Shown piece after piece: positions 1 to 30,524 of a stretch of DNA of 30,524 bases. The translations under genes were made by a program, and so were the position numbers. The DNA is from a virus, in the IMG/VR virus record IMGVR_UViG_3300037587_000181, positions 1 to 30,524 of that record; one strand, 5' to 3'. The stretch's first letter is position 1; each line of letters starts with the position of its first letter. The notes under the pieces are model-generated. The model had not been told where the DNA came from and did not search any database. It was given only the letters and a program-made list of their open reading frames with translations.

Positions 1-43
1 GCTTAGACCCTATGCGGTGGGAGTTCGAATCTCTCTCTCGGCA
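1..43 (+). tRNA. partial tRNA, 3' part, probable anticodon TAG (Leu)
   Basis: The T stem GGGAG/CTCTC encloses the loop TTCGAAT (24-30), followed by a seven-base acceptor strand and A at 43. The 5' half lies outside the window. Counting back with a five-base variable region gives anticodon loop CTTAGAC, hence TAG, which reads the Leu codon CUA. The short variable region would be unusual for Leu. The anticodon is uncertain because the 5' arm of its stem is missing. No CCA is encoded. Confidence 0.7.
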
Positions 44-64
44 CTAAATAAGTAGGAGGCAACA

Positions 65-253
65 ATGCCAGCAAGTTACACGAGCAAAGGAAAGCTCAAG
101 CCCAAAAAGGGCAAAGTTAAGAAAGGCGCCCGTGCAGGCGCAATGGCTCCAATAGGCGCTAGTAGACCGAGTGGTTTCAGTGGAGGACGTACTGGTACAA
201 CTGGTGGTAGTGCAAAGGGAACAATCAAGAGAAAGAAAGTAAAGAAAGGTTAA
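65..253 (+). CDS. small lysine/glycine-rich basic protein
   Basis: This 62-residue ORF has a strong ribosome binding site (TAGGAGG at about 52-58). Lysine-rich segments at both ends flank a Gly/Ser/Thr-rich middle. There is no membrane segment, cysteine pair or recognisable domain. It sits directly after the truncated tRNA, and its stop TAA overlaps the start of the next small gene (TAATG), so the two are probably translated together. The composition suggests nucleic-acid binding or a minor DNA-packing role, which is inference only. Similar small basic proteins are encoded at 3010-3428. Its existence as a gene is well supported by the binding site; its function is unknown. Confidence 0.75.
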   Translation: MPASYTSKGKLKPKKGKVKKGARAGAMAPIGASRPSGFSGGRTGTTGGSAKGTIKRKKVKKG

Positions 254-423
254 TGATGGAAGATACAATGGAAGCTTATCGCGGAGTAAGTGGAACAGAC
301 CAAGAAGTAGAGAAGGTTTACTTTATCCTTGATGGAGATGATGACCCTGTTCAGGAAGCGTATATTGATGATATCGTTTCTGTAAATGATTTTCAAATAC
401 CCGTGGAACTGCGTATAGAATAA
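253..423 (+). CDS. small acidic protein, unknown
   Basis: A 56-residue acidic ORF opens with ATG-ATG at 253/256, overlapping the previous stop (TAATG). It is rich in Asp and Glu, including a short Asp-Gly-Asp-Asp-Asp run near residue 32. It ends two bases before tRNA-Trp begins. The pairing of a very basic and a very acidic mini-protein in one overlapping pair is notable; they could interact, but that is speculation. No family is recognised. Confidence 0.6.
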   Translation: MMEDTMEAYRGVSGTDQEVEKVYFILDGDDDPVQEAYIDDIVSVNDFQIPVELRIE

Positions 424-425
424 AT

Positions 426-497
426 AGGTCGGTGGTGTAATGGATAGCATACCTGGCTCCAATCCAGGTGATATGAGTTCGAATCTTGTCCGTCCTG
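426..497 (+). tRNA. tRNA-Trp (CCA anticodon)
   Basis: Anticodon stem CCTGG/CCAGG with loop CTCCAAT gives anticodon CCA (codon UGG). The T arm ATGAG/CTTGT carries loop TTCGAAT. The acceptor is AGGTCGG/CCGTCCT with one mismatch, G73, and an encoded CCA tail at 498-500. Confidence 0.93.
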
Positions 498-646
498 CCA
501 AGCCTACGCTTGAAGATTTTGGTATAGTATATCTCAAGATGGTTTTAGGTTGGGATTGGGATAAGGTGGCAAGCTATACTAAACAAGGATGCCAGGAATT
601 AAAGCCCATTTATGAAAAAACATTACGCTACGTGATGGGGCTATAG
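473..646 (+). CDS. possible small ORF between tRNA-Trp and tRNA-Met
   Basis: An open frame ends with TAG at 644-646, whose last base is the first base of tRNA-Met. The part outside the tRNA encodes a sensible amphipathic sequence with several Trp and Tyr residues (Gly-Trp-Asp-Trp-Asp motif). The start is unclear. ATG 473 lies inside the tRNA-Trp T arm, with AGGTGA just upstream, and would give 57 residues. ATG 539 lacks a binding site and would give 35. The spacer is larger than elsewhere in the array, which favours a real gene, but the evidence is weak. Confidence 0.4.
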   Translation: MSSNLVRPAKPTLEDFGIVYLKMVLGWDWDKVASYTKQGCQELKPIYEKTLRYVMGL

Positions 647-721
647 GTTGCGATTGGGGAGGTAAGGTATCTCACTGGCCTCATAAGCCAGAGAAAGCGA
701 GTTCAATTCTCGTCGTCGCTA
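646..721 (+). tRNA. tRNA-Met (CAT anticodon)
   Basis: Anticodon stem CTGGC/GCCAG with loop CTCATAA gives CAT. The T arm is GCGAG/CTCGT with loop TTCAATT. A73 is followed by encoded CCA at 722-724. The first acceptor pair is G-U rather than the unpaired 1:72 of bacterial initiators, so an elongator is more likely. An Ile2 (lysidine) tRNA cannot be excluded, but a TAT-anticodon Ile tRNA is present at 1999. Confidence 0.9.
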
Positions 722-738
722 CCAATAGCCCTTCCAGA

Positions 739-810
739 GCGGGATAAGTGTTGCTGGTGGCATTCCAGCCTTCCAAGCTGAGGGGACGGGTTCGAGACCC
801 GTATTCCGCT
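739..810 (+). tRNA. tRNA-Gly (TCC)
   Basis: Acceptor GCGGGAT/ATTCCGC is fully paired, and the T arm is ACGGG/CCCGT. Anticodon loop CTTCCAA gives TCC (codon GGA). No CCA is encoded. Five further bases pair beyond the acceptor (CCAGA 734-738 with TCTGG 810-814), so the precursor has a 12 bp stem. Confidence 0.9.
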
Positions 811-814
811 CTGG

Positions 815-833
815 GTACACACACTGTGTGTAC
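815..833. repeat. 9 bp perfect inverted repeat in a tRNA spacer
   Basis: GTACACACA, one C, then TGTGTGTAC form a perfect palindrome around a single base, filling most of the 28 nt spacer between tRNA-Gly and tRNA-Thr. As RNA it could form an 8 bp hairpin with a three-base loop, perhaps a processing signal; as DNA it could be a protein-binding site. Neither is demonstrated. Confidence 0.7.
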
Positions 834-838
834 ATTGA

Positions 839-912
839 GCCAGTGTGGTGTTAATGGACAAGCATGTCGGTTTTGTACTCCGAAGGTGAGGGTTCAATTC
901 CTTCCATTGGCT
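839..912 (+). tRNA. tRNA-Thr (TGT)
   Basis: Acceptor GCCAGTG/CATTGGC and T arm GAGGG/CCTTC with loop TTCAATT are well paired. Anticodon loop TTTGTAC gives TGT (codon ACA). CCA is encoded at 913-915. Confidence 0.9.
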
Positions 913-919
913 CCATTCG

Positions 920-991
920 AGGGGAGATGATGTAGCAGTCGCATAGCAGGCTGTGAACCTGCCAGGACAGGTGCAACTCCTGTACTTCCCT
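920..991 (+). tRNA. tRNA-His (GTG)
   Basis: Anticodon stem GCAGG/CCTGC with loop CTGTGAA gives GTG (codon CAC). The T arm is ACAGG/CCTGT with loop TGCAACT. The extra 5' base is A920 opposite T991, instead of the usual G-1:C73 pair of bacterial tRNA-His. CCA is encoded at 992-994. Confidence 0.9.
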
Positions 992-1005
992 CCAAAGGAA
1001 AACAA

Positions 1006-1236
1006 ATGGCTAATAAAAAAGACTGTAAAGAAATAATTGCTGGAGAACCTGTAATTAAGCCCCAAAAACTCGCTGTTCTTGAGGTTTGTTGTGATTGTGG
1101 GCTTAACCATCTTACGTTTTATCGTATTGAGAATATTAAGGGAAAACGTACGGTTATACAGACATCTTACAGAGATACCTACGAAACCCAGAAGAGTAGG
1201 AAGGCATTTTCCTACTCCCATAAAGTGGCCCGATAG
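1006..1236 (+). CDS. small Cys-cluster protein, unknown
   Basis: This 76-residue ORF has a binding site (AAAGGAAAA) just upstream of ATG. Residues 28-35 form a Cys-Cys-Asp-Cys-Gly-Leu-Asn-His cluster that could bind a metal, though no second half-site is evident. The rest is basic. The stop TAG (1234-1236) is exactly bases 8-10 of the downstream tRNA-Ala, so gene and tRNA overlap by 10 bp. No family is recognised. Confidence 0.7.
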   Translation: MANKKDCKEIIAGEPVIKPQKLAVLEVCCDCGLNHLTFYRIENIKGKRTVIQTSYRDTYETQKSRKAFSYSHKVAR

Positions 1237-1299
1237 CTTAATTGGGAAAGCGACTGTCTTGCAAGCAGTTAGATACGAGTTCGACTCTCGTTCGGCCCA
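1227..1299 (+). tRNA. tRNA-Ala (TGC)
   Basis: Anticodon stem ACTGT/GCAGT with loop CTTGCAA gives TGC (codon GCA). The T arm is ACGAG/CTCGT. The acceptor GGCCCGA/TCGGCCC pairs except for a C3-C70 mismatch, at the position where bacterial tRNA-Ala carries its G3-U70 identity pair. No CCA is encoded. The complementarity continues three bases beyond the ends (AGT with ACT). Confidence 0.88.
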
Positions 1300-1305
1300 C
1301 TATGT

Positions 1306-1379
1306 GGACGGGTAGGCCAATCGGTAGAACCAACTGGTTTAAGTCCAGTAAAGTAAGAGTTCGAATCTCTTCCCGTCTA
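1306..1379 (+). tRNA. tRNA-Leu-type anticodon (TAA) with short variable arm
   Basis: Anticodon stem ACTGG/CCAGT is perfect around loop TTTAAGT, giving TAA (Leu codon UUA). The T stem AAGAG/CTCTT is perfect and the acceptor is GGACGGG/CCCGTCT with A73. Only five bases (AAAGT) separate the anticodon and T stems, so the long variable arm typical of bacterial tRNA-Leu is missing. Which synthetase charges it is an open question. Confidence 0.88.
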
Positions 1380-1388
1380 GGAGAATAG

Positions 1389-1544
1389 ATGAATGACCCA
1401 AAGATAGACAAAAAGAAATCAAGATGCTGTAAGGCAAGGGTCGAGTTGTCTACCCAAAATAAACCCACTGAGAGACCTGGGCATTTCCACTTTAAGTGTA
1501 CTGCCTGTGAGACAGACCCTTGCCTCATCATATTGGAGGTATAG
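1389..1544 (+). CDS. small putative zinc-binding protein
   Basis: This 51-residue ORF begins at ATG 1389 behind AGGAGA. Cysteines at 13, 14, 37, 40 and 45 with histidines at 32 and 34 include a Cys-x-x-Cys pair, so a small metal-binding fold is plausible. Its TAG stop (1542-1544) is bases 8-10 of the following tRNA-Lys, the same arrangement as the gene ending at 1236. No function is known. Confidence 0.65.
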   Translation: MNDPKIDKKKSRCCKARVELSTQNKPTERPGHFHFKCTACETDPCLIILEV

Positions 1545-1605
1545 CTTAGTGGTAAAGCCGTGGGCTTTTAACCCATTGACTGGGGTTCGATTCCCCGTGC
1601 CTCTA
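1535..1605 (+). tRNA. tRNA-Lys (TTT)
   Basis: Anticodon stem GTGGG/CCCAT with loop CTTTTAA gives TTT (codon AAA). The T arm has loop TTCGATT. The acceptor is GGAGGTA/TGCCTCT with G-U pairs, then A73. No CCA is encoded. Confidence 0.92.
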
Positions 1606-1607
1606 CT

Positions 1608-1678
1608 GGGCGCTTAGTGAAAAGGTATAACACCTGTTTTACACGCAGAAGTTGGTAGTTCAACTCTATCAGTGCCCA
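1608..1678 (+). tRNA. tRNA-Val (TAC)
   Basis: Acceptor GGGCGCT/AGTGCCC pairs throughout (one G-U), and the T arm is GGTAG/CTATC. Anticodon loop TTTACAC gives TAC (codon GUA). A73; no CCA is encoded. Confidence 0.9.
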
Positions 1679-1682
1679 TTAG

Positions 1683-1755
1683 GGGCAGGTAGCTTAATGG
1701 TTAAAGCGTTGCGCTGTTAACGCAGAAGATGGTAGTTCGAGTCTATCCCTGTTCG
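1683..1755 (+). tRNA. tRNA-Asn (GTT)
   Basis: Anticodon loop CTGTTAA gives GTT (codon AAC). The T arm is GGTAG/CTATC with loop TTCGAGT, and the acceptor is GGGCAGG/CCTGTTC. G73 is followed by encoded CCA at 1756-1758. Confidence 0.92.
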
Positions 1756-1770
1756 CCACATTCCCGTAAA

Positions 1771-1842
1771 GGGGGTATCGTCTACTGGCAAGGATAGTGG
1801 GTTTTCATCCCGCAGACACGGGTTCAATTCTCGTTGCCCCTT
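1771..1842 (+). tRNA. tRNA-Glu (TTC)
   Basis: Anticodon stem GTGGG/CCCGC with loop TTTTCAT gives TTC (codon GAA). The T arm is ACGGG/CTCGT and the acceptor GGGGGTA/TGCCCCT. No CCA is encoded. Confidence 0.9.
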
Positions 1843-1846
1843 CTAC

Positions 1847-1921
1847 GGGGGAGTAGCGTAGCCTGGACGACGCGCGTGACTTCTAATCACGTATACGTAG
1901 GTTCGAATCCTACCTTCCCTG
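1847..1921 (+). tRNA. tRNA-Arg (TCT)
   Basis: Anticodon stem CGTGA/TCACG with loop CTTCTAA gives TCT (codon AGA). The T arm GTAGG/CCTAC is perfect; acceptor GGGGGAG/CTTCCCT. It ends one base before the next tRNA. Confidence 0.92.
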
Positions 1922-1922
1922 C

Positions 1923-1996
1923 GAAGGGTTAGTATAATCTGGATAGAATACAAGGCTACGAACCTTGAGATGCAGGTTCGAGTCCTGTGCCCTTCG
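1923..1996 (+). tRNA. tRNA-Arg (ACG)
   Basis: Anticodon stem CAAGG/CCTTG with loop CTACGAA gives ACG (codons CGU/CGC/CGA if A34 becomes inosine). The acceptor is GAAGGGT/GCCCTTC and the T arm GCAGG/CCTGT. No CCA is encoded. Confidence 0.92.
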
Positions 1997-1998
1997 CA

Positions 1999-2069
1999 GG
2001 TGGGGTAGTTTAACGGTAGAACAGGCAACTTATAATTGTCAGATAGGAGTTCAATTCTCTTCCTCACTA
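1999..2069 (+). tRNA. tRNA-Ile (TAT)
   Basis: Anticodon stem GGCAA/TTGTC with loop CTTATAA gives TAT (codon AUA). The T arm is AGGAG/CTCTT and the acceptor GGTGGGG/CCTCACT. A directly AUA-reading tRNA avoids the need for lysidine modification. Confidence 0.9.
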
Positions 2070-2073
2070 TAAT

Positions 2074-2144
2074 GGCGGGGTAGTTCAAAGGCAGAACAGT
2101 GGGTCGATAACCCTCAGATGGAGGTTCGAATCCTCTCTTCGCTA
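2074..2144 (+). tRNA. tRNA-Ile (GAT)
   Basis: The T arm GGAGG/CCTCT with loop TTCGAAT and the acceptor GGCGGGG/CTTCGCT are clear, with A73 and encoded CCA at 2145-2147. The anticodon loop is best read as TCGATAA, giving GAT (codon AUC) but with C at position 33 in place of the near-invariant U. The anticodon stem has one mismatch. Confidence 0.82.
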
Positions 2145-2157
2145 CCAAGGAGACACC

Positions 2158-2322
2158 ATGAAGTTAAATTTTTACAATATATGGAAAGGTAATCCTACAT
2201 GGCACTTCACCCTGGTCGATGCCTTTGTAGTTCTTAAGGGTTGCCCGAGTCTTGATATTACGATATTAAATCTTACCATCTCTCTCGAATGGGGGAAATG
2301 GACAAAGAAGTTGGGACGGTAG
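2158..2322 (+). CDS. small Trp-rich protein, unknown
   Basis: A 54-residue ORF with AAGGAGA ideally placed before ATG. It contains five Trp residues, a His-Phe-Thr-Leu segment and a Lys-rich C-terminus. The stop TAG (2320-2322) is bases 8-10 of tRNA-Phe, the third such case in this array. No signal peptide or clear membrane helix. No family recognised. Confidence 0.65.
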   Translation: MKLNFYNIWKGNPTWHFTLVDAFVVLKGCPSLDITILNLTISLEWGKWTKKLGR

Positions 2323-2385
2323 CTCAGGCAGTAGAGCGGGTGCCTGAAGAGCACCGCGTCGCAGGTGCAATTCCTGCCCTTCCCA
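2313..2385 (+). tRNA. tRNA-Phe (GAA)
   Basis: Anticodon stem GGTGC/GCACC with loop CTGAAGA gives GAA (codon UUC). T arm GCAGG/CCTGC with loop TGCAATT; acceptor GGGACGG/CCTTCCC with one mismatch. It ends one base before tRNA-Pro. Confidence 0.92.
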
Positions 2386-2386
2386 T

Positions 2387-2460
2387 TGGGAATTAGTGTT
2401 AGCGGACGAGCACGGTGGTTTTGGGAACCATCAGGGTCAGTTCGAATCTGACATTCCCAA
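2387..2460 (+). tRNA. tRNA-Pro (TGG)
   Basis: Acceptor TGGGAAT/ATTCCCA and T arm GTCAG/CTGAC are perfect. Anticodon loop TTTGGGA gives TGG (codon CCA). Complementarity continues outward (CAT with ATG), partly into the neighbouring tRNAs, so processing of the precursor must resolve competing pairings. Confidence 0.9.
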
Positions 2461-2461
2461 T

Positions 2462-2546
2462 GGGTAGGTATGCAAACGGTGAAGCGCGCTGGCTGTAAAC
2501 CAGCCCCCACGTGGTAAACCTGCAGGTTCGAATCCTGCCCTACCCT
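2462..2546 (+). tRNA. tRNA-Tyr (GTA), long variable arm
   Basis: Anticodon stem GCTGG/CCAGC with loop CTGTAAA gives GTA (codon UAC). It has the normal class II long variable arm for bacterial Tyr, which contrasts with the Leu-anticodon tRNA at 1306. Acceptor GGGTAGG/CCTACCC and T arm GCAGG/CCTGC are perfect. Confidence 0.93.
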
Positions 2547-2556
2547 CTTACCCAAT

Positions 2557-2629
2557 AGCCCTTTAGCCCAATGGTTAAGGCGCTGGGCTTTGAACCCAGA
2601 GATTCATGGTTCGACTCCATGGGGGGCTG
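2557..2629 (+). tRNA. tRNA-Gln (TTG)
   Basis: Anticodon stem CTGGG/CCCAG with loop CTTTGAA gives TTG (codon CAA). The T arm CATGG/CCATG is perfect and the acceptor is AGCCCTT/GGGGGCT. It is flanked by a further 7 bp of complementarity (TTACCCA 2548-2554 with TGGGTAA 2631-2637). Last tRNA of the main array. Confidence 0.92.
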
Positions 2630-2646
2630 CTGGGTAAAGATTTTAC

Positions 2647-2675
2647 TTGACAAACTCAACTAAATGTGGTATACT
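2647..2675 (+). promoter_or_regulatory. sigma70-type promoter with extended -10
   Basis: A perfect -35 TTGACA (2647-2652), a 17 bp spacer and a -10 TATACT (2670-2675) preceded by TGG (extended -10) lie just after the tRNA array. Transcription should start near 2682, a few bases before the ribosome binding site of the gene at 2698. It is the only near-consensus promoter noticed and probably drives the small-gene and structural operon using host RNA polymerase. Confidence 0.85.
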
Positions 2676-2697
2676 ATAAATAGAGGCATACATTATC

Positions 2698-2937
2698 GTG
2701 GATGATTTGAGACGAAGTTGCACAAAATGCCACGGTACAATCTACTATGACTACGCAGCAACCGACAAACCAAACTCCTGGCTCACTTGTCCCTATTGCG
2801 CGTATGAGAACTGGGTTGGTAAGGGACGAAATCCTAATGCTCATCGTGCGTTTACGAGAGAATGGTGGGCTGCCAAAAGGCGTAAAGCCAGACGAAGACT
2901 GGGGAAACCACCCCGCAATGGGATGGTATCTACGTAG
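2698..2937 (+). CDS. zinc-ribbon protein
   Basis: This 79-residue protein starts at GTG 2698, preceded by AGAGG at suitable spacing; no in-frame ATG precedes the zinc motif. Cys8-x2-Cys11 and Cys31-x2-Cys34 form two knuckles 19 residues apart, a classic zinc-ribbon layout. The C-terminal 30 residues are Arg/Lys-rich. Zinc ribbons of this type often bind nucleic acid or act as adaptors, so a regulatory role for the first gene behind the promoter is plausible but unproven. The last 101 bases overlap another good frame at 2837. Confidence 0.65.
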   Translation: MDDLRRSCTKCHGTIYYDYAATDKPNSWLTCPYCAYENWVGKGRNPNAHRAFTREWWAAKRRKARRRLGKPPRNGMVST

Positions 2938-3010
2938 TACACAGTGTGCTGAGGAGACTTTTCATCCCGAACTTAGCCTGGTGGAATGTATTGAAGTCAT
3001 CGATGAATAA
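2837..3010 (+). CDS. small ORF overlapping the zinc-ribbon gene, unknown
   Basis: A 57-residue frame starts at ATG 2837 (AAGGGA at 2820-2825) and ends TAATG into the next gene. Its sequence looks protein-like, with a Pro-Asp-Glu-Asp-Trp-Gly segment and an acidic C-terminus, and codes alone beyond 2937. The frame remains open upstream to ATG 2747. The overlap with the zinc-ribbon gene may be true dual coding, or the two frames may be joined by a +1 frameshift. No family recognised. Confidence 0.6.
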   Translation: MLIVRLRENGGLPKGVKPDEDWGNHPAMGWYLRSTQCAEETFHPELSLVECIEVIDE

Positions 3011-3138
3011 TGCCTAAGAAATTAAAACGAAAACTCAAGAAAAAGGCTAAAGCCAAAGGACTCAGTAAAAAGCGTACGGGTGCTTATGTATATGGGACAC
3101 TACGAAAAACAGGGTGGAAGCCAAAGGGTGAAAAATAA
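3010..3138 (+). CDS. tiny lysine-rich basic protein
   Basis: This 42-residue ORF overlaps both neighbours by one base (TAATG at each end), which supports coupled translation. The first 21 residues are about half Lys/Arg. The C-terminal part contains Tyr-Gly-Thr-Leu-Arg-Lys-Thr-Gly-Trp. Its size and charge suggest nucleic-acid binding or an internal virion peptide. Function is not established. Confidence 0.6.
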   Translation: MPKKLKRKLKKKAKAKGLSKKRTGAYVYGTLRKTGWKPKGEK

Positions 3139-3428
3139 TGGCTAGTATTGCATCAAGGGCTTCTACTATGGTTAAGGGCCAAGAGAAGAGAATTAAAGAG
3201 AAGCAAGCATTAAAGCGTGCCCGAGAAATGACAAAGAAGTGGGCTGCTGAGGATGCTGCAAAAAAGAAGAAACCCAAATCTAAACCAAAGAAAGCATTAC
3301 CCAAGGCAACTGACGCTGGAGGCACAGCCTTAGAAGAAGGTCGCAGAATGGGTATCTATAAGAAAAAAAAGAAAAAGAAGTCCCAGAGTAAAGTTACACA
3401 ACCTGGGGGTTCTTGGTATAAACCGTGA
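3138..3428 (+). CDS. lysine-rich basic protein
   Basis: A 96-residue protein with an Ala/Arg/Lys-rich, probably helical N-terminal half and two runs of lysine (around residues 42-52 and 75-80); the second is encoded by an A-rich tract at 3360-3380. No membrane segment. It is coupled to the preceding gene by TAATG and overlaps the next by four bases (GTGA). Such proteins often neutralise packaged DNA or RNA. The A-tract is a possible slippage site, but no better alternative frame is visible. Confidence 0.65.
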   Translation: MASIASRASTMVKGQEKRIKEKQALKRAREMTKKWAAEDAAKKKKPKSKPKKALPKATDAGGTALEEGRRMGIYKKKKKKKSQSKVTQPGGSWYKP

Positions 3429-3715
3429 AGAAATTCATTTGTATCGTAGCGTTGCTTTTGTTCCTGTCTAGTTGTATAGTTGTAGATAGTCGGTATATTC
3501 GCATGAGGCGCGCGATGGTGCGTCCCGTGTATGTTCCATATTATGGGTTGTTTTATACTCCGCATAATTACTACGGATACGAGTATTGGTATGGAAACTA
3601 TGCTGTAAATTATCCAAGTTACACTAAAGCAATAAAGAGGACTGTGACAAAACAACAACTTGCTGCTCCGAAATCAACCAAATCAGGAAAGAAGACTAAA
3701 GTTAAAAATAGATAA
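3425..3715 (+). CDS. Tyr-rich lipoprotein
   Basis: Starting at GTG 3425, this 96-residue protein begins Met-Lys-Lys, then a hydrophobic core and a lipobox Leu14-Ser15-Ser16-Cys17, so it should be exported and lipidated. The mature middle is strikingly Tyr-rich, and the C-terminus is Lys-rich. Phage lipoproteins of this size are often involved in superinfection exclusion or lysis (outer spanins), but this one is far from the lysis genes, so its role is open. The TAA stop abuts tRNA-Cys directly. Confidence 0.75.
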   Translation: MKKFICIVALLLFLSSCIVVDSRYIRMRRAMVRPVYVPYYGLFYTPHNYYGYEYWYGNYAVNYPSYTKAIKRTVTKQQLAAPKSTKSGKKTKVKNR

Positions 3716-3789
3716 CTTGGGGTGAGTGACACTGGTTTAGCTACCTGGCTGCAACCCAGGCAATAGCGGTTCGATTCCGCTCCCCAAGT
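3716..3789 (+). tRNA. tRNA-Cys (GCA)
   Basis: Acceptor CTTGGGG/CCCCAAG, anticodon stem CCTGG/CCAGG and T stem AGCGG/CCGCT are all perfect. Anticodon loop CTGCAAC gives GCA. CCA is encoded at 3790-3792 and also serves as part of the extended tRNA-Asp precursor stem. Confidence 0.92.
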
Positions 3790-3794
3790 CCAGC

Positions 3795-3868
3795 AGAGTC
3801 GAGGTCGAAATGGAGGAGACACCTGGTTGTCAGCCAGGAGAAAGCGGGTTCAACTCCCGTCGGTTCTG
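3795..3868 (+). tRNA. tRNA-Asp (GTC)
   Basis: Anticodon stem CCTGG/CCAGG with loop TTGTCAG gives GTC (codon GAC). T arm GCGGG/CCCGT; acceptor AGAGTCG/CGGTTCT; G73. The base at position 8 reads A rather than U. Five outside pairs (CCAGC 3790-3794 with GCTGG 3868-3872) extend the acceptor to a 12 bp stem. Confidence 0.88.
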
Positions 3869-4026
3869 CTGGATTTGAATATAAGAGATGCCGTAGAGAT
3901 GAGTTACTTCGACAACTATGGTTATCATTTTGGATGAGGCAATATGATTATTGCGAGAAATCCAAACCGCCCTGGCAAGCACTAGGGCACTCTCATTTCG
4001 CCTGTCGCTCTCTTAATATATAACAT
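3869..4026 (+). other. intergenic leader with hairpins, no gene seen
   Basis: No convincing gene occupies this gap. It holds a perfect hairpin GCAATA-TGAT-TATTGC (3939-3954) and a GCCCT/AGGGC stem-loop around 3969-3989. GGATTT (3871-3876) is complementary to AAATCC (3959-3964), so the first half could close into one larger fold. No U-tract terminator is seen. A regulatory RNA or processing region is possible. Confidence 0.45.
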
Positions 4027-4170
4027 ATGGAAAGTATTATCCGCACGGACTTTGATAAGTCCATAAACAGAGACCTCCTGAAAGGGGGCAAGTCTGTCTC
4101 AAGGAAAAGGAATGCCCGTAGGAAGCAAAAAGTTAAAAACATCGACGTTAAAAAAGGCAAAAGTTTCTAA
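4027..4170 (+). CDS. small ORF carrying the capsid N-terminal peptide
   Basis: This 47-residue ORF (ATG 4027) lacks an obvious ribosome binding site and overlaps the portal start by 59 bases, but its residues 2-19 match residues 5-22 of the major capsid protein at 12 of 18 positions, with four conservative changes. Many codons differ synonymously between the copies, which argues that the peptide sequence is selected. The C-terminal half is Lys/Arg-rich. It may bind the same partner as the capsid N-terminus (scaffold, portal or DNA), but this is inference. The reading frame also contains a GGACTT-TGAT-AAGTCC hairpin (4047-4062). Confidence 0.6.
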   Translation: MESIIRTDFDKSINRDLLKGGKSVSRKRNARRKQKVKNIDVKKGKSF

Positions 4171-6178
4171 AAAAGAAGTCATAACTAAGCGCGATATGGA
4201 GGGCTTTAAGGGTTCTCTACCCCTGGACTTCAAGAAGGTCATGAAGTCTGGGAAGACACTCCGTGAAGAACTCTCTAAACATATTAATGAGGTCTTAACT
4301 CAGGAGATAAAGAACCAGGCACCGCGTATTAAGAAGTTAAAAGAGTGGCAAGACCTGTATAAGGGCCATAGAGATGAGAGAACATGGCCTTTTCCACATT
4401 GCGCTAATACGACTTCACCCCTAACGCGGTCAAATACGGACGCGATTCACGTGAGAATCCACGATGCCCTCTTTAATAAGAGAAAATTCTGGATCATGAA
4501 GGCTAGTAAGCCCGAGGCAGTGGGAATTGATCGTGAAATCGAAGATTATCTTGACTGGTTCCAGCGAAACATCCTAAAAATGCGCACCAAGTTACAATCT
4601 CCGTTACTTCAGTGCGTAAAAACGGGTACTGGCGTAATAAAACTCGGATGGGAGTCAAAGAAACGGACATCCTATAGGTACGCCACAAAGGAAGAGATAG
4701 CAGATAAGGAAGTTACAACCTACAAGCTCCCTGGAAGTAAGACTCCTGGTGTTAAGTATGTTCATACTGAGTACGAAGGGCCACAAATCTATGGTATCCC
4801 GAGAGAAGACTGGATAATCTCCTCAGATGCAAAATCTGTACAGGATGCGTACTTGTGCGGGTTTAAGTTTACTCTTCGAAAACCAGAGATCGACCTTCGT
4901 GTTAGACAGGGGATATTTTATAAAGAGCAGGCGGATAAGTTGATTGCTCCAGATAAAACAGACCCTGTTAAAGAAGGTCGCGCAGAGGCTCAGCATAAGA
5001 AAATAGAGTACGTTGATGCAACCAAGCCGTTTGAAATCTGGGAGCTATGGACTAGCTTCGATGTGGATGAAGACGGGGAAGAGGACGATATTGTCCTAAC
5101 ATTGCATAAAGAAACTGAGACACTTCTTAACGGAATCTACAACCCGCTATTTATTGGGTTTAAACCGTTTGTACCCCTGGTGTTTTATCCTCACGAATAC
5201 TGTGTAGACGGGGAGGGAATAGCAGAGATACTTGAGAGCATCCAGTATGAGATTGATTCGTTGCATAACCAGAAAATTGATAGACTTACACAGATTAACA
5301 ACCCCGTGATATTCATTAAGGAGGGTAGTAACCTGGAGGGTCTTGAGTATCTGGAACCAGGGAAAGTATATGTTTCTGACATGGATTTAGATAGGGCCAT
5401 CAAGGAGTTTAGATGGTCTGATACTACGTATGCCATCGACAAGGAAGAGGCTATGCTGATGTCTCAGGGAGATAGGGCTGTTGGTATTACGCCTAATGTT
5501 CTTGGAATCTCGACTGCTGAGAGACCAGTAGCGAAAGAGACATTTGCGAATATCCAAGAGGCGAATAAGAAGTTCCAACACGGTATTGCGAATCTTCGTC
5601 TCGGGCTGGCCGAGATTGCATTTATGATTATTGAATTTTATGCCCAGTACCAGCCAACATATAAATACACTACTCAGACTGGGGCGCCTCTTAAAGACGG
5701 TGCTGAGCCTGAGTGGGAAGTCAAGAAGGTTAACTTTCCTATCCACATTATTCGGGATGGGCTAGAAGTAGAACTCTTTGCTTCCACAGAATTACTGAAC
5801 CAAGAGGTTCGACGTGAAGTGAATATCGCTGTGTATCAGATGCTCAGTGATTTCTATACAAAAACGGCAGGCATGGTAGAAGCGCTCCTAAGCAATGAAG
5901 TGCCAAAAGAGTTTAAGAAGTTCTTGCTTAGCATTATGAAGAAGGGTGACGAGCGTATTGAGAAAGTACTCGAAGACTTTGACCAGGCTGATTCAGAAAT
6001 GTACAGAGTGGATATTGAGAAGGTAATCGATGTTGAGAAAGCATTAAACATGCCACCGCCACCACCACCACAGGTTGATGAACAGGGGAACCCAATAGAA
6101 GAAGGAGGACAGAGTGCCAGACCAACCCCTAGAAGGAGTATGAAAACATTGCCAAGACTCAGTTCTGGGCAATACTAA
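4112..6178 (+). CDS. portal protein (head-tail connector)
   Basis: The 688-residue protein resembles portals of short-tailed phages: a helical N-terminal region, a mixed wing, and around residues 365-395 the stretch with Asp-Gly-Glu-Gly-Ile-Ala-Glu leading into a long helix, typical of P22-like and related portals. It would form the dodecameric DNA gate at one capsid vertex, docking TerL and the adaptor. The start ATG follows AAGGAAAAGG. The first 22 residues are Lys-rich, and a run of six prolines lies near residue 650 before a flexible tail. Its position ahead of scaffold and capsid matches the standard order. Confidence 0.88.
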   Translation: MPVGSKKLKTSTLKKAKVSKKEVITKRDMEGFKGSLPLDFKKVMKSGKTLREELSKHINEVLTQEIKNQAPRIKKLKEWQDLYKGHRDERTWPFPHCANTTSPLTRSNTDAIHVRIHDALFNKRKFWIMKASKPEAVGIDREIEDYLDWFQRNILKMRTKLQSPLLQCVKTGTGVIKLGWESKKRTSYRYATKEEIADKEVTTYKLPGSKTPGVKYVHTEYEGPQIYGIPREDWIISSDAKSVQDAYLCGFKFTLRKPEIDLRVRQGIFYKEQADKLIAPDKTDPVKEGRAEAQHKKIEYVDATKPFEIWELWTSFDVDEDGEEDDIVLTLHKETETLLNGIYNPLFIGFKPFVPLVFYPHEYCVDGEGIAEILESIQYEIDSLHNQKIDRLTQINNPVIFIKEGSNLEGLEYLEPGKVYVSDMDLDRAIKEFRWSDTTYAIDKEEAMLMSQGDRAVGITPNVLGISTAERPVAKETFANIQEANKKFQHGIANLRLGLAEIAFMIIEFYAQYQPTYKYTTQTGAPLKDGAEPEWEVKKVNFPIHIIRDGLEVELFASTELLNQEVRREVNIAVYQMLSDFYTKTAGMVEALLSNEVPKEFKKFLLSIMKKGDERIEKVLEDFDQADSEMYRVDIEKVIDVEKALNMPPPPPPQVDEQGNPIEEGGQSARPTPRRSMKTLPRLSSGQY

Positions 6179-6378
6179 GTCAAGAGGTTGAGAAGAGAAT
6201 AAAGACCTACTCAGAAGGACTTGAGGATGCGGAACTGTCGCTTCATTCTCACCTTGCTTCAAAAGACCAGGGCAGGATTGATTCTCTTAGGTGGATAGTA
6301 AGAGTAATAAAAGATATTAGAGACGGGAAAATCTCTTTAAAGACCCCGTTGAAAAGTATTGGAGGTTTAAATGTCTGA
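6148..6378 (+). CDS. small conserved-looking protein between portal and scaffold, ATT start
   Basis: A frame closed upstream by TAG (6130-6132) codes for about 76 residues and overlaps both neighbours. It has no ATG, GTG or TTG at its beginning; AAGGAG (6133-6138) lies nine bases before ATT 6148, which I take as the start (Met-Ala-Lys-Thr-Gln-Phe-Trp). The product is helical and charged, with a Gln-Gly-Arg-Ile-x-x-Leu-Arg-Trp motif that I associate from memory with small proteins at this place in other podoviral genomes. Alternatively it could be made by -1 frameshifting at the portal 3' end. The role may be assembly, but is unknown. Confidence 0.6.
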   Translation: MAKTQFWAILSQEVEKRIKTYSEGLEDAELSLHSHLASKDQGRIDSLRWIVRVIKDIRDGKISLKTPLKSIGGLNV

Positions 6379-7300
6379 TTTCGTAGAGGGGAGGACTTTC
6401 CACGATGCAAAACCTGAAGACATGTCTGTTATCACTGACCCTGATGTCAGAAAGAAACTAGGTTTGCGGGAAGCCCCCAAGAAAGATGATGACGCGACCC
6501 CTAAAGACGACGGTACTAAGAAGGATGATGATTTAAAGATTCCTGAAAAGTACGAGGGAAAATCGCAAGAAGACCTGCTAAAGATTTTAGTTGACCGAGA
6601 CAAAAGTTTCGGAGAACAGGGTACTCGCCTTAAGAAGGTAGAGGACGACCTGGAGTTCAACAAGAGAATAGCAGAGCTTAATCGTCGAGATGCTCCCGCA
6701 CCAGTAAAAACGGATACGGAGCCTGTGCTCAAGCCTGAGATGCCTGAGTACAAAGATGACGACTTTATATCATTTAAAGACGTTAAAAAGCTAGTTGGTA
6801 GTGCAATACAAGAAGACAGGAAAGTGACACAAACAGTTAGTCAAGAGAAGCTGCTCAATATGATTGGCATTGCTCACGATGAGGGAATGAAATCCCTCAA
6901 AGGGAAGAAAGTTGCCGAGGGGATTGAACAGGAAACTTCGATGGCTATGTTTGAGCATTTTAAACCATTGGTTGAAAAAGGTTACGATGTTTCTTCTTAT
7001 CTAAGAGACCCTGCTCAATGGGAGAAGGCTGCGCGTAGCGTACGCTTTCGACGTGAAGAGTATGACTATCTCACAGAAGGTAAGAAAGAAGACAAGAAAC
7101 CAGAGGAAGATATCAGCCCAATGGCCCCTATTAAAGGGGAAGCGCCTGGAGGACGTGGTGCACCATCATATGGTGAAGAACCTATTCGGTTAACCGAACA
7201 TAATAAAGGTATTATGGAGCGGTTTGATTTATCGGAAGATGAAACTGAAAAGGGACTGCGGGAAATCCGAGACGCTCGTCGTAGAGGAGAAGCAGTATAA
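6371..7300 (+). CDS. capsid scaffolding protein
   Basis: This 309-residue protein is highly charged, with long Lys/Asp/Glu-rich and probably coiled-coil or disordered stretches, a Pro/Ala-rich linker near residues 108-125, no cysteine and no enzymatic motif. Size, composition and position between portal and capsid gene fit a scaffolding protein that guides procapsid assembly and is then lost. The Met-Ser-Asp start is preceded by GGAGG. Recognition is by composition and context rather than a sequence signature. Confidence 0.7.
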   Translation: MSDFVEGRTFHDAKPEDMSVITDPDVRKKLGLREAPKKDDDATPKDDGTKKDDDLKIPEKYEGKSQEDLLKILVDRDKSFGEQGTRLKKVEDDLEFNKRIAELNRRDAPAPVKTDTEPVLKPEMPEYKDDDFISFKDVKKLVGSAIQEDRKVTQTVSQEKLLNMIGIAHDEGMKSLKGKKVAEGIEQETSMAMFEHFKPLVEKGYDVSSYLRDPAQWEKAARSVRFRREEYDYLTEGKKEDKKPEEDISPMAPIKGEAPGGRGAPSYGEEPIRLTEHNKGIMERFDLSEDETEKGLREIRDARRRGEAV

Positions 7301-7995
7301 TGCCTAGAACACTAAGACAAATTCATTTTGTTGACCTTGCTCATTCGAAGCTTGATGACGGTGGAGTCGCTGATTTAAGACGTAAGCGCGGAGAAGCGCT
7401 TATCGATGTAAAGGCAGCACAAAAGGTTCCACAGCCAAAGAGAACAGAGGAGCAGAGGCATACACTGGCTACACTTAAGGACACGTTAAAGACAGCTCAG
7501 ACACAGCTTAAACAAGCTGAAGAAGCTGCGAGCAGAGAATTTAAGAACGGTATAAAAGAAGGGCGCCTGCGTTTTATACGTAAGGTTCTCGTCGATTTTA
7601 AGGGCATTAAAGCGCCAAGGCCAAAACACTACCTGAAGTGGTGTCGATACGACGCCTTTAATAACTACAGGGAATTTCGAGATTGGCAGGCAGCGAGAAA
7701 TTGGTCTCCTGTTATTGCTGGTCGAGACCCGTACTGGCCTGATGGAATAGCTCCAAACAATCAGAATTACTATGTTTTTGGTGACCTGATTATGATGAAG
7801 ACAAACATGAAAGATTATCTTCTTCAGCGTTGGGAGGACATCCAGAGGTCGCAACATGCCCCAGCCGATGCTATCGCAAAGTTCAAATCGGACGTTGAGA
7901 GAAGCGGAGGTGACGTTCCTGATGAAATCATCCAGACAATTATGGGTGAGTTCGACAAGAAATTCAAACGCGGTGAACTAAGCGCACCTGTTTAA
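7300..7995 (+). CDS. virion-associated protein, unknown
   Basis: This 231-residue protein is coupled to the scaffold gene by TAATG. Residues 35-90 are Lys/Glu/Gln-rich and likely a coiled coil. A compact Trp/Tyr-rich region follows (around 105-175), containing Phe-Gly-Asp-Leu-Ile-Met-Met-Lys, with a charged helical C-terminus. The location suggests a head-assembly or minor head protein. It lacks the catalytic features of a prohead protease (no evident Ser/His/Asp set). No family named. Confidence 0.7.
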   Translation: MPRTLRQIHFVDLAHSKLDDGGVADLRRKRGEALIDVKAAQKVPQPKRTEEQRHTLATLKDTLKTAQTQLKQAEEAASREFKNGIKEGRLRFIRKVLVDFKGIKAPRPKHYLKWCRYDAFNNYREFRDWQAARNWSPVIAGRDPYWPDGIAPNNQNYYVFGDLIMMKTNMKDYLLQRWEDIQRSQHAPADAIAKFKSDVERSGGDVPDEIIQTIMGEFDKKFKRGELSAPV

Positions 7996-8023
7996 GTCCC
8001 AGTTTTAGTTTTTTTCTTCCATG

Positions 8024-8045
8024 ATGACGGACGTTGGTCTGTCAT
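8024..8045 (+). promoter_or_regulatory. 9 bp stem-loop in decoration-gene leader
   Basis: ATGACGGAC and GTCTGTCAT pair over nine positions (one G-U) around loop GTTG, ending 21 bases before the decoration gene's ATG. A T-rich tract lies upstream rather than downstream, so it is not a + strand terminator. An mRNA processing or stabilising structure is more likely. Confidence 0.6.
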
Positions 8046-8066
8046 ACTAATTACGGAGGAAATCAA

Positions 8067-8507
8067 ATGGGATTTCAATTAATAGAGGGCCCACCTAATA
8101 TTGTTTATTTTCAACAATCTGGGTCTTCAGCAACAGAATTCTATGTTGGCGACCCCGTGATATTCTCTAGTGGCAAAATCATAATTGCCACCTCTGGTGC
8201 GAATGTTTTAGGAATTTCTGCCAAACAGGCAACGGGTACAGCTAATACCTGGCTTCCTATTCATTTACTTTCACTAGAGCAAATTTGGAGTATTGCTGTT
8301 GACGGCGCAACTACACCTGCTATCGCTTCCCACGTGGGAGTGAACTATGACCTCACAATTTCTGCTGGGGTTACGGTTCTTAATGTAGCTGGTACAACTG
8401 CTGCTGGTTGGTACGTTCTCGGTCTTGACGGACGAGACGTTCCTGCTGCTGGTACACGAGTTCTCGTGAAGCCAGAGTCTGACACAATACTACCGTTTGG
8501 AGACTAA
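8067..8507 (+). CDS. capsid decoration-like protein
   Basis: This 146-residue protein starts at ATG 8067 behind ACGGAGGAA; an upstream extension of the frame would run through the hairpin and lacks a binding site. It is beta-rich, with many Gly, Ala, Thr and Val residues, few charges, and no cysteine or membrane segment. Placement immediately before the major capsid gene is typical of head-decoration or stabilising proteins that bind the expanded capsid. No specific family motif seen; the call is mostly contextual. Confidence 0.65.
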   Translation: MGFQLIEGPPNIVYFQQSGSSATEFYVGDPVIFSSGKIIIATSGANVLGISAKQATGTANTWLPIHLLSLEQIWSIAVDGATTPAIASHVGVNYDLTISAGVTVLNVAGTTAAGWYVLGLDGRDVPAAGTRVLVKPESDTILPFGD

Positions 8508-8508
8508 C

Positions 8509-9447
8509 ATGGCTAATGTTGACAGCATAATGAGGACAGACTGGGATACCAGTACAAACAGGGATATCCTGAAACTTGGTCTACGTAAACTTTTTGACAA
8601 CACGCAAAGAGAAGCGGTTGTCGAATATCCTATTGTTGTTAATGACTTAACAACTAAGGAATACTACGAAAGAGACCAGCAAATCGCAGGGTTAAGCTTA
8701 GCTCAACCCGTACGCGAGGGTCAGAATATTCCTATTCAAGCACCACCATTCGGTGAAAGCGTTACATACACACAAACTGGATTCGGAACTGGGTTCCGTA
8801 TCACACACATGATGGACTACTTTAACAAGTACAAACTTCTGAATAGATGGACATCAGACCTTGGCAAAGTTCAAAAAGAAACTAAGGACATTGAGATTGC
8901 TAAAATGTTCAATAGTCCTACGGTATCTACCTACGGTGGAACTGGTTTCGACAGCCAGGTTCTTGCGTACGCTACTCATACTGGACTTGCATCTGGAACT
9001 GGCGACAACTACAATAACTACGCTAACGCAGGACTTTCAATCACAGCACTTGAAGACATGAGATACTACTTCACCACACTTGTGGATGACTTAGGTATGT
9101 ACATGGGTGCTGTACCAACAATTCTCGCAATCGAACCTTCACTGTACTTCACAGCTAAAGAGATTCTTGGCTCAGAGGGTAAAGCTCACGAGATGAGCAA
9201 TACCATCAACGTTCTAAAAGAACTTAATCTGACCTGTTTTGAATACCACAGGCTGACAAGTACTACTGCATGGTTCGTTGAAGCGAAGAGTGACAAAAAC
9301 TTCGACATCAATGTTATGACATCTATGAATCCAACATTCTGGACAAAAGATGCTCCTGACATGACGAAGGACACAATCGTGTTCTCACTCCAATACTTCA
9401 CATACGGCTTTGGAGACCCAAGAACGTATTATTGCGGTAACACCTAA
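8509..9447 (+). CDS. major capsid protein, HK97 fold
   Basis: The 312-residue protein has the length, composition and context of an HK97-fold capsid protein: an N-terminal charged arm, a loop with Pro and Gly residues, a spine-helix region, and a C-terminal A-domain-like beta segment with Phe-Thr-Tyr-Gly-Phe-Gly-Asp-Pro near the end. ATG 8509 is preferred over an in-frame TTG at 8497 because TGGAGA lies just before it. Residues 5-22 recur in the small ORF at 4027. No long protease-removed N-terminal domain is evident, consistent with a separate scaffold gene. Confidence 0.85.
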   Translation: MANVDSIMRTDWDTSTNRDILKLGLRKLFDNTQREAVVEYPIVVNDLTTKEYYERDQQIAGLSLAQPVREGQNIPIQAPPFGESVTYTQTGFGTGFRITHMMDYFNKYKLLNRWTSDLGKVQKETKDIEIAKMFNSPTVSTYGGTGFDSQVLAYATHTGLASGTGDNYNNYANAGLSITALEDMRYYFTTLVDDLGMYMGAVPTILAIEPSLYFTAKEILGSEGKAHEMSNTINVLKELNLTCFEYHRLTSTTAWFVEAKSDKNFDINVMTSMNPTFWTKDAPDMTKDTIVFSLQYFTYGFGDPRTYYCGNT

Positions 9448-9460
9448 GTAGGAGGATGAT

Positions 9461-10447
9461 ATGAGTGGAACACCTGATATGTTAACTCACCTGGGTGGAG
9501 TTCCTGTAGGGGTAGACCGTTTAGCATCAATGTTCCAAGCTGGAAATATCTGGTTTGTGGACGGTACTGACGGTCAAACACGCTTCGAGGGGAAAACACC
9601 GAGCGACGCGAAAGCGTTACCTTCTGCTGCAGTTACGGCTGCTTCAAGAGAAGGAATCATCTACATTCGACCAATGACTACCGTTGCCTGTGCCGATGTT
9701 TACTATTCAGATAACATCACAATTCCGATTACCAAACCGCAACTCCAACTTATTGGATGCGGGGCTGGGGGTGGTATCCCTGGATATAGGGGTTCGGCAC
9801 AACTTAGGGCTGCAACAACTACAAGTTCACTTATCACCATTGAATCAAGCGGTGTGGTCGTTGAGAATTTACATCTCAACGGTACATCTATGACTGCTGG
9901 CAATCTGATTAAGGCGGTTAGAAGCGCGACGGTTCAAGCTGTATGCGCGAAAGTTCGAAACAATCGCTTTATTACGGGTGGTGCTGAACTTACCGCAGTT
10001 TGGTTTGGAAGTTGTCAGTACAGTTGGCTTGAAGATAACCTCTTCCTGGATTGCTACAGAGGCTTCCATCTAGAGGCGACTTCTGGTTCACCACAAAGCA
10101 TCGTATGCCAAAGAAACATCTTTTCTGGAATGGTACTACAAAGAGACGTAGATATTTATGTCACAGCGACTGACATTCAAAGTAAGGGTCACCTAATTCA
10201 CGAAAACATCTTTGCTGACGGACAACCGAATCATGCGACTGCTCGATACCAGACATTCATCGACTTCAGTAACACCTCTGGTGTTTCTACTGGAATCGTT
10301 AGCAGAAACTGTTTTGCAACGACTGATGATAATTCGCTGGGTACTTCTGGTGGTGTCGCTAAGCTACCTGCTGGTTGGTTTGCGGTTGCGAACTACTATG
10401 AAGGTACAAGCGCTGCTGGACTAGCTGGACATCTGACAAGAGCGTAA
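9461..10447 (+). CDS. right-handed beta-helix virion protein
   Basis: This 328-residue protein has an N-terminal segment with Val-Asp-Gly-Thr-Asp-Gly followed by repeated short beta rungs, with Asn-rich turns (Glu-Asn-Leu-His-Leu-Asn-Gly, Arg-Asn-Arg-Phe, Glu-Asp-Asn-Leu-Phe, Arg-Asn-Ile-Phe), the pattern of pectate-lyase-like parallel beta-helices. In phages that fold is usual for tailspikes. Here it directly follows the capsid gene with its own TAGGAGG site, so a head fibre or capsid-attached spike is possible. No catalytic motif could be assigned by eye. Confidence 0.75.
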   Translation: MSGTPDMLTHLGGVPVGVDRLASMFQAGNIWFVDGTDGQTRFEGKTPSDAKALPSAAVTAASREGIIYIRPMTTVACADVYYSDNITIPITKPQLQLIGCGAGGGIPGYRGSAQLRAATTTSSLITIESSGVVVENLHLNGTSMTAGNLIKAVRSATVQAVCAKVRNNRFITGGAELTAVWFGSCQYSWLEDNLFLDCYRGFHLEATSGSPQSIVCQRNIFSGMVLQRDVDIYVTATDIQSKGHLIHENIFADGQPNHATARYQTFIDFSNTSGVSTGIVSRNCFATTDDNSLGTSGGVAKLPAGWFAVANYYEGTSAAGLAGHLTRA

Positions 10448-10474
10448 ACTGAGATAAAATTCAAGTTGATATAC

Positions 10475-10497
10475 GGGGGGAAGTGAGTCTTCCCCCC
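10475..10497 (+). terminator. strong GC-rich stem-loop after the capsid module
   Basis: GGGGGGAAG and CTTCCCCCC form a perfect 9 bp stem with loop TGAGT. Only ACATCTTT follows, so it is a weak intrinsic terminator at best. It may attenuate transcription out of the capsid genes or protect mRNA ends. It lies 20 bases before the next gene's ATG. Confidence 0.65.
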
Positions 10498-10517
10498 ACA
10501 TCTTTAACGGAGGAAAT

Positions 10518-10733
10518 ATGGCAAAATTAGCAGTAAGGGTCATTCTTGACATCACTATATCGGACGAAGAGTCTGGTTCACCACCAAGTCCTGTATATGA
10601 TATGCAGGACGAGATAGAGAATATCATCAGTGATGGTTGTGGTGCCGAGGGATTTACCTATGAACGACTTGCCAGTAACGTCGTTGATGACTGTAGACTT
10701 GATGATGTATTCGAAATCACGGAGGTACCATGA
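10518..10733 (+). CDS. small acidic protein, paralogue of next gene
   Basis: This 71-residue acidic ORF has ACGGAGGAA before ATG. Its second half shares a pattern with the following gene: Ile-Ile, two residues, Gly-Cys, Ala, Gly-aromatic, Tyr-Glu, then Val and Asp-rich turns. It overlaps that gene by ATGA. A small alpha/beta fold is likely. No function recognised. Confidence 0.65.
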   Translation: MAKLAVRVILDITISDEESGSPPSPVYDMQDEIENIISDGCGAEGFTYERLASNVVDDCRLDDVFEITEVP

Positions 10734-10900
10734 GAGAAATAGTTGAACTCCTAGTTCTCATTGAGTGCGAAGAGGAGCACCTGGGTTACATTGGAACTAT
10801 TATCGAAGCTGGCTGTACCGCAAGGGGATACTCGTATGAGTCTATCCCAGTCAACGATGGTGGTGATTTCGGAGCATACTACAAGGTGGTAAAAGAGTAA
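10730..10900 (+). CDS. small acidic protein, paralogue of previous gene
   Basis: A 56-residue ORF begins ATGA at the previous gene's stop, with GGAGG upstream, and ends TAATG into the next gene. Residues 24-43 align with the preceding protein (Ile-Ile-x-x-Gly-Cys-x-Ala-x-Gly-aromatic-x-Tyr-Glu), suggesting tandem duplication. No known family. Confidence 0.65.
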   Translation: MREIVELLVLIECEEEHLGYIGTIIEAGCTARGYSYESIPVNDGGDFGAYYKVVKE

Positions 10901-11121
10901 TGGAAATTATTATTCGTGGTCATAGTAGAGGTGGCAACGCCGAACAGAGGCGCCTAAAGGGAAAAAGCGTAACAGAGTTTGCTAAGAACCTAGAAAGCGA
11001 AGGCTGGCCCAGTGAGTTTAGAAGTGAAGATGAGCGCTCAAGGGTGAAGTTTGTTGAAAAGAAACTCGGACGAGCGCTTGAAAAGGACGAAATCAAGAGA
11101 ATTAATTTAAGTAAAATTTAA
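10900..11121 (+). CDS. small basic protein, unknown
   Basis: This 73-residue protein, coupled by TAATG, begins with a hydrophobic beta strand and His-Ser-Arg-Gly-Gly, followed by charged helices. The Lys/Arg/Glu-rich C-terminal half looks helical. No cysteines, no membrane segment, no domain recognised. It belongs to the same run of small genes between capsid module and connector. Confidence 0.6.
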   Translation: MEIIIRGHSRGGNAEQRRLKGKSVTEFAKNLESEGWPSEFRSEDERSRVKFVEKKLGRALEKDEIKRINLSKI

Positions 11122-11130
11122 GGAGGCTTA

Positions 11131-11370
11131 ATGCCTAAGATTGAAGACGAAATCAAACGGCTTGAACAGGAAGCAAGCACGCTGACACAGAAAGCCAAGC
11201 AACTCGGTGAGGCGTACAATAACATCGGGATGCAGATTCGTAAGACTCGGGAGGAACTCCTTATAGTAGAAGGACAATTTAGAGCCTTTAAATCAATGTT
11301 ACCCCAAAAACAAGAAGAACAGAAGAAGAAAACAATAAGGGGTAAGAGAGGAAAGAAAAATGGCACATAA
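11131..11370 (+). CDS. small coiled-coil protein
   Basis: A 79-residue protein with AAGGAGG before ATG. Residues 1-60 show heptad-like hydrophobic spacing between Lys/Glu/Gln residues, a probable coiled coil; the C-terminal 20 residues are Lys/Arg-rich. No membrane segment. It overlaps the next gene by 11 bases. It may be a structural linker or assembly factor, but no family is recognised. Confidence 0.65.
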   Translation: MPKIEDEIKRLEQEASTLTQKAKQLGEAYNNIGMQIRKTREELLIVEGQFRAFKSMLPQKQEEQKKKTIRGKRGKKNGT

Positions 11371-11929
11371 AGGAACAATATGGGAAATTAGCGTAGAGGG
11401 TGTAATCTTTGACAGACCTGTCTGGATTCAAAAAGCTGTCTTAATTCCCAATGCCGACGATGACTTTGCGACCTTCAGTTCATGGGGGCCAGAGACAAAC
11501 AATCCAACCGTTAGAACAACTATGTTACGGAAAACCGTTTCGGTTACAAGTACGACTACACTCACGTCTACTGGTAATTTTGAAGCTGCTGAAGTTGTTA
11601 TTCAGGATATCATACAGATAACCTATTCATCTACAGGTTATAATCTGGGACACTGGCAGGTAGCCACCAGAAGTAATGACAACGCTATCATAGTTGATAT
11701 CGGAGTAGGGGCATGGAGCACCAAGGCTGGCCCCTTAAACAATGATACTGCTGCGACGTATGATTGGAAGATATGGAATGAGCAGACAATATTCGCCCTG
11801 GCTACTGCCAATGACGCCGTAAACACTGAAATAGATTTCACTGGTATGGGTCGTAGGGGTCGTAGATTTCCAAATCTATCATGCGCTAGTCTTGATTCAA
11901 GCACAAAAGTTATACTGTACATTGCATAA
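11360..11929 (+). CDS. beta-rich structural protein, unknown
   Basis: This 189-residue protein is Thr/Ser/Val/Ile-rich with regular alternation typical of beta sandwiches, a Thr/Ser-rich stretch around residues 54-75 and few charged helices. AGAGGAAAG precedes ATG 11360. Its place between capsid and connector genes suggests a virion component (minor head or decoration). There are no catalytic signatures. The stop overlaps the next start (TAATG). Confidence 0.6.
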   Translation: MAHKGTIWEISVEGVIFDRPVWIQKAVLIPNADDDFATFSSWGPETNNPTVRTTMLRKTVSVTSTTTLTSTGNFEAAEVVIQDIIQITYSSTGYNLGHWQVATRSNDNAIIVDIGVGAWSTKAGPLNNDTAATYDWKIWNEQTIFALATANDAVNTEIDFTGMGRRGRRFPNLSCASLDSSTKVILYIA

Positions 11930-12456
11930 TGGATACCAAACCACAGGGAACACCCATTGTTCCGCCTGATAGAGACCGTTCTGAACGCTTACGGGTTGGA
12001 TGGGATGCGTGTGATTTTTGTGGTGCGAAGCATATTCAGGTTGACCTGAAGTTCACCAGTGGCTCTGTAGAGCCAACTGAAGACGAGGTTATCACTGGGG
12101 CATCCAGTGGTTCAACGTGTGTATTTGTAGAGGTGGTTTTACTGAGTGGTTCATGGGCTGGTGGTGATGCTGCTGGCTGGATGAAATGCTCAACGCCTAG
12201 TGCGTGGGATGGAGACACCCAGCGCTGGGGTACTGCTGACGAGATTCTAAACGGGGCCACAGCAGGTAATAACTTTGCTACACTTGACGACCTGGGGGAG
12301 ATAAAGAAGTACGGACATCTTCATCCAAAATCAGAACTAACCGATAGAGACGGGAAGAGGCTCTGTATTGCACATTACAACTGGTACTTCGGGCCACGAG
12401 ACAGGGATGCAGAAATAATCGAAATACGAGAGGAAGATAGAGGACAAGAATGGTAG
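11929..12456 (+). CDS. structural protein with Gly-Ala-Ser-Ser-Gly beta module and zinc site
   Basis: The 175-residue protein has Cys28-x2-Cys31-x3-His35 near the N-terminus and Cys146-x2-His149 near the C-terminus, which together could form one zinc site. Between them (about 52-120) lies a beta module of the form Ile-Thr-Gly-Ala-Ser-Ser-Gly ... Ser-Gly-Ser-Trp-Ala-Gly-Gly-Asp-Ala-Ala-Gly, a pattern seen in various phage structural proteins. A zinc knuckle enclosing this module is unusual. It overlaps the GroES-like gene by seven bases. Confidence 0.6.
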   Translation: MDTKPQGTPIVPPDRDRSERLRVGWDACDFCGAKHIQVDLKFTSGSVEPTEDEVITGASSGSTCVFVEVVLLSGSWAGGDAAGWMKCSTPSAWDGDTQRWGTADEILNGATAGNNFATLDDLGEIKKYGHLHPKSELTDRDGKRLCIAHYNWYFGPRDRDAEIIEIREEDRGQEW

Positions 12457-12815
12457 AATTTATTGACGGAAAGCCCACTGATGCTCAACTAGACAAAATG
12501 GTTGACGGGATTGAGGAGTTCGGAAGAAAGTTTAAACCTGCTAAAGGGAAATATTATATCATCCTTGACGACTTTCAAACATCTGTCGGTGGTATAGAAC
12601 TCTCTGAGAAACACAGTGAGCAGACACGGATTGGTACAGTTATAGCATGTGGCGAGCAGGTAGACGAGTACACGCCACTAAGATATAAAAAGGGAGACAA
12701 GATTTTTATCGAGTTTCACTCTGGTACAAAACTACATGTCCTGCGGTATTTCATTATCGATGAAAAATTCAGGGTTGTTTTCGAAGAGGAGATACTCGGA
12801 CAACTAGAGGAGTAA
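12450..12815 (+). CDS. GroES-like co-chaperonin
   Basis: This 121-residue protein has GroES hallmarks in order: a beta strand (Tyr-Tyr-Ile-Ile-Leu, 35-39), a mobile-loop-like segment ending Gly-Gly-Ile-Glu-Leu (47-51), Ile-Gly-Thr-Val-Ile-Ala-Cys-Gly (61-68), Lys-Lys-Gly-Asp-Lys-Ile (80-85), Ser-Gly-Thr-Lys (91-94), and a terminal Glu-Glu-Ile-Leu. A 30-residue charged N-terminal extension is added. Phage GroES analogues such as T4 gp31 cap host GroEL so that it can fold capsid protein. The expected hydrophobic tripeptide reads Ile-Glu-Leu, with a charged middle residue. It is embedded in the head-connector operon, fitting late expression. Confidence 0.8.
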   Translation: MVEFIDGKPTDAQLDKMVDGIEEFGRKFKPAKGKYYIILDDFQTSVGGIELSEKHSEQTRIGTVIACGEQVDEYTPLRYKKGDKIFIEFHSGTKLHVLRYFIIDEKFRVVFEEEILGQLEE

Positions 12816-12816
12816 C

Positions 12817-13521
12817 GTGGGAGTATACACATTCGCTAATTATAAAGCCTACATGAAGCTCAGGTTCGGTCAGATGACGGAGCTTGAGTCTGTTGGTGGT
12901 ACAAATATGTATGGGGTATGGATGAATGATGCCTACCTAGACCTTACTACCAGAAACAAGATGTGGGACGTTCGATTAGATTTTGAGTTTCCAGAACTAA
13001 AAACATCTGACACATCTCAATCGACTGCTGACGGAACTGCATATATTAGCGTACCAACAGACTGCTTGATAGTTTATGATGTAGATGATACTTCGAATAA
13101 TCGTCGACTAGACTGGAGACCCTGGAATTGGTATATTGATAAACCCGATAGGGCAAACACCAGTGCAGAGGGAAAACCAGATTTCTGGGTACGCTATGGG
13201 AGCTACATTTACCTTTATCGTACACCAGATGCTGTGTATACCACAGCTATTTGGTACAGAAAGAAACCTGCACTGCTTACTGCTTCTACGTCAGTAACCC
13301 TTATCGGTTCAGAGTGGGATGAGATTATCCTTGAGCTTGCGTGTTACAAGGGCTTCAGGGCAATGCACGACTACGATAAGGCTGGAGCCTGTAAAGAGGT
13401 GGCGAAAGAAATGATTCTTGACCGTATTGGAATCTATAACCAGGAGAAGAGAGCTATGCGTAGACAACGCATTAAACCTTCTCAGCAGTTTATGAATTCG
13501 TACAAGAGAAAGCCCATATGA
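12817..13521 (+). CDS. head-tail adaptor / connector protein
   Basis: This 234-residue protein starts at GTG 12817 after AGAGGAG. It opens with Tyr and Phe-rich helices, contains a beta-rich centre with Val-Pro-Thr-Asp-Cys and several Trp residues, then a helical C-terminus with Tyr-Lys-Gly-Phe-Arg-Ala. This resembles adaptor proteins of short-tailed phages (the T7 gp11 / P22 gp4 role) that sit below the portal. Its location upstream of the nozzle-like gene agrees. The call rests on layout and general pattern. Confidence 0.65.
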   Translation: MGVYTFANYKAYMKLRFGQMTELESVGGTNMYGVWMNDAYLDLTTRNKMWDVRLDFEFPELKTSDTSQSTADGTAYISVPTDCLIVYDVDDTSNNRRLDWRPWNWYIDKPDRANTSAEGKPDFWVRYGSYIYLYRTPDAVYTTAIWYRKKPALLTASTSVTLIGSEWDEIILELACYKGFRAMHDYDKAGACKEVAKEMILDRIGIYNQEKRAMRRQRIKPSQQFMNSYKRKPI

Positions 13522-13892
13522 GTATCTCAAGCGGTATCATAACTAACTTTGGAAATCAGGTTGTTTGTGAGCATCTCTACAAGAACTCGACAGACTATGT
13601 GCTGTACATTGCAATAGGTACTGGCACTACAACCCCCACCGTATATGACTTTATAATGGAGGCTGAGTACGCCAGGGCGCTTGCCACGGTTTCATCTACG
13701 GCACTTAGGTTATATTTGAGCCTTGAATTTGCAATCACCGAGGACGTGGTTATTACTGAGTGCGGAGTGTTTGATGCCCTTATTGGTGGAAACCTGGTAT
13801 ATCATGGCGTGACTGGAGATGCCTGTAAGAGAACTATGGAAGACGAAGATACCTACACGGTAGGTGTTGTTTTAACACCAGTGACAGGATAA
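13518..13892 (+). CDS. beta-rich tail protein, first of a related pair
   Basis: This 124-residue protein contains Tyr-Ile-Ala-Ile-Gly-Thr-Gly, a central Glu-x-x-Arg-Ala-Leu, and Ile-Thr-Glu-Cys-Gly-Val-Phe-Asp-Ala near residue 82. The same pattern recurs in the following gene. Such beta-barrel proteins occur in tail or baseplate modules of many phages, often annotated only as structural. ATGAG overlaps the adaptor stop. Likely a virion component around the tail or fibre attachment site. Confidence 0.65.
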   Translation: MSISSGIITNFGNQVVCEHLYKNSTDYVLYIAIGTGTTTPTVYDFIMEAEYARALATVSSTALRLYLSLEFAITEDVVITECGVFDALIGGNLVYHGVTGDACKRTMEDEDTYTVGVVLTPVTG

Positions 13893-14281
13893 TGATTGTA
13901 AACGCTGGGAAAACAGAACTTTCTAAACTTCTCGCTGGAGTAGCTGCGGACGGGTTTCTTTATATTGCCGTTGGAACAGGTTCCTCAGCAGCAGCATCAG
14001 GAGACACAACTCTGGGAACAGAGAAATACAGAGTACTGGCTACAATAGAGCGGTCATCTACGATAGCTCCCCTGGATACCGTACGACTATGGGGTATTGT
14101 GACTGCTACAGCTAACGCAACCCTATCTGAGTTTGGTGTCTTTAATGATGACACATCAGGAGATATGCTCGCGAGGAAACTAATCTCACCCACCAAGGGT
14201 ATCACCACAGGACAGAAATGTCTGATGGTGTGGGACTTGGTTGTTAAGGATGGAGGCTTCAGTGGGAGTACAGGTTGTTAA
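13892..14281 (+). CDS. beta-rich tail protein, second of a related pair
   Basis: This 129-residue protein shares with the preceding gene Tyr-Ile-Ala-Val-Gly-Thr-Gly near the N-terminus, a Glu-Lys-Tyr-Arg-Val-Leu segment, and Leu-Ser-Glu-Phe-Gly-Val-Phe-Asn-Asp near residue 85, so the two are tandem paralogues. It is coupled through TAATG and overlaps the glycosyltransferase gene. Probably a tail or fibre-associated structural protein. Confidence 0.65.
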   Translation: MIVNAGKTELSKLLAGVAADGFLYIAVGTGSSAAASGDTTLGTEKYRVLATIERSSTIAPLDTVRLWGIVTATANATLSEFGVFNDDTSGDMLARKLISPTKGITTGQKCLMVWDLVVKDGGFSGSTGC

Positions 14282-15179
14282 AATATCCGTATCCATTATC
14301 GCCAGAAATGAGGAAGCGTGTCTCGGAAGATGCCTCGAATCAGTACGAGACTTTAATGAAACAGTGGTCGTTGATACAGGAAGTACTGACGCTACTGAAC
14401 AGGTTGCACGACATCGAGGAGCAACCGTTTATAAATACAAATGGAACGACAATTTTTCAGAAGCCAGAAACTTTGCCAAAAGCAAATGCGAAGGCGACTG
14501 GATACTATCAATAGACGCAGATGAAATTCTGGAAGACCAAGGCGCTGACGAATGCAGACGCGCGATTGAGACCTGGGAAGAACGAAAGGACTGGCCTACA
14601 GTCCATGTATGCGTACATTCACCTTTAGGCACCGTTAAGTATTATGTCCCAAGACTGTTTCAAAACGTTGACTGGGTATACTGGAAGGGTGCTGCACACA
14701 ACTATCTAAACGTACGTAAAGGCCCAAGGGCTAATATCAATATCCTTGGTGGATATTCACCTGCACACAGACACAACGAGGACAGGTCTATTCGCATTTT
14801 ACTCAAGGAGCTACAAGAAAACCCTGGTCTCATCAGGGAGAAATACTACCTGGCTCGTGAGTATTGTTTTAAAGAACTGTGGAATGAAGCTCTACCACTT
14901 CTACAAGAACATGTAGAAAAGTGTACATTTCTTCCAGAGAGAAGTGAGAGCTACCTACTGCAAGCTAAGGTGTGGCGAATGAAGAACTGTTATTATTCTT
15001 CGCTGAAATGCGCACTACAAGCAACGAGGAAGAATCCCGAGTTCAAGGAAGCCTGGGATTTTTTAATGATGTTACAACCAAAAGAAGAGGAGTATAGAAC
15101 CAATTATGCAATGGCTGATGACTCTCAGACACTGTTTATAAGATTGGGAAGATGGTATAATGAGTCGAGAAAAATTTAG
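14262..15179 (+). CDS. family 2 glycosyltransferase with helical C-terminal repeats
   Basis: Residues 7-90 form a GT-A domain: Ile-Ile-Ala-Arg-Asn-Glu-Glu, Val-Val-Asp-Thr-Gly-Ser-Thr-Asp, and the Asp-Ala-Asp (85-87) metal/nucleotide-sugar site. The C-terminal 120 residues resemble TPR-like helix pairs. The enzyme should move a sugar from a nucleotide donor to an unknown acceptor, either a virion protein or a host surface glycan. GTG 14262 is chosen because GGAGG lies five bases upstream; ATG 14250 and TTG 14241 are alternatives. Placement inside the tail cluster suggests late expression. Confidence 0.85.
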   Translation: MGVQVVKISVSIIARNEEACLGRCLESVRDFNETVVVDTGSTDATEQVARHRGATVYKYKWNDNFSEARNFAKSKCEGDWILSIDADEILEDQGADECRRAIETWEERKDWPTVHVCVHSPLGTVKYYVPRLFQNVDWVYWKGAAHNYLNVRKGPRANINILGGYSPAHRHNEDRSIRILLKELQENPGLIREKYYLAREYCFKELWNEALPLLQEHVEKCTFLPERSESYLLQAKVWRMKNCYYSSLKCALQATRKNPEFKEAWDFLMMLQPKEEEYRTNYAMADDSQTLFIRLGRWYNESRKI

Positions 15180-16485
15180 ATTAAACCCGATAGACCACTG
15201 TTACTTTCTGGAGAAGTCTCCACTGTATCAACCCCTGTCGTTCTCAGCATGGCCTTCTATGAATGTCGTACAAGACCACGGGAGGGTGCGTAAACGGTGC
15301 GGGTACAAGGCTGACCTGACAACTGCGGAAGAGGTGGATGTTCAGGGTGTGTATGTTTACCAGCGTAGAGATGGTACCCGAGAGACCGTTATTCTTAGCG
15401 AAGAAGATGTTATGGTTCGCAAGACAGGAACCGATGAGACATTTAAGTACTTTACTCCGAGAACAACCTACACTGGAACAGCCCAGGTAGACGATATAGA
15501 CTCAGCAACCAAACTGGTTGTTACATTCGAAGGGGCAGCAACGCTGGTAGCTGACGGGATTGAAGCTGGTGATTATTTTATTCTTGATGAGGACTGGGCT
15601 GATGCCAATAAAGAGGTAGATGCTTCTTGGAGAAAAATCGCTTCTGTAGATAGTGAAACGCAACTTACCCTTGAGGCTGCATACGAAAAAGCTGTCTCGT
15701 CACCAGGTGCAAAAGACGCGACAATACGAAATATCTATACGGACATGCCAACAAACGGACGTTGGGTTACAGCCGTATGTGATGATACATTCTGCTTCTC
15801 TCATGGTGGTGTGAATGTACAAAAAATAGCACCTGCTGGTACTGTAGCAGAAGATTTAGATGCTACAAATGCTGTCAAGGCACGGTATATGCTAACATAC
15901 GCAAATAGGTTATACCTTGCTGACCTTGAGATTTCATCTACACGTGAACCGTGGTCTTTGCAGTGGAGCATGGAAGGAGACGTAACGGATTGGACAGACT
16001 CAAGTGCTGGTACTGCTGACTTCCTTGATTCTCAGGATGTCATAACGGGACTCGGTAGAGTCGGAAACAAGGTTATAGTTTACAAAAAAGACTCGTTTCA
16101 CGTTGGGCACAGAACTGGGGTAGCAACGGCTCACGTTGCTTTTCCAACCCATAGACGTGGCGCGGGATTATGGGCACCATATAGCCTAATACACGTAGAA
16201 GGTACCAACGCCTATCAAGGACGTGAGGACTTCTATATCATTGAGGGTGATATCCCTAAGTCTATTGGTGCCCCTGTAAGAGATAGGTTTTTTGATGAAG
16301 TACCAGAGGGTGCTCTTATTAACACCTGGGGATGCTGGGATGGAGGAAGAAATAGATGCTTATGGTTTGCTGGTACCAAGAGTCTTGGTCAGGTAGCATG
16401 GATATGGGATTATAAGGAAGATGCCTGGACTACATTTAAGTTTTACCACGAGATTACTGGTGCAGGGATGGGTGGAGTAGGATAA
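15160..16485 (+). CDS. tail nozzle-like beta-propeller protein
   Basis: The 441-residue protein starts inside the glycosyltransferase 3' end. It is beta-rich throughout, with repeated aromatic-rich blades, a Tyr-Lys-Lys-Asp-Ser-Phe-His-Val-Gly-His-Arg motif and Ala-Trp-Ile-Trp-Asp-Tyr near the C-terminus, like the propeller domains of podoviral nozzle proteins (T7 gp12 or P22 gp10 role). An insert around residues 105-195 contains a second beta module. It would close the tail below the adaptor. It is likely a partner of the next gene, which continues the pattern. Confidence 0.7.
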   Translation: MSREKFRLNPIDHCYFLEKSPLYQPLSFSAWPSMNVVQDHGRVRKRCGYKADLTTAEEVDVQGVYVYQRRDGTRETVILSEEDVMVRKTGTDETFKYFTPRTTYTGTAQVDDIDSATKLVVTFEGAATLVADGIEAGDYFILDEDWADANKEVDASWRKIASVDSETQLTLEAAYEKAVSSPGAKDATIRNIYTDMPTNGRWVTAVCDDTFCFSHGGVNVQKIAPAGTVAEDLDATNAVKARYMLTYANRLYLADLEISSTREPWSLQWSMEGDVTDWTDSSAGTADFLDSQDVITGLGRVGNKVIVYKKDSFHVGHRTGVATAHVAFPTHRRGAGLWAPYSLIHVEGTNAYQGREDFYIIEGDIPKSIGAPVRDRFFDEVPEGALINTWGCWDGGRNRCLWFAGTKSLGQVAWIWDYKEDAWTTFKFYHEITGAGMGGVG

Positions 16486-16994
16486 TGACCGATTGGTTTA
16501 ATGCGTATCAGAGAGACTACGATATTGAGGAACGCCTGTATGTTCTTGTGTATTCTGAGAAAGACGAAGAAGTGTTTATATGTAGTAACATGGGGACGTT
16601 CGAATGGGACTGTACTGTAGCTACCGATGGGGGTAATGCGTTCTCGGCCTGGTGGAGAAGTAAAGACCTTGACTTTCTTGAGCAGTTTCCGCAGTATAAA
16701 GATATTTGGAAAACCGTGTACACTGTTCAGATTGAGTATGAGGACATGACCGTTAATACTCCTATAGTTGTTGGTGTTAGTATCGATGGTGGTGCTACTT
16801 ATGTCAGTAAGACTCGACTAGTCGGTACTGGAGACCGTCTTGTTAAGACAGCCGACTTCCATTTCATAGACCAGGAATCTGGTATAACTGGAAAATTATT
16901 TGTATTCAAAATAGAATGCACGGGGAGTACAGAGTTTAAGTTCATGGGAGCAAACGTATTCTTTGTTCCGAGAGGACAGTACTTCGAAATATAA
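16485..16994 (+). CDS. virion structural protein, probable nozzle partner
   Basis: This 169-residue beta-rich protein is coupled by TAATG to both neighbours. It has Trp-Trp-Arg-Ser-Lys-Asp-Leu-Asp-Phe, Gly-Thr-Gly-Asp-Arg-Leu and a C-terminal Phe-Val-Pro-Arg-Gly-Gln-Tyr. Sequence style matches the end of propeller-type nozzle proteins, so the two genes may be a split form of one protein that is fused elsewhere. No frameshift signal was seen at the junction. Confidence 0.6.
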   Translation: MTDWFNAYQRDYDIEERLYVLVYSEKDEEVFICSNMGTFEWDCTVATDGGNAFSAWWRSKDLDFLEQFPQYKDIWKTVYTVQIEYEDMTVNTPIVVGVSIDGGATYVSKTRLVGTGDRLVKTADFHFIDQESGITGKLFVFKIECTGSTEFKFMGANVFFVPRGQYFEI

Positions 16995-19294
16995 TGCCAG
17001 GATTTGAACACGTACGCGACTACTCTTACCCTACGGGTTTTGATAGCCTGGAAAAAGTAGAGGGCTGGGCACGGGATATATGGAAACAGATAGGCGAGGC
17101 AGAACATGGATTCGCTGAAGACCTGGAGTTAGCACTGTCGCAGAAGTTTTACTTTACAACTATTACAGGGATTACAAATGACGTAGTTGCCGACCAGCAG
17201 GAAGATACGCTAACGCTGGCAACTGGGAATGCTTTACTAAGTATAGTGGGTACTGCTGCCACAGATACAATCACTTGGACATGGGCGCACCTGGGGTTCG
17301 AGTCACTTTCTGACCCAGGAGCAGATAGAATACCATTCTGGGATGATGGTGAAACAGCACTTAAATGGCTGGCTCCAGATGGAACATCACTAGAGATAAG
17401 CGCAACTACGCTACAAGTTAAGGCAAACGGTATAAATGATTTACACATAGACTGGGGTACTGGTGCGAACCAGGTGTCCGCAGTTGATGTACCCATTGCA
17501 GATACGGGCTCATACTATACAGGAACAGAGGTAGAGGCAGCTCTACAAGAGGCCATGGTTGAACTTAAGGTTCATCAACTAACTGGCTTCGAAGATGCAA
17601 GTTCAGTTGCCCTGTCTACCGATAGTGGTAATCCACCAACTATTACACTTACATTCACGGGGACTGTATATTGGTGGTCAGATGGTGTGCGGTACAGTGA
17701 CAGTGGAACAGATGCCTTACAAATGGCGGATAGCTCTGGTGTTCACTGGATTTATTATGATGGTGCCACCTTATCCGCACAGGTTAATCCAAGCGACGCT
17801 GAATTTGATGCAATTCTCACGGATAAGGCATTTGTAAGTATTATCTATTTTAATGCCACAACAAATGCTTCGTATGTGGTAGCCAATGAACTTCATGGTG
17901 CCGAGATGTCGGGGGAGACACACCGTTGGCTGCATGATAGCGTAGGCTCTAATTACCATGAGGGATTAACCATTAGTGGCTATACCCCAGATACAGCTAC
18001 AAACGCAGCCCTGTCATTCGAAATTACTGACGGTAATTTTTTTGATGAAGATTTAAAAATCAGTATCGTAGATGGCTCCGCAGCCAATCAATATGAACAG
18101 CAACTCAATGGTGGGGATGCTTCAATTCCTGTTCTTTATAGAAATGCTGCTGGTGAATGGACAGAACAGGCTGCTAGTACGCTACCCTACATAGTTAGCG
18201 GAACCACCCTGAGGTATATGGATGCAGACAATTCATACGCACAAACCAGCCTGGGTAACAACCAGTATATGAACATGTTTCTTGTAGCTACTAATGATTG
18301 GCAGTATCCAATCAAGATGATACAAGGAACTGATGAATACTCTAAGCAGGAATATAGCCAGGGTGCAGTAGGTGATGAAATAGTTGATTGGGGTACACTG
18401 CCATCTGCTGAGTGGGTCTTGCTATATCAAATCATATTAAAACAGTCGAGTGGTGAAAGCGTCGATGGTAAGATAATTGATGTAATTGATTACCGTTTCA
18501 CTGGTATAACTGGCGCTTCTGCAACATCACAAGACCACGGGTCTTTATCTGGCCTATCAGATGACGACCATGCTCAGTACGCGCTTCATAGTTTATCTAC
18601 AGCAGCTAATGATTTTCTTGTCGGTTCTGGCTCTAATACATGGATAAAGAAAACACTTGCTGAGGCAGGTGCCATCTTAGAAGGGGATATAGTACATGAC
18701 AACCTACAAAGTATTCCCGCTAATGACCACATAGATTGGACTAATGCTTCTGATAATTTTGGTACCTCGGGAACCCTTGGGGCTGGCGTTGGTACCCTTA
18801 CTTCATTGACTCTTGGTACAGGAGAACTCACCTGTGGAAGCATTAATAGAGCTTCTGGGAATTTAACCCTAGAGGTTGGTGGAACGGCAGCCTTTACCAT
18901 TGTTTCTAGCGCTGGAGCAAATAGTGTAGTTATTGAAAACAACCAGCTTGGAATAGGTGTATCGAGTCCAGGAAAAACCCTTGATATGGTTGGTGGTGGC
19001 TTAAGAATTAAGGGTGATACGGCTAATTTCGAATTATGGTTTGATGCTACGCCATCTTTTGCAGCGATTTTTAGAACATTGGCAGCTAGTTTTGGAATCG
19101 GTACATTCAATGGTTCATCATGGACGTACGACCAGCTTTCTGTAAATACATCAGGAGACATGACTTTACTGGGAAGTATACGTGCTAACGGTGGTTTTAA
19201 TGACAATGGAAGCGCTGGAGTAGACGGTTCATTCACCGCAGGAAGCGGGGAAACCGTGACTGTATCGGGTGGAATTATTACGAATATTGTATAA
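16994..19294 (+). CDS. tail fibre protein
   Basis: The 766-residue protein has a short N-terminal helical part that may attach to the tail (residues 1-50), then long Thr/Ser/Gly/Asn-rich beta repeats. The motif His-Gly-Ser-Leu-Ser-Gly-Leu-x-Asp-Asp-Asp-His-x-Gln-Tyr near 514-528 is common in phage fibres. The C-terminus ends with Thr-Val-Thr-Val-Ser-Gly-Gly-Ile-Ile-Thr, also typical. It should form trimers and recognise the host surface. No auto-cleaving chaperone domain or enzyme motif was seen. Confidence 0.82.
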   Translation: MPGFEHVRDYSYPTGFDSLEKVEGWARDIWKQIGEAEHGFAEDLELALSQKFYFTTITGITNDVVADQQEDTLTLATGNALLSIVGTAATDTITWTWAHLGFESLSDPGADRIPFWDDGETALKWLAPDGTSLEISATTLQVKANGINDLHIDWGTGANQVSAVDVPIADTGSYYTGTEVEAALQEAMVELKVHQLTGFEDASSVALSTDSGNPPTITLTFTGTVYWWSDGVRYSDSGTDALQMADSSGVHWIYYDGATLSAQVNPSDAEFDAILTDKAFVSIIYFNATTNASYVVANELHGAEMSGETHRWLHDSVGSNYHEGLTISGYTPDTATNAALSFEITDGNFFDEDLKISIVDGSAANQYEQQLNGGDASIPVLYRNAAGEWTEQAASTLPYIVSGTTLRYMDADNSYAQTSLGNNQYMNMFLVATNDWQYPIKMIQGTDEYSKQEYSQGAVGDEIVDWGTLPSAEWVLLYQIILKQSSGESVDGKIIDVIDYRFTGITGASATSQDHGSLSGLSDDDHAQYALHSLSTAANDFLVGSGSNTWIKKTLAEAGAILEGDIVHDNLQSIPANDHIDWTNASDNFGTSGTLGAGVGTLTSLTLGTGELTCGSINRASGNLTLEVGGTAAFTIVSSAGANSVVIENNQLGIGVSSPGKTLDMVGGGLRIKGDTANFELWFDATPSFAAIFRTLAASFGIGTFNGSSWTYDQLSVNTSGDMTLLGSIRANGGFNDNGSAGVDGSFTAGSGETVTVSGGIITNIV

Positions 19295-19710
19295 TGACTG
19301 AATACGTAGCACCTTACCTTACTGTAGTTGAGTACACGTGCAGGCACTGTTTAAAGTTGCCACCAGATTTCATCGAATTGGGTGAAATGTACAACCAATT
19401 CTTTGACGACTACTGGGTAATACTCAGAGGAGAATTCGGTGGGCCGATAAAGATAACGTCTGGATACAGGTGTCCACCACATAATAAGGCTATCGGTGGT
19501 GAGTCGTGTAGTGCACACTGCACTGGGTTTGCGTTAGACTGCAGGCCAGTAAATTTAGACATAAACAGGATTGTGGAAATAGTCGAGGATAAAATTCCCG
19601 ACGTAAGAATGAAAGTATACCCGACCTTTGTGCATCTCGATGTGGCATTTTTATGTAAGCCACGCCTTCGAGACAACTGGGTGAAAGGATACAGATTCCA
19701 TGGTAATTAA
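19294..19710 (+). CDS. M15-family peptidase, putative endolysin or virion lysin
   Basis: A 138-residue protein with the zinc peptidase motif Ser73-x-His75-x-x-Gly78-x-Ala80-x-Asp82 and a distal His114-Leu-Asp116, after Ser-Gly-Tyr-Arg-Cys-Pro (56-61). This matches M15 D,D-carboxypeptidase/endopeptidases, which cut peptide bonds in peptidoglycan. Two extra Cys/His pairs near the N-terminus (Cys16, Cys19) may bind a second metal. No signal peptide. It lies next to the fibre gene rather than the holins, so it could be the endolysin or a tail-associated lysin. Confidence 0.85.
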   Translation: MTEYVAPYLTVVEYTCRHCLKLPPDFIELGEMYNQFFDDYWVILRGEFGGPIKITSGYRCPPHNKAIGGESCSAHCTGFALDCRPVNLDINRIVEIVEDKIPDVRMKVYPTFVHLDVAFLCKPRLRDNWVKGYRFHGN

Positions 19711-20185
19711 ACAGTATAACTTAATTAAACGATTCATCCCGACAGAGACAAAGATGGAGTTTCTTACAGATGTATTACTAAACAAAGACCTCTATCTTCC
19801 TGACGAGTACAGAGATAGAAAGAGTGTAACCCAGCTCCTGCTTTACTATCTGTATGGTTCACGCAGTTTACTGTATGAGCTTGGAAACTGGGCTGGATTT
19901 ATGGGATTTATAAATATCATTCCATCATACAAGTGTGGATTTATTATGAAACTATGGGACGGTGAGGCTTGGGGCTTTCCTCTTGCCAAAGAATTAAAAA
20001 GATTTACTTCCGACCAAATGAAGCTATACGGACTCCATAGATTAGAGTTGCAAACCCCAGATGAATCTGGGATTAGGATAGCCAAAATCATGGGCTTCGT
20101 TATTGAGGGAAACCAGAAATATGGATTTAGATGGAATGGAAAAATGTTAACGAATACGTGTTTAAGAAAGATAAGAGAAATATAG
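19700..20185 (+). CDS. GNAT-like acetyltransferase domain protein
   Basis: The 161-residue protein has a GNAT-like arrangement: a central strand Gly-Phe-Ile-Asn-Ile-Ile-Pro followed by Lys-Leu-Trp-Asp, a helix with Ala-Lys-Glu-Leu, then Leu-Glu-Leu-Gln-Thr and Ile-Ala-Lys-Ile-Met-Gly-Phe-Val-Ile-Glu-Gly, the usual GNAT C-terminal pattern. The classical acetyl-CoA loop (Arg/Gln-x-x-Gly-x-Gly/Ala) is not clear, so activity is uncertain. GNAT-like proteins are seen near tail fibres and internal proteins in other podoviruses. It overlaps the peptidase gene by 11 bases. Confidence 0.65.
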   Translation: MVIKQYNLIKRFIPTETKMEFLTDVLLNKDLYLPDEYRDRKSVTQLLLYYLYGSRSLLYELGNWAGFMGFINIIPSYKCGFIMKLWDGEAWGFPLAKELKRFTSDQMKLYGLHRLELQTPDESGIRIAKIMGFVIEGNQKYGFRWNGKMLTNTCLRKIREI

Positions 20186-20194
20186 GAGAATAAA

Positions 20195-20599
20195 ATGAGC
20201 TTTTTAGCACCTTTATTACCAGCGCTCATTCCTCTTGGAATACAGCTTCTAGGTAAGGCTGTCGGGGGAGATGACGAGGGCAGAAAGAAAATGGAATGGA
20301 GCAACATGCAAGACCCAGAAGAAGCAGCTATGAGAAAGAAGTTATTCCAAATGGCTATGATGGAGATGGGTAAACCTATGGGAGAATTCTCTAGTTACGG
20401 GCAGGGTGCTGCCAGTATCTTCGGGATGCAACCTCAGCTACCAGGATGGTGGGCAGGAGGCTCACAGATGCCTGGAGGAATCCCAGGTATGGGAACAGCA
20501 GGTAAGAACCCTTGGACACAGATGCCTAAGGGGTCACTACAGGCACCACAGGGTGGTAAATCACCTGGAGGTGGAGGCGCGGGTCTCCCAGTTAGATGA
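20195..20599 (+). CDS. Gly/Met/Pro-rich virion protein with hydrophobic N-terminus
   Basis: A 134-residue protein with AGGAG before ATG. Residues 3-24 are hydrophobic and could be a membrane helix or fusion-like segment. The middle is charged and Met-rich, and the C-terminal half is Gly/Pro/Gln-rich with Asn-Pro-Trp at 105-107. It starts the low-complexity cluster between fibre and large internal protein. A role in the ejected protein complex is plausible. No family recognised. Confidence 0.65.
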   Translation: MSFLAPLLPALIPLGIQLLGKAVGGDDEGRKKMEWSNMQDPEEAAMRKKLFQMAMMEMGKPMGEFSSYGQGAASIFGMQPQLPGWWAGGSQMPGGIPGMGTAGKNPWTQMPKGSLQAPQGGKSPGGGGAGLPVR

Positions 20600-20802
20600 A
20601 AGACTTCATAAAGAAAAGCAGGTTTTATAATAGGGCAATCAATAACCCTACACAGAATAGATACTTTAGGTTTATCAAGGGCTTTAGTACACCGCTTGAG
20701 TCCCAGTTTACCAGGTCTCAAGCTGAGTTCGATAAACCCTGGGATACTAAACTAAAGTCAATCTATTGGAACGAACAGGAGGATACAAATGGCTTACTAT
20801 AA
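20596..20802 (+). CDS. small basic protein, unknown
   Basis: A 68-residue protein whose ATGA overlaps the previous stop. It is rich in Lys, Arg, Asn, Phe and Tyr, without repeats or cysteines. The ribosome binding site of the following gene (GGAGG at about 20777) lies within its 3' end. It probably belongs to the same internal virion set. No function recognised. Confidence 0.6.
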   Translation: MKDFIKKSRFYNRAINNPTQNRYFRFIKGFSTPLESQFTRSQAEFDKPWDTKLKSIYWNEQEDTNGLL

Positions 20803-21322
20803 TCCATACAGAGGCATGGCAAGCTCTTCTGGAGCGGGAGGAAACTACTCGTACGGACAGCAGGGACAAAACCCATGGTTTAATAAGGGGGCGAGTAACT
20901 ATGGACAGCCATACAATACTAACCCCTATCAAGCGGAATACAGGGGACAACAAGGATACCCAGGAGGAATGTCACAACCATCCCAACCACGAGGTGGATA
21001 CGGTGGATACGGACAGCAATCTCCATACCAACAGCCACCTGCGGGTAAAGGACGTGGAATGGGTGGAATCGGCGGTGGTGGAGGCTTTGGTGGATTCCGT
21101 GGGGGAAGAAGTCCAATACAACAATTCCAACAACAGCGTTCGAGTGATATATACGGAGGAAACAACCCATTTCAAATCTATGGTGACCTTATGAAACAGA
21201 GGGAAATGGAAGGACAGCTAGGCATGGATCCTGGGGCTGCTTGGAGTAGACCACAGGGTATGCAGGGTTGGCACATGTATGAGATGTTCCCAGGGTTATT
21301 CCCAGAAAAAGGCGGAGTCTAA
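20789..21322 (+). CDS. prion-like Gly/Gln/Tyr-rich low-complexity protein
   Basis: This 177-residue protein is dominated by Gly, Gln, Tyr, Pro, Ser and Asn, with repeats such as Tyr-Gly-Gln-Gln and Arg-Gly-Gly-Tyr-Gly-Gly-Tyr in residues 1-118, including a six-Gly stretch near residue 95. Composition resembles Tyr/Gln/Gly-rich segments that phase separate or self-assemble. Asn-Pro-Trp-Phe-Asn is at 28-32. The last 50 residues are more ordered. It likely forms a flexible or sticky internal virion component. Its ribosome binding site AGGAGG is strong. Confidence 0.7.
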   Translation: MAYYNPYRGMASSSGAGGNYSYGQQGQNPWFNKGASNYGQPYNTNPYQAEYRGQQGYPGGMSQPSQPRGGYGGYGQQSPYQQPPAGKGRGMGGIGGGGGFGGFRGGRSPIQQFQQQRSSDIYGGNNPFQIYGDLMKQREMEGQLGMDPGAAWSRPQGMQGWHMYEMFPGLFPEKGGV

Positions 21323-22161
21323 TGATAGGTGAAGCACTTTGGAGAGAAAGACTCAGAGGTAGCCGTCGTGGTGAACGTAATCAGTACGATGATTTTGGTA
21401 ACGAGATGTGGAATGAGGGATACCTTCCTGGTTCAGGCCCACCTGGAGCAGAAAACCAAGAAGGCCCACTCGGTGGAGACGGTGGAGGTAACGGAGACGG
21501 AGAACAACAACCTGGTGGATACCAGTTCACAGAGCCTGGAGAATGGGGGTTTGGCAGTGACTGGCTACAGAACATGCTATCTACATACGGTATGCCTATC
21601 GATGTAGAGGCACTCTATGCGCCACTTCGTGCAACGGGAGAGAGAAAACTTGAGGAACGATGGAAAGACCAGAAGGAGATGTTCGGAGCCTCGGGATTTG
21701 GTGGAGGTAGATGGTCTAGTCCACTTATCCAATCTGGGATGAGGGAAGCTGAGCGCATGGAAGAAAACCTGACACTATCTATGGCGCGTGCCAAGATAGC
21801 TGCTGAAGAGGCTGGGATGTCAAGGGCCATGGGTTCTATTAATCCCTACATAGGTGTGGGAACACAGAGATTCCAGGCACCATACCAGGCAAACCAGTGG
21901 ATGTTACAGTCAGGACTCATGGAGCAGGATTTAATGAGTAAACAGGCACAGAATCAAATGAACCCATGGATGGCAATGCTTCTTAATGCTACTGCACCTG
22001 GTGGAGTGGGGCCAAACATGTATGAACCTGGTGGAGGTGGTGGTAGCATCTGGGATTTACTAGCTAACATGCCTTGGGGTGATATGTTTGGCGGTGGTGG
22101 TAATGGGGGGCAGGACTACAGTGGAGATACCCCTGAAGACCCATACGGTTCGTGGTATTAA
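21322..22161 (+). CDS. Gly-rich internal virion protein candidate
   Basis: This 279-residue protein is coupled by TAATG. Residues 30-70 are Gly/Pro/Gln-rich. A helical central region (about 90-180) with many Met, Ala and Glu residues follows, then a Gly-rich C-terminus with repeated Gly runs and Asn-Pro-Trp at 214-216. The helical core between disordered arms resembles internal or ejection proteins of podoviruses. No enzymatic domain is seen. Confidence 0.6.
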   Translation: MIGEALWRERLRGSRRGERNQYDDFGNEMWNEGYLPGSGPPGAENQEGPLGGDGGGNGDGEQQPGGYQFTEPGEWGFGSDWLQNMLSTYGMPIDVEALYAPLRATGERKLEERWKDQKEMFGASGFGGGRWSSPLIQSGMREAERMEENLTLSMARAKIAAEEAGMSRAMGSINPYIGVGTQRFQAPYQANQWMLQSGLMEQDLMSKQAQNQMNPWMAMLLNATAPGGVGPNMYEPGGGGGSIWDLLANMPWGDMFGGGGNGGQDYSGDTPEDPYGSWY

Positions 22162-22173
22162 GAGGAGAAATAA

Positions 22174-23283
22174 ATGGCAGGATTTGAAGGTATAAACGCG
22201 CGAGTTGGTGGCAATGTAATCAACCCGTTACCATACTTACAACAGAGTCAAAAGGCCAACCCATGGTATAACCCCCTGATGAAGGGGCCAGATTTAGTGG
22301 GTGGCATGAGCGCAACGCTCAATAAACTGAAGGTAGAAGAGGAGCGCAAACGCAGGGAAGGGCTTGAAGAACGTGAAATGGTTACTAAGGAAAAAGCAAC
22401 AACGGCTGGTGTATCACAAAAGGAGGCCATGGCAGAGTATTATAAAGCACAGGCTAAAGCTACTGGGAAGGGTGCAGAGAAGACACTCAGTAAGAAAGAC
22501 CAGATGATGTACAAGACAATGGTAGAAGAGTACGGTGTAGATAGTCCTGAGGTAGAAAGTTTTGTTGTAAATGGATTTAAAATTGTAGACCCCGATACGG
22601 AGTATCCAGCATCTATGGTTGTTCCAGCGCTTGGTTACATCTCAAAGCTACAGAAGAAAACCATTACACAGGAACAGTTCAGTAAAATGTCAAAGTCAGG
22701 ACAAAAGGCTATCATAGACAGGTACTACGATTCATTAGAAGCAGCCGAAGCAGGAAAAACAACTGACGTTCTGTCACCCGAGTCTGTGCAATCCAACCGT
22801 AATGCAGAGATTCGATTTGTGCGTGACACGTTCGACTCTGAGATGGCAGAGCTTATTCTACTTGGGCAATACGAGGATAGTCCTGAAAGAATCAAGGCGT
22901 TCGCAGCTCAAACAGATGTTCGCCTAGACCTACCTCACGAGCATAGTGTCATTAAGCGACTTGAGAAAAGAAACCCAGAGCTTGTAAACAATGAACAGAG
23001 AGCTTACGTGAAACTGATTGACAGCACATCGAATACTTTCTTTAAGATGTGGGGTAAACACGGAGATGAATTCTTTGAAGAGTTCGAAAAGCCTGAGTTC
23101 ATGGACAAGATATTTGAGTTTGATGATATTGATGTAGATGCTTTCTACTGGATGTACTTTATTCACAGTGGTAGGTACGCATCTATGGTTGATAAGGGTA
23201 AAGAGAAAGGAAATGTTCTTATGGATCTTCTTGAACTTATAAATAAAGCAAAGACTGCAGTTACGGGGTATTACGAGAAATAA
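22174..23283 (+). CDS. internal virion protein, helical
   Basis: The 369-residue protein is preceded by AGAGGAG. The first 45 residues are Asn/Pro/Gly-rich with Asn-Pro-Trp-Tyr-Asn at 29-33, shared with upstream proteins. The remainder is mostly charged helix, with a Lys/Glu-rich coil at about 50-110. Position directly ahead of the 1622-residue protein matches the internal/ejection protein sets of T7-like phages. No lytic transglycosylase motif was found. Confidence 0.65.
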   Translation: MAGFEGINARVGGNVINPLPYLQQSQKANPWYNPLMKGPDLVGGMSATLNKLKVEEERKRREGLEEREMVTKEKATTAGVSQKEAMAEYYKAQAKATGKGAEKTLSKKDQMMYKTMVEEYGVDSPEVESFVVNGFKIVDPDTEYPASMVVPALGYISKLQKKTITQEQFSKMSKSGQKAIIDRYYDSLEAAEAGKTTDVLSPESVQSNRNAEIRFVRDTFDSEMAELILLGQYEDSPERIKAFAAQTDVRLDLPHEHSVIKRLEKRNPELVNNEQRAYVKLIDSTSNTFFKMWGKHGDEFFEEFEKPEFMDKIFEFDDIDVDAFYWMYFIHSGRYASMVDKGKEKGNVLMDLLELINKAKTAVTGYYEK

Positions 23284-23285
23284 AC

Positions 23286-26200
23286 ATGACACAATTTGAA
23301 GACTGGTACTCTCTTTATCGACAAAGAACTGAAGAAGAAAAACTCGCTAAGGAGAAAGACGAGTTTAAAAAATTCGAAGACTGGTATGATGCCTATCGTA
23401 AAGACCAGGCCAGTCCTGTACCTGATGTCACAGACCTCGTAAAAGAAGACGCTGTTAGCTCTGTTGCTATTCCAGCACTGGAAGCCTTCGGTGTTAAAGC
23501 ACAGGATATTGCTAAAGAGATAGTTGGTTTTGTTGAGAGTGTCCCAGGTAAAATCAAGGGTGCCCTTGATGGTATCCCCGATGTTATACACGAGTCGTTT
23601 GAACGTGCTGCTTCTGGAGAGGCTACCGCAGGGTGGGCAGACAAGACATCTCCACTCGGTCAGTTTACACCAGGGGAATTTGGGAACCTTAAAGAATTCC
23701 TACCAACACGTTCACCTGCTGGTGTACTTGTACAGAGTCCACGAATGCGTAGGCTCATGGACAATCTGAGTAATGGAGCAGAGGAATTTGTCACTGAGAT
23801 TATACCACATATGGTAGAGGGTATTGCTAGACTGACACCACCTGGTGCAGCCCTCTCTGTTCAAGAGCACTACTTAGATAAGGCAGACCGTGCAAGACTG
23901 AAGAAAGAATTTGATGCTGCTGGTATCAAGCTCGATGACGATGTATGGAAATCTCCGCTCGTTCCAGAGGGACTGAAGATGGGTTCTGACGTGGTGGTTG
24001 GATTCCTTACATTCATACCGCAGACACTTAAGGGATTCTTTGAAAACCCCGTAGACTATATGACTGAGCACCCGTTCGATGTGGCCCTTCTTCTATCGAT
24101 GATGACACCAAAAGGACTAAAGATAGCCAAAAAAGCTAAGTGGAAGTTCGACAACAGAGCATGGTTTAAACTTATAGATAGCATACCTGAAGAGGCCATG
24201 TCTCTACGTATGAAGCAAGAACTTGTCAGAAATGTCAAGTTACGTGGTGACTCTCTTGAGGCAACCCTGAAGGGATGGCTCGAGGGTGAAGAGGTGGCAT
24301 CCAGACGTGCTGTGATGAAAAAGCTAGAAGAAACAAAACTCCAAAGAGATGCACGACACGTCAAACCTAAAGAAGTACCAGAGGGTGTGTTTGAACCACC
24401 AGATATAGGGGCACCACTACCTAAGCCACTCCTTGAGGGAGCACGTGAAAAGGCTACCAAGAAGAAACCCATGACTATCCTTGAGAAAGAGGACGCCCTG
24501 AAGCGTAGGGGTGGTCTTGAGGAAGAGGCTCCGTTCATAGGTGAGGAACCACCTGGTGCATTCCAAGACATGTCAAGGCGTCTCACCCAAGAGGGTAGAG
24601 ACGTGTTTCAGCAACTGCTGGATGATGCTGTAAAGCGTGACCCCGACTATGCAAAGATGAAGCCTGAGGAACAGGTAATGCTTAAGGTAGCCAGGGCTAA
24701 GATACTCCGTGAACAGATGAAAGAAGTCGGCGGGGATATGGGTACACTAGCTGAGTTACTGGAAAAAGAGATAGATATATCCACTGGACTGACCAAGCAG
24801 GAACAGGCAGCGTGGGAAAAAACAAGGATTACGCCTCCAGAAGCACCCAAAATAGAGAAACCCCTACCGAAGGAGCCTAAGCCAGAGAAAGTGGCTGAGA
24901 AGGGCTTAGAGCGCGCTAAAGAGGATATCCTCATAGAGTCTGTAGACACAATGGCACCCATAGATGCCACTGCGGTTCAACTTAAAGATAGTTACAACGT
25001 GGTACCAGGTGGTAAGGTGACACGGGGAGCACCAAAGGAAGTCGGGGCAGAGCTATGGCGTGGTGATGTACAATACATTATTGAAAACTCAGCCAAGGAA
25101 CTCCTACCAGCCAAGGCAGAGGGTAAGTATATTACTGGTGAGAACGTATACCAGGCAAAAAACGTAAAGACTGGAGAAGTATCAGGCTGGCTACGAGACA
25201 CAGAGATGGACATAATGTTCCACAAGGAGAGTGTGGAGGGGTTCTATCCAGGGCCTGAAGTACCGCTATCATTCAGTGAGTGGGCAGACAAGCATGGTGT
25301 TGCGAAGAAGTTTGGCAAGGAACCAAAGAATATAAACAAGCTCGTTGATGAGTACATGCGTGATGTGGTGCAACCAGAAACACAGTTTAAGGATGTTACA
25401 CATCCTGCTGGACTATCAGGAAAAGCTGTTGAGAAAGTTGGGCCATTCAAGAAGGAAACAGTAAAGGAAGCTAAGGGAGTTGCAGAGAAGGCAGTTAAAG
25501 AGCGTACGCTACGCAAAGAGAGGCGCGCTAAGATATACGAAGACAAGAGTGAAATGACACCAGAGGAAATGAAGTCACTCCTTGAAGAAGTTGAAGGCTT
25601 AGACGAAGGCATGATACTTGACACTGACATAATGAATCTGTACAGTGGGTACCCATTTGTCAAGGAAATCAAGGAGAGCTTCAAGAGACTCGCAAAGGGT
25701 GACATAGTTGCAGTAGGAAAAGCGTTACCTGCTGAGGCAAATAAGGCCATAGCGGTCACACAATTCCCAGACCTAGCAAAGGCTGTATCAGAAAAGGCTG
25801 AAGCTATCTTTGATATCCCTAACATTATCACAGAAGGGAAGGTAAAGGTTCCTAAGGGTAAGGTCATGTGGGAGGTACCGCTTGGTGTCGAACAGCGCAT
25901 ACTTACTAAGAAGATTCTTAACAGACTTGAGGGCATGAGGTTTCCAAACGAGGCACTAAAGACGCACATGGAATACCTGAATAACATTCTCAAGAAGGGT
26001 GAGATTATTATTCCAGAGGATGCACTTACGCATGTCTATAAGGATATTAAAGACTTTCGTCAGGGCATGGCTCAACCTCATTACTGGCTACCCGAAATAG
26101 ACGGTACCCCATCGTGGGAAGCACTGGCTAAGATGGCTGATAATGCCACTCCGATGATGAAGTATGTATTGTACCGCTCACACGACCTGATGCTTCAGTC

Positions 26201-28154
26201 ACTGAAGTATGAGAACATACGCTCTACCCACCTGGCAGACGTAGCTGATACATACCGCATTCAAGCTGGTGGCCCAGCAGATATTCTTGCTGGGGAGATA
26301 CTTGGAAAGATTGGGTATGACTACCATAAGATACCATTAGAGCAGCTTGCTAAAAAGCCTGGAATCGACGCACTTGTCAAGAAAGCGTCTTCTCCAAAGC
26401 GTGGCATGGAGCTATTAAAGGCTGCCGTTGAGGCAAGGAACTGGTACAACGATGCGTTCAAGGCACAGAACCTGGCCCGTGAACTGAGAGGACAGCCAAC
26501 CATTCCATTCAGGCAGTTCTATACACCTGACTCATTAAGAGCGTACACTATTTTTGAGCGTGCATCTACCATGAAGCAATCCTTTGAAAACTTCCTTAAA
26601 GATGTAGACCTGCCACAGGGTAAGGCAATACCAGACTTTGCTGTTCCAAATAAACCATTCAACCCGCGTGAGCTTGCTAAGAAGCACGGGCTTGAAGATG
26701 CGTACAAGGTTAAGGGTATGGTCAACCAGATGAAGGAGTACCTACCGTTTGAAGTTAAGGACATATACTACACCAGTATCATCAAGAACAATAAAGCATT
26801 CGCTAAGATGCTGAAGAACACAGATAACAAGTACAACCTACCTGGCGGGAGAACATATGAACACTCGTCTAAGGGTATTATGAGTTGGACGGGAGAGGCA
26901 TTTGGTGGACTGCGCTCTGGTATCGACAGGACTCTTGGGATTACATCCACACAAGCTAAGTGGATGGCGACGTTTAGAGGTGCATTACACAGGAGTGTAT
27001 TCCCAGGGTATGTAGCCTGGTCTGCTTTTATTCAGACATCATCTGCTAACCTTACGTTCGCTAGATACGGACTGAAGGCTGGTATCAAGGGGTTGAAGTG
27101 GTTTACCGACAAGGCTCTTAGAGACTGGCTGATGGATAACACGTTCGCGCTACAGACTAAGACAATCCGTGCTGGTGACATCGTAAGACAAGAGTTAAAC
27201 GAAGGACTACTTCGTACTAAGGCCATGGACAACCCTAAGTTCCTTGACAAAGTAGAGAACATGGCATCATTTATGATTAGAGAGATGGAGAAACATCTGA
27301 CTGGATGGTCTACCGCTACAGCTAAGGCATGGCTGGATGCCAAGGGGCACCCTGTTAACCGCTCATACCTGGAGAGAATCTCCGAGGGTGGAGCTAAGAC
27401 ACAATCATTGTATCACCTTGAAGACAGACCTGGGTATCTACGGTCACAAATCATGCGTACTGCTGCACCGTTCCAGACCTTCAGCTTTGAAGTGTTCAAT
27501 ACAATAGGTGAGATGCTTGGGCGTACGGGTATTAAGGATGCTAAAACTAAAGTACGTGTTGGTAAGGCGCTGAGGTTCCTTGGTGGTGCCATGGCTGTTA
27601 ACTTTGTTGTGAACTCAACTGTCGGAAGAAAACCATGGGGTCTTGATTCGGCAGTACCATTTTACAATGTAATCATTGGCCCAATAGTTGAAGGAAGAGC
27701 TACGACGCGTCACCTTCCGTCTCCAGTTGGTATTGCAGCAGAGCTTAAAAAAGCTATAACGGGATACATAGATACTGGAGACTGGGACAACCTGCGTCAG
27801 TGGATGATTAAATACGGTAGCTCTTACTTACACATCCCAGGAGGAACGGCACTCAATAACCTGACAGAAGGACTGATTGCCATAGCTGAGGGTGGCGTGA
27901 ACGACTCAGCAGGACGCATGCACTTCCCAGTGAAGGGTCTTGACGAGAAGCTAAGGGCTGTAACCGTTGGCCCATATAGAACTCAGGCTGGTCAAGAGTG
28001 GCTGAAGGAGAGAGGGGGCAAAGAGAAAGCACCGTCGTCTCCTATCGAGAAACAGAAAGAGCGTCTAAGAGAAGCGAAGAAGGGACGTAAGAAAAAGAAA
28101 GTCAAATCTCTTGAGGAGAGACTTAAAGAACTGAAAGAGAGCAGGTACGAATGA
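23286..28154 (+). CDS. giant internal virion (DNA ejection) protein
   Basis: The 1622-residue protein begins with a duplicated short motif, Phe-Glu-Asp-Trp-Tyr at residues 4-8 and 30-34, followed by charged helices. A Lys/Pro/Glu-rich linker covers about 350-560. The C-terminal 500 residues contain hydrophobic helices and a conserved-looking region with Thr-Ala-Ala-Pro-Phe-Gln-Thr-Phe, reminiscent of C-terminal parts of large phage polyvalent/internal proteins. It ends in a Lys/Glu coil. It resembles T7 gp16-type ejection proteins in size and position and may build the trans-envelope channel. No lytic domain motif was identified. Confidence 0.7.
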   Translation: MTQFEDWYSLYRQRTEEEKLAKEKDEFKKFEDWYDAYRKDQASPVPDVTDLVKEDAVSSVAIPALEAFGVKAQDIAKEIVGFVESVPGKIKGALDGIPDVIHESFERAASGEATAGWADKTSPLGQFTPGEFGNLKEFLPTRSPAGVLVQSPRMRRLMDNLSNGAEEFVTEIIPHMVEGIARLTPPGAALSVQEHYLDKADRARLKKEFDAAGIKLDDDVWKSPLVPEGLKMGSDVVVGFLTFIPQTLKGFFENPVDYMTEHPFDVALLLSMMTPKGLKIAKKAKWKFDNRAWFKLIDSIPEEAMSLRMKQELVRNVKLRGDSLEATLKGWLEGEEVASRRAVMKKLEETKLQRDARHVKPKEVPEGVFEPPDIGAPLPKPLLEGAREKATKKKPMTILEKEDALKRRGGLEEEAPFIGEEPPGAFQDMSRRLTQEGRDVFQQLLDDAVKRDPDYAKMKPEEQVMLKVARAKILREQMKEVGGDMGTLAELLEKEIDISTGLTKQEQAAWEKTRITPPEAPKIEKPLPKEPKPEKVAEKGLERAKEDILIESVDTMAPIDATAVQLKDSYNVVPGGKVTRGAPKEVGAELWRGDVQYIIENSAKELLPAKAEGKYITGENVYQAKNVKTGEVSGWLRDTEMDIMFHKESVEGFYPGPEVPLSFSEWADKHGVAKKFGKEPKNINKLVDEYMRDVVQPETQFKDVTHPAGLSGKAVEKVGPFKKETVKEAKGVAEKAVKERTLRKERRAKIYEDKSEMTPEEMKSLLEEVEGLDEGMILDTDIMNLYSGYPFVKEIKESFKRLAKGDIVAVGKALPAEANKAIAVTQFPDLAKAVSEKAEAIFDIPNIITEGKVKVPKGKVMWEVPLGVEQRILTKKILNRLEGMRFPNEALKTHMEYLNNILKKGEIIIPEDALTHVYKDIKDFRQGMAQPHYWLPEIDGTPSWEALAKMADNATPMMKYVLYRSHDLMLQSLKYENIRSTHLADVADTYRIQAGGPADILAGEILGKIGYDYHKIPLEQLAKKPGIDALVKKASSPKRGMELLKAAVEARNWYNDAFKAQNLARELRGQPTIPFRQFYTPDSLRAYTIFERASTMKQSFENFLKDVDLPQGKAIPDFAVPNKPFNPRELAKKHGLEDAYKVKGMVNQMKEYLPFEVKDIYYTSIIKNNKAFAKMLKNTDNKYNLPGGRTYEHSSKGIMSWTGEAFGGLRSGIDRTLGITSTQAKWMATFRGALHRSVFPGYVAWSAFIQTSSANLTFARYGLKAGIKGLKWFTDKALRDWLMDNTFALQTKTIRAGDIVRQELNEGLLRTKAMDNPKFLDKVENMASFMIREMEKHLTGWSTATAKAWLDAKGHPVNRSYLERISEGGAKTQSLYHLEDRPGYLRSQIMRTAAPFQTFSFEVFNTIGEMLGRTGIKDAKTKVRVGKALRFLGGAMAVNFVVNSTVGRKPWGLDSAVPFYNVIIGPIVEGRATTRHLPSPVGIAAELKKAITGYIDTGDWDNLRQWMIKYGSSYLHIPGGTALNNLTEGLIAIAEGGVNDSAGRMHFPVKGLDEKLRAVTVGPYRTQAGQEWLKERGGKEKAPSSPIEKQKERLREAKKGRKKKKVKSLEERLKELKESRYE

Positions 28155-28336
28155 AGACCTGGCAGGCTTTTGTAATGTGCATAGCAGTACTCACAGCAGG
28201 CTTTGTGTTCGCTACGTATAAGCAACACGCACCATATACAACGCTGGCGAGTGCAGTTGGCATAGTATTTGCTGCCTATGCGGGCAAAAGATTGTGGCAA
28301 AAGAAAGAGGAGTTTAATCGTGAGACAGTGGATTAA
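28151..28336 (+). CDS. small two-TM protein, putative holin
   Basis: This 61-residue protein has two predicted membrane helices (about residues 4-22 and 31-46) with a short loop and a charged C-terminal tail, the layout of small class II holins. ATGA overlaps the internal protein stop, and its 3' end overlaps the spanin-like gene. Position between internal protein and spanin-like gene matches T7 gp17.5. It should permeabilise the inner membrane at lysis. Confidence 0.7.
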   Translation: MKTWQAFVMCIAVLTAGFVFATYKQHAPYTTLASAVGIVFAAYAGKRLWQKKEEFNRETVD

Positions 28337-28952
28337 GCCTGTTGCTTATATCTTAGCAGTAACTCTAGTTATTGTTGGATTGTACACTGCATACCAGGCT
28401 GTAGAGGGATACCTCGACAGTAAGATTGCTATCGAGCGTGGTAAATATGAGGTAGTTGTTCAGGAATATAAGGAATATAAAAACGGCGCCCTTTACGACA
28501 TATCTATACTGGGAGAAGAGATAACGACACTGAAGGGGAAGAACGAGACCCTTGCCAGAGAGGATACACGGAACAGGACAGTGATTACCACTATCCGCGC
28601 GACCATTACTGACCTAGAAGAGGCTGCTGTTGTCCTAACGGACATCACCGACCAATATGACAACGCCATGCTACAGATAGCTGAGTATAAGGTGGTCGTA
28701 AAAGAGTATGAGGACAATGAGGCTCTACACGACGAACAACTGCTTAATAAGGATAAGATTATTGAAGCACAGGATACTGTCATTGAAGACTGGAAGCAGT
28801 TGTATCTGAACGAACAGCACCTGCATGGGCTGTGTAGGCTTCAGTTGTCAGCAACAGAGAAGAGACTTACCTGGGAGAAGGTAAAATTTAAAGGAAGTAC
28901 AGTACTGATACTAGCTGGTGGAGCATTAGCACTGTACGTGGCTATCAAATGA
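28320..28952 (+). CDS. membrane-anchored coiled-coil protein, spanin-like (Rz role)
   Basis: Starting at GTG 28320, with GAGGAG seven bases upstream, the 210-residue protein has an N-terminal membrane helix (about 7-25), a long charged coiled coil, and a second hydrophobic helix at the C-terminus (about 192-208). Rz-type spanins have only the N-terminal anchor, so the second helix is odd; a unimolecular spanin with two membrane contacts would fit. Context among holin and terminase genes matches the T7 gp18.5 neighbourhood. Confidence 0.6.
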   Translation: MRQWIKPVAYILAVTLVIVGLYTAYQAVEGYLDSKIAIERGKYEVVVQEYKEYKNGALYDISILGEEITTLKGKNETLAREDTRNRTVITTIRATITDLEEAAVVLTDITDQYDNAMLQIAEYKVVVKEYEDNEALHDEQLLNKDKIIEAQDTVIEDWKQLYLNEQHLHGLCRLQLSATEKRLTWEKVKFKGSTVLILAGGALALYVAIK

Positions 28953-29215
28953 ATAAGAACGGATACTCAACGGTACGTAGCTGGAGAGATGATGTCAGTA
29001 TGACTCTCGGGCAAATCGATGAGCGCACACAGAACACAGAAGAGAAACTAGACAAGGCACTTAAAGAACAGGGTAGGCAGGACAAGAGGATTGGAGTGCT
29101 GGAGACTGAGAACTCAAACAGGAGCGCAGTCCAGAAGAAGATGACAGCACTCATGGCTCTCATCGTAGTTGTTGTAACTACCCTTTCGAATATAGCCTGG
29201 AGAATATTTCGTTAA
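28949..29215 (+). CDS. XhlA-like membrane protein, putative second holin component
   Basis: An 88-residue protein with a coiled-coil-like segment (Glu-Arg-Thr-Gln-Asn-Thr-Glu-Glu-Lys-Leu, about 25-55) and one C-terminal hydrophobic helix (about 66-84), followed by a basic tail. This matches the layout of XhlA-type lysis accessory proteins, which work with a holin at the membrane. Coupled by ATGA upstream and TAATG downstream. Confidence 0.7.
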   Translation: MNKNGYSTVRSWRDDVSMTLGQIDERTQNTEEKLDKALKEQGRQDKRIGVLETENSNRSAVQKKMTALMALIVVVVTTLSNIAWRIFR

Positions 29216-29514
29216 TGAGCGAAAAAACACAACAAACAGAAAAAGAAGAAGCCCTATCTGCTTGGCGTAAACACTACTGGTTTGATATCATGGAAGAGAC
29301 CCGTAAAAAAATGCAAACCATCCTGAAGAGTAAGGCTTCCACCAACCGTGAGAAGATAGACGCTGCCAAGACACTCGCCCGTATGGTGAGTGGACTACAG
29401 CCAGAAAAGGTGATACAAAAATCACCAACAAGAACACCAAAGACACAAGAAACAGGAGTGCTAACCGATAAAGAATTACAGGATATTGAGGAGTTAGCCA
29501 AGGGTGACTGGTAA
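29215..29514 (+). CDS. terminase small subunit candidate
   Basis: The 99-residue charged, helical protein begins at TAATG and overlaps the large terminase gene by 11 bases. Residues 40-60 hold a helix with Asn-Arg-Glu-Lys-Ile-Asp-Ala-Ala-Lys-Thr-Leu-Ala, compatible with a DNA-binding/oligomerisation segment. Small terminase subunits bind the packaging site and regulate TerL. Sequence evidence is weak; the call is from its place immediately before TerL. Confidence 0.6.
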   Translation: MSEKTQQTEKEEALSAWRKHYWFDIMEETRKKMQTILKSKASTNREKIDAAKTLARMVSGLQPEKVIQKSPTRTPKTQETGVLTDKELQDIEELAKGDW

Positions 29515-30524
29515 ACAAACACTAACATACTGGCGCACGCTGTGTGATGCCTCCTTCTTCCACTTCGTAAGAATTATAGGAGGGGCAGTAAGCCAGGGGG
29601 GAATTATCTCCCAAAGAATACATGGCCCTCTCTGTGCATTCGCACAAAACTCAAACATATATCGTAAGGCGATAGCTACACCCCGTGACTGGCTGAAGTC
29701 TACAGTCTGGACTAAGTGGAAAGCTATCTATGATTACGCAAGAGACCCCGAGGAACGACAACTCATTGCCTCTGAGAATGAACGTATCGCTGGTAACATG
29801 CTGCTGTGGATACAGACTCAGATACTCCGCAACCCACGATTACGTCTAATCTACGAGGATAGGTTTTCATATTTAGATGAGGACACTGGACAGTATCGAC
29901 TTATAGATAAGGCGTGGACAAAGATGGATGGCATACGATGGACACGTACGACAATGGACTTACCACGCAAGGGAATCTACTCAGAACCCAGCATCCAGGC
30001 AATCGGTATCGGAGGTGCTGCCCAGTCAGGACACTACACTCGAATAAAGATTGACGACTTGGTTGGTGAGGCTGCTATGAAATCTATACTAGTGATGGAC
30101 TCAGTTGTACGCTGGTTTGATAACCATGCGGAGCTACTCGTACAGCCTGACGTATCACTAGCTAACCCAAGTTACGTGGAGATGGTGGGAACACACTGGG
30201 GGCCAGGGGACTTCTTCTGTTATGTACAAGACAACTACGAGGCTTTCAAATGGATGATTGTGCCGTGCAGGAAGGACTTCCCTGAGCACGAGAGAGACCA
30301 CGTAGTGTACCTTAACAACCCTGACGTGGAGATTGGAGAGTCAAACTGGCCTGAGAAGTTCAGCACGCAGTACTATATTGATATGCTCAACTCAGAGAAG
30401 GCCAACATCTACTGGGCACAACACATGAACTTCCCCGAGAAGGGAGCGGGGATAACAAAAATAGACACTGACTGGATTAGATACTATGAGTGGGAGTGGG
30501 AAGAGGTACAGGTTGGCACTACTA
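29504..30524 (+). CDS. terminase large subunit, 3' truncated by window
   Basis: Opening at GTG 29504, the frame stays open to the window end (340 codons). The ATPase part has a deviant Walker A, Thr59-Pro-Arg-Asp-Trp-Leu-Lys65-Ser-Thr67, a Walker-B-like Ile183-Asp184-Asp185, and downstream Gly-Thr-His-Trp-Gly-Pro-Gly-Asp-Phe, matching the usual Gly-Thr-Arg/His segment of TerL proteins. It should power DNA packaging through the portal. The nuclease domain lies beyond the edge. The start overlaps the preceding gene and has GAGGAG about 14 bases upstream. Confidence 0.85.
   Translation, partial: MTGKQTLTYWRTLCDASFFHFVRIIGGAVSQGGIISQRIHGPLCAFAQNSNIYRKAIATPRDWLKSTVWTKWKAIYDYARDPEERQLIASENERIAGNMLLWIQTQILRNPRLRLIYEDRFSYLDEDTGQYRLIDKAWTKMDGIRWTRTTMDLPRKGIYSEPSIQAIGIGGAAQSGHYTRIKIDDLVGEAAMKSILVMDSVVRWFDNHAELLVQPDVSLANPSYVEMVGTHWGPGDFFCYVQDNYEAFKWMIVPCRKDFPEHERDHVVYLNNPDVEIGESNWPEKFSTQYYIDMLNSEKANIYWAQHMNFPEKGAGITKIDTDWIRYYEWEWEEVQVGTT

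What the first reader, a model, noticed from the sequence alone, without database searches (positions are those of the whole stretch)
4027..4170. Capsid N-terminal peptide reused in a separate 47-residue ORF
Residues 2-19 of this small ORF match residues 5-22 of the major capsid protein (8509-9447) at 12 of 18 positions, plus Glu/Asp, Ile/Met, Phe/Trp and Leu/Ile swaps. Shared amino acids often use different codons (Ser, Ile, Arg, Thr, Asp), which points to selection on the peptide rather than a recent DNA copy. The rest of the ORF is basic and overlaps the portal start. It may be a targeting or scaffold-binding tag, a decoy that regulates capsid assembly, or a mini-protein that carries cargo into the head.
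Basis: partly seen in the sequence, partly recalled or inferred. Interest (0 to 1): 0.78.

Follow-up and report, generated by a model that had tools for sequence, protein, structure and literature searches.

The report
Small protein copying capsid's N-terminal arm
Many environmental phages carry, just before their portal gene, a tiny protein whose front end imitates the flexible N-terminal arm of that same phage's capsid protein and whose back end is a strongly positive tail, which suggests a previously undescribed helper that plugs into capsid assembly, probably at the portal.

Summary
ORF 4027-4170 repeats the N-arm of the major capsid protein (MCP): 12 of 18 identical, E 2e-7, and the best-scoring pair among 195 window ORFs. 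It is not a relic. A profile built only from MCP N-termini of related IMG/VR phages finds separate short ORFs of this kind directly 5' of the portal gene, and a blind motif scan of IMG/VR found more in the same place. There are about 18 distinct members, all with a Lys/Arg-rich tail; none matches a known family. Each small protein resembles its own phage's MCP N-arm (10.3/18) more than other phages' (6.5/18; permutation p about 1e-5), yet identical residues use the same codon no more often than codon usage predicts (55 of 141; 62 expected). So selection acts on the peptide in step with the cognate MCP. The gene is often missing, including in the window's sister lineage (L005 absent, L006 degenerate), so it is an accessory. 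In other phages the N-arm is the scaffold-binding helix of the procapsid and an inter-capsomer strap. I infer that the small protein acts as an N-arm in trans during head assembly, made with the portal, tethering a polybasic tail. Expression and binding are untested.

The parts
4027..4170 (+). small N-arm-mimic gene, 47 aa (P0001)
   Evidence: homologous small ORFs 5' of portal in about 17 other distinct phages
4027..4089 (+). MCP-N-arm-like segment MESIIRTDFDKSINRDLLKGG
   Evidence: profile of MCP N-termini alone hits it with E 3.9e-6 in six-frame ORFs of all loci
4090..4167 (+). Lys/Arg-rich tail (net charge +12 over residues 19-47)
   Evidence: tail sequence varies but charge is kept in all members
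4101..4111 (+). AAGGAAAAGGA, Shine-Dalgarno-like stretch for portal, inside the small ORF
   Evidence: read; not tested
4112..6178 (+). portal protein gene, start overlaps the small ORF in +1 frame
   Evidence: PHROG 1216 portal E 2.6e-30, Pfam SU10_portal E 1.9e-26
6371..7300 (+). probable scaffold protein gene (309 aa, net -12)
   Evidence: no family hit; all-helical model with C-terminal helix-turn-helix 276-285/289-304; acidic in all relatives
8034..8507 (+). small head protein directly before MCP (decoration-like by position; function inferred)
   Evidence: conserved place and size, 140-182 aa, in relatives; no family hit
8509..9447 (+). major capsid protein
   Evidence: Pfam Phage_capsid_4 E 1.2e-5 (just under its cut-off); relatives match PHROG major head protein; HK97 fold: top PDB match 1ohg E 3.3e-12
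8518..8580 (+). MCP N-arm segment (residues 4-24) copied by the small protein
   Evidence: free extended arm in the model, residues 1-11 pLDDT < 50
3795..3869 (+). tRNA-Asp, last gene before the small ORF

Best explanation
The ORF is a real small gene of a widespread, undescribed family. Its product is an autonomous copy of the N-terminal arm of the phage's own HK97-fold capsid protein joined to a polybasic, probably disordered tail, and its reading frame usually overlaps or abuts that of the portal. SHOWN by sequence: the family exists beside the portal, its arm sequence tracks the cognate MCP arm residue by residue, the coding DNA is not recently copied, the tail is always basic, and the gene can be lost. 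INFERRED: because the peptide must stay like the MCP arm of the same virus, it binds whatever the arm binds, namely the C-terminal hook of the acidic scaffold protein in the procapsid and/or the arm groove of a neighbouring MCP. Most likely it is recruited to the nascent portal or scaffold complex as it is translated. There it occupies scaffold hooks or arm sites that have no MCP arm because the portal replaces a penton, while its basic tail contacts acidic scaffold or the first DNA to enter. This would help to nucleate or seal the portal vertex.
For: A profile from MCP N-termini only finds separate small ORFs just 5' of portal. L057, L053 and L055 were found out of sample. A blind motif scan of IMG/VR (pattern FDx[S/T]PNKD) gave nine stretches: two known members and L065-L068, again beside the portal where it is held on the contig; the other three are chance matches. 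Cognate identity is 10.3/18 against 6.5/18 non-cognate, p about 1e-5, also within GC classes; 12 of 15 match their own MCP best. Shared oddities: L030 NAIRTGIDACQYNVLMK/NAIRTGFDNSTYNVLMK; L066 VGTWFDKSPNKDLFKK/VGTWFDTSTNKDIFKK. Same codon at 55 of 141 identical residues, 62.3 expected. A family-wide signature differs from MCP: the residue after DxS is T in 14/15 MCPs and in 0/15 small proteins, Fisher p 2e-7. The tail is basic in all, also where no overlap with portal forces it (L008, L053, L010: 70-92% K/R). The MCP model is HK97 fold with a free N-arm. The neighbouring gene is acidic and all-helical with a C-terminal helix-turn-helix. Literature: the N-arm is the scaffold-binding helix in SPP1, P22 and 80alpha; P22 scaffold hooks contact both N-arm and portal electrostatically; the arm rearranges at the JBD30 portal vertex (PMC6813328, PMC9965877, PMC5644958, PMC12005531, PMC11445458).
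Against: No expression, proteomic or binding data exist. The gene is absent from whole available records of several relatives, is missing in L005 and degenerate in L006, the closest lineage to the window, so it is not essential everywhere. The window copy lacks a clear Shine-Dalgarno. In L010 and L025 another gene lies between it and the portal, so obligate coupling to portal is not general. The scaffold identity rests on position, charge and a model. The site of action (scaffold hook, MCP groove or portal vertex) is not distinguished by the data.
Confidence: 0.6

Rival explanations
1. Capsid-targeted internal protein: the arm mimic is a targeting tag that puts the polybasic tail inside the head, where many copies neutralise or condense packaged DNA or are ejected with it, like the T4 internal proteins with capsid targeting sequences.
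For: Tail always basic, up to 92% K/R; in L025 the tag sits in frame on a different basic small protein, as a modular tag would. T4 IPIII needs only its first 10 residues for head targeting (PMC9026906).
Against: Tails are very short (mostly 15-35 residues); frequent loss; placing beside the portal suggests low copy number; no prohead protease recognised between portal and MCP, so the tag would not be removed.
Confidence: 0.2
2. Assembly regulator or decoy: the free arm competes with MCP for scaffold and so delays shell growth or titrates scaffold until the portal is made; or it titrates a host sensor or satellite protein that recognises the MCP arm.
For: Same peptide-level tracking of the cognate MCP; SaPI1 CpmB shows that competing partners at the scaffold-MCP interface can redirect assembly (PMC5644958); patchy presence fits an arms race.
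Against: Does not explain the conserved basic tail or the conserved place beside the portal; no defence or satellite gene was linked to it.
Confidence: 0.12
3. Relic: a captured or duplicated 5' fragment of an MCP gene without function.
For: Sister lineage lacks it or has it degenerate (L005, L006); no clear Shine-Dalgarno in the window.
Against: About 18 distinct members in the same place in phages whose MCPs are about 40-60% identical to the window's, cognate tracking, saturated synonymous sites with conserved peptide, family-wide signature and tail. Could still hold for the window copy alone.
Confidence: 0.05
4. Translational leader: the ORF only feeds ribosomes to the overlapping portal start and its peptide is irrelevant.
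For: Most members overlap or abut the portal start, in the window with the portal's ribosome site inside the ORF.
Against: A leader has no reason to keep the MCP arm sequence and track the cognate MCP while codons change; L010 and L025 are separated from portal by another gene.
Confidence: 0.03

Closest known systems
MCP N-arm of HK97-fold phages (SPP1 gp13, P22 gp5, 80alpha CP, JBD30)
   Same: Same sequence motif as the arm of the cognate MCP; predicted to use the same binding partners.
   Different: Here the arm is a separate protein without the capsid fold and with a polybasic tail.
T4 internal proteins IPI-IPIII with capsid targeting sequences
   Same: Small head proteins with a short N-terminal targeting peptide; T4 IPs are likewise not all essential.
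   Different: The T4 tag is a propeptide removed by gp21 and is not known (from memory) to copy the MCP arm; no protease was recognised here.
SaPI1 CpmB (competing internal scaffold)
   Same: A small protein acting at the scaffold-MCP interface.
   Different: CpmB binds MCP in place of the scaffold; this one imitates the MCP side of that interface and belongs to the phage itself.
SPP1 gp7 and other portal-associated minor head proteins (from memory, not tested)
   Same: Encoded near the portal and possibly acting at the portal vertex.
   Different: No sequence resemblance was tested; gp7 is far larger.

Membership tests
HK97-fold major capsid protein (is the small ORF an MCP or fragment of one?) | HK97 fold core after the N-arm | tested here: not met
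   Only residues 1-21 align to MCP; the rest is basic tail
HK97-fold major capsid protein (is the small ORF an MCP or fragment of one?) | N-arm sequence motif of the cognate MCP | tested here: met
   Profile hit E 3.9e-6; cognate permutation p about 1e-5
T4-type internal protein with capsid targeting sequence | N-terminal targeting peptide on a small basic head protein | tested here: inconclusive
   Architecture fits; incorporation into heads not testable here
T4-type internal protein with capsid targeting sequence | tag removed by a prohead protease | tested here: inconclusive
   No protease recognised among the genes from portal to MCP; cleavage not testable
Any Pfam, PHROG or PDB-represented family | profile or sequence match | tested here: not met
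   16 members scanned: PHROGs best E 0.11, Pfam best E 0.04, PDB none
Scaffold-binding peptide (works like MCP N-arm) | binds the C-terminal hook of the scaffold protein | not testable with these tools
   Needs binding assay or complex structure; partner candidate 6371-7300 identified

The most novel reading that the evidence does not exclude
Tailed phages use an N-arm in trans: a dedicated microprotein, co-translated with the portal and co-evolving with the capsid protein, fills the arm sites or scaffold hooks left empty where the portal replaces a penton, helping to solve the 12-fold/5-fold mismatch and to ensure one portal per head.
Probability: 0.3. Interest if true: 0.9.

Novelty: categorically new. 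Interest (0 to 1): 0.75.

Why it matters
How one and only one portal enters a procapsid, and how a 12-fold ring is fitted into a 5-fold vertex, are long-standing questions. A natural, minimal peptide that imitates the capsid arm, is encoded with the portal and co-varies with the cognate capsid protein would be a genetic handle on that step and a ready tool for steering or tagging capsid assembly. It also shows that microgenes below normal annotation size can be found by looking for copies of the termini of structural proteins.

Tried and rejected
Relic or recent duplication: rejected for the family by conservation and codon randomisation. RNA-level regulation through a shared mRNA site: rejected because synonymous positions are randomised. 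Programmed frameshift joining the small ORF to portal: rejected because the relative frame differs among members (+1 in the window, L026 and L028; -1 in L024 and L036) and other genes intervene in L010 and L025. Basic tail as a mere by-product of overlap with the Lys-rich portal start: rejected because L008, L053 and L010 have the tail without overlap. Annotated phages: distant MCP relatives GB2A and the Manatee Spring phage do not carry the arm motif; no annotated phage record held a close relative. Bacterial genome contigs gave no relatives. Seven literature searches, with several papers then read, showed no description of such a protein.

Full report
CHECK. The ORF and the match are as described. 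12 of 18 residues are identical (13/21 in BLASTP, E 2e-7). Among 195 ORFs of 40 aa or more in the window it is the best non-overlapping pair. At the 13 identical positions 5 codons agree, 5.7 being expected from the phage's codon usage.

SETTING. The window is a 30.5 kb IMG/VR virus record with a 21-tRNA array, then the small ORF, portal (SU10-type), an acidic protein, a 231-aa protein, a small head protein and the MCP. The MCP model (mean pLDDT 88) is HK97 fold (best PDB match 1ohg). Its first 38 residues form an extended arm that is free in the monomer and includes the copied segment. The 309-aa acidic protein is predicted all-helical with a C-terminal helix-turn-helix, as expected of a scaffold.

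RELATIVES. MCP and portal searches of IMG/VR gave several dozen related contigs. Their MCPs begin with variants of xxIRTxFDxSTNKDLLKxG. A profile of 30 MCP N-termini, without any small ORF, was run on the six-frame ORFs of all loci. Besides the MCPs it found separate short ORFs, all on the coding strand and just 5' of portal: L019 4.6e-8, window 3.9e-6, L024 1.2e-5, L008 3.7e-5, L026 7.6e-5, L007 1.3e-4, L057 3e-4, L055 5e-4, L053 7e-4, L029 0.002, L010, L028 and L036 0.008-0.009, and weaker L025 0.12 and L030 0.34. L035 and L020 have the same layout and were recognised by position first; they are less certain. A scan of the whole viral collection with a degenerate DNA pattern for the small-protein version (FDx[S/T]PNKD) returned nine stretches. 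Two were known members, four were further members (L065 is near L019; L066; L067 and L068 alike) beside a portal where it is held on the contig, and three were chance matches. That makes about 18 distinct members. None matches Pfam, PHROGs or PDB.

CO-VARIATION. Over 18 aligned columns each small protein matches its own phage's MCP arm at 10.3 positions on average and other phages' at 6.5. No permutation of 100,000 reached the observed value (p about 1e-5, the floor), also when shuffling only within GC classes. 12 of 15 have their own MCP as best match. L066/L067, found by motif only, are an out-of-sample example: small protein VGTWFDKSPNKDLFKK, own MCP VGTWFDTSTNKDIFKK. Yet over 14 pairs identical residues use the same codon 55 times of 141, against 62.3 expected if codons were drawn independently. 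The similarity is therefore kept at peptide level and not by recent gene conversion. If the two copies had simply diverged from one old duplication, cognate pairs would be no closer than others; so the two co-evolve, presumably through a shared partner, or were repeatedly re-derived long ago. Against many separate origins speaks a family signature: the residue after DxS is P, K, Q, I or A in the small proteins and T in 14 of 15 MCPs (Fisher p 2e-7), plus the constant place and basic tail (net +9 to +19). Caveats: the columns were anchored by hand, 15 pairs are not fully independent, and the permutation p is at its floor.

PRESENCE. On an MCP tree built without the arm, presence is scattered over both halves with at least six changes. 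The window's sister lineage lacks it (L005, where tRNA-Asp abuts portal) or has a shortened form (L006 MPSSTINTGFGKALLERPKRKRRR...). L056 has an HNH-like gene in its place, read. Whole available records of L006, L056, L059, L022, L021 and L040 contain only the MCP copy, though these may be fragments. It is an accessory gene.

MECHANISM. In SPP1, P22 and 80alpha the MCP N-arm is the helix bound by the scaffold in the procapsid; in SPP1, P22 and JBD30 it unfolds on maturation and reaches the neighbouring capsomer (PMC6813328, PMC9965877, PMC5644958, PMC11445458). In the P22 procapsid the scaffold hooks contact both N-arm and portal electrostatically (PMC12005531). In JBD30 arms next to the portal bend away (PMC11445458). 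A peptide that must stay like the cognate arm, made beside the portal and carrying a basic tail, is best explained as an N-arm in trans acting on scaffold hooks or arm grooves, most likely at the portal vertex. Alternatives are an internal DNA-binding protein with a capsid tag, or a regulator or decoy. Sequence data cannot decide between them.

VERDICT. Observation confirmed; peptide-level selection supported; a specific function is inferred only. I rate the kind as new because no described system known to me, or found in seven searches of the literature, uses a separate, co-evolving copy of the capsid arm. If it proves to be a targeting tag only, it would instead be a new variant of capsid-targeted internal proteins.

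Noticed in passing
window 426-3869: Array of 21 tRNA genes directly upstream of the structural genes; relative L005 has 23 in the same place, with tRNA-Asp abutting the portal gene.
   Followed up: partly
L025:9517-9750: The arm motif (MTVSTEYDTTPGKELLRGRN) is fused in frame to another small phage protein (SPFKSRKQMKWMFSAENRGEVKKG...), as if the arm were a portable tag.
   Followed up: partly
L056:5200-5859: A gene resembling an HNH endonuclease sits directly upstream of portal where relatives such as L008 have the small arm gene; identity by eye only.
   Followed up: no
L005:1318-1629: A zinc-ribbon-like ORF before the tRNA array contains THWDNISNKDLLVE, faintly like the arm motif (9.3 bits, E 1.4); could be chance or a relocated tag.
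   Followed up: no
L053:3370-3468 and L055:5397-5495: Two contigs 99.6% identical over 4.9 kb have 6 of their 20 differences inside the 99-base small gene, including K to P at the signature position.
   Followed up: partly
window 3010-3138: 42-aa basic ORF (MPKKLKRKLKKKAKAKGLSKKRTGAYVYGTLRKTGWKPKGEK) with evident relatives upstream of portal in L021, L035, L036 and L040; another conserved unannotated small protein.
   Followed up: no
L022, L024, L025, L059 upstream of portal: A small predicted membrane protein (LxREfLaIcwyxaI...G..iG.f.GvkF) recurs just upstream of the portal in several relatives.
   Followed up: no
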